Shown: positions 1-64,000 of the stretch, in pieces
Numbering within the stretch: the stretch's first letter is position 1
Layout: each line of letters opens with the position of its first letter
NCBI RefSeq assembly: GCF_039519235.1
Contig: NZ_CP154351.1
Span: forward strand, 868,001 to 932,000
Reading direction: 5' to 3'
From: Micrococcus sp. 2A
GTDB taxonomy: Bacteria; Actinomycetota; Actinomycetes; Actinomycetales; Micrococcaceae
DNA length: 64,000 bases
The notes under the pieces: model-generated
What the model saw: only the letters and a program-made list of their open reading frames with translations
Told to the model about the DNA's origin: nothing
Database searches by the model: none
Position numbers and translations under genes: made by a program

Positions 1-971
1 TGAACGCCCCCGACCAGGTCTACTGCGCCCGCGCCGGACGCTCAGAGCTGACCGGCCTCGTCCTCACCGAGGAAGAGGTCCGGGATCTCGTCGAGGTGAT
101 GCTGAAGACGACCGGGAGGCGACTGGACCTCTCGATGCCGTTCGTGGACGCCTCGTTGCCCGACGGCTCGCGCCTGCACGTGGCCATCCCGGACATCACT
201 CGGCGGCACTGGGCCGTCAACATCCGCAAGTTCATCAGCCGAACGAGACGTCTGGACGACCTCGTTCGCTCCGGCTCGCTCTCTGCCTCCGCGGCGCGCT
301 TCCTCGACGCCGCCGTGGACGCGGGGATGAACGTCCTCGTCTCGGGGGCTACCCAGGCGGGCAAGACGACGCTGCTGAACTGCCTGGCGGCCTCCATCGG
401 GCCGAGGGAGCGCGTCATCACCGTGGAGGAGATCTTCGAGCTGCAGATCCCGGTGCGCGACGTCGTGGGGCTGCAGTGCCGCCAGCCCAACCTGGAGGGC
501 CATGGCGAGATCCCGCTTCGTCGCCTGGTGAAGGAGGCCCTGCGCATGCGGCCGGACCGCCTGATCGTGGGCGAGGTCCGCGAGGCTGAGGCGCTCGACA
601 TGCTCGTCGCCTTGAACTCGGGACTGGCGGGCATGTGCACGATCCATGCCAACTCGGCCTCCGACGCCCTCACCAAGCTGTGCACCCTGCCCCTGCTCGC
701 CGGGGAGAACATCTCCCGCAGCTTCGTGGTCCCGACCGTGGCCACCTGCATCGACCTGGTGGTCCACTGCGAGCGGGATCGCGAGGGCCGCCGGCGGGTC
801 CGGGAGATCCTCAGCGTCGGGTCCCGCGTGGAGGAAGGGGTCATCGAGACGTCGATCCTGTTCCGCCGGGACCGGGAGGGCGACCTCGAGGTGAATCCGG
901 CGGCCAGTCTCGAGTTCGAGGCGTTAGACCGGCACGGGGTCGACGTGCACGAGCTCCTGGAGCTGCGCTGA
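1..971 (+). CDS. tadA: Tad pilus secretion ATPase TadA/CpaF, 5' end cut by the window
   Basis: Hexameric AAA-type ATPase that powers assembly of Flp/Tad pili at the inner face of the membrane. The open frame runs from base 3 without a stop, so only the last 322 residues are present. The Walker A motif GATQAGKTT lies near bases 346-375. A Walker B-like segment DRLIVGEVREAE and the histidine box CTIHANS follow, as in the CpaF/TadA/VirB11 family. The stop codon overlaps the ATG of the next gene (tgATG), so translation is probably coupled to tadB. In Micrococcus luteus, Flp pili of this class have been reported to be required for natural transformation. The family call is firm; the role in DNA uptake here is inferred. 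Confidence 0.93.
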   Translation, partial: NAPDQVYCARAGRSELTGLVLTEEEVRDLVEVMLKTTGRRLDLSMPFVDASLPDGSRLHVAIPDITRRHWAVNIRKFISRTRRLDDLVRSGSLSASAARFLDAAVDAGMNVLVSGATQAGKTTLLNCLAASIGPRERVITVEEIFELQIPVRDVVGLQCRQPNLEGHGEIPLRRLVKEALRMRPDRLIVGEVREAEALDMLVALNSGLAGMCTIHANSASDALTKLCTLPLLAGENISRSFVVPTVATCIDLVVHCERDREGRRRVREILSVGSRVEEGVIETSILFRRDREGDLEVNPAASLEFEALDRHGVDVHELLELR

Positions 972-1828
972 TGGCCGTGGTGTGGGGTCTGGCACTGGGT
1001 GTGGGCCTCTTCCTCGTGTGGTGGTCGGTGTGGGCGGAGCCCGCCGCCGGCACGCCTCGCGTGAGCTCCGATTCGCGGCTGCGCGTGCTGATCGCCCAGT
1101 CCGGTGTCTCCGGGCTGTCCCCGGCCGGCGTGGTGTCCGCGATGACGGCGGGAGCGCTGATCGCCGCCCTGCTCGTCTTCGCCGTGACCCGAACATGGAC
1201 CATCGCGGCGTGCTTCGGCCTGTTCGGCGGCGCCGTGCCCTGGCTCCTCCTGACCTGGCAGGCCCGGCGCAGGAGCATCGCCCTGCGGGAGCTCTGGCCG
1301 GACGCGATCGACCATGCCCGGTCCGCCATCCGGGCCGGCCTGACCCTCCCGGAAGCCCTCATCCAGCTGGGCGACTCCGGCCCCGAGGGGCTGCGGGAAC
1401 CCTTCGTGGCGTTCGCCCGGGACTACCGTTCGGGTGCTCGGTTCCTCGACGCCCTCGAGAGGCTGAAGGTGCGCATGGCGGACCCCGTGGCAGACCGGCT
1501 CGTCGTCTCGCTGCGCCTGACCCGGGAGGTCGGTGGCGCAGACATCGGCGTGCTGTTGCAGACCCTCTCCGAGTTCCTGCGGCAGGACGCACGTATCCGG
1601 GCTGAGCTGGAGGCACGGCAGTCCTGGACGGTGAACGCGGCCCGCCTGGCCGTCTGCGCGCCGTGGATCGTGCTCGTCCTGCTCGGGACCCAGCCCATGG
1701 CCGTTGCCGCCTACCAGTCGGTGACCGGCGGAATAGTGCTCCTCATCGGCCTCGTCGTCTCCGTGGTCTGCTACCAGGTCATGCTGCGCATCGGGGCGCT
1801 GCCACGTGAGAGAAGGGTGCTGGCGTGA
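971..1828 (+). CDS. tadB: Tad pilus inner-membrane platform protein TadB
   Basis: A 285-residue type II secretion F-domain protein forming half of the membrane platform on which the TadA ATPase acts. Two hydrophobic segments lie at the N terminus (about residues 2-20 and 52-85), a cytoplasmic helical domain in the middle, and two more near the C terminus (about 223-270). The ATG at 971 overlaps the tadA stop; longer upstream readings of this frame only shadow tadA. The next gene starts inside its last codons (GTG at 1825). Order tadA-tadB-tadC is standard. Similarity to TadC is only at the level of the shared domain. Confidence 0.88.
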   Translation: MAVVWGLALGVGLFLVWWSVWAEPAAGTPRVSSDSRLRVLIAQSGVSGLSPAGVVSAMTAGALIAALLVFAVTRTWTIAACFGLFGGAVPWLLLTWQARRRSIALRELWPDAIDHARSAIRAGLTLPEALIQLGDSGPEGLREPFVAFARDYRSGARFLDALERLKVRMADPVADRLVVSLRLTREVGGADIGVLLQTLSEFLRQDARIRAELEARQSWTVNAARLAVCAPWIVLVLLGTQPMAVAAYQSVTGGIVLLIGLVVSVVCYQVMLRIGALPRERRVLA

Positions 1829-2766
1829 GCGTTCTTCTCGTCTGGGGCGGCGTCCTGGGGCTGACACTCGGGACCGGGCTCTGGCTCATCGTCGCCGCCC
1901 AGCCGCTGGGGTGGCGTCCGAGTCTGGTGGAGCGCGTGGCCCCGCAGCTGCGCCACCACACCCCTGCCTCGCGCCTGCTGCAGGAGGAGGGTGCGGCCAC
2001 CTCGCCGTGGGGTGCCTGGGGTCGAATCCTCGATCCCGTCATGGGTGCGGTGATGGGCCGGCTGCAGCGCTTCATTCCGGCTGGGGAAGCGCTTGCCCAC
2101 AAGCTCGAGGCGGCAGGATCCGAGCTGACACCGGCCGACTACCGGGCGCAGCAGGTCCTGTGCACCTGCGCAGGCGCGGCCCTGGCGACCGTCGTCGCCG
2201 TCCTGCTGGCGGCGTCCGGCCGGATTCCGGCGCTCTCGGGGCTCGCCTTCGTGGTCGTGGGTGCGCTGGCCGGTCACCTGCTGCGGGACCAACTCCTCTC
2301 CCTGCAGATCACCCGTCGCCGCACCGCCATCCTCACGGAGTTCCCCTCCGTGGCGGAGCTGTTCGCACTCTCCGTCGGTGCGGGAGAGAGCGCGGCGGGG
2401 GCTCTGGAGCGGATCGCGACCAGTGCACGAGGCGAGTTGGCCGGCGAGTTCGAACGGGCGCTCGCGGACATGCGTGCGGGCGCCTCCCTCGCCGCGGCCC
2501 TGAAGGCCACCGCTCGCCGAGTCCAGCTGCCGCCCATCGAGCGCTTCATCGGGGGTGTCCTCATCGCCCTCGACCGCGGCACTCCGCTGGCCGACGTCCT
2601 GCGTGCCCAGGCCCAGGACGTCCGCGAGATGGGCCGCCGTGAGCTCATGGAGGCCGCAGGCCGCAAAGAGATCCAGATGATGGTCCCGCTCGTCTTCGGC
2701 ATCCTGCCGCTCACCGTCATCTTCGCCGTCTTCCCGGGCATCTCGCTGATGCGTCTGGGCTTCTGA
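1825..2766 (+). CDS. tadC: Tad pilus inner-membrane platform protein TadC
   Basis: A 313-residue partner of TadB in the Tad pilus platform. A hydrophobic N-terminal helix (about 3-22) and paired helices near 115-150 precede the F-domain, whose helical segments contain EFPSVAELFALSVGAGES and GGVLIALDRGTPLADVLRAQA. A C-terminal helix (MMVPLVFGILPLTVIFAVF) anchors the end. The GTG at 1825 overlaps the tadB stop codon by four bases, indicating coupled translation. A 95-base gap with a good GAGGAGGG ribosome site follows before the pilin gene, as expected if the pilin is made in excess of the machinery. Confidence 0.88.
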   Translation: MSVLLVWGGVLGLTLGTGLWLIVAAQPLGWRPSLVERVAPQLRHHTPASRLLQEEGAATSPWGAWGRILDPVMGAVMGRLQRFIPAGEALAHKLEAAGSELTPADYRAQQVLCTCAGAALATVVAVLLAASGRIPALSGLAFVVVGALAGHLLRDQLLSLQITRRRTAILTEFPSVAELFALSVGAGESAAGALERIATSARGELAGEFERALADMRAGASLAAALKATARRVQLPPIERFIGGVLIALDRGTPLADVLRAQAQDVREMGRRELMEAAGRKEIQMMVPLVFGILPLTVIFAVFPGISLMRLGF

Positions 2767-2861
2767 AGACCCACAACTGAATAGCCCCCACCCGCCAGCC
2801 ATCCGCCCAGACGACCCATCGCACCGCACCGGGCCATGCCCGCCATCCCGAGGAGGGAACC

Positions 2862-3071
2862 ATGAACCACCACCACGCCTTCGCCGCCCTGATCACCGCA
2901 CTGCAGAGCTTCATCCCCACCGACGTCCGTGACGACCGCGGCGACGTGCCGGGCTGGGTCATGATCACCCTGATGTCCGCCGTCCTGGTGGCGGGCCTCC
3001 TGCTGATCGCCGGCCCTGCTCTGCAGGACCTGTTCAACCAGGCCATCGACAAGGTGTCCACGGGCGCCTGA
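2862..3071 (+). CDS. flp: Small Flp-type pilin candidate
   Basis: A 69-residue protein: a short polar leader (1-32), one strongly hydrophobic helix (about 33-52, WVMITLMSAVLVAGLLLIAG) and a short amphipathic tail ending DKVSTGA. Size, topology and place between tadC and the tadE-like genes fit the structural pilin. The expected prepilin-peptidase context (Gly followed four or five residues later by Glu-Tyr/Phe) is not seen; the sequence around the likely cleavage point is RGDVPGWVM. It may therefore be processed atypically or be a different small Tad component. The ribosome site GAGGAGGG lies at 2850-2857. Protein reality is very likely; the exact pilin role is inferred from context. Confidence 0.75.
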   Translation: MNHHHAFAALITALQSFIPTDVRDDRGDVPGWVMITLMSAVLVAGLLLIAGPALQDLFNQAIDKVSTGA

Positions 3072-3074
3072 CCC

Positions 3075-3503
3075 ATGTCGCAGTCCCACTGGATGCCCCC
3101 TGTGGCGGCTCCCGGGCTCCGGCCGGGGAGCCGCCGGCAGGACGAGACGGGTGCCGCCGTCGCTGAGTCGTCGATGGTGATGGCGTTGGTCGTCCTGCTC
3201 TTCGCCGCACTCCTGCAGGCCGGCATCGTCATCCACACCCGCAACGTGATGATCGACGCCGCGTCGGCGGGGGCCCGCTATGGGGCACTCGCGGACCGCC
3301 ACCCCGGGGACGGTGTGGAACGGGCGCGGGAAGTCCTGGCGGCGAGTGCTCCCGGTCAGTCGGGTGCGGCCATCACGGCGGAGACGACGAGCCAGGGAGG
3401 CGTTCCCATCGTCCGCGTCACCGTCTCGAGCTCGCTGCCCGGAGTCGGATTCCTCCCGGGACCCGTTCCACTCACGGTGAGCGGCCATGCGTACCGGCAC
3501 TGA
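3075..3503 (+). CDS. TadE-like minor pilin / pilus assembly protein
   Basis: A 142-residue protein with a polar N-terminal part, the TadE-type motif TGAAVAESSMV (Glu five residues after Gly) and a single hydrophobic helix (about 36-56), followed by an extracytoplasmic domain. TadE-family proteins are pseudopilins processed by the same peptidase as the pilin and needed for pilus assembly. It starts four bases after the pilin stop and no clear ribosome site is visible at ATG 3075, so translation is probably coupled. The 3' end overlaps the next gene by 17 bases. Which TadE/TadF position it corresponds to cannot be decided here. Confidence 0.8.
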   Translation: MSQSHWMPPVAAPGLRPGSRRQDETGAAVAESSMVMALVVLLFAALLQAGIVIHTRNVMIDAASAGARYGALADRHPGDGVERAREVLAASAPGQSGAAITAETTSQGGVPIVRVTVSSSLPGVGFLPGPVPLTVSGHAYRH

Positions 3504-3930
3504 GACGCAGAACCACGTCGGGGAGCGCGGTTCTGCGACGGTCGAATTCCTCATGCTGTCCCTGGTCCTGCTCATCCCCGTGGTGTATCTGATGATCTAC
3601 GTGTCCCAGATCCAGGCCGCCGCCTTCGCGTCGGTCGCCGCGGCGGACCAGGCCGCGAGGGTCCTCGTCGCCAGCACGGAGGAGGTCTCCGCCGGGCAGG
3701 CCGCCTCCACCATCCAGCTGACCCTCGCCGACTACGGCGTCTCCTCCGACCTCGCCGACGTGTCCGTGCGGTGCAGCGTCGGCGGCTGCGGAACCCGTGA
3801 GCCCGCTGAGGTGGTCGAGGTCAGCGTGGCCGTCGAGGTCCCCGTGCCGTTCGCACCGGCGCCCTGGTCCGCTTCGCTCAGCCCCGTGAGCGTCGGCTCC
3901 GAGGCTCGGCAGTTGGTGCCGAGGTTCTGA
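3487..3930 (+). CDS. TadE/TadF-like minor pilin
   Basis: A 147-residue protein with the classic TadE signature ERGSATVEFLML at residues 14-25, including the conserved Glu and Phe, and one hydrophobic helix (about 22-45). The extracytoplasmic part contains two cysteines (VRCSVGGCG) that could form a disulfide. The gene overlaps its upstream neighbour by 17 bases and its downstream neighbour by one base (TGATG). Function in the Tad pilus is inferred from motif and operon. Confidence 0.82.
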   Translation: MRTGTETQNHVGERGSATVEFLMLSLVLLIPVVYLMIYVSQIQAAAFASVAAADQAARVLVASTEEVSAGQAASTIQLTLADYGVSSDLADVSVRCSVGGCGTREPAEVVEVSVAVEVPVPFAPAPWSASLSPVSVGSEARQLVPRF

Positions 3931-4382
3931 TGCGTGCCCGGACCCGACTCGTTGACGACCGCGGCCAGACCACCGTCCTCACCGTCGGACTGTGCGCCGT
4001 GCTGATCGCCCTCATGCTCGTCATGCTGGCCGTCACCACGGTGGCCATCCAGGCGAGGCGGCTGCAGTCCCTCGCGGACGGGGCCGCGCTCGCCGGTGCC
4101 GAGGAGCTGGGCTTCCGCCTGGACGAGAACCCCACGGTGGTCCTGTCCGACGACGAAGTCGCCGCGTCCGCCGACGCATACCTGTCGGCCGTGGGCGGGC
4201 AGGAGAGCGTGCCCGGCCTCGCAGACATGGAGGCCGGGGTGGCCGGGGACGGCGCGACCGTGATCGTCCGCCTCGAGGCGCAGGTGAGCCTGCTGCCCGC
4301 TGGAGGGTGGTTCACCGGGGTCATCCCCGCAACGGTCCCCGTGCAGGCGGAGGGCAGCTCCCGGACGGCCCTCACCCGGTGA
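3930..4382 (+). CDS. TadG-like pilus assembly protein (Rv3660c-neighbour type)
   Basis: A 150-residue protein with the motif DDRGQTTVLTVGLCAVL at residues 9-25, one transmembrane helix (about 16-40) and the stretch AIQARRLQSLADGAALAGAEEL, typical of the short actinobacterial TadG-like proteins that close Tad operons. The C-terminal part is extracytoplasmic. It starts on the stop codon of the preceding gene. It probably acts with the two TadE-like proteins in anchoring or initiating the pilus. Confidence 0.78.
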   Translation: MRARTRLVDDRGQTTVLTVGLCAVLIALMLVMLAVTTVAIQARRLQSLADGAALAGAEELGFRLDENPTVVLSDDEVAASADAYLSAVGGQESVPGLADMEAGVAGDGATVIVRLEAQVSLLPAGGWFTGVIPATVPVQAEGSSRTALTR

Positions 4383-4570
4383 TTCCGGCCGGGTCCTTCC
4401 GAGGGGTACCACGGTGGTGCCACGGGTGGCGTGCCACGGTGGTCTTCCTCGACCTCGAGGGCACATGGATCGAGGCACCGGACGACGGCGCCGACGACCT
4501 CGCGGCCGGCGTGGCGGCCGGGCAGCGGGCGTTCGCGGAGATCGCCCAGGCCCTCGAGCGGTGGCGCTGA
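4379..4570 (+). CDS. Small hypothetical protein at the end of the tad operon
   Basis: An open frame of 63 residues from GTG 4379, which overlaps the stop of the preceding gene; an alternative GTG lies at 4439. From codon 21 onward about 41 of 43 codons end in G or C, and the protein is acidic and helix-prone (VVFLDLEGTWIEAPDDG...AFAEIAQALERWR). That pattern matches real genes in this window. The first 20 codons are Arg/Trp/His-rich and less convincing, so the true start may be 4439, though no ribosome site is obvious there. No family recognised. It may be the last gene of the Tad operon or the tail of a decayed gene. Confidence 0.5.
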   Translation: MIPAGSFRGVPRWCHGWRATVVFLDLEGTWIEAPDDGADDLAAGVAAGQRAFAEIAQALERWR

Positions 4571-4615
4571 GATCGGGCGCATCATCGGCGCGGTCATGAT
4601 GCTTCGCTGGTGGGC

Positions 4616-4675
4616 GCGGGAGGAATCGTACGGCGCGGGAGGAACCGGACACGGTGCGGGAGGAACCGGACACGG
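4616..4675. repeat. Three tandem copies of an about 20-bp unit
   Basis: The 20-base unit gcgggaggaaccggacacgg occurs exactly at 4635-4654 and 4656-4675, with a diverged 18-base copy at 4616-4633, giving a 21-base period. It lies between the last small ORF of the pilus operon and the terminator. No gene is apparent. Confidence 0.85.
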
Positions 4676-4678
4676 CAA

Positions 4679-4715
4679 CGCCCCCGCGTCGAGGAGGACT
4701 CCCGAGGCGGGGGCG
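4679..4715. terminator. Hairpin between convergent tad and transporter genes
   Basis: Arms cgcccccgc (4679-4687) and gcgggggcg (4707-4715) form a 9-bp all-GC stem. The position between convergent transcription units suggests a bidirectional terminator; there is no T tract. Confidence 0.6.
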
Positions 4716-4738
4716 CGCTGCTCATTCCCGAGCGGACC

Positions 4739-6250
4739 TCACCACATGCCGAGGACCTTCATCCAGGCGCCGCCCACCACGGTCCAGATGACGATGTTCA
4801 CGAGGCTCGCCAGGAAGCCCACTCGGAACCACTCCTTGGTGGGCACGTAGCCGGAGCCGTACACCACGCCCGCGGGGCCGGAGGAGTAGTGGGCCAGGCC
4901 GCCGAAGAGGTTGCCGATGAAGCCGAAGGCGAGGGCAGCGAAGACCGGCGGGGTGCCGGCGGCCACCGCGGCGGTCAGGAACACGGCGTACATCGCCACG
5001 ATCTGCGCCGTGTTGGACGCGAACAGGTAGTGCACGTAGAAGTACACGAGGGCCAGCAGCGCGAAGGCCACGTACCACGGCAGGCCGCCGACCGCGCCGG
5101 AGACGGAGCGGCCGATCCAGTCGATCACGCCCAGCTCGTTCAGGTGTGTCGCCATGCCCACGAGCACGCCGAAGAAGACGAGCGTGGACCACGCGCCGCC
5201 GTTGGCGGCCATGTCCTTCCAGGTGAGCACCTTGGTGACGAGCAGGGCGGCGACGCCCACGAACGCCACCGCGGTGGCGTTGAGGTCCAGCAGGGAGCCG
5301 AGGACCCACATCAGCAGCAGCGCGACGAACGTGCCCGCCATGATCACTTCGCCGCGGCTCATGGGGCCGGCCTGGTGCAGCTGCTCGCGGGCGCGTCCAG
5401 GGGCATCCGGGGTCTTCGTCAGCTCCGGCGGGTAGATCTTGGTCATCGCCCACGGCATCACGGCGAGCGCCACGAGGCCCGGCACGATCGCGGCTAGCGC
5501 CCACGAGCCCCACGTGATCTGCACGCCGTTGTCCGCCGCGAACTTGGCGGCCAGCGGGTTGCCGGCCATGGCGGTGAGGAACATGGCCGAGGTGATCGTG
5601 TTCACCTGCACCGCGGTCATCGAGAGGTAGGCGCCGAGCCGGCGCCGGGACTCCGGCGTGTCCGGGGTGGAGCCCTGCACGCGGGCCAGGGAGGAGATGA
5701 TCGGGAAGACGACGCCGCCAGCGCGCGCCGTGTTGGACGGCGTCGCCGGGGCGAGGATCAGGTCCGTGACGGCCATGCCGTAGCTCAGGCCCAGGCTGGA
5801 CTTGCCCAGCTTGGTGACGAACCACAGCGCGATGCGCCGGCCCAGGCCCGTGAGCAGGAAGCCGTCGGCGATGAAGAACGCCGCCACGATCAGCCACACG
5901 GCGCTGTTGCCGAAGCCCGTGAGCGCCTCCTTGCCGGGGTCCATGGTGCCCGTGATCATGGCCGCCGCCAGCCCCACCAGGGCGACGGACGCCGTCGGGA
6001 GCGGCTGGAGGATGAGCGCCAGGATGGTGCCGAGGAAGATGCCGGCCATGTGCATGCCGCGCGGGTCCACGCCCTCGGGCGGCGGAATCAGCCACACGGC
6101 CACGGTCACCAGCAGGATCGCCAGGACCTTCAGGATCATCCCCGTGGACGACGGCGGCGCCGCCGCGGGAGGCGCCGTTCCGGCGCCCGCGCCCTTCTCG
6201 GTGACAGAGCCGTTCGGGGCGGCGTCGGACGGGGAAACGGAAGAAGCCAT
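4739..6250 (-). CDS. DASS/SLC13-family sodium:anion (dicarboxylate-type) symporter
   Basis: A 503-residue polytopic membrane protein with about eleven hydrophobic segments. It carries two SNT motifs, SNTARAGGVVFPI and SNTAQIVAMYAVFL, which bind sodium and substrate carboxylates in SLC13/DASS transporters. The family imports succinate, malate, fumarate, 2-oxoglutarate or citrate; the neighbouring sdhCAB operon makes C4-dicarboxylates a reasonable guess, but the substrate is not visible. I chose ATG 6250 because gagggg lies nine bases upstream. ATG 6259 would leave almost no spacing, and the longer frame to 6343 runs into the sdh terminator. The N-terminal 35 residues are Ala/Pro/Ser-rich and cytoplasmic. 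Confidence 0.88.
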   Translation of the reverse strand: MASSVSPSDAAPNGSVTEKGAGAGTAPPAAAPPSSTGMILKVLAILLVTVAVWLIPPPEGVDPRGMHMAGIFLGTILALILQPLPTASVALVGLAAAMITGTMDPGKEALTGFGNSAVWLIVAAFFIADGFLLTGLGRRIALWFVTKLGKSSLGLSYGMAVTDLILAPATPSNTARAGGVVFPIISSLARVQGSTPDTPESRRRLGAYLSMTAVQVNTITSAMFLTAMAGNPLAAKFAADNGVQITWGSWALAAIVPGLVALAVMPWAMTKIYPPELTKTPDAPGRAREQLHQAGPMSRGEVIMAGTFVALLLMWVLGSLLDLNATAVAFVGVAALLVTKVLTWKDMAANGGAWSTLVFFGVLVGMATHLNELGVIDWIGRSVSGAVGGLPWYVAFALLALVYFYVHYLFASNTAQIVAMYAVFLTAAVAAGTPPVFAALAFGFIGNLFGGLAHYSSGPAGVVYGSGYVPTKEWFRVGFLASLVNIVIWTVVGGAWMKVLGMW

Positions 6251-6303
6251 GCGGTTCATCCCCTCACGGAGTTGACGCGGATGTGCGGGTTCTGACACGG
6301 ACA

Positions 6304-6309
6304 AATCTA
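6304..6309 (-). promoter_or_regulatory. -10 element TAGATT for the DASS transporter
   Basis: TAGATT on the minus strand, about 54 bases before ATG 6250, resembles the TAGACT hexamers found before other genes in this window. No clear -35 box. Confidence 0.35.
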
Positions 6310-6335
6310 CTCTCGGCGGGGATCTCCGAGGCGCT

Positions 6336-6373
6336 CCCGGCACCCGGTGAGACCAGGCTCACCGGGTGCCGGG
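6336..6373 (-). terminator. Terminator of the sdhCAB operon
   Basis: A 16-bp perfect stem, cccggcacccggtgag (6336-6351) and ctcaccgggtgccggg (6358-6373), with a 6-base loop, 32 bases beyond the sdhB stop. The 3' arm, in plus-strand orientation, runs into iterated ccgggtg units. Confidence 0.75.
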
Positions 6374-6389
6374 TGCCGGGTGCCGGGTG
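6362..6389. repeat. Four exact copies of ccgggtg
   Basis: Perfect 7-base tandem repeat (four units) overlapping one arm of the sdh terminator. Copy number could vary between strains and would lengthen the possible stem pairings. Confidence 0.85.
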
Positions 6390-6404
6390 CGGGCGCTCGG
6401 CCGG

Positions 6405-7157
6405 TCAGTCGTCGCGGCCGCCGCGCAGCCGCGCGCGCACGGCCTCCCGGTTCACCGCGCTGATGGCGGAGAGCGGGATGCCGGCCGGGCACACCTGGGC
6501 GCACTCGCCGTACACGGAGCAGGGGCCGAACTCGGCGTCCGCCGTCGCGGTGATGCTCAGCGCGCGGCGGCCGCGCTCCGGCTGGCCCTGGGGGAGCGTG
6601 GCGAGGTGCTCCAGCAGCGATCCGGTGAAGAGGTGCGAGGACCCGTTGGGACAGGCCGCCACGCACGCGCCGCACTGGATGCACGCCGCGAAGTCGAGCG
6701 CCTTCTCGGCGGTGCGGAAGGGGATCTGGCGCGCGTCCGCGTCCGGCGCGGTGCCGACGTCGACTCCCACGAAGCCGCCCGAGGCCACCACGCGGTCCAG
6801 GGCGCCGCGGTCCACCACCAGGTCCCGCTGCACCGGGAAGGCGTCGGACCGGAACGGCTCGAGGCGGATGCGGTCGCCGTCCCGGTAGGAGCGCAGGTGC
6901 TGGCGGCAGGACGGCGTGTTGGCCACGGGCCCGTGCGGGCGCTCGTCCACGGTGATGCCGCACGCGCCGCAGATGCCCTCGCGGCAGTCCGAGTCGAACG
7001 CCACCGGTTCGAAGCCCTCCTCCACGAGCTGCTCGTTGAGGCGGTCCAGCAGTTCGAGCAGGGACATCTCCTCGGTGGCATCCTCCACCACGTACGTCTC
7101 GAAGCGTCCCTCGGCGGCGGGGGAGTCCTGCCGCCAGATCTCCAGGGTCAGTCTCAT
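6405..7157 (-). CDS. sdhB: Succinate dehydrogenase iron-sulfur subunit
   Basis: A 250-residue subunit carrying electrons from the flavoprotein to menaquinone in the TCA cycle and respiratory chain. The [2Fe-2S] plant-ferredoxin region has CREGICGACG plus a downstream Cys (PSCRQH). The C-terminal half has CIQCGACVAACP and CSVYGECAQVCP for the [4Fe-4S] and [3Fe-4S] clusters. The second motif spacing is that of the actinobacterial/fumarate-reductase-like branch. It follows sdhA by 13 bases and ends the operon. Confidence 0.95.
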   Translation of the reverse strand: MRLTLEIWRQDSPAAEGRFETYVVEDATEEMSLLELLDRLNEQLVEEGFEPVAFDSDCREGICGACGITVDERPHGPVANTPSCRQHLRSYRDGDRIRLEPFRSDAFPVQRDLVVDRGALDRVVASGGFVGVDVGTAPDADARQIPFRTAEKALDFAACIQCGACVAACPNGSSHLFTGSLLEHLATLPQGQPERGRRALSITATADAEFGPCSVYGECAQVCPAGIPLSAISAVNREAVRARLRGGRDD

Positions 7158-7170
7158 GGTGCGTCCGTCC

Positions 7171-9195
7171 TCACCGGTAGTCGCGGGTCTGCAGCTTCAC
7201 CGTGGTGAAGTCGAGGGGTTCGATGTGACGCACCGGCTCGCCGGGGTGCACGTCGTCGTCGCCGGGCACGTGCTCCCAGGCGGAGACGAAGCGCCAGGCG
7301 TCGTCGTCGCGCAGTGCCTCGCCCTCGGGGGTCTGGTGCTCCTCGCGGAAGTGGGCGCCGCAGGACTCCTCGCGGTCCAGGGCGTCCCGGCACATGAGCT
7401 CGCCCATGTCCAGGAAGTCGGCCACGCGCCCGGCGCGCTCGAGCTCCTGGTTGAGCTGCTCGCCCGTGCCGGGCACGCGCAGGTCGGTCCAGAACTGCTC
7501 GCGCAGCGCGCGGATCCGCCGCAGTGCCTCGGCCAGGCCCGCAGCCGTGCGGCTCACGCCGCAGCCTTCGTAGAGGATCTCGCCGAGCTCGGCGTGGAAG
7601 TGGTCCGCGGAGTGCGTGCCGCGGATCTCCAGCAGGCGCCGGGTCCGGTCCTGCACCCCCGCGACGGCGTCGCGCACCGCGGGCGCGTCCGCGTCCAGGA
7701 GCGGCTCGTGGAGGTGGTCCGCGAGGAAGTTCGGCACGGCGTAGGGGAGGGTGAACCAGCCGTCCACGCACGCCGAGAGCAGGGAGTTCGCGCCGAGGCG
7801 GTTGGCCCCGTGATAGGCCCAGCCGGCCTCGCCGCCGACGAACAGGCCGGGGACGGACGTCATCAGGTCGTAGTCGCTCCAGAGCCCGCCCATCGCGAAG
7901 TGGGCGCCGGGAGCGATGCGCATGGGCACGGTGTACGGGTCCTCGCCGGTGGCGTCGCGGTACATCTCGAACAGGTTGCCGTAGCGCTCCTGGATGGTCT
8001 CCACGCCCAGACGCTCGAGCGCATCCCGGAAGTCGAGGTACACGCTGTTCCTCAGGGGGCCCACGCCGTGGCCGGCGATGATCTGCTCGCGCGCGGCGCG
8101 GGAGGAGATGTCGCGCGGGGCGAGGTTGCCGTAGGCCGGGTACTTGCGCTCGAGGTAGTAGTCGCGCTCGCCCTCGGGGATCTCGTTCGCCGGGCGGTCG
8201 TCCCCGGCGCGGGCGGGCACCCAGATGCGGCCGTCGTTGCGCAGGGACTCGCTCATGAGCGTGGTCTTGGACTGCCAGCGCGAGCTCACCGGCAGCGCGG
8301 TGGGGTGGAACTGGATGAAGGACGGCGAGGCGAACAGTGCTCCGCGCCGGTGTGCGTGCCAGGCGGCCGTCACGTTCGAGTTCTTGGCGAGTGTGGACTG
8401 GCGGAACACGCTCCCGTAGCCGCCCGTGGCCACCACCACGGCGTGGGCGGTCTGCGCCTCGACCTCGCCCGTGAGCAGGTTGCGGACGACGACGCCCCGC
8501 GCCCGGCCGTCCTCCACGATCAGGTCGAGCATCTCGCGGCGCGTGCGCAGCTCCACCGTCCCGGCGGCCACCTGGCGCAGGAGGGCCTTGGTGGCGGAGA
8601 CCTCCATCTGCTGGCCGGTCTGCCCACGGGTGTAGTACGTGCGGGAGACCTGCACGCCGCCGAAGGAGCGCGTGCGCAGCTGACCGCCGTACTCGCGGGC
8701 GAAGGGCGCACCGAGGGCGTCGGCATGGTCGATCACCCGGACGGACTCCTCGGCCAGGCGGAAGCAGTCGGCCTCGCGGGCGCGGAAGTCACCGCCCTTG
8801 ACGGTGTCCTTCACGAAGCGCCCGAGCGAGTCGTTGTCCACCTTGCGGCCGCGCGCGGCGTTGATGCCGCCCTGTGCGGCCACGGAGTGGGCTCGACGCG
8901 GGGAGTCGTGGATCGTGTAGTTCACCACGTGGTAGCCCAGCTCGCCGAGCGCCGCGGCGCAGCCGGCCCCGGCCAGGCCGGTGCCCACCACGACCACGGT
9001 GAACCTGCGGCGGTTCAGCGGGCTGACCAGCTGGTACTCGAGCTTGCGTCGGGTCCAGGCGGTGGCCGGGTCGCCCTCGGGGGCGCGGCCGTCGAGGACG
9101 AAGGGGGCGGCGGGGGCAACGGTGGGCGGGGCCTCGGGTCGGGTGGCCTCCCGCGAGGAGAGGTCGACGGTGTGGTCGGCGGCGCGGCTGCTCAT
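7171..9195 (-). CDS. sdhA: Succinate dehydrogenase flavoprotein subunit
   Basis: A 674-residue flavoprotein oxidising succinate to fumarate. The dinucleotide fold VVVVGTGLAGAGCAAALG begins near residue 66. HSVAAQGGINAARG contains the histidine that binds FAD covalently. HPTALP, the GGYGSVF region and GAHFAMGGLWSDYD carry substrate- and FAD-binding residues. ATG 9195 overlaps the sdhC stop (ATGA), which fixes the start; the same frame upstream only shadows sdhC. The N-terminal 60 residues extend beyond the fold, common in the actinobacterial Sdh1-type enzyme paired with a single 5-helix cytochrome b. Confidence 0.95.
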   Translation of the reverse strand: MSSRAADHTVDLSSREATRPEAPPTVAPAAPFVLDGRAPEGDPATAWTRRKLEYQLVSPLNRRRFTVVVVGTGLAGAGCAAALGELGYHVVNYTIHDSPRRAHSVAAQGGINAARGRKVDNDSLGRFVKDTVKGGDFRAREADCFRLAEESVRVIDHADALGAPFAREYGGQLRTRSFGGVQVSRTYYTRGQTGQQMEVSATKALLRQVAAGTVELRTRREMLDLIVEDGRARGVVVRNLLTGEVEAQTAHAVVVATGGYGSVFRQSTLAKNSNVTAAWHAHRRGALFASPSFIQFHPTALPVSSRWQSKTTLMSESLRNDGRIWVPARAGDDRPANEIPEGERDYYLERKYPAYGNLAPRDISSRAAREQIIAGHGVGPLRNSVYLDFRDALERLGVETIQERYGNLFEMYRDATGEDPYTVPMRIAPGAHFAMGGLWSDYDLMTSVPGLFVGGEAGWAYHGANRLGANSLLSACVDGWFTLPYAVPNFLADHLHEPLLDADAPAVRDAVAGVQDRTRRLLEIRGTHSADHFHAELGEILYEGCGVSRTAAGLAEALRRIRALREQFWTDLRVPGTGEQLNQELERAGRVADFLDMGELMCRDALDREESCGAHFREEHQTPEGEALRDDDAWRFVSAWEHVPGDDDVHPGEPVRHIEPLDFTTVKLQTRDYR

Positions 9196-9944
9196 GCGAG
9201 GGCTCCCGTCAGGACGGCGAGGGGGATGGTGATGTTGCCGATCGCGATCACGAGGCCGAGCACCAGGGCGATCAGCTTCAGGACGCCCCAGAAGCGGGGG
9301 CCGCCGGCGATGCCGAGGTCCGCCACCATGGCCACGATCCCGTGGATGAGGTGCGCCGCGAGGGCCAGCATGGCCAGGATGTAGACGAGCGAGGCGGGCC
9401 AGCGGCTGAAGCTGGCGATCACGTTGGCATAGGCGCTGCTCGCTTCGGGCGTCGCGGCCTGGAACGCGTCGGGCGCCGCGGGCCGGGCCCCCAGCGTCAG
9501 GTCGAGCACGTGGAAGACCAGGAAGAGGAGCAGCACGACGCCCGTGGTGGGCATCGCGCGCGTCAGCCACGAGCCGGGCCGGATCCTTCGCCGCGGGTGC
9601 GGGCCCCGAGCGCGCCGGGCCCGGATCACGATCAGCGCGGCGGCCCACACGTGGCCGATGAGGCACAGGAGGAGGAACGCCCGCAGGATCCAGAGCAGGC
9701 CCTCGTGGGGGAGGACGGGCTCGAACGCGGCGCGCAGCCAATGGGCGTAGGCGTTGAAGTGCTCGGCGCCCTGGTAGACCTTCAGGTTGCCGATCATGTG
9801 CACGAACACGAACGCGGTGAAGACGGCACCCGTGAGGGCCATGACCACCTTCAGCAGGGCGTTCGAGGGGCCGTGGCGGACCGGGGTCGCGCGGACCCCG
9901 GGGCCCTTCGGCGCAGCGGCGGACGGTGGACTGTGCCATGGCAA
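9192..9944 (-). CDS. sdhC: Succinate dehydrogenase cytochrome b membrane anchor
   Basis: A 250-residue membrane subunit with five hydrophobic segments (about 30-52, 82-104, 128-150, 182-205, 220-245). It is the single-subunit diheme b558 type used with menaquinone in Gram-positive bacteria rather than the SdhC/SdhD pair. Candidate heme ligands include HMIGN and GHVWA in the first helices and FHVLD and HLIHG further on. First gene of sdhCAB; ATG 9944 is preceded by GGGAG five bases upstream, and the operon promoter lies just beyond. Confidence 0.9.
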   Translation of the reverse strand: MPWHSPPSAAAPKGPGVRATPVRHGPSNALLKVVMALTGAVFTAFVFVHMIGNLKVYQGAEHFNAYAHWLRAAFEPVLPHEGLLWILRAFLLLCLIGHVWAAALIVIRARRARGPHPRRRIRPGSWLTRAMPTTGVVLLLFLVFHVLDLTLGARPAAPDAFQAATPEASSAYANVIASFSRWPASLVYILAMLALAAHLIHGIVAMVADLGIAGGPRFWGVLKLIALVLGLVIAIGNITIPLAVLTGALA

Positions 9945-9972
9945 CTCCCGGCGGTTCGGTGACTGCCCTGTG

Positions 9973-9978
9973 AGTCTA
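9973..9978 (-). promoter_or_regulatory. -10 element TAGACT for sdhCAB
   Basis: TAGACT on the minus strand (as CATAGACT), 28 bases before the sdhC ATG, giving a short leader with the GGGAG ribosome site. Confidence 0.6.
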
Positions 9979-10051
9979 TGCCCGCTGACCTGGGCGGGAT
10001 AGTACGTGACCGGGCCGCCGACGTCGCCCCACCCCGCCCCACCCCGCGCGG

Positions 10052-10057
10052 TAGACT
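10052..10057 (+). promoter_or_regulatory. -10 element TAGACT for prfB, probably leaderless
   Basis: TAGACT ends nine bases before the prfB ATG at 10067, with no ribosome site between, so transcription likely starts at or next to the start codon. Confidence 0.6.
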
Positions 10058-10066
10058 CGCCCCACC

Positions 10067-11200
10067 ATGGCTGACACTGACTTCTCCGCAGAGATCGACG
10101 CTCTGCGCCACACCCTCGCCTCCATCGAGCAGGTCTCGGACGTCGAGCGCATCAAGGCGGACATCGATACCCTCGAGGCCCAGGCCTCCGCGCCGGACCT
10201 CTGGGACGACCCCGAGGCGGCGCAGAAGGTCACCTCCAAGCTCTCCCACCGCCAGGCGGACCTCAAGCGCATCACCTCGCTCGCGGACCGCATCGGGGAC
10301 CTGGAGAGCCTCGTGGAGCTGGCCACCGAGGAGGGCGAGCCGGACCTGCTGGTGGAGGCGGACGAGGAGCTCGTCGGCATCCGCAAGACCCTCGATGAGC
10401 TCGAGGTCGTCACGCTGCTCAGCGGCGAGTACGACCAGCGCGACGCCGTGATCACCATCCGCGCCGGCGCCGGCGGCGTGGACGCCGCCGACTTCGCCGA
10501 GACCCTCATGCGCATGTACCTGCGCTGGGCCGAGCAGAAGGGCTGGTCCACCAAGGTCATGGACACCGCTTATGCGGAGGAGGCGGGCCTGAAGTCCGTG
10601 ACCTTCGAGGTCAACGCGCCCTTCGCGTTCGGCACCCTCTCCGTGGAGGCCGGCACGCACCGCCTGGTGCGCATCAGCCCCTTCGACAACCAGGGCCGCC
10701 GCCAGACCTCCTTCGCCGCCGTCGAGGTCGTGCCGCTCATCGAGTCGGACGACTCCATCGAGATCCCCGAGTCCGAGATCAAGGTGGACGTGTTCCGCTC
10801 CTCGGGCCCCGGTGGCCAGTCCGTGAACACCACGGACTCCGCTGTGCGCATGACGCACATCCCCACGGGCATCGTCGTCTCCATGCAGAACGAGAAGTCG
10901 CAGATCCAGAACCGCGCCGCCGCCCTGCGCGTCCTCCAGTCCCGCCTGCTCCTGCAGCGCAAGGCCGAGGAGAACGCGAAGAAGAAGGAGATGGCCGGCG
11001 ACGTGAAGGCGTCCTGGGGCGACCAGATGCGCTCCTACGTGCTGAACCCGTACCAGATGGTCAAGGATCTGCGCACGGGCCACGAGGAGGGCAACCCCGC
11101 CTCCGTGTTCGACGGTCAGATCACCGACTTCATCGACGCCGGCATCCGCTGGCGCGCCGAGCAGGCCCAGATCGCCCGCGACGAGGCCGAGCAGGCCTGA
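10067..11200 (+). CDS. prfB: Peptide chain release factor 2
   Basis: A 377-residue class I release factor for UGA and UAA codons. The anticodon-like tripeptide is SPF ([15 protein letters not shown]), as in RF2, and the catalytic GGQ occurs in [10 protein letters not shown]. The reading frame is continuous: the programmed +1 frameshift with internal UGA found in E. coli prfB is absent, as is common in actinobacteria. It is divergent from sdhC and followed by a strong hairpin. The start is set by the TAGACT box just upstream and the usual MADTDFS-type N terminus. Confidence 0.97.
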
Positions 11201-11230
11201 TCCCTCCCGGGGCGCCCCACCCCCGGGTCC

Positions 11231-11276
11231 CGACGCCGGCCCGCACCTTCCGCAGCGAAGGTGCGGGCCGGCGTCG
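11231..11276 (+). terminator. prfB terminator hairpin
   Basis: Perfect 20-bp stem with a 6-base loop: cgacgccggcccgcaccttc at 11231-11250 and its complement at 11257-11276, 30 bases after the prfB stop. Confidence 0.85.
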
Positions 11277-11400
11277 TCGGGGAGCCGATGCCGGACGCGG
11301 CTGGCCCGAACGTGACCTGCGCCATACACTGGCGGTGATCTCAGTTCATCGCCATTCACTGAGCCCGCGACGCCGGGCCCGCCCCCGCTGGAGGATCCTG

Positions 11401-12609
11401 ATGACCACCGAGCACCCCGCCCCGCAGCCCGCCGACGCCGTGATCGTGGGCGGCGCCCGCACCCCGTTCACCCGCCTGCTCGGCGGCCAGGCCTCCTTGA
11501 CCGCCATGGACCTCGGCGCCCACGCGATCAGGCACGCGCTCGAGCGGGCCGGCGTCGGCGCGGACGAGGTGGACACCGTCATCATGGGCCAGGTCGTCCA
11601 GGCCGGGCAGGGGCAGAACCCCGCGCGCCAGTCCTCGCTCGCCGCGGGCCTGCCGTGGACGGTCCCCGCCATGACCGTCAACAAGGTCTGCCTCTCCGGC
11701 CTCACCGCGATCATCGACGCCGCACGCCTCATCCGCCTCGGCGACGCCGACGTCGTGGTGGCCGGCGGCCAGGAGTCCATGACCAACGCCCCGCACCTGC
11801 TGCCCAAGGCGCGCGCCGGCTACAAGTACGGCGAGGTCACCGTGCTCGACTCCGTGGCCTACGACGGCCTCACGGACGCCCTCACCACGGAGGCCATGGG
11901 CGAGCTGACCGAGTCCGGCAACGGCGAGCGAGGCCTCGACCGGGCGGCCCAGGACGAGATCGCGGCCGGGTCCCACCAGCGTGCCGCCGCCGCGCAGGCC
12001 GACGGCGTCTTCGAGGGCGAGATCGCCCCGATCGAGATCCCGCAGCGCAAGGGCGAGCCGGTGGTGGTCTCTGCGGACGAGGGCGTCCGCGCCGACACCA
12101 CCGCCGAGACTCTGGCGAAGCTCCGCCCCGCCTTCGCGAAGGAGGGCACCATCACCGCCGGCAACGCGTCGCCGCTCTCGGACGGCGCCGCCGCCGTCGT
12201 CGTGACCTCCCGCGCCTACGCCGAGGAGCACGGCCTGACGATCCTCGCCACGATCGGGGCCCCCGGCCAGACCGCGGGCCCGAAGGACTCCCAGCTGCAC
12301 TCCCAGCCCTCGGACGCGATCTCCGCGGCCCTGGCCAAGCAGGGCTGGGAGGCCTCCGACCTCGACTTCATCGAGATCAACGAGGCGTTCGCCGCGGTGT
12401 CCCTGCAGTCGCTCAAGGACCTGGACTACTCCGCCGAGCAGTGCAACATCCACGGCGGCGCCATCGCCCTGGGCCACCCCATCGGCGCCTCCGGCGCCCG
12501 CCTGGCCCTGCACGCCGCCCTCGAGCTGGACCGCCGCGGCTCCGGCCGCACCGCCGTGGCCCTGTGCGGCGGCGGCGGTCAGGGCGAGGCCCTCATCCTG
12601 TTCCGCTGA
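11401..12609 (+). CDS. Acetyl-CoA C-acetyltransferase (thiolase)
   Basis: A 402-residue degradative-type thiolase cleaving or forming acetoacetyl-CoA. The nucleophilic Cys lies in NKVCLSGL, the conserved INEAFA segment follows, the His in GHPIGASG, and the second catalytic Cys in CGGGGQGEA. ATG 11401 is preceded by GGAGG at 11390-11394 with six bases spacing; the longer frame from 11335 has no ribosome site. Directly downstream lie both subunits of a 3-oxoacid CoA-transferase, so the three genes form an operon for acetoacetate (ketone body) use or a related 3-oxoacid. Beta-ketoadipate use (PcaF-like) is the main alternative. Confidence 0.93.
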   Translation: MTTEHPAPQPADAVIVGGARTPFTRLLGGQASLTAMDLGAHAIRHALERAGVGADEVDTVIMGQVVQAGQGQNPARQSSLAAGLPWTVPAMTVNKVCLSGLTAIIDAARLIRLGDADVVVAGGQESMTNAPHLLPKARAGYKYGEVTVLDSVAYDGLTDALTTEAMGELTESGNGERGLDRAAQDEIAAGSHQRAAAAQADGVFEGEIAPIEIPQRKGEPVVVSADEGVRADTTAETLAKLRPAFAKEGTITAGNASPLSDGAAAVVVTSRAYAEEHGLTILATIGAPGQTAGPKDSQLHSQPSDAISAALAKQGWEASDLDFIEINEAFAAVSLQSLKDLDYSAEQCNIHGGAIALGHPIGASGARLALHAALELDRRGSGRTAVALCGGGGQGEALILFR

Positions 12610-12650
12610 CGCGGCACCGCCACGACCCGTCCCGCCCACGAAGGAGTCCC

Positions 12651-13472
12651 ATGGCCCTCGACAAGACCGTCGCCACCCCGGCCGAGGCGGTGGCGGACAT
12701 CCCGTCCGGCGCCTCGCTCGCCGTCGGCGGGTTCGGCCTCTCCGGCAACCCCATCCAGCTCGTCGAGGCCCTGCTCGAGCAGGGCGCCGACGACCTCTCC
12801 GTCGTCTCGAACAACTGCGGCGTCGACGGCTGGGGGCTGGGGGTCCTGCTCTCGGCGCAGCGCATCCGCAAGATGACCAGCTCGTACGTGGGGGAGAACA
12901 AGGAGTTCGCCCGCCAGTACCTCGAGGGCGAGCTTGAGGTGGAGCTCGTGCCGCAGGGCACCCTCGCGGAGAAGCTGCGCGCCGGCGGCTCCGGCATCCC
13001 GGCGTTCTACACCCGCTCGGGCGTGGGCACGCAGGTCGCCGAGGGCGGCCTGCCCATGCGCTACGACGCCGAGGGGAACGTGGTGAAGGCCTCGGAGGCC
13101 AAGCCGACGGGCACGTTCGTGCTGGGGGAGCAATACATCAGCGTCGACCCGGCCGAGCGCCAGGTCTACGTGCTCGAGGAGTCCATCGTCACGGACATCG
13201 CGCTCGTGCACGCGAAGAAGGGCGACCGGCACGGCAACCTCGTCTTCAACAAGGCCGCCCGGCAGTTCTCCGTGCCCGCCGCGATGGCCGGGCGCGTGTG
13301 CATCGCACAGGTGGAGGAGCTCGTGGAGCCCGGGGAGATCGACCCGGACGAGGTCCACCTGCCGGGAGTGTTCGTGCACCGGATCGTGGAGGTCGGCACG
13401 GACATCGAGAAGCCGATCGAGAAGCGCACCGTGCGTCAGGCCCCGGGCGAGGCCCAGGAGGAGACCCGATGA
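12651..13472 (+). CDS. 3-oxoacid CoA-transferase subunit A
   Basis: A 273-residue alpha subunit that with the next gene moves CoA from succinyl-CoA (or another donor) to a 3-oxoacid such as acetoacetate. It has the family's N-terminal glycine-rich loop [13 protein letters not shown] and the conserved segments [24 protein letters not shown] and [20 protein letters not shown]. Start ATG 12651 has AAGGAG at 12641-12646. Its stop overlaps the ATG of subunit B (ATGA). SCOT (ScoA), PcaI and AtoD are close relatives; the neighbouring thiolase favours an acetoacetate or ketoadipate role. Confidence 0.9.
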
Positions 13473-14146
13473 CTGAGCAGACCGCCCCGGCCCAGCTGCC
13501 CGCCCCCCAGGGCCTCACCCGGGACCAGATGGCCGCCCGCGCCGCCCAGGAGCTCCCGGCCGGCGCCTACGTGAACCTCGGCATCGGCATGCCCACGCTC
13601 ATCCCGAACCACCTCCCCGAGGGTCGCACCGTGGTGCTGCAGTCGGAGAACGGGATCCTCGGCGTCGGCCCGTACCCGGACGAGGCCCACGTGGACCCGG
13701 ACCTCATCAACGCCGGCAAGGAGACCGTCACGGTGAGCCCGGGCGCGTCCTTCTTCGACTCCGCGATGAGCTTCGGCATGATCCGCGGCGGCAAGATCGA
13801 CGTCGCCGTGCTGGGCGGCATGGAGGTCTCCGCGGCCGGCGACCTGGCCAACTGGATGGTGCCCGGCAAGATGGTCAAGGGCATGGGCGGCGCGATGGAC
13901 CTCGTCCACGGCGCCGGCCGCGTGATCGTCATGATGGACCACGTCTCCAAGGACGGCACGCCCAAGATCGTCGCGCAGTGCTCGCTGCCGCTGACCGGCC
14001 GGGCGGTCGTGGACCGCATCATCACGGACCTGGCCGTCATCGACGTCGTCGGCACCCCGGAGCAGCCCGAGCTCACGCTCGTGGAGACCGCTCCCGGCGT
14101 GACCGAGGAGCAGGTGCGCGCCCTCACGGGGGCGCCGCTGTCCTGA
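13469..14146 (+). CDS. 3-oxoacid CoA-transferase subunit B
   Basis: A 225-residue beta subunit. The catalytic glutamate that forms the glutamyl-CoA intermediate is in the motif [21 protein letters not shown] near the N terminus and [20 protein letters not shown] further on are typical of ScoB/PcaJ/AtoA. ATG 13469 overlaps the end of subunit A. A hairpin 32 bases after the stop closes the operon. Confidence 0.92.
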
Positions 14147-14178
14147 CGCAGGGCTGCTACGCCCCCAGCGGAGCAACC

Positions 14179-14204
14179 GGCCCGCCCGCCGCCGCGGGCG
14201 GGCC
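14179..14204 (+). terminator. Terminator of the thiolase/CoA-transferase operon
   Basis: Perfect 11-bp stem, ggcccgcccgc (14179-14189) and gcgggcgggcc (14194-14204), with a 4-base loop. Confidence 0.75.
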
Positions 14205-14210
14205 GTCCCG

Positions 14211-14216
14211 TAGACT
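14211..14216 (+). promoter_or_regulatory. -10 element TAGACT for smpB
   Basis: TAGACT directly after the terminator; smpB begins 47 bases downstream with its own AAGGAG ribosome site, so this transcript has a leader. Confidence 0.5.
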
Positions 14217-14263
14217 GGGTGACCCTGTGTCACGCGCGCATCGCAAGCGGAAGGAGCCCGGCC

Positions 14264-14773
14264 ATGGGAAAGAACGCGAAGGGGAAGCCCGCCAAGCAGC
14301 CGGCCCCCGGCGAGCGCATGGTGATCGCCTCCAACCGCAAGGCCCGGCACGACTACACCATCCTCGACACCTACGAGGCCGGCTTGGTCCTGACCGGCAC
14401 AGAGGTGAAGTCGCTGCGCGAGGGCAAGGCGTCCCTGGTGGACGGGTTCGCCGTGTTCTACCGGGACGAGCTGTTCCTGGAGCAGGTGTACATCCCCGAG
14501 TACCTCAACGGCTCGTGGACCAACCACGCCGCCCGCCGGCGCCGCAAGCTCCTCCTGCACCGTGCGGAGCTGATCAAGATCAGCCGTGAGATCCAGGAGT
14601 CGGGCCTGACCATCGTGCCGCTGCAGCTGTACTTCCTGGACGGCCGGGTCAAGGTGGAGATCGGGATCGCGCGCGGCAACCGGGAGTACGACAAGCGCCA
14701 CGTGCTGCGCGAGAAGCAGGACGCCCGCGAGGCGCAGCGCGCCATGCGGGCCCGCAACCGCCGCGCGGCCTGA
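14264..14773 (+). CDS. smpB: SsrA-binding protein
   Basis: A 169-residue partner of tmRNA in trans-translation; it guides the tRNA-like domain into stalled ribosomes. Conserved features are [36 protein letters not shown] and [18 protein letters not shown], with a basic C-terminal tail. ATG 14264 has AAGGAG at 14251-14256; the upstream GTG 14219 is too close to the -10 box to be used. ssrA lies 157 bases downstream on the same strand. Confidence 0.97.
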
Positions 14774-14930
14774 GCGGAGGCGGCCGGCACCCGGACGGCC
14801 GGCACTCGGGCGCGCGCGAGGCCCCCTTGCGGGAATGATCCCCGCCCGTGGTACGTTGTCCATCTCGCAAGCCCGTTCAGGCGGGTTCGCGCGAGTGGTG
14901 ATTGACAACCTCATAGAGGAGTCGCCCCCA

Positions 14931-15298
14931 GGGGCCGATCGGTTTCGACGGTGTGTGTCGAGTCGGGGGAAGCGGGCCGAGGATGCAGAGTCATCTCGTC
15001 AACGCTCTCTGCAAACCAATAAGTGCCACTTCTAAGCGCACTGACTTCGCTCTCGCTGCCTGATCAGTGACCGAGTCCGTCATCCCGGGATCGCTGTCGT
15101 CCCGGATCATGGCGTCAGCTAGATAGCCACTGGGCGTCACCCTCGCCGGGGGTCGTGATGCCGACATCAATCCGGCTGGGCCCGGGTTGTCCGCCCGTCT
15201 GCGGGACGGACAGGGCCGAGCAACACCCATAGCAGACTGCGCCCGGAGAAGACCTGGCAACACCACATCGGACGCGGGTTCAATTCCCGCCGGCTCCA
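14931..15298 (+). ncRNA. ssrA: Transfer-messenger RNA
   Basis: About 368 nt. The 5' end GGGGCCGAUCGGUUUCGACGG and the 3' T-arm region GCGGGUUCAAUUCCCGC are diagnostic. GGGGCCG at the 5' end pairs with CGGCTCC at 15291-15297, with A15298 as discriminator. The 3' CCA is not encoded (actc follows). The tag frame ends at the stop 15061-15063 and in-frame codons from GCC 15025 spell ATSKRTDFALAA, with the usual ALAA degradation signal. The choice of resume codon rests on similarity to other actinobacterial tags. Confidence 0.96.
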
Positions 15299-15310
15299 CT
15301 CACCACCACG

Positions 15311-15347
15311 GGAAGGCCCCGGAATCGTCACGATTCCGGGGCCTTCC
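15311..15347 (+). terminator. ssrA terminator
   Basis: Perfect 17-bp stem, ggaaggccccggaatcg (15311-15327) and its complement (15331-15347), with loop tca, 12 bases beyond the mature tmRNA end. Confidence 0.88.
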
Positions 15348-15530
15348 TCGTGTCCGCGCCCGGTGTGCGGCGACCCGTGCCCGGACCGCAGAATGGCCGT
15401 CAGACGAGAGGGGACGGGGATGCACCTCGATGTATGAGCGGCGACGACGGGTGTCGAGGCCGCTCGGAACCCGTCCGGCGGTCCTCACCAGACGTCGCCG
15501 GAGCAGTCTGCGCGCCTGATCGTGCGCGCG

Positions 15531-16253
15531 ATGCGTCGGAGCGAGCGCGAGCGGGCCTTCGGGACGGGCGACGTCGACGAGGCCGCCCAGGCACTGGCGC
15601 ACGAGCGGCGGCGCACCGGCCTGTCCCGGGAGCAGCGGCGGCACGAGTTCGAGAAAGCCCGCGCCGCGGGCATCGGCACGGGTGCCGTTGCGGGGGCGGC
15701 CCAGGTGGTCGGCCGGCTGGCACTGGTGATGATGTACGTCTGTCTGTTCGGTGCCCTGGGCGGGATCCTCGTCGTCGTCGGCCTGGACGCGATCACGGGG
15801 ACGGACCTGATGGACGCGGCGATGAGGTCCGTCCCGGGGCTTCCCCAGCAGCTGCCTTCGATGGTGGTCGTCTACCCGTTCGTGTGCGCCGCGCTCCACG
15901 ATGCCGCCCAGACGGTGCGTCGGTACGCGCTGCGGCGCCGCTACTTCGCCTGGGCCTGCGGCCGTGAGGGCCAGATCGCGAGGGGGACGTCAGCGCTGCC
16001 GGCCCCCGAGCTCCGCGGGGCGGCCGTGACGGCCCTGCCCGCCAGAGTCCTGGGCCCCACCTCGGTGGTCATCGGCCTGGCCATCGGCGGGGTCATCGCC
16101 CTGCAGGGGGATGTGGGCGACGGCCTGATCACGTTCCTCGCCTTCGCTGCGGGCGCCCTGATCCTCTCCGTGGTCGCCGGCCTGCAGCGGTGGCGACTGC
16201 GCCGCATCATGCTCCTCCACGACGCCCTCGCGGGGCGGGCGAGACGGGCCTAG
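15531..16253 (+). CDS. Hypothetical integral membrane protein
   Basis: A 240-residue protein with a basic, Arg/Glu-rich cytoplasmic N terminus (about 1-55) and hydrophobic segments near 58-86, 105-120, 175-195 and 200-220; it ends in a basic tail. No enzyme motif is visible and I do not recognise a family. ATG 15531 and GTG 15522 are both possible starts and neither has a clear ribosome site. It stands alone after tmRNA and converges on the crcB genes. Codon use matches the genome average, so it is likely a real native gene. Confidence 0.7.
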   Translation: MRRSERERAFGTGDVDEAAQALAHERRRTGLSREQRRHEFEKARAAGIGTGAVAGAAQVVGRLALVMMYVCLFGALGGILVVVGLDAITGTDLMDAAMRSVPGLPQQLPSMVVVYPFVCAALHDAAQTVRRYALRRRYFAWACGREGQIARGTSALPAPELRGAAVTALPARVLGPTSVVIGLAIGGVIALQGDVGDGLITFLAFAAGALILSVVAGLQRWRLRRIMLLHDALAGRARRA

Positions 16254-16266
16254 CGGGCGCGCCCGC
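16253..16266. terminator. Possible bidirectional terminator (palindrome)
   Basis: gcgggcgcgcccgc is a 14-base perfect palindrome at the junction of convergent genes; flanking ggggcgggcg and cgcccgcccc can extend the pairing. Confidence 0.35.
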
Positions 16267-16273
16267 CCGCCCC

Positions 16274-16720
16274 TCAGCCGGCCAGGACCGCGCGCAGGCC
16301 CAGGCCGGCGCCCCAGCCGACGACGACGGCCACCAGCCCCAGCCCCAGCTGCGCGGCCCACAGGCGAGCGGCCGCGCCCCATCGACGGGCGAGCACGGCG
16401 TCGGCGGCCTCAGCGGCCACTGTGGACCACGTCCCCAGGGCGAGGCAGAACCCGGACACCACGGCGGACACCGCCGCGACGAGTATGAACCCCTGGCCGT
16501 CGCCCCAGCCCCCGGACGCGTACACCAGCTCCGGCACGGCCAGGCCGACGGTGACGCCGAGGAGCAGGGCCGCCGTCGTGTTGGCGGTGAGCAGACCCCG
16601 GGGGCCGAGCCGGTCGGTCAGGCGTCGGCGCGCCAGGGCGCCGAGCGCCCCGCCCGCCGCGAGGCAGGCCAGGAGGGCCACCTGGAAGAGAGCGAAGACC
16701 TCGTATCCCGCGCCGCTCAT
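16274..16720 (-). CDS. crcB: Fluoride channel subunit CrcB/FluC (second copy)
   Basis: A 148-residue four-helix membrane protein of the CrcB/Fluc family. The asparagine-containing helix reads LTANTTAALLLGV and the polar-track helix GFCLALGTWSTVAAE, a diverged form of the usual G-x-x-T-T-F-S. It starts on the stop codon of the first crcB (ATGA). Paired crcB genes usually form heterodimeric fluoride exporters, and the divergence of the two motifs here fits that. It is the last gene of the aroA-rsgA-hisN-crcB-crcB run. No fluoride riboswitch is visible upstream. Confidence 0.82.
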   Translation of the reverse strand: MSGAGYEVFALFQVALLACLAAGGALGALARRRLTDRLGPRGLLTANTTAALLLGVTVGLAVPELVYASGGWGDGQGFILVAAVSAVVSGFCLALGTWSTVAAEAADAVLARRWGAAARLWAAQLGLGLVAVVVGWGAGLGLRAVLAG

Positions 16721-17256
16721 GCGTCCTCCTCCGAACGATCCGTCCCGACCACGCGCGACGCCGGGGCGCCCCCGGTGCGCAGGCCGAGCACGGCCGCCGC
16801 CGTCGAGAGTGCAGCCATCAGCGCGAGCACCAGCAGCACCGACGTCGCCGCGGCGAGGACACCACCCGCCCCGGACGCCGCGGCGCCCAGCCGCACCGGC
16901 CACAGCATCAGGGCGACGGCGCTGGAGATGGTGGTGAACGCACCGAGGAAGCCGGTTCCCAGCCCCGCCACCAGGCGTGGACGCCAGTCCGGCCCGCGGC
17001 GTCGCGAGGCCGCCCACAGCAGGCCGAGCAGGAACGAACCGAGCACGTTCACCACGAACAGCGGCAGGGCCTGGACGAGCACGTCGACCGCCCCGAACGC
17101 GGCACCGAACGTGCCGCGGAAGTTCGGCGCCCCGGCCAGCGCGGTCACCGCGTTCATCACCCCCGCGCCGCACGCCGCGCCCGCGGCTCCGCCCAGCGCG
17201 ACGGCGGGGAGCACGCTGCGCGGCCCGTCCGGCTCCGCCACGCGCCGCGCGGTCAT
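16717..17256 (-). CDS. crcB: Fluoride channel subunit CrcB/FluC (first copy)
   Basis: A 179-residue protein with four hydrophobic helices. [16 protein letters not shown] carries the conserved Asn and glycines, and [16 protein letters not shown] the threonine/serine polar track that coordinates fluoride and the central sodium ion. ATG 17256 overlaps the hisN stop (ATGA). Both termini are extended compared with the usual 120-130 residues. It probably pairs with the next gene in a dual-topology heterodimer. Confidence 0.88.
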
Positions 17257-18110
17257 GCGTGCGTGGTCCCGTCCTCGGCGCCCCACGGGCCGTCGTCGTC
17301 GGCCAGGCGCAGCCGCGCCAGGACCTCGTCATGCAGCAGCCCGTTGGTCACGAGCGCGTTGCCGCCGAAGGGACCGTCCTCGCCCTCGAGGGAGGTGAAG
17401 CGGCCGCCGGCCTCGCGCACGATCGGCACGAGCGCGGCCATGTCGTGCAGCGCGAGCTCGGGCTCGGCCGCGATGTCCACCGCGCCCTCGGCCACGAGCA
17501 TGTAGGACCAGAAGTCGCCGAAGCCACGCACGCGCCACACGTCCGAGGTCAGCTGGAGGAACGCGCGGATCGAACCGCGTTCGCGCCAGCCCTCGAGGGA
17601 GGAGAAGGAGAGCGAGGCGTCGGAGAGCCGGTCCACGGAGGAGGCGTGGATGCGCTCGGAGCGCATGAGCGAGGTGCCCGTGAAGGCGCCCTGCCCGGAG
17701 GCGGCCCACCAGCGGCGGTGCAGCGCGGGGGCGGACACGACGCCGACCACCGGCTCGCCGTCCACCAGCAGGGAGATCAGGGTGGCCCACACGGGCACGC
17801 CGCGTACGAAGTTCTTCGTGCCGTCGATCGGGTCCACGACCCACTGGCGTCCGACCCGGCTGAAGCGGCCGCCGAACTCCTCGCCGAGCACGGTGTCCCG
17901 CGCACGGGCCTTCGCCAGGGTGGCGCGGATGGACTCCTCGGCGGCGCGGTCCGCGTCCGACACGGGGGTGAGGTCCGGCTTGGTGCTGACCTGGAGGTCC
18001 TGGGCCTTGAAGCGGGCCATGGTGATCGAGTCCACGTTGTCGGCCAGCATGTGGGCCAGGCGCAGGTCCTCCGTGAGGTCCCGCCCGTTCGTCTGTCCGG
18101 TGCTCTCCAT
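17253..18110 (-). CDS. hisN: Histidinol-phosphatase, inositol-monophosphatase fold
   Basis: A 285-residue magnesium-dependent phosphatase for the penultimate histidine step in actinobacteria. Motif 1 is GEEFGG, motif 2 [12 protein letters not shown], and the C-terminal metal-site region reads [17 protein letters not shown] (Asp of the usual W-D-x-A preserved as HD). Context after aroA and rsgA is the common actinobacterial arrangement and favours HisN over a general inositol phosphatase. ATG 18110 is chosen because TATAGC lies nine bases upstream and the longer frame shadows rsgA. It overlaps crcB by four bases. Confidence 0.85.
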
Positions 18111-18119
18111 GGGTGCCAC

Positions 18120-18125
18120 GCTATA
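18120..18125 (-). promoter_or_regulatory. -10 element TATAGC for hisN, internal promoter
   Basis: TATAGC followed by nine bases and the hisN ATG, in the 20-base rsgA-hisN gap; no ribosome site, so a leaderless internal transcript is likely. Confidence 0.45.
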
Positions 18126-18130
18126 CCGCC

Positions 18131-19228
18131 TCAGTCCTCGGAGGAGGCGGAGGTCTCGCCCTCGGCCGTGGACCGGTTGCCGAGCAGGCGCCGCAGCGAG
18201 GCCAGTCGCGCCGGACCCGCCGCGCCCGCGTGTCCGGCGGCGACCCACGGGTCGAGGCCGCAGCCGGGGGAGTCCGCGCCGTGCGTGCACCCGCGGGAAC
18301 AGTCCTCGAGGCCGCCGGCGAGGTCGCCGAACGCCTCCACCACGCGGTCCGGGTCCACCCAGCCGAGGCCGAACGAGCGGATGCCTGGGGTGTCCACCAC
18401 CCACGTGTCGGGCAGGGGGGCGCCGTGGGCGTCGGTGAGGGGGAGGGCCAGCGCGGAGGAGGAGGTGTGCCGGCCCCGGCCTGTGACCGCGTTGACGTGC
18501 CCCGTGGCGCGCGTGGCGCCGGTGAGGGCGTTGAGCAGCGTGGACTTGCCCACGCCGGACGGGCCCACGAACGCGGCGACGTGGCCCTCGAGCCGCTGGG
18601 CCACGCGGTCCACGAGGCTCCCGTCCAGCTCGGTGTCCCCGGTCTCCGCCTCGAAGGTCGAGGCGCCAGAGGTCATGACCTCGAGGTCGAGGGACTCGTA
18701 GTGCGCCACGAGCTCGGCCGGGTCCCGCAGGTCCGTCTTGGTGATGAGCAGGACGGGGTGGATGCCGGCGTCGTAGCAGGCCACGAGGGCGCGGTCGATG
18801 AAGCCGGTGCGCGGCTCCGGATTGGCCGCGGCCACCATGATCATCAGGGTGTCGGCGTTGGCCACCACCACGCGCTCCACCTCGTCCGAGTCGTCGGCCG
18901 AGCGGCGCAGCACCGTGCCCCGGTCCTCCACGCGCACCACGCGGGCCAGCGTGCCGTCGTCGCCGGAGAGGTCCCCCACGACGGCGACCCGGTCGCCGGT
19001 GGCGATCGGGGTGCGCCGCAGCTCGCGGGCGCGCATCGCGGTGATCCGCTCGTCGAGGCGGTCCGGGAGCACCACGGTGTACCGGCCGCGGTCGACCGTC
19101 GTCACCATGCCGGTCTGCGCGTCCTCGTGCGCGGGCCGCTCCTTCGTGCGCGGTCGAGTGCCGCGCTTGGAGGGACGCTCGCGGATGTCCGCCTCGTCCC
19201 ACGCCGTGGGGTCCAGCCGCCGTCCCAT
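18131..19228 (-). CDS. rsgA: Ribosome small-subunit-dependent GTPase
   Basis: A 365-residue circularly permuted GTPase assisting late 30S maturation. An N-terminal OB-like region precedes G-motifs in the order G4 (ITKTDL), G1 ([12 protein letters not shown]) and G3 (DTPG). The C-terminal zinc knuckle is [14 protein letters not shown]. The start overlaps the aroA stop by one base (TGATG). A basic N-terminal extension (about residues 13-37) is seen in actinobacterial homologues. Confidence 0.94.
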
Positions 19229-20637
19229 CAGGCCTCCTCCCCGCCCACGAGCGCCGCCCACAGGGCGGGGAAGCCCGGCATGGTCTTCGCGGTGGTGGCC
19301 ACGTCGTGCACGCGCGTGCCCGGCACCCGCAGCCCGATGACGGCGGCGAACGTCGCCATCCGGTGGTCGTGGTAGGTCTCGGCGAGCGCAGGCCTCAGGG
19401 GCCCCGACGCGTCCAGGCCGGGGAAGCCCAGCTCGTCCGCGCCCTCCTTGACCTCGACGCCGAAGCGGGCGGCCTCCGCGGCGAGGGCCGCGAGCCGGTC
19501 CGTCTCGTGCCCGCGCAGATGGGCGATGCCCGTCAGGCGCGTCGGGCCCTCCGCCAGCAGCGCCAGCGCCGCGACCGTCGGCGCCAGCTCGGCGGTGTCC
19601 GGGACCTCGCCGGCCCCGGTCACGCGCGGCGCCCCGTCCTCTCCGACGCCGCCGGTGACCGTGAGCGCGCCCTGCGAACGGTCCTCGCTCCCGACCTCGA
19701 AGGCCACGTCGGCCCCGAACGCGGGGAGGATGCAGCGCCAGCGGTCGCCGAGCTGCGTGGTGCCCGTGGGCCAGTCGGGCACCGTCACGGTCCCCCCGGT
19801 CACGACGGCCGCGGCCAGGAACGGGCCCGCGTTCGACAGGTCCGGCTCGACGACGGCGGTGAAGCCCGCCAGCGGACCGGGGTGTACGCGCCACACCCCC
19901 GCGGCGGGGATGTCCACGCGGACGCCGCGCTCGCGCAGCACGGCCACGGTCATGGAGACGTGCTCCGGGCTGGGCACACGGGAGCCCGTGTGCCGGACGG
20001 TCAGACCGCTCGGGCGGCGCACGGCGGAGAGCAGGAGGCCGGAGAGGAACTGCGAGGACCCGGCGGCGTCCACGGCGACCTCCTCCGGGGCGGCGGCCGC
20101 GGCCGTCGTGTCCAGCACCAGCGGGAGCCGGCCCGGCTCCCCGGCCTCGGTCACGCCCACGCCGAGCTGGCGCAGGCCGTCCACGAGCGGGCCCATGGGC
20201 CGCTCGCGGGCGCCCGGGTCCCCATCGAGGACGACGCGTCCGGGGCGCAGCGCGGCCACCGCCGGGAGGAAGCGCATGACCGTTCCGGCCAGGCCGCAGT
20301 CCACGTGCACCTCGCCCGCGAGGGGCTCGCCCACGGGCAGGGGGTGCACGAGCAGGACGCCGTCGTCGCCGTCCTCGAAGCGCGCGCCGAGCGCCGTCAG
20401 CGCCGCGCGCATGAGGCGGGTGTCCCGGGAGTCCAGCGCGCCGCGCAGCTCCGAGGGCCCGTCCGCGATCGCCGCGAGCACGAGCAGGCGGTTCGTGAGG
20501 GACTTGGACCCCGGCAGGCGCACCGTCCCGACCACGGGCCCGGCGGTGGTCGGCGCCGGCCACGGGTCCGGCACGGACGGAGTGGAGGAGGGCGCGCCCG
20601 ACGGCGCGGAGGGGCGGGGCGGCGTGGGTTCGGTCAC
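19228..20637 (-). CDS. aroA: 3-phosphoshikimate 1-carboxyvinyltransferase (EPSP synthase)
   Basis: A 469-residue shikimate-pathway enzyme joining PEP to shikimate 3-phosphate. [10 protein letters not shown] near residue 41 and [13 protein letters not shown] (equivalent to LGNAGTAMR of E. coli, with the glyphosate-contact Gly kept) are the active-site loops; [10 protein letters not shown] and [14 protein letters not shown] follow. The Pro/Ser/Thr-rich N-terminal tail of about 30 residues is unusual in length but open in frame. First gene of the run aroA-rsgA-hisN-crcB-crcB, divergent from the sigma factor gene. Confidence 0.95.
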
Positions 20638-20660
20638 CGGCCCAGCCTACCGAGGCGCGC

Positions 20661-20705
20661 GGGGAACGAGGCGGGGGAATAGGCGTCGCCTCGGGCGCGC
20701 TGTAC
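20661..20705 (+). promoter_or_regulatory. Candidate ECF-type autoregulated promoter upstream of sigH
   Basis: Two GGAAC/GGAAT boxes (20663-20667 and 20676-20680) resemble the -35 of SigR/SigH-dependent promoters. The matching -10 is imperfect: GTC at 20685-20687, or GTA at 20702-20704 with long spacing. A transcript from here would include the upstream GTG start at 20775. Confidence 0.25.
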
Positions 20706-20758
20706 CCGGGCAGCAGAGGCCGGTGCGGGAGAGACCCCGCCGGCACCGCCCGAGCCGG

Positions 20759-20766
20759 GGAGGAGG
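20759..20766 (+). promoter_or_regulatory. Ribosome binding site for the long sigma factor isoform
   Basis: GGAGGAGG eight bases before GTG 20775. This strong site supports translation of an isoform 28 residues longer than the one starting at ATG 20859. Confidence 0.6.
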
Positions 20767-20774
20767 CCGCACCC

Positions 20775-21557
20775 GTGAGCACCGCACTGCTGGCCGCGCC
20801 CGCCTCGGCCACACCGACGCCGTCGGCGCCGCGGCCGTCCCCCGTAGACTGGGCGGCGATGAGCACTGAAGACAGCGCGCGCCAGATCGCCCGGCCCGCC
20901 GACGCCCCGGAGCACGACCTCGCGAGCATCGACGTCGCCGCCGAGTCCGACCCCGAGCGCCGCGCCCGCTTCGAGCGAGACGCCCTCGAGTTCGTGGACC
21001 AGCTGTACTCGGCCGCGATGCGCATGACGCGCAATCCGCAGGACGCCGAGGACCTGGTGCAGGAGGCCTACACGAAGGCGTACTCCTCGTTCCACCAGTA
21101 CCGGCCCGGCACGAACCTCAAGGCCTGGCTCTACCGCATCCTCACCAACACGTACATCAACCTGTACCGGAAGCGGCAGCGCCAGCCCCTCGAGGCGGAC
21201 ACGGACACGGTGGAGGACTGGCAGATGGCCCGCGCGGCCGAGCACACCTCCGCGGGGCTGCGCTCCGCGGAGACCGAGGCGCTCGACCACCTGCCGGACT
21301 CGGAGGTCAAGGCGGCGCTGCAGGCCATCCCCGAGGAGTTCCGCCTCGCCGTGTACTTCGCCGATGTGGAGGGCTTCGCCTACAAGGAGATCGCCGAGAT
21401 CCTCGACGTGCCCATCGGCACGGTGATGTCCCGTCTCCACCGCGGGCGCAAGCAGCTGCGGGAGCGCCTCACGGACTACGCCGCCGAGCGCGGGATGGGT
21501 CCCAAGGGCCGCGGGGTGGACACCGAGGCGACGAGCACGAAGGAGGCCACGCGATGA
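20775..21557 (+). CDS. sigH: ECF sigma factor of the SigH/SigR thiol-stress type
   Basis: A group IV sigma factor. Region 2 includes [25 protein letters not shown] and [21 protein letters not shown]; region 4 includes [33 protein letters not shown]. The adjacent gene encodes its zinc anti-sigma factor (ATGA overlap), as in the sigR-rsrA and sigH-rshA pairs. Two starts are credible: GTG 20775 with GGAGGAGG upstream (260 residues), and ATG 20859 eight bases after TAGACT (232 residues, leaderless). The 28-residue extension is Ala/Pro/Thr-rich. In Streptomyces a longer, unstable SigR' from an upstream start provides positive feedback; the layout here looks the same. Confidence 0.92.
20845..20850 (+). 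promoter_or_regulatory. -10 element TAGACT for the short sigma isoform
   Basis: TAGACT eight bases before ATG 20859, inside the coding sequence of the long isoform; predicts a leaderless constitutive transcript. Confidence 0.55.
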
Positions 21558-21829
21558 CCCAGGACGACGGCGGCCGCGAGTGCCGCGAGGCGGTCGAGCG
21601 CCGCATGGAGCAGCTGTACCGCTACCTCGACGGCGCCCTGACGCCGGAGGACTTCGAGCAGGTGCGCGCCCACGTGGACGAGTGCCCCGACTGCCACCGT
21701 CAGCAGGAGCTGGAGCTGCTGATCCGCACGGCCGTGCGTCGGTCCTGCCAGGAGAAGGCGCCCGCGCAGCTGCGCGCCACCATCATGACTCGCATCACCC
21801 AGGTGACCACCACGCACCACCGGGGCTGA
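21554..21829 (+). CDS. rshA: Zinc-binding anti-sigma factor (RshA/RsrA type)
   Basis: A 91-residue ZAS-domain protein with the HVDECPDC signature (His-x3-Cys-x2-Cys) at about residues 37-44, plus an upstream Cys (REC, residue 10) and a downstream Cys (RRSC). These cysteines hold zinc; disulfide formation releases the sigma factor under thiol-oxidative stress. It overlaps the sigma gene by four bases, which keeps the two proteins balanced. Followed by a strong terminator. Confidence 0.93.
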
Positions 21830-21853
21830 CGGCGCAGCCCGCCCCCGATGCAC

Positions 21854-21888
21854 GAGAAGGGCCGACCCCGTGGGGGTCGGCCCTTCTC
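21854..21888. terminator. Bidirectional terminator after rshA
   Basis: Perfect 16-bp stem, gagaagggccgacccc (21854-21869) and its complement (21873-21888), loop gtg, between convergent rshA and the bL37 gene. Confidence 0.85.
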
Positions 21889-21910
21889 CTGCGATGCGGC
21901 TGAGCGATGC

Positions 21911-21985
21911 TCAGGCGTTGGGGCGCTTGCCGTGGTTGGCGCCGCCCTTCTTGCGATCGCGACGCTTGCGTCCACGCTTGCTCAT
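21911..21985 (-). CDS. Small ribosomal protein bL37
   Basis: A 24-residue, highly basic protein starting MSKRGRKRRDRKK and ending NHGKRPNA. It matches the actinobacterial 50S protein bL37 first seen in mycobacterial ribosome structures. AGAGGAGA precedes the ATG at 21985 with normal spacing. It lies between the terminators of sigH-rshA and of the kgd operon and faces rshA. Such short genes are often missed in annotation. Confidence 0.85.
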   Translation of the reverse strand: MSKRGRKRRDRKKGGANHGKRPNA

Positions 21986-22036
21986 GGGGGTCTCCTCTCC
22001 GATGAAGCGGGCTTCGGTCAGTGGTCCATTCTGTCA

Positions 22037-22052
22037 CACCGCGGGAGCGGTG
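22037..22052 (-). terminator. Weak hairpin after the SGNH-like gene
   Basis: caccgc / gcggtg with loop ggga directly after the stop of the upstream (minus-strand) gene; short stem, so only moderately convincing. Confidence 0.4.
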
Positions 22053-22056
22053 CGCG

Positions 22057-22662
22057 TCAGGCGGTGGGCTCCGGGACGCCCAGCCACTGGTACCACCCGC
22101 GGTGCAGCACGAGCCACGCGATCAGCCCGTGCCCGGCCTGGCCCGGCAGGCCCTGGCCGGACGCCAGGTCCGAGCGCCACTGCTCGTGGCCCACGAGCGG
22201 CGTGAACGCGTCCACGTACACGTGGCGACGGCGGTCGGCCACGTCCAGGTACGCCGCGTTCAGCTCGGCGAGCCGCGCGTTGCGCTCCTCGTCGAGAGAG
22301 GGGGTGGGGCCGACCACGAGCACGGGGATGTCCCGCTGGGAGGCGGTGTCCAGCACGTTCGCGAGGTTGAGGCGCGAACGGGCCGAGGACGAGGCCTCGA
22401 TGTCCAGGTCGGCGTCCGAGAGGGCCACCACGAGGCGGTTCTCCGTGGTGTCGGAGAACCGCCGCGAGGCCTCGCCCCACCAGCGCTCGTTGAGCTGCTC
22501 CGTGGTCTCATGCGGCACCGCGAGGACGTAGTTCTCGAGGGTCACGTCCTGGGCGGACGTGCGGGCAAGCACGCGACCCCACCACCCGATGGCGCGGGCA
22601 TCCCCCGCGCCGGCGAGGATGTGGTCGCCGACGGCGGCGATCCGGATCTGGCGAGACTGCAC
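22057..22662 (-). CDS. SGNH/GDSL-like hydrolase with altered nucleophile motif
   Basis: A 201-residue protein with the SGNH-hydrolase layout: block I near the N terminus reads AAVGDHILAGAGD, the central VLVVGPTP corresponds to block III, and a C-terminal His is present in QAGHGLIAW. In typical GDSL enzymes block I is GDS with Ser as nucleophile; here Ser is replaced by His (GDH), so it may be non-catalytic or use another residue. GTG 22662 has AAAGGA eight bases upstream. It follows kgd by 22 bases on the same strand, a common actinobacterial pairing. No signal peptide. Confidence 0.72.
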   Translation of the reverse strand: MQSRQIRIAAVGDHILAGAGDARAIGWWGRVLARTSAQDVTLENYVLAVPHETTEQLNERWWGEASRRFSDTTENRLVVALSDADLDIEASSSARSRLNLANVLDTASQRDIPVLVVGPTPSLDEERNARLAELNAAYLDVADRRRHVYVDAFTPLVGHEQWRSDLASGQGLPGQAGHGLIAWLVLHRGWYQWLGVPEPTA

Positions 22663-22684
22663 GGGTGTGTCCTTTCGCGCCGGC

Positions 22685-25600
22685 TCAGCGGCCGAACGAG
22701 GTGTCCAGGAGGGTCTGCAGCTCGGTGTCGTGCCGGCCCTTCGTGCCCGCCGAGGTGGAGGCGGAGGCCGGGCGGGAGACGAGGCGCACCTCGCGGCCCA
22801 GCTGAGGCACCAGGTTGAGGGCCATGAAGGGCCACGGGCCCTGGTTGGCCGGCTCGTCCTGCACCCACATGACCTCGGCGTCGCCGTAGGCGGCGAGCTG
22901 CTCGCGGATCTCCTCGAGGGGCAGCGGGTAGAGCTGCTCCACGCGGACGATCGCGGTCGTCTCGTCGCCGGACTTCTCGCGGCGGGCCAGCAGGTCGTAG
23001 TACAGCCGGCCGGAGACCAGGAGCACGCGCGTGACCTTCTTCGCGTCCACCCCGGCGTCCGGGATGACCGGCTGGAAGCGGCCCTGCGTGAAGTCCTCCA
23101 CCGAGTTGGCCGCCGCCTTGAGACGCAGCAGCTGCTTGGGCGTGAACACGATCAGCGGCTTGCGCGGGCGGGCGTAGGCCTGCTCGCGTAGCAGGTGGAA
23201 GTGGCTCGCGCCGTTCGAGGGGTTCACCACGCGCATGTTGTCCTCGGCGCACATCTGCAGGAAGCGCTCGATGCGGGCGGAGGAGTGGTCCGGCCCCTGG
23301 CCTTCGTAGCCGTGGGGGAGCAGGAGCACCACCGAGGAGCTCTGCGACCACTTCTGCTCGGCCGAGGAGATGAACTCGTCGATCACGGTCTGCGCGCCGT
23401 TGAGGAAGTCGCCGAACTGCGCTTCCCACAGCACCAGGGCGTCGGAGCGCTCCACCGAGTAGCCGTACTCGAAGCCGAGGGCGGCGTACTCGGAGAGCAG
23501 CGAGTTGTAGACCCAGAACTTCGCCTGGTCCGGCGAGAGGTTCTTCAGCGGCGTCCACTCCTCGTCCGTGACGCGGTCGTGGAACACCGAGTGGCGCTGC
23601 GTGAAGGTGCCGCGCTGCGAGTCCTGGCCCGCGAGGCGCACCGGCACGCCCTCCATCAGGAGGGAGCCGAACGCCGCGAGCTCTGCGAAGCCCCAGTCGA
23701 TCCCGCCGTCCACGGCCATCTTGGCGCGGCGCTCCAGCAGGGTCGAGAGCTTCGGGTGGACGGTGAAGTCCTCCGGGGTCGCCAGGTGCGCCTCGCCGAT
23801 GGCCCGCAGGGTCTCCGGGGAGATGGCCGTCTTGGCCGGGGCCTGGGGAGCGCGGTCGCGGTCGCTCGCGGGCTCGATGCCGCCGGTGCCCGAGGTGTCG
23901 GCGTTGGACTCGTGGGTCTCCGCGAACACGCGCTCGAGCTGCTGCTGGTAGTCCCGCAGCGCGGTGTCCGCCTCCTCCTGCGTGATGTCGCCGCGGCCCA
24001 CGAGGGACTCGACGTACAGCTTGCGGGTGGAGCGCTTCTGCTCGATCAGGTTGTACATGCGCGGCTGCGTCATCGACGGGTCGTCGCCCTCGTTGTGGCC
24101 GCGGCGGCGGTAGCACACGAGGTCGATGACGACGTCCTTGTTGAAGCGCTGGCGGTACTCGAACGCCAGCTGGGCCACGCGCATCACGGACTCCGGCTCG
24201 TCGCCGTTCACGTGGAGGATCGGCGCCTGGATGCTCTTGGCCACGTCCGTGGCGTACACGGAGGAGCGGGCCTGGGAGGGCGGCGTCGTGAAGCCCACCT
24301 GGTTGTTGACGATGACGTGCACGGTGCCGCCGGTGCGGTAGCCGGGCAGCTGGGAGAGGTTGAGCACCTCGGTCACCACGCCCTGGCCGGCGAAGGCCGC
24401 GTCGCCGTGCACCAGGATCGGCAGCACGCTGAAGGAGTCCGGGTGCTCCGAGCCGAGGTCGAGGCGGTCCTGCTTCGCGCGGACGATGCCCTCCAGGACC
24501 GGGTCCACGGCCTCCAGGTGCGAGGGATTGGCGGCGAGGTACACGCGGGTGCTGTTGCCGGCGTCGGACATGAAGGTGCCCTCCGTGCCCATGTGGTACT
24601 TCACGTCGCCGGAGCCGGAGGCGCCGTTCGGCGTGGCGCCCTCGAACTCCCGGAACACCTGGCCGTACGTCTTGCCGGCGATGTTGGTGAGCACGTTCAG
24701 ACGGCCGCGATGGGCCATGCCGATCGCCACCTCGTCTATGCCCGCGTCCGCGGCGTCGCCCAGGATGTGGTCCAGGAGGGGGATGAGGGACTCGCCGCCC
24801 TCGAGGGAGAAGCGCTTCTGGCCGATGTACTTGGTCTGCAGGAACGTCTCGAAGGCCTCGGCCGCGTTCAGGCGGCTGAGGATGCGCAGCTGCTCCTCGC
24901 GGGTCGGCTTGTTGTACGGGCGCTCGAGCTGGTCCTGGAACCAGGCGCGCTCGGCCGGGTTCTGGATGTGCATGTACTCGACGCCGATGGTGCGGCAGTA
25001 CGCGTCCCGCAGCACGCCGAGGATGGCGCGGAGGGGCAGCGTGGACTGCCCTCCGAAGCCGCCCGTGGGCCACGGGCGGTCCAGGTCCCACAGGGTGAGG
25101 CCGTGCTCGCGGACGTCCAGGTCCGGGTGGGTGCGCATCGTGTACTCGAGCGGGTCCACGTTGGCCAGGAGGTGGCCGCGGTCCCGGTACGCGTGGATGA
25201 GCTGCTGCACGCGGGCGACCTTGCCGACCTGCTCGTCCGGGTTGACCTGGACGTCCTGGGCCCAGCGGACGGGCTCGTAGGGGATCCGCAGGGACTGGAA
25301 GACCTCGTCGTAGAAGCCGTCCTCGCCGAGCAGGTAGCCGTGGATGATCTTGAGGAACTCGCCCGAGCCGGCGCCCTGGATCACGCGGTGGTCGTACGTG
25401 GAGGTCAGCGTGATGGTGCGGGAGATCGCCAGGTCGTTGAGGGTGCTCTCCGCGGCGCCCTGGAAGGCGGCCGGGTAGGTGAGGGCACCGACGCCGATGA
25501 TGGCGGCCTGGCCCTTGGAGAGGCGGGGCACGGAGTGCACCGTGCCGATGCCGCCGGGGTTGGTCAGCGAGACCGTGGTGCCGGCGTAGTCGTCCATGGT

Positions 25601-26476
25601 CAGCTTGTTCTTGCGGGCGCGCTGGACCAGGTCGTCGTAGGCCTGCCAGAAGCCGCGGAAGTCCAGGGTCTCGGCGGCCTTCACGTTGGGGACCACGAGC
25701 GCGCGCGTGCCGTCCGGCTTGGGCAGGTCGATGGCCAGGCCGAAGTTCACGTGGGCGGGCTCCACCATGGTGGGCTTGCCGTCGCGCTCCTCGTAGAGCA
25801 CGTTCATGGCGGGCATCTCGTTCAGCGCGCGCACGATCGCGTAGCCGATGAGGTGCGTGAAGGAGACCTTGCCGCCGCGGGTGCGGGCCAGGTGGCTGTT
25901 GATCATGGCGCGGTTGTCCATGAGCAGCTTGGCGGGCACGTCGCGCACCGTGGTGGCGGTGGGCATGGAGAGGGAGGCGTCCATGTTGGAGGCCACGGCC
26001 TTGGCCATGCCCTTGAGCACGGTGGCCTTCTCCTCCTTCGTGGAGGCGCCCGCGGTGGGCTCGTCCTTGGCGGGCTCGGAGGGCACGGCCTGGGCGGCGG
26101 CCTTCTTGGCGCTGGTCTTGGCGGGCGCGGTCTTCGGCTGGGCGGTGGCGGGGGCGGCCGTCGCGGTTGCGGACGCGGCGCGGGTGTCCCCGCCGGTGCG
26201 GACCGGGGTGGCGTTCGCCGACGGCGCGGTGGCGGACTGCGGGCCGTCGCCCTCGGCCGAGGCGGCCTTCGCGGGGGACGTCTTCGCGGGGGCGGGCTTC
26301 GACGGCGTGGCGGAGGCCGCCTGCTGCGGGGCGCTCGCCTCGAGGCGAGCGAAGATCTGTGCCCACTGACGATCCACGGAGCCCTCGTCGGCGCGGTACT
26401 TCCGGTAGATCTCGGCCACGAGCTTCTCGTTCCCGGGGAACTCCTGCGCGAGCCGATCAGACGTGAGTTCTGGCAC
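22685..26476 (-). CDS. kgd: Multifunctional 2-oxoglutarate dehydrogenase E1/E2-like protein (Kgd)
   Basis: A 1263-residue TCA enzyme, actinobacterial type. N terminus (1-45) resembles the E1 docking segment; then an Ala/Pro/Lys linker to about residue 125. An acyltransferase-like domain (about 130-380) contains DHRVIQGAGSGEFLK. The thiamine-diphosphate E1 part follows, with GDAAFAGQGVV and VNNQVGF around residues 670-710 and QDEPANQGPW near the end. In mycobacteria and corynebacteria this protein decarboxylates 2-oxoglutarate, works with a shared E2 and is inhibited by the FHA protein GarA/OdhI. Start ATG 26476 begins MPELTSDRLAQEFPGN. Divergent from guaB1. Confidence 0.95.
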   Translation of the reverse strand: MPELTSDRLAQEFPGNEKLVAEIYRKYRADEGSVDRQWAQIFARLEASAPQQAASATPSKPAPAKTSPAKAASAEGDGPQSATAPSANATPVRTGGDTRAASATATAAPATAQPKTAPAKTSAKKAAAQAVPSEPAKDEPTAGASTKEEKATVLKGMAKAVASNMDASLSMPTATTVRDVPAKLLMDNRAMINSHLARTRGGKVSFTHLIGYAIVRALNEMPAMNVLYEERDGKPTMVEPAHVNFGLAIDLPKPDGTRALVVPNVKAAETLDFRGFWQAYDDLVQRARKNKLTMDDYAGTTVSLTNPGGIGTVHSVPRLSKGQAAIIGVGALTYPAAFQGAAESTLNDLAISRTITLTSTYDHRVIQGAGSGEFLKIIHGYLLGEDGFYDEVFQSLRIPYEPVRWAQDVQVNPDEQVGKVARVQQLIHAYRDRGHLLANVDPLEYTMRTHPDLDVREHGLTLWDLDRPWPTGGFGGQSTLPLRAILGVLRDAYCRTIGVEYMHIQNPAERAWFQDQLERPYNKPTREEQLRILSRLNAAEAFETFLQTKYIGQKRFSLEGGESLIPLLDHILGDAADAGIDEVAIGMAHRGRLNVLTNIAGKTYGQVFREFEGATPNGASGSGDVKYHMGTEGTFMSDAGNSTRVYLAANPSHLEAVDPVLEGIVRAKQDRLDLGSEHPDSFSVLPILVHGDAAFAGQGVVTEVLNLSQLPGYRTGGTVHVIVNNQVGFTTPPSQARSSVYATDVAKSIQAPILHVNGDEPESVMRVAQLAFEYRQRFNKDVVIDLVCYRRRGHNEGDDPSMTQPRMYNLIEQKRSTRKLYVESLVGRGDITQEEADTALRDYQQQLERVFAETHESNADTSGTGGIEPASDRDRAPQAPAKTAISPETLRAIGEAHLATPEDFTVHPKLSTLLERRAKMAVDGGIDWGFAELAAFGSLLMEGVPVRLAGQDSQRGTFTQRHSVFHDRVTDEEWTPLKNLSPDQAKFWVYNSLLSEYAALGFEYGYSVERSDALVLWEAQFGDFLNGAQTVIDEFISSAEQKWSQSSSVVLLLPHGYEGQGPDHSSARIERFLQMCAEDNMRVVNPSNGASHFHLLREQAYARPRKPLIVFTPKQLLRLKAAANSVEDFTQGRFQPVIPDAGVDAKKVTRVLLVSGRLYYDLLARREKSGDETTAIVRVEQLYPLPLEEIREQLAAYGDAEVMWVQDEPANQGPWPFMALNLVPQLGREVRLVSRPASASTSAGTKGRHDTELQTLLDTSFGR

Positions 26477-26505
26477 TGTGCAACGCCTCTTCCTGAGCCT
26501 TGTGA

Positions 26506-28155
<1,650 letters not shown>

Positions 28156-28203
28156 GGCGGCGCGGCACGCCCGAAGGGGTCTCTCCGCCCGCGGCCCCGC
28201 CCC

Positions 28204-28209
28204 TATACT
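28204..28209 (+). promoter_or_regulatory. -10 element TATACT for the CNNM/CorC operon leader
   Basis: TATACT nine bases before ATG 28219, the same geometry as leaderless genes here, but 140 bases before the transporter start at 28350. Confidence 0.6.
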
Positions 28210-28218
28210 GGTCGCACT

Positions 28219-28368
28219 ATGGATCACCCTGACACTGCTGTGCCAGCCTGCCCGTCCGCGCTCGCGGACGGGGCCGGATCGGAGCCTTCCAGTCCCGGCG
28301 TCGCCCGTTCGACGCCCACCCCGACTCCTCGGGGAGGGGGTGAGGCCCCGTGGAGTGGATCCTGCTGA
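28219..28368 (+). CDS. Upstream ORF / leader peptide before the CNNM-family gene
   Basis: A 49-codon open frame whose ATG sits nine bases after TATACT, so it could be translated from a leaderless mRNA. It begins MDHPDTAVPACP, rich in Asp and Pro, and later has a Thr-Pro-Thr-Pro run. It ends at 28368, overlapping the GTG of the transporter gene (28350) in another frame. Third-position GC is only about two thirds, unlike normal genes here, so it is not an ordinary protein. The leader peptide MgtL of Salmonella (start MEPDPTP) works by ribosome destabilisation at low magnesium; the analogy is inference. Confidence 0.4.
   Translation: MDHPDTAVPACPSALADGAGSEPSSPGVARSTPTPTPRGGGEAPWSGSC
28251..28272 (+). 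promoter_or_regulatory. Hairpin in the CNNM/CorC leader
   Basis: cccgtccgcg (28251-28260) and cgcggacggg (28263-28272) form a very stable stem in the middle of the leader and inside the upstream ORF; possible attenuator. Confidence 0.5.
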
Positions 28369-29669
28369 TCGCCGGCATCCTGCTCGTCCTGGGCACCGGA
28401 TTCTTCGTGGCCGTCGAGTTCTCGCTCATCGCGATCGACGTGCCCACCGTGCAGCGGATGGTGGACCAGGGCGACCGCGGCGCCGAGCCGCTCCTGCACT
28501 GCCTGAAGTCCCTGTCCACCCAGCTCTCCGCGTGCCAGCTGGGCATCACGCTCACCACGCTCCTGACGGGCTACGTCATGGACCCGGCGATCGGGCGCCT
28601 CGTGGACCCGCTCCTGATCGGGGCGGGCGTACCCGAGGCGATCGCGGGCACCGTCTCGCTCCTCGTCGCCATGGTGACGGCCACGCTGCTCTCCATGCTG
28701 ATCGGCGAGCTGGTGCCCAAGAACATGGCAATCTCCCAGCCCCTCCCCATCGGGCGTCGGCTCGCGCGGCCCATGCTCGTGTTCACGGCCGTCTTCCGGC
28801 CCGCGATCGCGGTCCTCAACGGCTTCTCCAACCGCGTCCTCGGGCGCTTCGGGATCGAGGCGAAGGAGGAGATCTCCGGCGCCCGCAGCCCTGAGGAGCT
28901 CTCCTCGCTCGTGCGGCGCTCGGCCCAGCTCGGCACGCTCGACCAGCAGACGGCCACGTTCCTGGACCGCACCCTGCGCTTCGCGGACCGCACGGCGGCC
29001 GACGTGATGACCCCGCGCATCCGCGTGGAGACCGTGGGCGAGGACGAGGGGCTCTCCCACGTCGTGGAGCTCGCCCGGCAGAGCGGCTTCTCCCGCTTCC
29101 CCGTGATCGGCGAGTCCTCGGACGACATCCGCGGCGTCGTGCACGTGAAGAGGGTCGCGGCCGTCCCCCGGGAGCGCCGCGCCGACCTCACGGCCGGCTC
29201 CCTCATGTCGGACATCATCCGCGTCCCCGAGACCGTCCACCTGGACCAGCTGCTCGCGGAGCTGCGCGAGGCCAACCTGCAGATGGCCGTGGTGGTGGAC
29301 GAGTACGGCGGCACCGCCGGCGTCGTCACCCTCGAGGACGTGGTGGAGGAGATCGTGGGCGAGGTCGCCGACGAGCACGACCGGATCACCCCCGGCGTCC
29401 TGCAGACCGCCTCCGGACGCTGGTACTTCCCGGCCGATCTGCGCCCGGACGAGGCGCAGGCCCAGATCACCGCGCTGTCCGTCCCCGAGGACGGCGCCTA
29501 CGAGACCATCGGCGGCTTCGTGATGGCCCGCCTCGGCCGCATCGCCCGGGTGGGCGACGTCGTGGCCGTCGACGGCGGATCGCTCGCGGTGGAGCGCATG
29601 GACGGACGGCGGGTGGAGCGCGTGCGCTTCGACCCGGTGCCCGCGGACAGGACGGAGGCCCGCGCATGA
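28350..29669 (+). CDS. CNNM/CorC (HlyC)-family membrane protein, first of pair
   Basis: A 439-residue protein with a DUF21/CNNM membrane domain (hydrophobic segments about 2-25, 60-85, 98-120, 132-150), a CBS pair (about 215-335; DVMTPRIRVETV and DEYGGTAGVVTLEDV) and a C-terminal CorC/HlyC domain (about 350-430). Members such as MpfA of Staphylococcus aureus and CorB/CorC proteins export magnesium or cobalt. GTG 28350 follows a ggggaggggg tract. The stop overlaps the next gene (ATGA), so two related subunits are made together. Confidence 0.88.
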   Translation: MEWILLIAGILLVLGTGFFVAVEFSLIAIDVPTVQRMVDQGDRGAEPLLHCLKSLSTQLSACQLGITLTTLLTGYVMDPAIGRLVDPLLIGAGVPEAIAGTVSLLVAMVTATLLSMLIGELVPKNMAISQPLPIGRRLARPMLVFTAVFRPAIAVLNGFSNRVLGRFGIEAKEEISGARSPEELSSLVRRSAQLGTLDQQTATFLDRTLRFADRTAADVMTPRIRVETVGEDEGLSHVVELARQSGFSRFPVIGESSDDIRGVVHVKRVAAVPRERRADLTAGSLMSDIIRVPETVHLDQLLAELREANLQMAVVVDEYGGTAGVVTLEDVVEEIVGEVADEHDRITPGVLQTASGRWYFPADLRPDEAQAQITALSVPEDGAYETIGGFVMARLGRIARVGDVVAVDGGSLAVERMDGRRVERVRFDPVPADRTEARA

Positions 29670-30724
29670 GCGAGGACGTGATCGGACTGCTCTGGCTGGT
29701 GGTCCTGCTGGTCGCCAACGCCTTCTTCGTGGCGGGCGAGTTCGCCGTCATGGGTGCTCGCCGCTCCCAGATCGAGCCGCGCGCCGAGGCAGGCTCCCGG
29801 CCGGCCACGACCGCCCTGTACGCCATGGAGCACGTCTCGGCGATGCTGGCCGTGTGCCAGCTCGGCATCACCGTGTGCTCGCTCCTGATCCTCAACGTCT
29901 CGGAGCCGGCCCTGCACCACCTGCTCGTGGTGCCGATGGAGGCCGTCGGCGTGCCTGCGGGCGTCGCGGACATCGCCGCGTTCGTCGTCGCCCTCCTGGT
30001 GGTCACGTTCCTCCACGTGACGTTCGGCGAGATGATCCCCAAGAACGCGGCGGTGTCGTTCGCCGATCGCGCCGTCATGCTCCTGGCCCAGCCGCTCGTG
30101 TGGCTCAGCCGCCTGCTCCACCCCATCATCGTGTCCCTGAACTGGGCCGCGAACCTCGTGCTGCGGGCGTTCGGGATCGAGCCGAAGGACGAGGTGGCCT
30201 CCTCCTTCACGCTCGAGGAGGTCCAGTCGATCGTGGCCGAGTCCACGCGCTCGGGCACCCTCGAGGACGAGTCCGGCGTGCTGCACTCCGCCCTGGAGTT
30301 CTCCTCCTACACGGCCGGCGACGTCATGGTCCCGCTGGAGCGCGTGGTCACGGTGCCGGAGGACGTCACCCCGCAGGCCTTCGAGTGGGCCGTGGGACGG
30401 GTGGGCTTCTCCCGCTTCGTGGTGGAGGACCCCGACGGCGGGTACACCGGCTACCTGCACCTCAAGGACGTGCTCATGGTGGCCCCCGACGCCTACGAGC
30501 GTCCCGTGCCGCTCACGCGCATCCGCTCCCTGGCCAACGTGCGCGCCGACGACGAGGTGGAGGACGCGCTCGCGCTCATGCAGCGCACCGGCTCCCACCT
30601 GGCGCGCGTGATCACCACGGAGGGCACCACCGTGGGCGTGCTGTTCCTGGAGGACGTCCTCGAGGAGCTCGTGGGTGAGATCCACGACGTCACGCAGACC
30701 CCACGGCGGATGCGGCTGGCCTGA
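29666..30724 (+). CDS. CNNM/CorC-family membrane protein, second of pair, lacking the CorC domain
   Basis: A 352-residue relative of the preceding protein: CNNM membrane domain (hydrophobic segments about 6-28, 55-80, 92-116, 128-150) and CBS pair (about 205-325; DVMVPLERVVTV and VGVLFLEDVLEELVGEI). It ends 16 residues after the second CBS domain, so the C-terminal CorC/HlyC domain of its partner is absent. The two probably form a heterodimeric ion exporter. Tandem genes of this kind are frequent in actinobacteria. Confidence 0.88.
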   Translation: MSEDVIGLLWLVVLLVANAFFVAGEFAVMGARRSQIEPRAEAGSRPATTALYAMEHVSAMLAVCQLGITVCSLLILNVSEPALHHLLVVPMEAVGVPAGVADIAAFVVALLVVTFLHVTFGEMIPKNAAVSFADRAVMLLAQPLVWLSRLLHPIIVSLNWAANLVLRAFGIEPKDEVASSFTLEEVQSIVAESTRSGTLEDESGVLHSALEFSSYTAGDVMVPLERVVTVPEDVTPQAFEWAVGRVGFSRFVVEDPDGGYTGYLHLKDVLMVAPDAYERPVPLTRIRSLANVRADDEVEDALALMQRTGSHLARVITTEGTTVGVLFLEDVLEELVGEIHDVTQTPRRMRLA

Positions 30725-30754
30725 GCGGGGCCCCGGGCGGCGGGCGCCGGAACC

Positions 30755-30777
30755 TGCTAACATGAGAATCGTTAGCA
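30755..30777 (+). promoter_or_regulatory. Zur operator overlapping the zinc ABC promoter
   Basis: TGAGAATCGTTAGCA (30763-30777) fits the Zur box pattern TGAAAATNATTTTCA at most positions and lies in a longer inverted repeat TGCTAAC-N9-GTTAGCA (30755-30777). An extended -10, TGCTAACAT (30755-30763), overlaps it, so Zur binding would block the promoter. zur itself is at the far end of the locus. Confidence 0.65.
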
Positions 30778-30827
30778 ACAAGACGCCTCGTCGGGCGCCG
30801 CCGCCCCCCCGGAAGGACCCCTCGCCC

Positions 30828-31835
30828 GTGACCGCTCCCCGCCGTGCCCGCACTCTCGCCGCACCCCTCCTCGTGCTCGCCCTCGGGCTGAGCGCGTGCG
30901 GCTCCGAGGCCGGCGAGGGGGCCGGCCGCCCGGCCGCCGACCCGGGGGAGGGGAAGCCCGTCGCCGTGGCCACCACCACCCAGCTCGGATCGGTCCTCGC
31001 GGACGTCACGGCGTGCCGCGACGCGGAGTCCGGGACGATCATGGGCCCGGGCGACGATCCGCACGACGTGTCCCCGTCCTCCGAGCAGGTGGCCCAGATG
31101 GTCCGCGCCGGACTCGTGTTCTCCAACGGCCTCGGCCTCGAGGGCGGCATGGGGTCCGCGCTCGAGAATGCGAAGCGGGACGGCGCCGACGTCGTGGAGG
31201 TGGCACCCCGGCTGGACCCCCTGCCCTTCGGCGCCGGTGAGGCCGAGCACGCGGGGGAGAGTGCCGAGGAGCACGCCGCCCACGCCCACGAGGGCCACGC
31301 CCACGGCTCGCAGGACCCGCATGTCTGGATGGACGTGGCGCGCATGGCCACGGCCGCGTCGGTGATGGGCGACGCCCTGGCCGAGCACACCGGCGACGAC
31401 GGCTACGCCGAGTGCGGGCGCCGCGTGCAGGGGGAGCTCGAGGACACCGACCGGCAGGTTCGCGAGATCCTGGCGGCCGTCCCCGCGGAGCGGCGCACGC
31501 TCGTCACCGACCACGACGCCTACGGCTACTTCGGAGCGGCGTACGGGTTCGAGGTGGCCGGCGTCGTGATCCCGGGCGGATCGACGGACGCGGAGCCCTC
31601 CTCCCAGGAGCTCGCGGCCCTGGCCTCCCAGGTGCGCGAGTCCGGCGCGGATGCGATCCTCACCTCCGTGGCAGCGGGCACGGGCCTCGTGGACGCGGTC
31701 TCCCGGGAGGCGGGGGACCTGCCGGTCGTGGAGCTGTACGAGTCCGGCGTCGGGCCCGCGGACTCCGCCGAGTCCGATTATGCCGACGCCATGCTCCACA
31801 ACGCGCGGACGCTCGCCGACGCCCTCGCCGGCTGA
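30828..31835 (+). CDS. znuA: Zinc ABC transporter substrate-binding lipoprotein
   Basis: A 335-residue cluster A-I metal-binding lipoprotein. The signal peptide ends in the lipobox LSAC (Cys24). A His/Glu-rich flexible loop (HAAHAHEGHAHGSQDPHVW) marks zinc rather than manganese binding, and the fold motifs DPHVWMD, TDHDAYGYFG and IPGGSTDAEPSSQEL follow. GTG 30828 is preceded by GGAAGGA with ten bases spacing; the ATG at 30762 lies inside the Zur box and is rejected. Operon znuA-znuB-znuC, predicted to be repressed by Zur when zinc is plentiful. Confidence 0.92.
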   Translation: MTAPRRARTLAAPLLVLALGLSACGSEAGEGAGRPAADPGEGKPVAVATTTQLGSVLADVTACRDAESGTIMGPGDDPHDVSPSSEQVAQMVRAGLVFSNGLGLEGGMGSALENAKRDGADVVEVAPRLDPLPFGAGEAEHAGESAEEHAAHAHEGHAHGSQDPHVWMDVARMATAASVMGDALAEHTGDDGYAECGRRVQGELEDTDRQVREILAAVPAERRTLVTDHDAYGYFGAAYGFEVAGVVIPGGSTDAEPSSQELAALASQVRESGADAILTSVAAGTGLVDAVSREAGDLPVVELYESGVGPADSAESDYADAMLHNARTLADALAG

Positions 31836-31900
31836 CCCGTCCCCCGCCGCGGGCACCGCCCGTGGCCCCACCGACACCGACCCTGAGGACCGACACCCCC

Positions 31901-32791
31901 GTGGACTGGCTGACCGACCCCTTCCTGCTGGGATTCCAGCAACGCGCCCTGCTCGGCGGGCTCATCGCCGCACTCACGTGCTCCGTGGTGGGCACCTGGC
32001 TCGTGCTGCGCGGCATGAGCTTCTTCGGGGACGCGTTCGTGCACGGCGTCCTGCCGGGCATCGCGCTCGCCGTGGTGCTGGGCGGGAACCTGCACGTGGG
32101 CGCCGCCGTGGCCGCCGCCGTCATGATGGCCGGCATCTCGCTCGTCCACCGGGCCACCACCCTCAAGGAGGACACGGCCATCGGCCTGCTGTTCGTGGGG
32201 ATGATGGCCCTCGGCGTCGTGATCATCTCGCTCTCGGACTCCTACACGGGCTCCCTCACCGCCATCCTCTTCGGCGACGCCCTCGGCGTCTCGCCGGAGG
32301 GGCTGCGGGTGCAGGGCGCGATCGCGGCCGCCGTCGTGGTGCTGGGCCTGGTGCTGTACCGTCCGCTGCTGGCCCTGAGCTTCTCGGAGGCCAAGGCGCG
32401 CGCCCTCGGCATGCGCCCCCGGCTCACGCACGCGCTCCTGCTCGTGATGATCGGGGCCGCCGTGATCGGCTCGTTCCAGGCCGTGGGCACCGTGCTCGTG
32501 TTCGGCCTGCTCGTGGGCCCGCCCGCCACCGCCGCGCTGATCACACGCACCGTGCCGTGGATGATGGCCGCCTCCATGCTGATCGGCGCCCTCTCCGTCA
32601 CCCTCGGCCTGATCCTGAGCTTCCACTGGGGCACGGCAGGATCCGCCACCATGGCGCTCGTGCCGATCGTCCTGTTCTTCCTCGTCCTGGCCGTGCGCGC
32701 CGCGGTGCAGGCCGCCCGGGGGCGCCGCCTCCGCGCCGCGGCCCGCCGCACGCGTGACGGCCTCCCGACCCGCCGGAGCGTGACCTCGTGA
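31901..32791 (+). CDS. znuB: Zinc ABC transporter permease
   Basis: A 296-residue ABC-3 family permease with about eight hydrophobic segments, starting MDWLTDPFLLGFQQRALLGG and containing GTWLVLRGMSFFGDAF, characteristic of metal-ion permeases. GTG 31901 is chosen from the start of similarity; GAGGA lies 12 bases upstream, slightly far. Its stop codon overlaps the ATPase gene start (GTGA). The C terminus is Arg-rich and cytoplasmic. Confidence 0.9.
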   Translation: MDWLTDPFLLGFQQRALLGGLIAALTCSVVGTWLVLRGMSFFGDAFVHGVLPGIALAVVLGGNLHVGAAVAAAVMMAGISLVHRATTLKEDTAIGLLFVGMMALGVVIISLSDSYTGSLTAILFGDALGVSPEGLRVQGAIAAAVVVLGLVLYRPLLALSFSEAKARALGMRPRLTHALLLVMIGAAVIGSFQAVGTVLVFGLLVGPPATAALITRTVPWMMAASMLIGALSVTLGLILSFHWGTAGSATMALVPIVLFFLVLAVRAAVQAARGRRLRAAARRTRDGLPTRRSVTS

Positions 32792-33564
32792 ACGACCCCC
32801 GGATCCTCGCCGAGGCCGCAGGCCTCGAGCTGCGCCACGGCGAGCACCAGGCCGTGGAGGCCTCCTCCTTCACGGTTCCCGCCGGGTGCGTGGTGGCTGT
32901 GATCGGGCCCAACGGCTCCGGCAAGTCCACCCTCCTGGCGGCGCTCGCGGGAGTGCTCGAGCCCGCGGCGGGCACCGTGCACGTGCTCGGCGAGCCCGCC
33001 GCCGAGCGGGCCCGCCGCACCGCCTTCGTGATGCAGTCCCTCCAGTTCCCGCAGGGCGTCCCGCTCACGGTGCGGGACGTGGTCACCATGGGCCGGTACC
33101 CGTCCCTCGGCTGGTTCGGACGCCTGAGGGCCGCCGACCGGGCCGCGGTGGACGCGGCGATGGAGCGCATGCGGGTCACGGACCTGGCGGCGCGGCACCT
33201 CGACCAGCTCTCCGGCGGCCAGCGGCAGCGCGTGTACGTCGCACAGGGTCTGGCCCAGGAGCATGACGTGCTCATGCTGGACGAGCCGGTCACCGGCCTC
33301 GACCTGGTCTCGGCCCGCACGATCGACGACCTGATCCACGAGCAGCCGCACGAGGGGGTCTCCGTGGTGTTCACGACCCACGACCTCGACGAGGCGGCCG
33401 CGGCGGACCATGTGGTCCTCATGGGCGGACGCGTGGTCGCCTCGGGCGTGCCCGCCCACGTGCTCACGGAGGAGAACCTCGAGCGGGTCTACGGGCGCGG
33501 CGCGCTCCACCGGCCCGTATTCGGGCATCTGGACGACCCCGCCGGGGGGCCTGAGCACCGCTAG
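32788..33564 (+). CDS. znuC: Zinc ABC transporter ATP-binding protein
   Basis: A 258-residue ATPase: Walker A GPNGSGKST near residue 40, Q-loop VMQSLQFPQG, signature LSGGQRQRVYVAQGLA, Walker B VLMLDEPVTGLD and the H-loop THDLDEA. Energises ZnuB-mediated zinc import. Last gene of the znuABC operon; convergent with zur 12 bases downstream. Confidence 0.92.
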   Translation: MNDPRILAEAAGLELRHGEHQAVEASSFTVPAGCVVAVIGPNGSGKSTLLAALAGVLEPAAGTVHVLGEPAAERARRTAFVMQSLQFPQGVPLTVRDVVTMGRYPSLGWFGRLRAADRAAVDAAMERMRVTDLAARHLDQLSGGQRQRVYVAQGLAQEHDVLMLDEPVTGLDLVSARTIDDLIHEQPHEGVSVVFTTHDLDEAAAADHVVLMGGRVVASGVPAHVLTEENLERVYGRGALHRPVFGHLDDPAGGPEHR

Positions 33565-33576
33565 GCGCCCAGGGGC

Positions 33577-34005
33577 TCAGCCCGCCGCGGCCGCCGTGCA
33601 CGCGGCGCAGAGGCCGGTGATCTCCACGGTGTGGTCCGTGGCCGTGAACCCGTGCACGGCGGCGACGGCGGCCGCCCACCGCTCGACGGGCGGGGCCGTG
33701 AGCTCCACGGTGGCCCCGCACGAGCGGCACACGAGGTGGTGGTGATGGCCCTGCGCGGCGCACCGGCGGTACACGGACTCGCCGTCCTCGCGCCGGAGGA
33801 CGTCCACGGTGCCGTCCTCGAGCTGCTGCTGCAGCGTGCGGTACACGGTGGCGAGGGAGACGCGCTCGCCGGCGTCCTTGAGGTGGGCGTGGAGCTCCTG
33901 GGCACTGACGAAGTCCTCGAGCTCGTCCAGGGCACGGTCCACAGCCGCCTTCTGGCGGGTGGCGCGCACGCGTCCGGCGCGGGGGTCGGGAGCGGTGCTG
34001 GTCAC
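33577..34005 (-). CDS. zur: Zinc uptake regulator of the Fur family
   Basis: A 142-residue Fur-family repressor. Winged-helix DNA-binding part with SAQELHAHLKDAGERVSLATVYRTLQ, the metal-binding HHHHLVCRSCG and a second pair CAAC near the C terminus that completes the structural zinc site. GTG 34005 has AAGGAGGA eight bases upstream; the longer frame to 34134 lacks such a site. Convergent placement next to znuABC and the Zur box upstream of znuA identify it as Zur rather than Fur. Confidence 0.9.
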   Translation of the reverse strand: MTSTAPDPRAGRVRATRQKAAVDRALDELEDFVSAQELHAHLKDAGERVSLATVYRTLQQQLEDGTVDVLRREDGESVYRRCAAQGHHHHLVCRSCGATVELTAPPVERWAAAVAAVHGFTATDHTVEITGLCAACTAAAAG

Positions 34006-34185
34006 GCTGACGGTCCTCCTTCCGCGGCCGGATCCGAACGGTCCCGGGGGGCTTCGCGGAGCCGATGACCGGCTCCTGGGCACTCGTCCCAGGCTATCAG
34101 CGGGGCCGGATCCGGCGTGGTGCCCCGGGCACACGGGGCGCGTCGCGGGGCGTCCGCCGCGCGGTGAGCGTTACGGACCGTCACG

Positions 34186-34191
34186 TATGGT
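34186..34191 (+). promoter_or_regulatory. -10 element TATGGT for the rhodanese gene
   Basis: TATGGT six bases before GTG 34198; no ribosome site, so a leaderless mRNA is likely. Confidence 0.45.
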
Positions 34192-34197
34192 GTGCGG

Positions 34198-35163
34198 GTG
34201 CACACCCTTCCCTCCGACGCCCCGGCCCCGATCCGCCCCGCCTCCGCGGCGTCCGTCGTCACGGTGGACGTGCTGGCCGGCTGGCTCCGACTGGCGCCCG
34301 CGATGGAGGCGGAGCCCGTCCCGGCCGTCCCCGCCTACGTGCAGGCCGACGCCCCCGCACCGCGGCGCCTCGTGCTCCTCGACATCCGCTACGAGCTCGG
34401 CAGCGGTGCGACCGACCATGAGGGCTATCTCCACGGCCACCTGCCCGGCGCCGTCTACGTGGCCCTGCCGAGCCGGCTCGCCGGCCCGCCCGGGACCCTG
34501 GAGGGCCGTCACCCGCTGCCGGATCCGGCGGACTTCGCGGAGACGGTGCGCATGTGGGGGATCGACGACGGCGACACCGTGGTCGTGTACGACGACATCG
34601 GCGGCCTCGCCGCCGCGCGCGCCTGGTGGCTGCTGCGCCACGGGGGGCTGCCCGACGTGCTGCTGCTCGACGGCGGGCTGGATGCGTGGCGAGAGGCCGG
34701 ACTGCCGCTGCAGTCGGGCGAGGTGATCCCCACGCCGGGCTCGGCGACCATCCAGTGGGGCCGCATGCCCGTGGTGGACGCCGCCGGCGCCGAGGAGATC
34801 GCCGAGCACGGCCTGCTCCTCGACGCCCGCGCCGCCGAACGGTATCGCGGAGAGGTCGAGCCCCTCGATCCGATGGCCGGCCACATCCCCGGCGCCCGCA
34901 GTCTGCCGACCGCGCAGAACCTCCGCCCCGACGGTCGCCTCCTGCCGCCCGAGCAGCTCGCGGCGCGCTTCGCGGCGGCCGGGGTGCGGGACGACGTCCG
35001 GGTGGCCGTCTACTGCGGATCCGGCGTCACGGCCGCCCATCAGGTCCTCGCGATGACCGTGGCGGGCCATCCCGGGGCGGCGCTCTTCCCCGGCTCCTGG
35101 TCCTCATGGGTCCACGATCCGGCCCGGCCGGTGGCCGTGGGGGCCTCTCCTGACGGACACTGA
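34198..35163 (+). CDS. sseA: Sulfurtransferase with tandem rhodanese domains
   Basis: A 321-residue thiosulfate/3-mercaptopyruvate sulfurtransferase. The N-terminal inactive rhodanese domain includes LLDIRYELG and GHLPGAVYV. The C-terminal domain has the catalytic Cys in VYCGSGVTAAH, the loop CGSGVTA being typical of 3-mercaptopyruvate sulfurtransferases. GTG 34198 is preferred to GTG 34192 because of its distance from the -10 box. No signal peptide. Likely roles are cysteine catabolism, sulfane sulfur or cyanide detoxification. The symbol is by analogy. Confidence 0.85.
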   Translation: MHTLPSDAPAPIRPASAASVVTVDVLAGWLRLAPAMEAEPVPAVPAYVQADAPAPRRLVLLDIRYELGSGATDHEGYLHGHLPGAVYVALPSRLAGPPGTLEGRHPLPDPADFAETVRMWGIDDGDTVVVYDDIGGLAAARAWWLLRHGGLPDVLLLDGGLDAWREAGLPLQSGEVIPTPGSATIQWGRMPVVDAAGAEEIAEHGLLLDARAAERYRGEVEPLDPMAGHIPGARSLPTAQNLRPDGRLLPPEQLAARFAAAGVRDDVRVAVYCGSGVTAAHQVLAMTVAGHPGAALFPGSWSSWVHDPARPVAVGASPDGH

Positions 35164-35220
35164 GGGCGGACCCTCGGCGGGCCGTGCGCCCGCCCACCCC
35201 GCAGATCGGAAGGACACCCC

Positions 35221-35649
35221 ATGACCAGCGTCTTCACCCGCATCATCGCCGGAGAGCTCCCCGCCCGCTTCGTTTGGCAGGACGAGCAGTGCGTCGCCTT
35301 CCTCTCGGCGGGCCCCCTGGCCCAGGGGCACACACTCGTGGTGCCCCGCGAGGAGGTGGACCAGTGGGTCGACGCCGACCCCGGGCTCCTCGCCCACCTC
35401 ATGCAGGTCGCACAGCGGATCGGCCGCGCGCAGGTGGATGCGTTCGGTGCGCAGCGCGCCGGCCTGATGGTGGCCGGCTACGAGATCCCGCACCTGCACG
35501 TGCACGTGTGGCCGTCCAACTCCATGGACGACTACGACATGGCCCGCGTGGACAACTCGCCCGAGCCGAAGGACCTCGAGGAGGCCGCGCGGCGCATCCG
35601 CGACGGACTGCGCTCAGCCGGCCACACCGCCGCCGTCCCGCAGGACTGA
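35221..35649 (+). CDS. HIT-family protein
   Basis: A 142-residue histidine-triad nucleotide hydrolase/transferase. The active-site motif is HLHVHVWP (His-x-His-x-His-hydrophobic), preceded by GHTLVVPREEVDQW. Start ATG 35221 has GGAAGGA upstream. It follows the rhodanese gene by 57 bases and converges on hrpA. HIT proteins hydrolyse AMP-lysine, AMP-NH2 and similar compounds; the substrate here is unknown. Confidence 0.9.
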   Translation: MTSVFTRIIAGELPARFVWQDEQCVAFLSAGPLAQGHTLVVPREEVDQWVDADPGLLAHLMQVAQRIGRAQVDAFGAQRAGLMVAGYEIPHLHVHVWPSNSMDDYDMARVDNSPEPKDLEEAARRIRDGLRSAGHTAAVPQD

Positions 35650-35671
35650 CGCCGCCGGTGCCGCCCCGGCC

Positions 35672-38600
35672 TCAGGCCCGGGCGGCGGCGGCCAGTGCCT
35701 GGCGCACCCGCTTCTCCGAGACGGACACGGCCGTGCCCAGCTCCTGGGCGAAGAAGGAGACGCGCAGCTCCTCGATGAGCCAGCGCACGCGCTCGAGCTC
35801 CGCCGGCACGGGAGTGCCGGCGAAGCGGGCGCGGTGCGCGGCCACGGCGGCGTCGAAGTCGTCCTCGAGGCGCTGGACCACCGCCATGGCCTGGCCGTCG
35901 CGCTGCAGGTGCCCGCCGGCGTCGAGGCGGTCCAGGCGCGTCAGCATGCCCTGCACGTAGCGGGGCAGGTGCTGCAGCTGCTCCCACCCCGTGGTGGCCG
36001 CGAAGCCGGGGAACACGAGCTGCTCGAGGTGGGCCTTGACGTCCGACTTCGCCGGCGCCGTCGCGAGGGAGACGGAGCCCTTGAGCCGGCGGCGCACCTC
36101 CGCGGCGCGGGAGAGCACCTGCTCCACGAGCTTCGTGACCGCGAACACGGTGTCGATGAGGTCGGCGCGGACCCGGTCGAACAGCGCCCGGAACTCGGCC
36201 TCGCCGAACGGGAGCTCCGGGCCGACGAGCCGGTCCACAGCGGCCTGCGTGCAGTCCGCCACGAGCGAGTCCACCGAGCCGTGCGGGTTCTGCGTGAACG
36301 CGAGCTTCTCCCGGTTGTCGAGGTGGTCCAGCACGTAGCGCTGCGGGCTGGGAAGGGCGGCCAGCAGGAGCCGGATCACGCCGGCGCGGTGCCACGCGGC
36401 CTGGTCCTCGGCCGAGCGGGCCACGGTGAGCCCCGCCGCGGGGCGGCCCTCCGGCGTCGTCTCGGGGACGAGTGCGGGGTAGCCCGTGATCGCGGGGCCG
36501 CGGCCGCCCGCCTCCGTGGTGATCTTGCGGGGCACGGTGCCCACGCTCCACGTGGTCAGTCCATGCCGCTCCGCGAACGCGGGGGCGGCACGGCCGGCGT
36601 CGGGCGCGGTCGACGACGGCCCACCGTCCCCGTGACCCGCCGCCTGGGCGGAGGACTCGGCACCCTGACGGTCCTTCCCCGGCCCGCGGCGTCCCCGGCC
36701 GCCGTCGCGAGCGCCGGTGCCCCCACGATCCGAGCCCCGGCCGTCCTGGCGGGGTCCCGGGCGCGCGTTCGCGGGGTCGTCCGTGCCGGCCAGGCGGGCC
36801 GCGATGGCCGAGCGGTTCGCCTGGGCGAGGCGAGACTGGAGGGCGGGGAGGTCCTGGCCGGCGCCCATGACGGCGCCGCGGGCGTCCACCACGCGGTAGT
36901 CCATCCGCAGGTGCGGGGGCACCGCGTCGGGCGCCCAGAGCTCCGGCTCCACCACGATCCCGCGGACCCGGCGCACGGCGGCCGAGAGCGCCGCGGGCAG
37001 GTCGTCCGTGAGCGGGTCCGCGTGCTCTGCGAGGTCGGCCACGAGCTGCCGGGCCACGTCCGGGGCGGGCACGAGGTTCCTGCGCACGGCCTTGGGGAGG
37101 GCCTTGATGAGCGCCGTGACGAGCTCCACGCGCAGACCGGGCACGAGCCACGCGAACGGGCTCGGGGCCACCTGGTTCAGGAGGAGGACCGGAACGGCCA
37201 CCGTGACGCCGTCCGTGCCGGAGGCGCCCGTGGGGTCGAACGTGTACTCGAGGTCGAGGTCCACGTCGCCGCCGGGCAGCGGATAGCGGAAGGTCGTGGG
37301 GAACGCGTCCGTGTCGAGGTCCGCAGCGTCCTGCGTGAGGAGGGCGTCCACGTCGAGGTCGAGCAGGTCCGGCTGCTCCTGGCGCGCCTTCTTCCACCAT
37401 GCGTCGAAGTGCCTTTCGGAGACGACGTCTCCCGGGATCCGCGCGTCGTAGAAGGCGAAGAGGTCCTCGTCGCCCACGCGCAGGTCGCGGCGGCGCAGGC
37501 GCGTCTCGAGGGCCTCGACCTCCTCGAGGGCGCGGCGGTTGCGGGCGAAGAAGTGGTGGCGTGTGCGCCAGTCGCCCTCCACGAGGGCGTGCCGGATGAA
37601 CAGCTCGCGGGAGAGCTCCGGGTCGATGCGACCGAAGCGCACGGAGCGGTCCGGCACGAGGGTGACGCCGAACAGCGTCACCTTCTCACGCGCGACGACG
37701 GAGCCCGCCCGCCGCGACCAGTGCGGCTCGTTGTACGTGCGCTTCACCAGGTCGCCCGCCACCTCCTCGGCCCACTCCGGCTCGATCCGGGCGACGGAGC
37801 GGGCCCACAGGCGGGAGGTCTCCACGAGCTCGGCCGCCATGACGAACGGGTGGCGCTTCTTGAACAGCGCGGAGCCGGGGAACACGGCGAACCGGGTGCC
37901 GCGCGCGCCCGCGTACTCGCGGCGGCGCTCGTCGTAGGAGCCGATCTGCGAGAGCAGGCCCGTCAGCAGCGACTTGTGCACGGCCTCGTGCTGGCCCACC
38001 GGGTCCACGGGACCGGCCTGGACCGTGACGCCCACGTCCTTGGCGATCTGGCGCAGCTGCTGGACGAGGTCCTGCCACTCGTGCACGCGCAGCCAGTTCA
38101 GGTGCTCGCGGCGGCACATCTTGCGGAACTGCGAGCCGGAGAGCTCCTTCTGCTGCTCTCGCAGGTAGGCCCACAGACGGAGGATCGCGGAGAAGTCCGA
38201 GTTCTCGTCCGCGAACCGGCGGTGCATCTCGTCCGCCGCCTCGCGCTGCTCGGTGGGGCGCTCCCGGGGGTCCTGGATGGTGAGCGCGGCGGCAATCACC
38301 ATGACCTCCCGCACGCAGCCGCGCTCGCCCGACTCCAGGATCATGCGGCCCAGGCGCGGGTCCACGGGCAGGCGGGCCAGCCGGCGCCCGATCGGCGTGA
38401 TGGTCCCCGCCTTGGCGGCGAGCGCGCCGAGTTCGGTGAGTGCGGTGGCGCCGTCGGTGACCTGGCGGCCGTCCGGGGGCTGGAGGAAGGGGAAGTCCTT
38501 CACGTCCGCGGGCGTCCGCGCGACGCCGAGGGACATCATCTGGAGGATGACGGAGGCCAGCGAGGTGCGCAGGATCTCCGGGTCGGTGAACTCGGGGCGG

Positions 38601-39871
38601 GAGAGGAAGTCCTCCTGCGAGTACAGGCGGATCGCGATGCCGTCGCTCGTGCGGCCCGAGCGCCCCGAGCGCTGGTTGGCGCTCGCCTGGGACACGCGCT
38701 CGATCGGCAGACGCTGCACCTTCGTGCGGTTCGAGTAGCGGGAGATGCGGGCCGTGCCCGTGTCGATCACGTACTTGATGCCCGGCACCGTCAGCGAGGT
38801 CTCCGCGACGTTGGTGGCCAGCACGATCCGCCGGCGCACCCCGGACGCCGCGCGGCCGAACACGCGGTGCTGCTCGGCCATCGAGAGGCGGCCGAACAGG
38901 GGCAGGATCTCTGTCCCGGCGAGGCGCTTCGAGCCCGCGACGACGCCGGCCAGGTGGTCCGCGGCGTCGCGGATCTCCCGCTCGCCGGGCAGGAACACGA
39001 GGATGTCCCCGGCCGGCTCCGCGGCCAGCTCGAGGACGGCATCGCCGATCGCGTCGAGGGGGTCACGCGTCTCCGCGGCGTCGTCGGCGTCGTCGTCGGG
39101 ATCGTCGGGGGAGGGCTCGTCGGTGAGCGGCCGGTAGCGGATCTCGACCGGGAACGTGCGGCCCGAGACCTCGATGACCGGGGCGGGGACGACGTCGGCC
39201 TGCTCCTCCGGCACCCCGTCCGCCACGCGCTCGGCGCGCTCGGCGTCCGTGGCGGGTCGGCCGAAGTGACGCGCGAACGACTCGGGGTCGATCGTGGCCG
39301 AGGTGATGATCACCTTCAGGTCCGGGCGCTGCGGCAGCAGCTGCCGGAGGTAGCCCAGGAGGAAGTCGATGTTGAGGCTGCGCTCGTGCGCCTCGTCGAT
39401 GATGATCACCGAGTAGCGCTTCAGGAGCGGGTCGTGGGGGATCTCGGCCAGCAGGATGCCGTCCGTCATGACCTTGACCCGGGTCTGCTTGGAGGTCTGC
39501 GCCGTGAAGCGCACCTGGTAGCCGACGGTCTGGCCGATCGGCTCGCCGATCTCCTCGGCGATGCGCTCGGCCACCGAGCGGGCGGCGAGGCGGCGGGGCT
39601 GGGTGTGGCCGATCGTCCCGGCGTCCCCGAGGCCCAGGGCCAGGCACATCTTGGGCAGCTGGGTCGTCTTGCCGGAGCCGGTCTCGCCCGCGACGATCAC
39701 CACCTGGTGGTCGCGGATGGCCGCCATGATCTCCTCGCGGCGCTCCGCCACCGGCAGGTGCTCGGGGAAGGAGGGCTGGCGCGGGGCGGGGGAGGTGGGG
39801 GTGCTGCCGGGGGCGTCGACGGGCGCGGTGGGGGCGGCGTCGGGGGTCCCGGGGCGTGAGGAGTCGGTCAT
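35672..39871 (-). CDS. hrpA: ATP-dependent RNA helicase HrpA
   Basis: A 1399-residue DEAH-box helicase. GETGSGKT at 62-69, DEAH at 159-162, then helicase C-terminal, winged-helix, HA2, OB and the long DUF3418 region (from about 640 on). HrpA unwinds mRNA and rescues collided or stalled ribosomes in E. coli. A low-complexity Gly/Arg/Asp-rich insertion (about 1035-1095) interrupts the C-terminal region, and the N-terminal 35 residues are Pro/Ser/Thr-rich. TAGACT nine bases upstream suggests a leaderless start at ATG 39871. Divergent from putP. Confidence 0.93.
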   Translation of the reverse strand: MTDSSRPGTPDAAPTAPVDAPGSTPTSPAPRQPSFPEHLPVAERREEIMAAIRDHQVVIVAGETGSGKTTQLPKMCLALGLGDAGTIGHTQPRRLAARSVAERIAEEIGEPIGQTVGYQVRFTAQTSKQTRVKVMTDGILLAEIPHDPLLKRYSVIIIDEAHERSLNIDFLLGYLRQLLPQRPDLKVIITSATIDPESFARHFGRPATDAERAERVADGVPEEQADVVPAPVIEVSGRTFPVEIRYRPLTDEPSPDDPDDDADDAAETRDPLDAIGDAVLELAAEPAGDILVFLPGEREIRDAADHLAGVVAGSKRLAGTEILPLFGRLSMAEQHRVFGRAASGVRRRIVLATNVAETSLTVPGIKYVIDTGTARISRYSNRTKVQRLPIERVSQASANQRSGRSGRTSDGIAIRLYSQEDFLSRPEFTDPEILRTSLASVILQMMSLGVARTPADVKDFPFLQPPDGRQVTDGATALTELGALAAKAGTITPIGRRLARLPVDPRLGRMILESGERGCVREVMVIAAALTIQDPRERPTEQREAADEMHRRFADENSDFSAILRLWAYLREQQKELSGSQFRKMCRREHLNWLRVHEWQDLVQQLRQIAKDVGVTVQAGPVDPVGQHEAVHKSLLTGLLSQIGSYDERRREYAGARGTRFAVFPGSALFKKRHPFVMAAELVETSRLWARSVARIEPEWAEEVAGDLVKRTYNEPHWSRRAGSVVAREKVTLFGVTLVPDRSVRFGRIDPELSRELFIRHALVEGDWRTRHHFFARNRRALEEVEALETRLRRRDLRVGDEDLFAFYDARIPGDVVSERHFDAWWKKARQEQPDLLDLDVDALLTQDAADLDTDAFPTTFRYPLPGGDVDLDLEYTFDPTGASGTDGVTVAVPVLLLNQVAPSPFAWLVPGLRVELVTALIKALPKAVRRNLVPAPDVARQLVADLAEHADPLTDDLPAALSAAVRRVRGIVVEPELWAPDAVPPHLRMDYRVVDARGAVMGAGQDLPALQSRLAQANRSAIAARLAGTDDPANARPGPRQDGRGSDRGGTGARDGGRGRRGPGKDRQGAESSAQAAGHGDGGPSSTAPDAGRAAPAFAERHGLTTWSVGTVPRKITTEAGGRGPAITGYPALVPETTPEGRPAAGLTVARSAEDQAAWHRAGVIRLLLAALPSPQRYVLDHLDNREKLAFTQNPHGSVDSLVADCTQAAVDRLVGPELPFGEAEFRALFDRVRADLIDTVFAVTKLVEQVLSRAAEVRRRLKGSVSLATAPAKSDVKAHLEQLVFPGFAATTGWEQLQHLPRYVQGMLTRLDRLDAGGHLQRDGQAMAVVQRLEDDFDAAVAAHRARFAGTPVPAELERVRWLIEELRVSFFAQELGTAVSVSEKRVRQALAAAARA

Positions 39872-39880
39872 GGCCGGACC

Positions 39881-39886
39881 AGTCTA
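39881..39886 (-). promoter_or_regulatory. -10 element TAGACT for hrpA, probably leaderless
   Basis: Minus-strand TAGACT, nine bases before the hrpA ATG, no ribosome site. Confidence 0.55.
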
Positions 39887-40032
39887 CGGAGGCCGGTCGG
39901 CGCTGCGCGGGGTGTTCGCCGCGGAGGGATGACGTCCCGGCGGGTGTGGGCCTCGTCATCGCCGTGAGCCGGGCATTCTGTCACACGAACTTTCGGCTGG
40001 GGTTCAGAGACGATCTGTGGAACTCTGGAATA

Positions 40033-41679
40033 ATGGACATGAACACGATCTATTTGTTATTGGCAATCGGCTTGTACTTCGCCGCCATGGTGGCGATCGG
40101 CCTGTACGCCTCGAAACAGAACTCCGACCTGGACGATTACCTCCTGGCCGGGCGAAACATGAAGCCCTCGGTGGCCGCTCTCTCCGCCGGCGCCTCGGAC
40201 ATGTCCGGCTGGCTGCTCATGGGCCTGCCCGGCGCCATCTATGCCGCCGGCCTCGTCGAGGGCTGGATGGCCGTCGGCCTCGTCGTCGGCGCCTGGGTGA
40301 ACTGGAAGATCGTGGCCCCGCGCCTGCGCTCCTACACCGAGGTCTCCGGAAACTCCGTGACGATCCCCTCCTTCCTGGAGAACCGCTTCAAGGACCGCAC
40401 GCACATCCTGCGCATCGTGGCCGGCCTCATCATCCTCGTCTTCTTCACGTTCTACGTGTCCTCCGGCATGGTGGCCGGCGGCAAGTTCATCGAGTCGACC
40501 TTCGGGCCGGACTCGCTCTACGCCGAGGGCATCAGCATCAACTACCTCACCGGCATGATCGTGGTGGCCGGCATCACCGTGCTGTATACCCTCTTCGGCG
40601 GCTTCCTGGGCGCATCCCTGACTGACGTGGCCCAGGGCATCCTCATGTTCCTCGCGCTGGTGATCGTGCCGATCGTCGTGATCATCTCCATGGGCGGCTG
40701 GGACGCCGTCGTGGAGGGCCTGCGTGCCGCCGATGCCGCCTCGGCGGGGGCCGGTGACCCCGTGGACCACTTCTCGCTGTTCGCCAACGCGACACTGATC
40801 GGCGTCCTCTCCTCGCTCGCGTGGGGCCTCGGCTACTTCGGCCAGCCGCACATCATCGTGCGCTTCATGGCGCTGCGCACCGCCCAGGATGCGACCGTCG
40901 CCCGGCGCGTGGGCATCACGTGGATGACGCTCTCCGTGTTCGGCGCCGTCCTCACCGCGCTCGTGGGCATCGCGTACTTCCAGGCCAACCCGGGCACCAC
41001 GCTCGCCGACCCGGAGACCGTGTTCCTCGTGCTCTCCTCCATCATGTTCCACCCGTTCATCGCGGGCCTCGTGCTGGCGGCCGTGCTCGCCGCCGTCATG
41101 TCCACCCTGTCCTCGCAGCTCGTGGTGTGCTCCTCCGCTCTCGTGGAGGACCTGTTCAAGGTGGGCGGGCGCACCGCCTCCCCGAAGACGCTGCTGTGGA
41201 TGGGCCGCCTCGGTGTGCTCGTGATCGCCCTGATCGCCGGCCTGCTCGCGCTGAACCCGGACTCCTCCGTGCTCGAGCTCGTCTCCTTCGCGTGGGCCGG
41301 CTTCGGCGCCGCCTTCGGCCCCGTGATCCTGCTCGCCCTGTACTGGCCGCGGTTCACCTCGTGGGGCGCGATGGCCGCCATGGTCACCGGCGCCGCCGTC
41401 GCCTGGTTCTGGTCCGAGGCCAGTGCCGAGACGTGGGAGTGGTTCGGCCTGTACGAGCTGTTGCCGGGCTTCGTCGCCGCCCTCGTGGTGGGTGTGGTGG
41501 TGTCCCTCGTGACACAGCGCTCGCGCCGGGTGCAGCGGCGGATCGACGCCGAGTTCACCGGCGCGATCGACATCGTGGCCGGCCGCGATCCGCACCCGGA
41601 CGTGGCCCCGGCCGCCATGACGCGGGACGCCGCCGGGGGCTCGACCGCAGCCGCCGCGGATCCGCACGCGCAGGCGTGA
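40033..41679 (+). CDS. putP: Sodium/proline symporter of the SSS family
   Basis: A 548-residue transporter with about 13 hydrophobic segments. GASDMSGWLLMGLPGAIYAAG carries the sodium- and proline-site residues of PutP, and AVLAAVMSTLSSQLVVCSSAL the second sodium-site region. It imports proline with sodium for nutrition or osmoprotection. Codons for the first residues (MDMNTIYLLLAIG) are AT-rich. Start ATG 40033 or ATG 40039: a -10-like AATAAT overlaps the first, which would make 40039 leaderless. A hydrophilic C-terminal tail of about 45 residues extends beyond E. coli PutP. The stop overlaps thpR. Confidence 0.9.
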   Translation: MDMNTIYLLLAIGLYFAAMVAIGLYASKQNSDLDDYLLAGRNMKPSVAALSAGASDMSGWLLMGLPGAIYAAGLVEGWMAVGLVVGAWVNWKIVAPRLRSYTEVSGNSVTIPSFLENRFKDRTHILRIVAGLIILVFFTFYVSSGMVAGGKFIESTFGPDSLYAEGISINYLTGMIVVAGITVLYTLFGGFLGASLTDVAQGILMFLALVIVPIVVIISMGGWDAVVEGLRAADAASAGAGDPVDHFSLFANATLIGVLSSLAWGLGYFGQPHIIVRFMALRTAQDATVARRVGITWMTLSVFGAVLTALVGIAYFQANPGTTLADPETVFLVLSSIMFHPFIAGLVLAAVLAAVMSTLSSQLVVCSSALVEDLFKVGGRTASPKTLLWMGRLGVLVIALIAGLLALNPDSSVLELVSFAWAGFGAAFGPVILLALYWPRFTSWGAMAAMVTGAAVAWFWSEASAETWEWFGLYELLPGFVAALVVGVVVSLVTQRSRRVQRRIDAEFTGAIDIVAGRDPHPDVAPAAMTRDAAGGSTAAAADPHAQA

Positions 41680-42269
41680 GGCTCTTCCTCGCGATCCGTC
41701 CGCCGAGGGCCGTGCTCGACCACCTCGAGCCGGCCCTCGACGGCGTCCGGGACCGGGCCGGACGCGCGCTGCGCTGGACCGATCCGGAGCAGCGGCACCT
41801 GACGCTGGCGTTCCACCCGGAGGTGCCCGCCGGCGCCGTGGACGACGTCGTCGCCGACGCCGGCTGCATCGCGGCGGGACATGCGCCGCTGGACCTGCAC
41901 CTGGCCGGGGCGGGGGAGTTCTCCCACCGCACGCTCTGGGTGGGGGTGGGCGGGCAGGTCCGGGAGCTCGGCGCGCTCCTGGCGGAGCCCTGGCTCGCCG
42001 ACGACGACGGCCGGGACCGCCGGCGCGCCCACCTCACCGTGGCGCGGGTCTCGGGGGTCGCGCCCCGACCTCGGGGTCGGAGGCGGGGCGAGTCCCGTCC
42101 GCCGGCGCCGGCCACCGTCCTGCTGGCCGAGGCCGTGCGCGCGCTCGCGGTGTACCGCGGGCCGGAGTGGACCGCGGACGAGCTCGAGGTCGTGGCGTCC
42201 CGGCTCGGCGAGGGCCGGTCCGGCGGGCCGCTGCACGAGGTGCTGGCGACCGTCCCGCTGCGCGGCTGA
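41676..42269 (+). CDS. thpR: RNA 2',3'-cyclic phosphodiesterase (2'-5' RNA ligase family)
   Basis: A 197-residue 2H phosphoesterase. Both His-x-Thr-x motifs are present: HLTLAF near residue 42 and HLTVAR near 119. Starts MRLFLAIRPP, typical of ThpR, which opens 2',3'-cyclic phosphates or ligates 2'-5' RNA. GTG 41676 overlaps the putP stop. An Arg-rich loop (PRPRGRRRGE) follows the second motif. Ends before a long inverted repeat. Confidence 0.85.
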   Translation: MRLFLAIRPPRAVLDHLEPALDGVRDRAGRALRWTDPEQRHLTLAFHPEVPAGAVDDVVADAGCIAAGHAPLDLHLAGAGEFSHRTLWVGVGGQVRELGALLAEPWLADDDGRDRRRAHLTVARVSGVAPRPRGRRRGESRPPAPATVLLAEAVRALAVYRGPEWTADELEVVASRLGEGRSGGPLHEVLATVPLRG

Positions 42270-42295
42270 GGGGCCGACGAGCAGGCCCGAACCAA

Positions 42296-42354
42296 CAGAG
42301 TGGTCACGACATGCCGCCACCGGCGTCCGGTGACGGCGTGTCGTGACCACTCTG
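42296..42354. terminator. 28-bp inverted repeat between convergent thpR and aldehyde dehydrogenase genes
   Basis: Arms 42296-42323 and 42327-42354 pair over 28 bases with two mismatches and a 3-base loop. On either strand one mismatch becomes a G-U wobble. Much longer than other terminators here; may be a dispersed repeat serving as bidirectional terminator. Confidence 0.7.
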
Positions 42355-42418
42355 TGTGCGTCAGGCGGCCGACGGGCCGGCCGGAGCGGGGGACCCGTCC
42401 GGCCGACCCGGCCCCGGG

Positions 42419-43834
<1,416 letters not shown>

Positions 43835-43897
43835 CAGTCGTCACCCTTTCGTGTGGACGTCCTGCGTTGAGCTCCCCATCCTGCCGGAGGCCCCCGC

Positions 43898-44647
43898 TCA
43901 CTCCCAGATCCCGGACGCCCCTCTTCGCCACGAGCCGAGAAGGTGGGTGTCCACGACCCCGGCGGCCTCCATCAGGGCGAAGCACGTGGTCGGCCCCACG
44001 AATCGGCAGCCGTGCGCCTTCAGCGCCCTCGCGAGCGCGCGCGACTCGTCGGAGGTCGAGGGGACCTGCGCCACCGTCTCCGGCCGTGGGGTCGCGGCAG
44101 GCTGGTGAGCCCAGACCAGCCCCGGCAGGCCGGTGGCGGGACGGTCGCCGTCGCCGTGCCAGGCCGGGCCCGCGCCGGGGGAGCCCGGGTGCAGCGGGGT
44201 GAACCGCTCGCCGCGCATCCCGACGACGGCTCGTGCGTTCGCGATCGCGGCCTCGATCTTGCGCCGGTTCCGGATGATGCCGGAGTCCGCCAGCAACGCC
44301 TCGACCTCCGCGTCCCCGAACGCCGCGACGGCGTCCGCGTCGAAGCCCGCGAACACCTCCCGGAACCGGGGCCGCTTGGCCAGGACGGTCCGCCAGCTCA
44401 GGCCCGACTGGAACGCCTCGAGCACGAGGCGCTCGAACAGGCCCCGCTCGTCCGTGACGGGCAGGCCCCACTCCGTGTCGTAGTACTCCCGCAGCAGCGG
44501 ATCCCGTGCCGCCCACGGCGGGCGGGCCCGCCCGTCCTCACCCACGACGACGCCACTCGGCAGCGCCTGTCGCCCGTCGGCCGGTGGATCCTCGGCGAGG
44601 GTGGAGACGGGGGCGGGGAGGCCGTCGTCGGCGTGGTGCGCGCTCAT
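43898..44647 (-). CDS. tag: DNA-3-methyladenine glycosylase I-like protein with altered zinc site
   Basis: A 249-residue Tag-family base-excision glycosylase: DPLLREYYDTEWGLPV, FQSGLSWRTVLAKR, DSGIIRNRRKIEA and CRFVGPTTCFALMEAAG are clear. Canonical Tag holds structural zinc with Cys4, His17, His175 and Cys179. Here the N-terminal Cys is missing, EYYDTEWG has Tyr where HDxEWG is usual, His remains in VDTHLLGSW, and the last Cys is Ser. A Gly/Pro-rich insertion of about 30 residues precedes PSTSDESRALA. TAGGCT seven bases upstream suggests a leaderless start at ATG 44647. Confidence 0.85.
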   Translation of the reverse strand: MSAHHADDGLPAPVSTLAEDPPADGRQALPSGVVVGEDGRARPPWAARDPLLREYYDTEWGLPVTDERGLFERLVLEAFQSGLSWRTVLAKRPRFREVFAGFDADAVAAFGDAEVEALLADSGIIRNRRKIEAAIANARAVVGMRGERFTPLHPGSPGAGPAWHGDGDRPATGLPGLVWAHQPAATPRPETVAQVPSTSDESRALARALKAHGCRFVGPTTCFALMEAAGVVDTHLLGSWRRGASGIWE

Positions 44648-44654
44648 GCACCCG

Positions 44655-44660
44655 AGCCTA
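44655..44660 (-). promoter_or_regulatory. -10 element TAGGCT for tag, probably leaderless
   Basis: Minus-strand TAGGCT seven bases before ATG 44647. Confidence 0.45.
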
Positions 44661-44752
44661 GGAGTGGTCCCGGACATCCGGAGCCGGAACGCGACGCCCG
44701 GGGACGCCACGCCGTCTGCGGACACCTGTGCAGGAGGCACGGCCAGACGTCG

Positions 44753-45424
44753 TCACTCGAGCCGCCCGGCCCGCAGCCGCCACGTGTGGTCGCACCGGGC
44801 CGCCACGGCGGGGTCGTGCGTGACGATCACGATCGCCCGCCCCGGCTGGGACATGGAGCGGAAGAGCCCCATCACCTCGTCGGTGCGCTCCTCGTCCAGG
44901 GCGCCCGTCGGCTCGTCGGCGAGCAGCAGGGAGGGCCCCATGATCACGGCCCGGGCGATGGCCACGCGCTGGCGCTCGCCGCCGGAGAGTCGGCCGACGG
45001 GGTGGCGGAGACGGTCTCCGAGTCCGAGCCGCGTCAGAAGCTCCGCGGCCATGTCGCGGCGCTCCCGCTTCGAGGTGCGCGGCCGCGCGTAGAGCAGCGG
45101 CAGGGCCGCGTTGTCCACGGCGGTCGCCCGATCGATGAGCAGATGGTCCTGGAGCACGATGCCGCAAGTCCGGTTCCGGTAGGCGTCGCCGTCGGACGAC
45201 CACGGTGCCGGCAGGCTCCGCCCGGCCACACGGATGCTCCCGGCGTCCGGTGTGTCGAGGCAGGCGAGGAGCCGCAGCAGGGTCGACTTGCCAGACCCGG
45301 AGGGTCCCATGATCGCGTGGACGCCGCCCTCGGGGACCTGGAGTGAGACGCCGCGGAGCACGGGGACATCCCCGGCGGGGCCGCGGTAGGAGCGGTGCAC
45401 GTCGTGCACGGTGAGCAGGGACAT
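44753..45424 (-). CDS. ABC transporter ATPase of the MacB/FtsE (type VII) class
   Basis: A 223-residue ATPase: Walker A GPSGSGKSTLLR, Q-loop VLQDHLL, signature LSGGERQRVAIARAV, Walker B LLLADEPTGALD, H-loop VTHDPAVAARC. The LSGGERQR and ADEPTGALD forms are those of LolD/MacB/FtsE-like ATPases that work with FtsX-type permeases. ATG 45424 overlaps the upstream permease stop (TGATG). Last gene of a four-gene unit headed by a secreted small protein. In lactococcin-972-type loci such an ATPase with a membrane partner is thought to give immunity or self-protection; that role is inferred. Confidence 0.88.
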   Translation of the reverse strand: MSLLTVHDVHRSYRGPAGDVPVLRGVSLQVPEGGVHAIMGPSGSGKSTLLRLLACLDTPDAGSIRVAGRSLPAPWSSDGDAYRNRTCGIVLQDHLLIDRATAVDNAALPLLYARPRTSKRERRDMAAELLTRLGLGDRLRHPVGRLSGGERQRVAIARAVIMGPSLLLADEPTGALDEERTDEVMGLFRSMSQPGRAIVIVTHDPAVAARCDHTWRLRAGRLE

Positions 45425-46560
45425 CACACGGTCCTTTCGACGAGTGCCGCCGTGCGGACGGCCCGGTGCAGCCGGCGGAGGGGATGGCGGGTGCATGCGG
45501 CGGCGATCGCCAGGACGACCGCCAGTCCGACCACGACGACGACAGGCGCCGGACGCAGTCCGCCCGCTTCCGAGGCGATGCCGAGGCCGAGCAACGATCC
45601 GAGCACGGCCGGAATGCCCCATACCGCGGCCACGGATGTGGCGATCCGGAGCCGGATCAGTCGTCTGGGCGCCCCGACCGTCAGGTGCGCCAGCCACGTG
45701 GGCGTGAGTCGACGGGTCATGGTCGTCAGGAGGCTCACCACTGTCACGACGGCGCTGGCAAGCCCGGCGGTGTAGGCGGTGATCATGAGAGCGGCACCGC
45801 GGGCTTCTCGGGCGATCGGGGACCTGGCCGAGGCGATCGGGGCCAACTCGGCGACCACGCCCGTCTCGTCCTCGAGGACGTCGAGTGCCGCTCTCACCTC
45901 GGAGGCCGCGTCCTGACGTGCCACGACGGAACCGTAGACCGCCGCGAGCTGGGCCGGTTCGATCAGGCCGGCCATGGTCGTGGTGCTGGTGACGATGACG
46001 GGCGACTCACCCAGGGGCCAGAGGGATCCGTCGGCCCGCGGCGCGGCCGCGTCCCCGGGGAGTGGGCCGGCATAGCTGTGGGGTGTGGACCCCACATACA
46101 CGGTGCCGCCCGGCCCCCCGGAGGTGATCGCGGCGGGAGCGAAGTACACACCCTCGGCGGGACTGACGGCAGCGGCAGCGCCGAACTCCCGGGCCAGACC
46201 AGGCGTGGCGATGACCGCCCCCTGCAGCCGGGGGTCCTCGATTCCGATGGCGTCCGTCACGAGGAAGGCACGGGGGTCGACTCCGTCGACATGGGCGGCG
46301 AACGCCCGGGAGACGGTGTCGACGGCGCGGGGGCGGAGGTCGGTCGTGACGGCGGGGTCCAGAATCCTGGCTGTCACCAGGCCCGACGACTCGGCGTCCT
46401 CGAGCACCTCGAGCGCCGTGGTCACCCCGCCGGCGACGCCCAGGGCCAGTCCGAACACGACCGACGCCATGGTCGTGTGCAGCAGGGACAGGAACAGCAG
46501 TCCGGGCGTGTTGAACAGGTCGCGGAGACCGTCCGCAATGGCCCGCATGGCTGCCATCAT
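45424..46560 (-). CDS. FtsX/MacB-like ABC permease, second subunit
   Basis: A 378-residue membrane protein with one N-terminal helix (about 20-42), a large extracytoplasmic domain (about 45-250) and three C-terminal helices (about 258-280, 300-322, 330-352). A juxtamembrane segment LTVGAPRRLIRLRI is typical of FtsX-type permeases. Start ATG 46560 overlaps the preceding stop (ATGA); the longer frame upstream is a shadow. The extracytoplasmic part is Ala/Gly/Thr-rich and I cannot assign it. Pairs with the 306-residue protein upstream and the ATPase downstream. Confidence 0.75.
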   Translation of the reverse strand: MMAAMRAIADGLRDLFNTPGLLFLSLLHTTMASVVFGLALGVAGGVTTALEVLEDAESSGLVTARILDPAVTTDLRPRAVDTVSRAFAAHVDGVDPRAFLVTDAIGIEDPRLQGAVIATPGLAREFGAAAAVSPAEGVYFAPAAITSGGPGGTVYVGSTPHSYAGPLPGDAAAPRADGSLWPLGESPVIVTSTTTMAGLIEPAQLAAVYGSVVARQDAASEVRAALDVLEDETGVVAELAPIASARSPIAREARGAALMITAYTAGLASAVVTVVSLLTTMTRRLTPTWLAHLTVGAPRRLIRLRIATSVAAVWGIPAVLGSLLGLGIASEAGGLRPAPVVVVVGLAVVLAIAAACTRHPLRRLHRAVRTAALVERTV

Positions 46561-47477
46561 GCGTGTGCCCTTCGGACCCAGAGGGTGGACAGGGTCGTGC
46601 CGAGGATGAGGATGGCGTCCACGACGAGCACGGCGGACCAGAGGAGAGCGGTGTCCCCCGTGAGCCCGATCTCCGCGTCCCACCGGGGCCATGCCACGAG
46701 CCAGACTCCGCCGGCACTCGCGGCGGCGGTCGCCCAGGCGAGTATGGCGGGCCAGACACCGAGCCGGGCCGCTCGCAGCGGGGAGGCACCGACGAGGCGG
46801 TGTGAGGTGACGGCAGGGAGCAGTCGACTGCGCAGGGTCGTGCGCCAGACGACCTGTGCGCCCAGCAGGGCGAAGCCGGCGATCACGGCGAGCAGGGGCA
46901 CATGGACACTGCGTCGCATCGCTGCCTCCCACGGCGGCGGGAGCGGGACGACGTCGACGACGACACCGGCCCGCCGCAGCGATTGGACGAGCTCGTCGAC
47001 CTGGGCCGGTGATCCGCCGATCACGCCGGCAAGGGACGAACTGTCGGTGGAGAGGAACGGGACCAGGAGGTCCGCTTCGGTGGCGCGATCCGGCGCGGAG
47101 GAGAGGTCTCGGACGACGACCCGATCGACGTCCGGCCAGCTCAGCTCGCCCGCAGCGGCACGTGCGGCGAAGGGGGAGGTGCTGGGGACGACCGCGGTAG
47201 GGGCGACGCCGTCCGGGAGCACGCCCAGAGCAGGTCGGCCGGCGAGGGCCGTCACGTGGGGGCTCGTGGACGTGGCCGCAGAACCGGAGTCCGGTCCCGT
47301 CAGCGACGTCCGGATCATGGGCCAGGCCTCGCCAGCGGGGAATGCCGAGATCTCGTACACCGTGCCGTCCAGGTGCCAGCGTTCCTCCTTCTCCACCCCG
47401 ACGTAGGACGCGAGGAGCGCTGCTGTTCCGAGCGCGATCAGGAGAAGGAGGAAGCGCGAGGCGAACAACCGTGTCAC
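46557..47477 (-). CDS. FtsX/MacB-like ABC permease, first subunit
   Basis: A 306-residue protein with the same plan as the next gene product: N-terminal helix (about 6-25), extracytoplasmic domain (27-192) and three C-terminal helices (about 195-213, 242-265, 276-298). The segment SHRLVGASPLRAARLGVW precedes the third helix. Together the two subunits total 684 residues, about the size of the single 'bacteriocin-associated integral membrane protein' of lactococcin-972-type loci, so they may be a split or duplicated form. GTG 47477; 40 bases after the secreted-protein gene. Confidence 0.7.
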   Translation of the reverse strand: MTRLFASRFLLLLIALGTAALLASYVGVEKEERWHLDGTVYEISAFPAGEAWPMIRTSLTGPDSGSAATSTSPHVTALAGRPALGVLPDGVAPTAVVPSTSPFAARAAAGELSWPDVDRVVVRDLSSAPDRATEADLLVPFLSTDSSSLAGVIGGSPAQVDELVQSLRRAGVVVDVVPLPPPWEAAMRRSVHVPLLAVIAGFALLGAQVVWRTTLRSRLLPAVTSHRLVGASPLRAARLGVWPAILAWATAAASAGGVWLVAWPRWDAEIGLTGDTALLWSAVLVVDAILILGTTLSTLWVRRAHA

Positions 47478-47517
47478 GGGCGGCGTCTGGGAGGACGCGT
47501 CAGGATCGAATGAGCGG

Positions 47518-47946
47518 TCACTTCACCTCAACCTCCACGACGCGGTCGACCGGAATGCCGACGGCCCCCACGGGTGCACGGTTCAGGCTGTAGGTCATGC
47601 GAGTTTTCGGCGCCGTGAATGAAAGAGTGTCTTTGTACGTCATGGAAGCGCTCACGCGCTGCCCGCAGGCGGTTGCGCATGCAGTGGTCGCAGTCCGAGT
47701 GCCTTGGGATCCGCCGGAGTATGTGATGCTGCCCCCGCTGTACCGGTCCCCGTTGCTTTGCTTCACGCAGATGGTGACGCTGATGTTGCCGTAGTAGTTG
47801 ACGGAAAGTGAGACGTGGTCGTTCGTGACGATCCAGCCATTCCCAGAAGCGACCGTGGCTGCTGCTGCGCTCGAAGCCAAGGCGGCAGCAGCAGGCGTTG
47901 CTGTGCCCAGGATCCAGACTGTCGCGTCTTTCTTGGTCTTATACAT
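47518..47946 (-). CDS. Secreted small protein, bacteriocin-like by context
   Basis: A 142-residue protein. The N terminus (MYKTKKD then an Ala-rich hydrophobic stretch to about residue 30) looks like a Sec signal peptide with AxA-type cleavage near 28-33. The mature part is Ser/Thr/Gly-rich, probably beta-sheet, with Cys60, Cys90 and Cys94 (one disulfide possible). I do not recognise the family; it does not visibly match lactococcin 972 itself. GGAGGG eight bases upstream supports ATG 47946. GC content and third-position GC are clearly lower than in neighbours, suggesting transfer. It leads the ABC operon and lies behind a promoter with a dinucleotide repeat. Confidence 0.7.
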   Translation of the reverse strand: MYKTKKDATVWILGTATPAAAALASSAAAATVASGNGWIVTNDHVSLSVNYYGNISVTICVKQSNGDRYSGGSITYSGGSQGTRTATTACATACGQRVSASMTYKDTLSFTAPKTRMTYSLNRAPVGAVGIPVDRVVEVEVK

Positions 47947-47983
47947 GGCGGATTCCCTCCACAGGGCCCTCGCGGGCGAATGT

Positions 47984-48002
47984 GACACACATTACAGGTG
48001 TC
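47984..48002 (-). promoter_or_regulatory. Inverted repeat at the predicted transcription start
   Basis: GACAC-N9-GTGTC (47984-47988 and 47998-48002) sits over the predicted start site of the secreted-protein gene; operator-like. Confidence 0.4.
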
Positions 48003-48009
48003 GAACCGA

Positions 48010-48036
48010 ACGCTAAGAAGTGTGTGTGTGTGTCAA
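48010..48036 (-). promoter_or_regulatory. Promoter of the secreted-protein operon with repeat-filled spacer
   Basis: On the minus strand TTGACA (48036-48031), a 15-base spacer made mostly of AC repeats, then TAGCGT (48015-48010). TTGACA is a perfect consensus -35; TAGCGT fits TAnnnT. The spacer is two bases short of the 17-base optimum, so gain of one AC unit would restore it. Predicted leader about 57 nt. Confidence 0.6.
48020..48033. repeat. (GT)7 dinucleotide microsatellite
   Basis: Seven perfect GT units (AC on the minus strand), unusual in a 73% GC genome. The repeat includes the last three bases of the -35 box and most of the promoter spacer. Confidence 0.9.
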
Positions 48037-48066
48037 GAGCTCACTCGCACCCTTCCTGCTGGCCCC

Positions 48067-48210
48067 TCAAGGCTGGTCACAGTGTCGCCCCAGCAGGTCC
48101 TTCCAGAGCCACCTCCAGGCGGCCGTCTCCTCGGGGGAAGCAACCTTGGACTGCGTGGCGGTGACTGCGGCCTTCGTGGGTTTCCCGTCGGCCGGCGGAC
48201 GCGCCTCCAT
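48067..48210 (-). CDS. Possible small protein or gene remnant between the ABC locus and thiC
   Basis: A 47-residue open frame starting MEARPPADGKPTKAAV and ending ETAAWRWLWKDLLGRHCDQP; about 83% of codons end in G or C. No ribosome site. An overlapping frame just upstream (ATG 48281, MSTSPARGANLPAIAAATGCPWAEW) looks protein-like too, so this may be a decayed gene with a frame break near 48207. The 373 bases between 47947 and 48319 otherwise hold only the promoter of the secreted-protein gene. Confidence 0.3.
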   Translation of the reverse strand: MEARPPADGKPTKAAVTATQSKVASPEETAAWRWLWKDLLGRHCDQP

Positions 48211-48319
48211 TCCGCCCAGGGGCAGCCGGTGGCCGCCGCGATCGCGGGCAGGTTCGCCCCGCGCGCGGGGGAGGTGCTCATGGCCAGCACCCTGGCCCCC
48301 GCGCCGCGGCACGGACCGC

Positions 48320-50290
<1,971 letters not shown>

Positions 50291-50362
50291 GGACGCTAGA
50301 CCATCCGGGCCGCGTGTGTCGAACCGCCCGGCGGGGGCGCCGGACGTGGCACCCTGGGCCGC

Positions 50363-51226
<864 letters not shown>

Positions 51227-51253
51227 TCGTTCTGGAATGGCTGCCCTCGAACC

Positions 51254-51430
51254 ATGGGCAGACCCAGGGAGTTCGACGAGGCCGCTCCTGGAGGTACCCC
51301 TCGACGAGACGCAGGAGCACGACCGCGTCATGGTCACGGTCGATGACCCCGTGGCGAGGGCGGGGGTCGTCCACGCGGCGCTGCCGCGCCGCTCCCACCC
51401 GGGCGCGGCAGCGTCAGCCCGTGACCGCCG
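51254..51430 (+). pseudogene. Remnant of a TetR-family regulator
   Basis: ATG 51254 encodes MGRPREFDEA, the very characteristic first residues of many TetR-type regulators, then the frame continues with unlikely Arg/Gly-rich sequence to a stop after 30 codons. Another frame from 51285 reads LLEVPLDETQEHDRVMVTVDD and stays open, as if the gene lost most of its middle and shifted frame. No full regulator can be read. The rest of the 51227-51413 gap shows nothing. Confidence 0.35.
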
Positions 51431-52127
51431 CACGCAGACTCCGCGCCGCCGCCTCCGGATCGTCGGCGCCGGTCACGGCCCGCACCACCACGATCCGCTC
51501 GGCGCCCGTGCCCAGCACCGCGGGCACACGGTCCTCGTCGATCCCGCCGATCGCGAAGAACACACGTCCCGCCGCCTCGCCGCCGGGGGCGGTGATCTCC
51601 GCCGCGAACCGCGGCAGAGCGAGCCCCACGGCGGCCCGGCCGGGCTTGGTCGGCGTCTCCCACACCGGCCCGGTGCAGAAGTAGTCCAGCTCCGGATCGG
51701 CCGCGGCCCCGCGCACCTGCTCCTCGGTGCGGCAGGACCGCCCGAGCAGCACCTCGGGGCCGAGCACGCGCCTCGCCTGCGTGCTCGTCAGGTCGTCCTG
51801 GCCCGCGTGGAACACGTCCGCGCCGGCCAGGAGTGCGACGTCGGCCCGGTCGTTCGCGGCGGACAGCGCCCCGTGCTCGCGCGCCAGCTCCACCACGATC
51901 GCCAGGGCCTCGAGCTCGACGCCCACCTCGACCCGCTTGTCCCGCACCTGCAGGGCGTCCACGCCGCCGCGAAAGCACGCGGCCGCGAAGGCGGCGAACG
52001 CGCCGGCGTCAAGGGCGCCGTCGTCGCGGACGTGGCGGGAGAGGTCCGTGCAGACGTACAGGCGGGCGCCCGCGAGGCGGCGGGCGCGCTCGGCGCGTGT
52101 GGCGAGGGCGGCGGGGCGGTGCGGCAT
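51414..52127 (-). CDS. thiE: Thiamine phosphate synthase
   Basis: A 237-residue TIM-barrel enzyme joining HMP-PP and thiazole phosphate. LYVCTDLS, VDALQVRDKR, NDRADVALLAGADVFHAGQDDL and YFCTGPVWETPTKPGRAAVGL match the family; usual VHLGQ is FHAGQ here. ATG 52127 is chosen over upstream codons because earlier sequence shadows the thiO leader. Divergent from thiO; its own leader shows no riboswitch. Confidence 0.9.
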   Translation of the reverse strand: MPHRPAALATRAERARRLAGARLYVCTDLSRHVRDDGALDAGAFAAFAAACFRGGVDALQVRDKRVEVGVELEALAIVVELAREHGALSAANDRADVALLAGADVFHAGQDDLTSTQARRVLGPEVLLGRSCRTEEQVRGAAADPELDYFCTGPVWETPTKPGRAAVGLALPRFAAEITAPGGEAAGRVFFAIGGIDEDRVPAVLGTGAERIVVVRAVTGADDPEAAARSLRAAVTG

Positions 52128-52159
52128 GCGCCCACCCTGCCACGTCCGCCCACCGGGCG

Positions 52160-52268
52160 TATGCTGGGCGGCATCCATGGGAGCCCGCGCCACAGCGGGC
52201 TGAGAGGGACGCAGTCCGCGCACGCGCGGGGCGCGCCGACCATCAGACTCGATGCGGATCATGCCGCC
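52160..52268 (+). promoter_or_regulatory. TPP riboswitch and promoter of thiOSGF
   Basis: P3 stem gcccgcgccacagcgggc followed by TGAGAG, then GACTCGATGCGGATCATGCC, the second thi-box half. The ends ggcggcat (52167-52174) and atgccgcc (52261-52268) pair perfectly as P1. TATGCT (52160-52165) may be the -10, though the start site would then cut into P1. The GAGGAGGAG ribosome site follows directly. Confidence 0.88.
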
Positions 52269-52282
52269 GTGAGGAGGAGCCC

Positions 52283-53589
52283 ATGCGCTGCGTGGTGGTG
52301 GGGGCCGGGATCGTCGGCCTCGCGACGGCCGTGCGCCTGCGGGACGCCGGCCACGAGGTGACCGTGATCGCCCCAGACCTGGACGCGCCCGCCGTCGGCG
52401 ACGCCGCCACCCACGCCGCGGCCGGCATGCTCGCCCCGCTCGGGGAGACCCAGTACTCGCAGTCCGGGCTCGGCGCGCTCCTCGCCCGGTCCTGGGCGCT
52501 CACCGGCGACCTCGTCGCCCGGATCGAGGCCGGTGGCGCCTCCGCGGGTCACCGCGTGGAGGGTGCGTGGCTCGTGGGCGCCGAGCCCGCCGACGCGCGG
52601 CGCTGGCGCGAGACGCTCGCGGCCGTCGACGCCGCGGGCGCGGATCAGGCCCCCGCCGCGGAGCCCGGCACCGCCCTGCGGCTGCCGCGTCCCGTCGCCC
52701 CAGTGACGGTCGCGGCGCTGCGCCGCGCCGAGCCGGCCCTCTCACCCGCCCTCGCCGGCGCCCTCGACGCCCCCGACGACGATCAGCTCGACCCCCGCCG
52801 GGCCCGTGCCGCGGCCCTGACGCGCCTCGCCGCCGACGACGGCGTGCACCTGGTCCCCGCCCGTGCCGTGACGGTGCACCAGGTGGGCGAGGAGGTGGAG
52901 GTGACCACCGCCGGGTGTGCCGGGACCGCGCAGCCGATCACCGCCGACGTCGCCGTGCTGGCCGCGGGGCTCGGCCACGCCGCGCTCGGGGGCGACCCCG
53001 CCGCCCTGCCCCTGCCGCTGCGCCCCGTGCACGGGGACATCCTGCGCCTGCGGGTGCCGGCGTCCCTGCTGGCCCCGGGAGAGGAGCACCTGCTCAGCCG
53101 GACCGTGCGCGCTCTGGTGGGCGGACGGCCCGTGTACCTCGTCCCGCGCGCGGGCGGCGGGCTCGTGCTCGGCGCGACGAGCCGCGAGGACCGCGAGGCC
53201 GGCACCCCCGCCGGCGCCGTGCTCGACCTCCTCGAGGACGCCGCCCGCATCCTGCCCGCCATCCGGGACTGCCTGCTCGAGGAGGTCACCACGCGCGCCC
53301 GCCCCGGCAGCCCCGACGACGCCCCGTTCCTCGGCCCGCTGCCGGATGCGCCCCGAGTGATCGTCTGCACCGGCCACCACCGGCACGGGGTGCTGCTCGC
53401 GGCGTGGTCGGCGCACGCCGCGCTGGAGCTGGTTCGCCGGGCGGCGGGGGAGCCGGGCAGGCCGGGCGGGGCCGGCCCCGCCTGGACCGCCGCCGACGAG
53501 GGGCTGCTCGACCTCGTCCGCCCCGACCGCTTCGCCGTCTCGGCGCCGTCCGCCGAGTCGTCCCCCGCCCCCACGCAGGAGGTCCCCGC

Positions 53590-53593
<4 letters not shown>
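52283..53593 (+). CDS. thiO: Glycine oxidase for thiazole synthesis
   Basis: A 436-residue FAD-dependent oxidase producing dehydroglycine for ThiG. The dinucleotide fold VVVGAGIVGLATAVRL starts at residue 4; THAAAGMLAP and PVHGDILRLR follow, and the C-terminal RPGSPDDAPFLGPL with CTGHHRHGVLLA closes the FAD site. ATG 52283 has GAGGAGGAG upstream just after the riboswitch. Its stop overlaps thiS. The last 40 residues are Pro/Ser-rich and poorly conserved. Confidence 0.93.
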
Positions 53594-54658
<1,065 letters not shown>

Positions 54659-54659
54659 G

Positions 54660-55835
54660 GTGAGCGCCGCGGACCCCCGCGGGTGCCGCGCGCCGCACGG
54701 CCTCGACGAGCTCGCCGACACGCAGCTCGAGCGCTTCTCCCGGCAGATCGCCCTCGAGGGCTTCGGCCCCGAGGCCCAGCTCGCGCTGCTGCGCTCCCGC
54801 GTGCTGGTGGTGGGAGCCGGCGGCCTCGGTGCGCCCGTGCTCACCTACCTGGCCGCGGCCGGGGTGGGGGAGGTCCACGTGATCGACGACGACGTCGTCG
54901 AGCGCTCGAACCTGCACCGCCAGGTCATCCACGGCGAGGACGTCCTCGGGCGGCCGAAGACCGCCTCGGCCGCCGCCCGCATGCGCGCGCTGCACCCCGA
55001 GCTGCGCGTCGTGGAGCACCGCGAGCGCCTCACGGCGCAGAACGCGCTGGAGCTGGTCCGCGCGGTGGACCTCGTCGTCGACGGGACGGACACCTTCGCC
55101 ACCCGCTACCTCGTGGCCGACGCGTGCGAGATCCTCGGCGTGCCGGTGGTGTGGGGCGCGATCCTGCGCTTCTCCGGGCAGGTGAGCGTGTTCCATGCCG
55201 GCCACGGCCCCGTCTACCGCGACCTGTTCCCCGAGCCGCCGGAGCCCGGCGATGTCCCCACGTGTGCGCAGGCGGGGGTGCTCGGCGTCCTGCCGGGGAT
55301 CATCGGCACGCTCATGGCGGCGGAGGCGATCAAGCACCTGGCCGGCGTGGGGGGGACGCTCCTCGGGCGCCTCCTGACCGTCGACGCGCTGACCATGCGG
55401 TTCACCACGCTGGCCCTCGCCCCGGATCCGGACCGCTCGCCCGTGACCTCGCTGGACGCGCACCGGGCCGCCCGCGGCGACGTCGGCTGCGCGGCCCCGT
55501 CGGCGGGGGAGGCGGTCTCGGCCGCGGCGCTGGCGCGGGCGCTGGCCGAGCCGGGCGGCGACGTCGTGGTGGTGGACGTGCGCGAGGACTGGGAGCGCCG
55601 GCTCGGCGCCATCGAGGGCTCGGTCCACGTGCCGCTCGGGGCGATCGAACGGGATCCTGCGGCAGGCCTGGCGCGCGCGGGGGACAGCGAGCCGGCACGC
55701 TGGGTGCTGCACTGCGCCGCCGGGGTGCGCTCCGCGAAGGCCCGGGACCTCATCCTCGCCGCCCGACCCGAGCTGACCGGCCGGGTGCTCTCCCTGTCCG
55801 GCGGGTACGCCGCGTGGGAGCGGGAGGGGGACTGA
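54660..55835 (+). CDS. thiF: ThiF/MoeB adenylyltransferase fused to a rhodanese domain
   Basis: A 391-residue E1-like enzyme activating ThiS (and perhaps MoaD). ERFSRQIALEGFG, the ATP-binding VLVVGAGGLGAPVLTYLA, the Arg finger in RSNLHRQV and a conserved Cys in PTCAQAGVLG form the adenylation domain (1-265). A C-terminal rhodanese domain (about 285-390) has its persulfide Cys in HCAAGVRSAKA. The zinc-binding Cys pairs of MoeB are absent, as in MoeZ-like proteins. GTG 54660 follows the thiG stop by one base. Confidence 0.93.
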   Translation: MSAADPRGCRAPHGLDELADTQLERFSRQIALEGFGPEAQLALLRSRVLVVGAGGLGAPVLTYLAAAGVGEVHVIDDDVVERSNLHRQVIHGEDVLGRPKTASAAARMRALHPELRVVEHRERLTAQNALELVRAVDLVVDGTDTFATRYLVADACEILGVPVVWGAILRFSGQVSVFHAGHGPVYRDLFPEPPEPGDVPTCAQAGVLGVLPGIIGTLMAAEAIKHLAGVGGTLLGRLLTVDALTMRFTTLALAPDPDRSPVTSLDAHRAARGDVGCAAPSAGEAVSAAALARALAEPGGDVVVVDVREDWERRLGAIEGSVHVPLGAIERDPAAGLARAGDSEPARWVLHCAAGVRSAKARDLILAARPELTGRVLSLSGGYAAWEREGD

Positions 55836-55856
55836 GCGTCGACGCCGTGGCGAGGC

Positions 55857-57014
55857 TCAGGTGCGGGCGGCCCGCGCCGCCCGGCGGCGGACCGTGGTCC
55901 GCTCGATGATCCCGGTGATGACGAGCATCACCACGATCACGACGCCCGCGTAGCCGAGCACGGGGTAGACGGTCCCCACGAGCTGGGAGAAGCCGACGCT
56001 CGAGAGCAGGGTGGCCGCGATCGCCGTCGCGACGGCGATCGCCCAGCCCGGCACGGCCTGGAGGCTGCTGAGCATCTTCAGGCGCTCCACGCCGCCGTAC
56101 AGGCAGGAGACCGCCGTCGTGAACTGGGCGAGCAGGAGGATGACCGTGTACAGGAGGGCGGCCCAGCCGCCGATCATGGCGGCGAGCTCCACCATGGGAA
56201 GCTCGGCGCGGCCGATGAGGTCCGCGTGGGCGCTCATCGCGACCATGATCGCGCCGGCCATGACCACGAGTCCGATCGCCCCGAGCCCGGCGCCGGCGAC
56301 GAGGGTGCGGCCGGACGAGGAGCTCTCCTTGCCGATCGGCGCCAGCACGGCGTAGGCGAGCTGGACGTTGAACGCCACGTAGAGGATGCCGGAGACCCAC
56401 CACTGGTTGATCAGCGGCGACGAGGTCACCAGCGCGGCGACGTCGGCCACGGGGGGAGCGGGGTGCGCGAGCCCCCACCACGCGACGCCGACGGCGACGA
56501 CGATGATCAGGGGCACCACGATCCCCTGGACCTTCACGAGTCCGTTGATGCCGGCCAGCACGGTGACGACGCAGACGCCCGCCATGAGCAGGGACCCCAC
56601 GAGGTGCGGCAGGCCGAAGGAGGTCTGCACCGCCGCGCCGGCCCCGGCCAGCATGATCACGAGCGTGCCGAGCAGGGACGCGGTGATGCACAGGTCCGCG
56701 AACCACGTGGGGATGCGCGACGTCGTGGGGTTCACGAGCCGGTGGATGTCCGTGGTGCGCAGCGTCTGCGCCAGGCGCAGCACGATGGCCGAGAGCAGGA
56801 CGAAGAGGGCGCCCGCGATGATGAGCGCCCCCGTGCCGCCCCAGAGCCCGAAGCTCACGAAGTACTGCAGGATCTCGTTGCCGGAGGCGTAGCCGGCGCC
56901 GATCGTGGTGCCGATGAACGTGGCGGCGATCCCGAGCGCCGAGGTGGGGCGCAGGGCGGACTCGGGCTCCGACGTCGGGGTCGGGACTGGGCTGGCGGAT
57001 GTGACCTGGGGCAT
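55857..57014 (-). CDS. YkvI-like membrane protein of the APC superfamily
   Basis: A 385-residue protein with about ten hydrophobic segments. GIAATFIGTTIGAGYASGNEILQYF, with an unwound first helix as in LeuT-fold transporters, and QFTTAVSCLYGGVERL are typical of the YkvI family. Substrate unknown. ATG 57014 has GGAG very close upstream. Convergent with thiF; no partner genes. Confidence 0.78.
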   Translation of the reverse strand: MPQVTSASPVPTPTSEPESALRPTSALGIAATFIGTTIGAGYASGNEILQYFVSFGLWGGTGALIIAGALFVLLSAIVLRLAQTLRTTDIHRLVNPTTSRIPTWFADLCITASLLGTLVIMLAGAGAAVQTSFGLPHLVGSLLMAGVCVVTVLAGINGLVKVQGIVVPLIIVVAVGVAWWGLAHPAPPVADVAALVTSSPLINQWWVSGILYVAFNVQLAYAVLAPIGKESSSSGRTLVAGAGLGAIGLVVMAGAIMVAMSAHADLIGRAELPMVELAAMIGGWAALLYTVILLLAQFTTAVSCLYGGVERLKMLSSLQAVPGWAIAVATAIAATLLSSVGFSQLVGTVYPVLGYAGVVIVVMLVITGIIERTTVRRRAARAART

Positions 57015-57055
57015 TGCTCCAGGTTCTCACGATGCCGGCGGGGCGGGGACGACGA

Positions 57056-57083
57056 CGGGCGGCCACCGTGTGGTGGCCGCCCG
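57056..57083 (-). terminator. tRNA-Arg terminator
   Basis: Perfect 12-bp stem, cgggcggccacc and ggtggccgcccg, with a 4-base loop, beginning five bases after the tRNA 3' end on the minus strand. Confidence 0.8.
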
Positions 57084-57087
57084 TGGC

Positions 57088-57163
57088 TGGTGCCCCCGAT
57101 AGGATTCGAACCTACGACCTTCTGCTCCGGAGGCAGACGCTCTATCCCCTGAGCTACGGAGGC
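57088..57163 (-). tRNA. tRNA-Arg (anticodon CCG)
   Basis: A 76-nt cloverleaf including encoded CCA. Acceptor arms GCCTCCG and CGGGGGC pair with one G-U, the anticodon stem-loop is TCTGC-CTCCGGA-GCAGA giving anticodon CCG, and the T-arm loop GTTCGAATC is intact. It is head to head with argS. Confidence 0.96.
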
Positions 57164-57283
57164 GGGGGTGCGCACGCGCGGCTGAGTCGATCGCGCGGCG
57201 GACTCCCCAACACTACACCATGGGTCCGGCCGGCCCGGCGGGTCTCCCGCCTTCACCCGCGCGGACGGCGCCCGCCGCCAAAC

Positions 57284-57289
57284 TAGACT
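57284..57289 (+). promoter_or_regulatory. -10 element TAGACT for argS, probably leaderless
   Basis: TAGACT seven bases before GTG 57297, no ribosome site. Confidence 0.6.
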
Positions 57290-57296
57290 TGCCCGG

Positions 57297-58967
57297 GTGA
57301 AGCCCGAAGACCTCTCCGCCCTGCTGTCCGCCGTCCTCAACGCCGCCGTCGACGCCGGTGACCTGCCGTCCGACCTGCGCGCCGAGATCACCCCCGAGCG
57401 GGTGAAGGTGGAGCGACCCCGCAGCCGCGAGCACGGCGACTGGGCCACCAACGCGGCGCTGCAGCTGGGCAAGAAGGCCGGGATGGCCCCGCGGGAGTTC
57501 GCCGCCCTGCTCTCCGAGCGCCTCGCCGCCGCCGAGGGCATCGCCTCCGTGGACGTCGCCGGCCCGGGCTTCCTGAACATCACCCTGGACGCCGCCGCCG
57601 CGGGCGAGCTGGCCCGCCAGATCGTCGAGGCCGGCGAGTCCTACGGCCGGAACACGGCGTTGACCGGCCACGTGGTGAACATGGAGTTCGTCTCCGCCAA
57701 TCCCACGGGCCCCCTGCACATCGGCCACACCCGCTGGGCCGCGCTCGGCGACGCGATCGCCCGCCTGCTGCGCGCCTCGGGCGCGGAGGTCACCGCCGAG
57801 TACTACGTCAACGACGCCGGCAACCAGATGAACGTCTTCGCCGACTCGGTCCTCGCGCGCCTCCACGGCCGCGACGTGCCGGAGGGCGGCTACCCGGGCG
57901 GCTACGTCAAGGACCTCGCCGACGCCGTCCTCACCGAGCACCCGGATGTGCGCGAGCTGACGGACGAGGCTGCTCGCCCCGTGGTCCGCGAGACCGCCTA
58001 CCGGCTGCAGATGCAGGACATCAAGGACACCCTCACCGCGTTCGGCGTGCACTTCGACGTCTTCACCTCGGAGCGGACCCTCCACGAGTCCGGCGCCATC
58101 CAGTCCGCCGTCGCCCGTCTGCGCGAGCAGGGGCACATCGAGGACCGCGAGGGCGCCGTGTGGCTGAAGACCACCGACTTCGGCGACGACAAGGACCGCG
58201 TGCTCATCCGCGCGAACGGCGAGCCCACGTACTTCGCCGCCGACGCCGCCTACTACCTGGACAAGCGGGACCGCGGCTTCGAGGAGAAGGTCTACCTGCT
58301 CGGCGCCGACCACCACGGCTACGTGAACCGCCTCAAGGCGATCGCCTCCGCCGCCGGCGACGACGCCGCGAAGAACATCGAGATCCTCATCGGCCAGCTC
58401 ATCTCGGTGAACGGAGCGAAGCTCTCCAAGCGCGCGGGCAACATCATCGAGCTCAAGGACCTCGTCGAGTGGCTCGGCAAGGACGCGCTGCGCTACGACC
58501 TGGCGCGCTACCCGGCCGACTCGCCCATCACGATCGACCCCGAGAAGCTGCGCTCGAACACCAACGACAACCCCGTGTACTACGTGCAGTACGCCCACGC
58601 CCGCACCCGCGGCGCGGCGCGAACGGCCGTGGCCCACGGCGTGGAGCGCACGGAGTTCGACGGCGCCCTGCTCACCCACGAGACCGAGTCCGAGCTCCTG
58701 GCCCAGCTGGCGGAGTTCCCCGCCGTCGTCGCGTCCGCGGCACGCCTGCGGGAGCCGCACCGCGTGGCCCGGCACCTCGAGGTGATCGCCGGCGCGTACC
58801 ACGCGTGGTACGCCGCGTGCCGGATCGTGCCGCTGCCCACCGACGACGGCACGCCCCGTCCCGTCGAGACGCTAAACCGCACCCGCCTGTGGCTGAACGA
58901 CGCCACCACCACGGTGCTGGCCAACGGCCTCGGCCTGCTCGGCGTGTCCGCGACGGAGACGATGTGA
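57297..58967 (+). CDS. argS: Arginyl-tRNA synthetase
   Basis: A 556-residue class I synthetase. Add1 domain (1-90), FVSANPTGPLHIGHTR with HIGH at 141-144, and the lysine-containing loop GAKLSKRAGN in place of KMSKS; the C-terminal anticodon-binding helical domain begins near 440. Starts at GTG 57297 seven bases after TAGACT. The lysA start overlaps its stop (GTGA). First gene of argS-lysA-hom-thrC-thrB, the standard actinobacterial arrangement. Confidence 0.96.
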   Translation: MKPEDLSALLSAVLNAAVDAGDLPSDLRAEITPERVKVERPRSREHGDWATNAALQLGKKAGMAPREFAALLSERLAAAEGIASVDVAGPGFLNITLDAAAAGELARQIVEAGESYGRNTALTGHVVNMEFVSANPTGPLHIGHTRWAALGDAIARLLRASGAEVTAEYYVNDAGNQMNVFADSVLARLHGRDVPEGGYPGGYVKDLADAVLTEHPDVRELTDEAARPVVRETAYRLQMQDIKDTLTAFGVHFDVFTSERTLHESGAIQSAVARLREQGHIEDREGAVWLKTTDFGDDKDRVLIRANGEPTYFAADAAYYLDKRDRGFEEKVYLLGADHHGYVNRLKAIASAAGDDAAKNIEILIGQLISVNGAKLSKRAGNIIELKDLVEWLGKDALRYDLARYPADSPITIDPEKLRSNTNDNPVYYVQYAHARTRGAARTAVAHGVERTEFDGALLTHETESELLAQLAEFPAVVASAARLREPHRVARHLEVIAGAYHAWYAACRIVPLPTDDGTPRPVETLNRTRLWLNDATTTVLANGLGLLGVSATETM

Positions 58968-60463
58968 GCGCGCGGATGGCGACGACGAAAGACGGCGCCT
59001 CCGCCGCCTCCCCGTTGGCCCCCGCCTGGCTGCCTGTGCCCGGGGATCCGGACCGCCTCGAGCCCGTCCTGTGGGCCGCCGGCGTGGACCGCGACGCCTC
59101 CGGCGAGCTGACGGTGCAGGGGATCGCTGCCTCGGCGCTCGCCGAGCAGTTCGGCACCCCGCTGCTCGTGATCGACGAGGACGACTTCCGCGCTCGCGCC
59201 CGCGCCTTCCGCGACGGCTTCGACGCCGCGTTCCGCGAGCTCTGCGGGGGAGCGGACGTGTACTACGCCGGCAAGTCCTTCCTCACGGTCTCCACCGCCC
59301 GGTGGGCCGCCGAGGAGGGGCTGCGCGTGGACACCGCCTCGGGCGGCGAGCTGGCCATCGCCCTGCGCGCCGGCGTCGACCCCGCGCACATCGGCCTGCA
59401 CGGCAACAACAAGTCCGACGCCGAGCTGCGCCGTGCCCTCGAGGTCGGCGTGGGCCGGATCATCGTGGACTCGGTGGACGAGCTGACGCACCTCGCCGCG
59501 CTCGCGGAGGCCGCGGGCCGCACCGCCCCGGTCATGCTGCGCCTGACGCCGGGCGTGCACGCCCACACGCACGACTTCATCGCCACCGCGCACGAGGACC
59601 AGAAGTTCGGCCTCTCGCTCGCCCCGTCCGTGCAGGACGCGGACGGCAACGCGGCCGGGCGCTCCCCGGCCGCCGTCGCCGTGGAGACCGCCCTGGCGGC
59701 GCCGGGCGTCGAGCTGCTGGGCGTGCACTGCCACATCGGCTCGCAGATCTTCGAGGCGGACGGCTTCGGCCTGGCCGCCGAGCGCGTGCTCGCGTTCCTG
59801 GCCGAGGTGAAGGAGCGCCACGGCGTGGAGCTGGGCGAGCTGGACCTCGGCGGCGGCCACGGCATCGCCTACACCGCGGTGGACTCCCCGCGCCCGGCCG
59901 CCGAGATCGCGCACGCCCTCGCGGCGGACGTGCAGAGGGCGGTGGAGCGCCTCGGCCTGGCGTGCCCGCGCATCTCGCTCGAGCCCGGCCGCGCGATCTC
60001 CGGGCCGGCGGGCCTGACGCTGTACACCGTGGGCGTGACCAAGACGGTGGACGCGGACGCCCCCGACGGCGGGACGGCCTCGCGCCGGTACGTCGCCGTC
60101 GACGGCGGCATGTCCGACAACCCGCGGCCCGTGCTCTACGACGCCGACTACACCGCAGTCTCGGCGCGCCGCACCTCGGAGGCCGAGCCGGTGCTCTCCC
60201 GCGTGGTGGGCAAGCACTGCGAGTCCGGCGACATCGTGGTGCGCGACGTCTACCTGCCGGCCGACCTGGGCCGCGGTGACCTGCTCGCCGTGCCCGCCAC
60301 GGGCGCCTACACCCACGTGATGTCCTCGAACTACAACGCGCTGCCGCGCCCGGCGGTCGTCGCCGTGCGCGAGGGCGCCGCCCGGGTGATCATCCGGCGC
60401 GAGACCGAGGACGACCTCTTCGCCCGCGAGGCGGATCCCCACAACGAGGAGACCCGAGCATGA
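58964..60463 (+). CDS. lysA: Diaminopimelate decarboxylase
   Basis: A 499-residue PLP enzyme for the last lysine step. The PLP Lys is in VYYAGKSFLT, followed by GVHCHIGSQIF, GGGHGIAY, SLEPGRAISG and the active-site Cys in GKHCESGD. GTG 58964 overlaps the argS stop and has GGAG five bases upstream; ATG 58976 is an alternative. An N-terminal extension of about 50 residues is usual in actinobacteria. Confidence 0.95.
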   Translation: MSARMATTKDGASAASPLAPAWLPVPGDPDRLEPVLWAAGVDRDASGELTVQGIAASALAEQFGTPLLVIDEDDFRARARAFRDGFDAAFRELCGGADVYYAGKSFLTVSTARWAAEEGLRVDTASGGELAIALRAGVDPAHIGLHGNNKSDAELRRALEVGVGRIIVDSVDELTHLAALAEAAGRTAPVMLRLTPGVHAHTHDFIATAHEDQKFGLSLAPSVQDADGNAAGRSPAAVAVETALAAPGVELLGVHCHIGSQIFEADGFGLAAERVLAFLAEVKERHGVELGELDLGGGHGIAYTAVDSPRPAAEIAHALAADVQRAVERLGLACPRISLEPGRAISGPAGLTLYTVGVTKTVDADAPDGGTASRRYVAVDGGMSDNPRPVLYDADYTAVSARRTSEAEPVLSRVVGKHCESGDIVVRDVYLPADLGRGDLLAVPATGAYTHVMSSNYNALPRPAVVAVREGAARVIIRRETEDDLFAREADPHNEETRA

Positions 60464-61800
60464 CGAACCCTGCACAGGACGCCCCCGCGGCATCCGGCCC
60501 CGCCGCCCTCAAGGTCGCCCTGCTGGGCGGCGGCACCGTGGGCTCCCAGGCGGCGCGCATCCTGACCGAGGACGCCGAGGCGCTCCGCGACCGCGTGGGC
60601 GCCCCGCTCGAGCTCACCGGCATCGCGGTGCGCTCCCGCGGTGCCGAGCGCGACTGGCGGGCCGACCCGGCGCTGTACACCACGGACGCCGAGGCGCTCG
60701 TGGACGGCGCGGACATCGTGATCGAGCTGATGGGCGGCATCGAGCCCGCCCGCACCCTCATCCGCCGTGCCCTGGCCGCCGGCACCTCCGTGATCACGGG
60801 CAACAAGGCGCTGCTGGCCCAGCACGGCGAGGAGCTGTTCGCCCTGGCCTCCGAGACGGGCGCGCAGCTGAGCTTCGAGGCCGCCGTGGCCGGTGCCATC
60901 CCCATCCTCCGCCCCCTGCGCGACTCGCTCTCGGGCGACACCGTGACCCGCGTGATGGGCATCGCCAACGGCACCACGAACTTCATCCTGGACCGCATGG
61001 ACACCGAGGGCGCGGACTTCGCGGACGCCCTCGCCGAGGCGCAGCGCCTGGGCTACGCGGAGGCGGACCCCACCGCCGACGTCGGCGGCCTCGACGCCGC
61101 CGCGAAGGCGGCGATCCTGGCCACGCTGTCCTTCGGCGCGCCCTACACGCTGGACGACGTCGCGGTGGAGGGCATCACCGCGATCACGGCGGAGGACAAC
61201 GCGGCGGCCGCGGACGCCGGCTACGTCATCAAGCTGCTGGCGATCGCGGAGCGGGCCACCGCCGAGGACGGCACGTCCGGCGCCGTGCTGCGCGTGCATC
61301 CCACGCTCCTTCCCCGCGAGCACCCGCTCGCCTCCGTGCGGGGCGCGTACAACGCCGTGTTCGTGGAGGCGGAGAACGCCGGCCAGCTGATGTTCTACGG
61401 TCCCGGCGCGGGCGGGGCGCCCACCGCGTCCGCCGTGATGGGCGACGTCGTCTCGATCGCCCAGCGCATCGTGCGCGGGGGCCCGGCGCGGCTGCGCACC
61501 CCCGTCGCGCAGCTCCCCGCCCTCGACGCCGCCGAGGCCAGCACCTCCTGCATGGTGGTGCTGCACGTGGCGGACGAGCCCGGCGTGCTGCGGCGGGTGG
61601 CCGCGGTGTTCGAGGAGCACGGCGTGTCCCTCGAGACCCTGCGCCAGGTGCAGTCCGACCGCGCCGCCGCCCCGGGCGCCTCGCTGCGGCTCATCACCCA
61701 CCGAGCGCGCCAGCGCGACCTCGACGCCACGGTGGACGCGCTCGCCGCCCTGGACGCCGTCCATGAGGTCGTCTCCGTCCTGAAAGTCGAAGGGAACTGA
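60460..61800 (+). CDS. hom: Homoserine dehydrogenase
   Basis: A 446-residue NAD(P)-dependent enzyme at the branch to threonine and methionine. Nucleotide fold LLGGGTVGSQAARIL at about residue 23, ITGNKALLA, GIANGTTNFIL and EADPTADVGGLDAAAKA follow; a C-terminal ACT domain (about 360-440, MVVLHVADEPGVL) suggests feedback control by threonine. Overlaps lysA by four bases. Confidence 0.95.
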   Translation: MTNPAQDAPAASGPAALKVALLGGGTVGSQAARILTEDAEALRDRVGAPLELTGIAVRSRGAERDWRADPALYTTDAEALVDGADIVIELMGGIEPARTLIRRALAAGTSVITGNKALLAQHGEELFALASETGAQLSFEAAVAGAIPILRPLRDSLSGDTVTRVMGIANGTTNFILDRMDTEGADFADALAEAQRLGYAEADPTADVGGLDAAAKAAILATLSFGAPYTLDDVAVEGITAITAEDNAAAADAGYVIKLLAIAERATAEDGTSGAVLRVHPTLLPREHPLASVRGAYNAVFVEAENAGQLMFYGPGAGGAPTASAVMGDVVSIAQRIVRGGPARLRTPVAQLPALDAAEASTSCMVVLHVADEPGVLRRVAAVFEEHGVSLETLRQVQSDRAAAPGASLRLITHRARQRDLDATVDALAALDAVHEVVSVLKVEGN

Positions 61801-61803
61801 ACC

Positions 61804-62916
61804 ATGGCCCACCAGTGGCGCGGAGTCATCCGCGAGTACGCCGACCGCCTGCCCGTCACCGAGGACACCCGCGTCATCACGCTGGGGGAGGGCGGCACCC
61901 CGCTCATCCGCGCGCCGCACCTCTCCGCGCTCGCGGAGGGCGAGGTGCACGTCAAGTTCGAGGGCATGAACCCCACCGGGTCGTTCAAGGACCGCGGCAT
62001 GACCATGGCCATCACCGCCGCCGTGGAGAACGGTGCGAAGGCGGTGGTGTGCGCGTCCACCGGCAACACCTCCGCCTCGGCCGCGGCCTACGCGGCCCAG
62101 GCAGGCATCACGTGCGCGGTCCTCGTGCCCGAGGGCCGGATCTCGATGGGCAAGATGTCCCAGGCCGTCGCGCACGGCGCCGAGCTCCTCCAGGTGCAGG
62201 GCAACTTCGACGACTGCCTCGACGTGGCCCGCAAGCTGTCCGAGAACTACCCCGTGTTCCTCGTGAACTCGGTGAACCCGGCGCGCATCGAGGGCCAGAA
62301 GACCGGCGCCTTCGAGGTCGTGGACTTCCTGGGCGACGCCCCGGACTACCATCTGCTGCCCGTCGGCAACGCCGGCAACATCACGGCGTACTGGAAGGGC
62401 TACCAGGAGTACGCCCGCCCCTACGTGAACCCGCACCCGGGCACCTCGGACGAGGAGCTGCCGGCCGTGGCCACGAAGACCCCGGTGATGTGGGGCTTCC
62501 AGGCCGCCGGCGCGGCCCCGATCGTGCTCGGCCACCCCGTCACCGATCCGGACACGATCGCCACCGCCATCCGCATCGGCAACCCCGCCTCGTGGGACAT
62601 GGCCACGGCGGCGCGTGACGCCTCCGGCGGCCTGATCGACTCGGTCACGGACGAGGAGATCCTCGCGGCGCACCGCTGGCTGTCCTCGAAGGAGGGCGTC
62701 TTCGTGGAGCCGGCCTCCGCCGCGGGCGTCGCGGGCCTGCTCAAGCACCACGCCGCCGGGGACGTCCCCGCGGGCAAGACCTGGGTCATCACCGTGACGG
62801 GCCACGGCCTGAAGGACCCGCAGTGGGCCCTCAAGACGGCGGAGGGCGACGACATCACGCCCCGCTCGGTGCCGTTCGACGTCGTGACCGTGGCCGACGC
62901 CCTCGGGCTCGCCTGA
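61804..62916 (+). CDS. thrC: Threonine synthase
   Basis: A 370-residue PLP enzyme making threonine from O-phosphohomoserine. The PLP Lys is in [12 protein letters not shown], the phosphate-binding loop is [12 protein letters not shown], and [18 protein letters not shown] binds substrate. The short, class II-like length is normal for actinobacteria. Starts three bases after hom. Confidence 0.95.
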
Positions 62917-62920
62917 GCGC

Positions 62921-63874
62921 ATGGCTGCGCTGCGTGAGCTCCCCGTCGGTGCCGAGTCCGTCGTCGCGGTCCCGGCGACGTCGGCCAACATCGGTCCCGG
63001 CTTCGACTCCCTGGGCCTGGCCGTCGAGCTGAGGGACGAGGTCCGGCTGAGCGTCGTGGACGGCCCGGACCGGGCATCCGTGACGGGGGAGGGGGCGGGC
63101 ACGCTCCCGACCGACGGGAGCCACCTGATCCTTCACCTGGCCCACGAGCACCTCGGGCTCCGCGGCTTCCGGGCGCCGGGGCTGCGCCTGAGCGCCGTCA
63201 ACCGGATCCCGCATGCGCGGGGGCTCGGGTCCTCGGCGGCGGCCGTGGTGGCGGCGTGCGCGGCGGCCGAGGCGCTGCTGCCGGAGGAGGAGCGGCTGCC
63301 CACCGCGGCGCTGCTGGACGCCACGGCCCGGCGAGAGGGACACCCGGACAACGTGGCGCCCGCCCTCGCGGGCGGCGCCTCCGTCTCATGGACGCGGGAC
63401 GAGGGCGACGGCTTCGAGACGGCGCCCCTGACCCTGCACCCAGACCTCACTCCGGTCATCGCGATCCCGGACGTGCAGCTCTCCACGCGCGACGCGCGCG
63501 CCGCGCTCCCCGCGACCGTGCCGCACGCGGTGGCGGCGGCGCAGGCGGGCCGTGCGGCGCTGCTCGTCCACGCGCTCGCCGCCGCGCCCGAACTGCTCCT
63601 GCCGGCGACGCGGGACTGGCTGCACCAGGACGCCCGCGCCGCGGCGATGCCGGACAGCGCGGCCCTCGTGGCCAGGCTGCGCGCCCGCGGCCACGCCGCG
63701 GTCGTCTCGGGGGCCGGTCCCACCGTGCTCGTCCTCGCCCACGGCGCTGGCGCCGGGGAGGAGGCGGCCGCCGCGGCCCGTGCGCTGACGGCGGAGACGG
63801 GCCGTGCGTGGCGCGTGCTGGTGCCGGGCGTGGCCACCGAGGGTGCTAGGGTGGAAGCACTCCACCGCGGCTGA
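62921..63874 (+). CDS. thrB: Homoserine kinase
   Basis: A 317-residue GHMP kinase phosphorylating homoserine. VPATSANIGPGFDSLGLAVE, the ATP loop HARGLGSSAAAVVAA and the C-terminal VVSGAGPTVLVL are the three GHMP motifs. It starts four bases after thrC. Last gene of the threonine group; the rho promoter may lie in its 3' end. Confidence 0.95.
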   Translation: MAALRELPVGAESVVAVPATSANIGPGFDSLGLAVELRDEVRLSVVDGPDRASVTGEGAGTLPTDGSHLILHLAHEHLGLRGFRAPGLRLSAVNRIPHARGLGSSAAAVVAACAAAEALLPEEERLPTAALLDATARREGHPDNVAPALAGGASVSWTRDEGDGFETAPLTLHPDLTPVIAIPDVQLSTRDARAALPATVPHAVAAAQAGRAALLVHALAAAPELLLPATRDWLHQDARAAAMPDSAALVARLRARGHAAVVSGAGPTVLVLAHGAGAGEEAAAAARALTAETGRAWRVLVPGVATEGARVEALHRG

Positions 63875-64000
63875 CCTGGCCGGCCCACGGCCTCGTCGCC
63901 GGTGCGGGATCCTCGTGAGGATCGCGCGCCAGCCCGCCGCCGGCTGAGTGGACGCGGCACCCCGCTTCCGTGGAATCCACGGAGCGCGTCGCCACCCCGC
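63847..64000 (+). promoter_or_regulatory. Probable promoter and leader of the downstream gene (rho by synteny)
   Basis: TAGGGT (63847-63852) at the end of thrB could be a -10. The 126 bases after thrB hold two hairpins, gatcctc-gt-gaggatc (63908-63923) and tccgtgga-a-tccacgga (63967-63983), and no coding start. In actinobacteria thrB is commonly followed by rho with a long leader; the gene itself is outside the window. Confidence 0.35.

Follow-up and report, generated by a model that had tools for sequence, protein, structure and literature searches.

A predicted sigma-A promoter with an AC-repeat spacer and a Crp-type site ahead of a candidate bacteriocin-like operon in Micrococcus

Seven AC units separate a TTGACA from a TAGCGT hexamer ahead of a gene for a small secreted-looking protein in Micrococcus, and the question raised by this locus is whether the tract is a phase switch, as a first-pass annotation of this DNA had proposed, or part of a promoter under more ordinary regulation. 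We favor an explanation in which the activity of the promoter, its binding and repression by Crp, slippage of the tract and the role of the cargo are all predictions from sequence, and to which as a whole we give a probability of about 0.62. A sigma-A (housekeeping) promoter with a short spacer would drive a four-gene operon for a small secreted protein, two membrane proteins and an ABC ATPase (Table 1), a predicted Crp/cAMP-type site just after the transcript start probably represses this promoter, and the AC tract would serve as a slow tuning element. The promoter, the spacer arithmetic and the rarity of the repeat thus survive from the earlier interpretation; its phase variation seems unlikely, with seven units in both species that carry the tract.

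Table 1. Features of the promoter, its operon and a second locus (window coordinates unless a contig is given)
Feature	Position	Strand	Basis and remarks
-35 box TTGACA	48031..48036	-	sequence; kept in G005
(AC)7 tract	48020..48033	-	shares ACA with the -35 box; occupies most of the 15-nt spacer (48016-48030)
-10 box TAGCGT	48010..48015	-	fits actinobacterial TANNNT; conserved in G005; identical hexamer at the second locus near G000:C1 2435562
Predicted Crp/GlxR-type site TGTAATGTGTGTCACA	47981..47996	-	differs from TGTGAN6TCACA at one position; centred 21 nt past the -10 box
Ribosome-binding site GGAGGGAA	47953..47960	-	by eye
142-aa protein, candidate bacteriocin-like cargo	47518..47946	-	signal-peptide-like N-terminus by eye
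Membrane protein 1, 306 aa, putative ABC permease part	46557..47477	-	by eye and position; no family match
Membrane protein 2, 378 aa	45424..46560	-	by eye; matches no family; gene start overlaps the stop of membrane protein 1
ABC ATPase, 223 aa	44753..45424	-	over the cut-off for PF00005
Second secreted-protein/ABC locus	G000:C1:2430500-2438500, around 2435562		108-aa secreted-looking protein, then lipoprotein, adaptor, ABC ATPase and permease by eye

A promoter built around an AC tract

The minus strand of the promoter region reads CTTGACACACACACACACTTCTTAGCGTTCG, and both hexamers and the tract lie within 48003-48060. Sequence and coordinates bear out the original description of a TTGACA joined to TAGCGT by a 15-nt, mostly AC spacer, and of an AC run that overlaps the -35 box. 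The tract is the sole dinucleotide run of at least five units in the window (the whole 64-kb stretch of DNA analysed, 73.2% GC), and (AC)6 or longer occurs at one place only, as two overlapping matches, in the window's own genome (G000; 2,621,632 bases, ~2.62 Mb). Markov models of order 1-3, trained on the window with the AC run included, predict 0.01-0.15 occurrences of (AC)6 and 0.0003-0.008 of (AC)7 per genome on both strands. The composite TTGACA-N15-TAGCGT is found once in the window versus 0 times in 100 shuffles, and TAGCGT only four times on the two strands together. Across 11 genus genomes (G000 included), (AC)6 or longer is present in two, G000 and G005, at one place each and at the orthologous promoter, so that the repeat is as rare as had been claimed, being confined to one promoter in two species.

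The neighbourhood of this promoter is syntenic in G000 and G005, downstream of thiC. Between the two genomes the -35 box with the AC tract (17/17 letters), the -10 box (6/6) and the Crp-type site (16/16) are identical, whereas the four letters after the tract agree at 2/4 and the 13 letters between the -10 box and the Crp-type site at 9/13 (11/17 between elements in all); the upstream intergenic stretch agrees at 255/280, so that ~9% of its sites differ. Fisher tests set 67/67 element letters against the 11/17 between them (p 3e-5) and against the 255/280 upstream (p 0.007), both for one genome pair and with element borders set once the alignment had been inspected. Of the 67 letters, 28 belong to the aligned leader; 6 further leader positions, which the aligner put in a gap, are not counted. 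That the boxes are conserved while the intervening letters change supports the promoter reading.

The locus is absent from G008, the only genome labelled as the same species as the window, and the sequence after thiC in G008 differs from the window's despite that label. In G003, G004 and G005, labelled as the same genus, at least the first 33 to 48 nt after thiC match the window at about 91% or more. Window positions 48067-48312 hold the remains of a gene whose G007 counterpart, in the equivalent place after thiC, is longer; the comparison matched it in two separate pieces. The 5' end of thiC carries a TPP riboswitch (RF00059, 59.8 bits; 50178-50289, minus strand).

The pair of boxes conforms to the sigma-A grammar of high-GC Gram-positives, with a BTGACN-like -35, a TANNNT -10 and a workable spacing. 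TTGACA-N14-20-TANNNT matches eight times in G000 versus once in a reversed control, and four of the eight are a promoter pair repeated ahead of each of two 16S genes, in which TTGACA stands with TAAGGT or TAGGAT at spacers of 16 and 18 nt; the other four have spacers of 15 (the window's), 17, 14 and 15 nt. Start-site data from Streptomyces avermitilis give TANNNT and BTGACN consensus sequences, the spacer lengths peaking at 12 and 19 nt (PMC8780764). Set against those peaks and the rRNA spacers, a 15-nt spacer is probably usable but short, and since it is shorter than both the rRNA spacers and the 17 nt of the second locus described below, the promoter should be moderate or weak. Conservation of the boxes in G005, recurrence of TAGCGT at that second locus and the related pairs ahead of the 16S genes together make it very probable that TTGACA-15-TAGCGT is a genuine promoter, and the earlier promoter call is well supported. 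TAATGT (47989-47994) was considered as an alternative -10 box and rejected, as inspection by eye of the window and G005 found no conserved -35 box 16-18 nt upstream of it.

Predicted Crp control and related promoters

Downstream of the -10 box lies a feature that the first-pass annotation missed. TGTAATGTGTGTCACA is the only site in the window with 0 or 1 mismatch to TGTGAN6TCACA, and it is overlapped by a perfect palindrome, AATGTG-TGT-CACATT (47979-47993). G000 encodes a Crp protein (PF00027 and PF13545) and holds exact Crp sites at six places versus 0 in a reversed control, so that by sequence the operon has what marks Crp/GlxR regulon members, a TGTGAN6TCACA-type site near the start and a Crp protein in the same genome. 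Control of the operon by Crp is therefore likely as judged from these motifs, and would offer an ordinary mode of regulation for the AC promoter. In Mycobacterium tuberculosis, Crp sites near the transcript start accompany repression (PMC4117774), and by analogy the predicted site, which overlaps the start or directly follows it, is a probable repressor site. Class II activation was considered and rejected: with 42 nt between the site's centre and the ATG, no transcript start would fit before the ribosome-binding site. Three of seven other near-matches to AATGTGNNNCACATT (G000:C1:32871, 1947310 and 2420050) all contain ATGTGACCCAC and lie near open frames; these three are possibly weaker Crp-type sites.

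A similar layout is seen at two promoters that are not orthologous to this one. One of the six exact Crp sites of G000, at C1:2435562, reached by following Crp sites and hence a post hoc find, overlaps the end of TTGACG-17-TAGCGT by a single base and lies 28 nt ahead of the gene for a 108-aa protein that has no Pfam or NCBIfam match; the adaptor encoded at this second locus has a weak RND_mfp match, below cut-off. Transposase-like frames adjoin the locus. G007 carries a diverged form of the window's operon at another genomic place, its permease 32% identical. The promoter region of the G007 operon (CTTGACAC / CTTGACACC) has no AC run and has an exact Crp site, TGTGAGCGACGTCACA; 17 nt separate its TTGAC box from a -10 candidate, GAGGAT, which does not fit TANNNT. 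Crp-site mismatches thus number one in the window and G005 and none in G007 and at the second locus, and the site's centre follows the -10 box by 21 nt in the window and G005, 25 nt in G007 and 7 nt at the second locus. From these promoters we infer an ancestral -35 of TTGACAC, of which the AC run would be an expansion: slippage would have extended it into (AC)7, leaving the 15-nt spacer.

A candidate bacteriocin-like cargo

Lactococcin 972-type operons place a small secreted protein first, followed by a membrane protein and an ABC ATPase. The window's operon has the same order of secreted protein, membrane protein and ATPase as these operons (TIGR03608), but differs in that its secreted and membrane proteins match no NCBIfam model, its membrane part comprises two genes and its ATPase falls below the cut-off. 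The ATPase resembles both LolD/MacB and L_ocin_972_ABC, below those curated NCBIfam cut-offs, and scores 174.6 bits against TIGR03608, whose cut-off is 254.85. Searches with the 142-aa protein returned no NCBIfam match, a sole Pfam match at E 1 (below cut-off), PDB chains at a best E of 0.33 or worse, and no phage match; its structure model is uninformative (mean pLDDT 32.3). A protein search with 539 candidates found one relative, P0001, which is 92% identical. A plasmid or phage origin was considered and set aside, with just two weak plasmid matches, both to the ATPase, and, for the secreted protein, none to phages.

Relatives of the operon are few, and loss recurs among them. In G005 just a 40-aa frame is left of the secreted protein and both membrane proteins remain open, the compared G005 stretch ending inside the ATPase; in G007 the stretch matching the secreted protein has a stop, the first ATG frame closing after 18 codons by our own reading, and the frames for both membrane proteins are open. 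G003 (98 nt, 93%) and G004 (50 nt, 88%) retain nothing of the operon but scars. Loss or shortening of the secreted protein, together with operon scars in relatives, fits a bacteriocin-like cargo, and loss of the secreted gene with retention of the membrane genes would be expected if the latter confer immunity. Of the earlier proposal of a secreted, possibly antibacterial product, secretion is plausible from the N-terminus as read by eye, and the antibacterial role is suggested only indirectly.

With at most seven candidates scored per genome, the permease protein was matched in 5 of 295 family genomes: its own, G005, G007, G003, where the match is a 36-residue scar, and G114, whose match (E 1e-3) reads as an unrelated membrane protein. 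Of 396 order genomes a profile matched 4, namely the window's own, G003 with its scar, and two others at E 2e-4 and 6e-4; scans of genome contigs, from which own or near records may be missing, found no relatives.

Slow tuning element or phase switch

The nadA repeat tract lies upstream of the core promoter, whereas the window's repeat lies within it and its regulator would be Crp. Like nadA with its regulator NadR in Neisseria meningitidis, the window's promoter would combine a repeat with repressor sites (PMC2791445). Its closest counterpart in form is the hifA/hifB promoter of Haemophilus influenzae, which has (TA)9-11 between its -35 and -10 boxes (PMC2651432): in both, a dinucleotide repeat serves as the promoter spacer and each unit changes the spacing by 2 nt. 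Unlike hifA, the window's repeat is AC rather than TA, has seven units, serves one direction, belongs to a different phylum, has an equal unit number in 2/2 loci and is followed by a probable Crp site. In M. tuberculosis, copy-number variation of promoter tandem repeats is described with a 57-bp promoter duplication as the unit named (PMC12817950); that case shares with ours an actinobacterial host, promoter repeats and a proposal of variable expression, but not the dinucleotide spacer.

That there is no promoter here, the tract being a neutral intergenic microsatellite beside coincidental TTGACA and TAGCGT hexamers, is very improbable. The gene remnant in the upstream stretch would suit it, as would a plain sigma-70 scan that reported no promoter at this position; that scan was E. 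coli-style, requiring a spacer of 16-18 nt and at least 4/6 letters in the -10 box, and it was negative because the spacer is 15 nt and TAGCGT matches the E. coli consensus at only 3/6 letters. Against this alternative, the boxes are kept in G005 while the letters between them differ, and TAGCGT with a Crp site recurs at the second locus. Very improbable too is an operator or loop in which the tract forms one arm, a dimeric regulator or paired Crp bridging the -35 region and the downstream site so that binding fixes the repeat number. TGACACACA (48027-48035) and TGTGTGTCA (47983-47991) are indeed perfect 9-nt inverted repeats (9/9), with both arms identical in G005, and in Neisseria the operators bound by NadR lie on either side of a repeat (PMC2791445). 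Yet the second arm belongs to the Crp-type site, the AC arm by eye reads TGTGT where a Crp half-site would read TGTGA, the absence of a varying pair means that there is no covariation, and G007 has a Crp site but no AC arm, which also counts against a cruciform with TGTGTGTCA.

The remaining alternative is a true phase-variable promoter, in which AC slippage frequently toggles the spacer among 13, 15 and 17 nt to give secreting and non-secreting subpopulations, as proposed for hifA fimbriae; we consider this unlikely. The geometry is right: the repeat lies exactly within the spacer, as in the hifA type, and unit changes alter the spacing alone and leave both boxes intact, so the spacer lengths first calculated for gain or loss of a unit are correct. 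The repeat is also present in 2/11 genus genomes at this promoter only, far above Markov expectation, and one extra unit would give the 17-nt spacer of the second-locus promoter. A mutS1 match is missing from G000, where a control finds mutS1 in 11/14 genomes, and NucS, the actinobacterial substitute for MutS, does not correct indels (PMC8228993); phase variation by promoter tandem repeats and homopolymers has been reported in M. tuberculosis (PMC12817950; PMC11898584). Against this, the comparison of unit number on which the proposal turns gave seven and seven at the only two loci in 11 genus genomes, in species that differ at ~9% of nearby upstream sites, which shows no sign of variability although two loci are too few to exclude it. 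Seven units also fall short of the 9-11 of hifA (PMC2651432), and the same review of NucS suggests that DnaE proofreading suppresses most indels (PMC8228993). Indel rates at M. tuberculosis homopolymers are placed by a 2025 review an order of magnitude below those of most repeat-mediated phase-variable genes (PMC11868660).

These observations provide no evidence for phase variation, and a tuning element that evolves slowly is a likelier role for the AC tract than that of a fast phase switch. As such an element it would occasionally gain a unit, and up-variants with the 17-nt spacer would be expected from time to time. A combined scheme, in which slippage from 15 to 17 nt makes the bacteriocin-like operon's weak promoter strong in rare cells and Crp at the start shuts it at high cAMP, strikes us as unlikely; if true, this would place a contingency locus of the dinucleotide-spacer type in an actinobacterium with no detectable MutS. 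Among the papers listed for Micrococcus luteus with phase variation, none, judged by title and abstract start, concerns phase variation in Micrococcus, and a search on promoter phase variation by simple sequence repeats in Actinobacteria gave none on that subject by title. Actinobacterial phase variation as such has already been reported, in M. tuberculosis, so only the form and the host would be new.

If the tract does slip, spacer-length phase variation would extend to a lineage with high GC and no detectable MutS, and to a cargo that is probably antibacterial. If it does not, a small set remains, comprising the two secreted-protein/ABC loci of G000 and the diverged one of G007, in all of which a Crp-type site follows a TTGAC box, with TAGCGT as the -10 box at both G000 loci.
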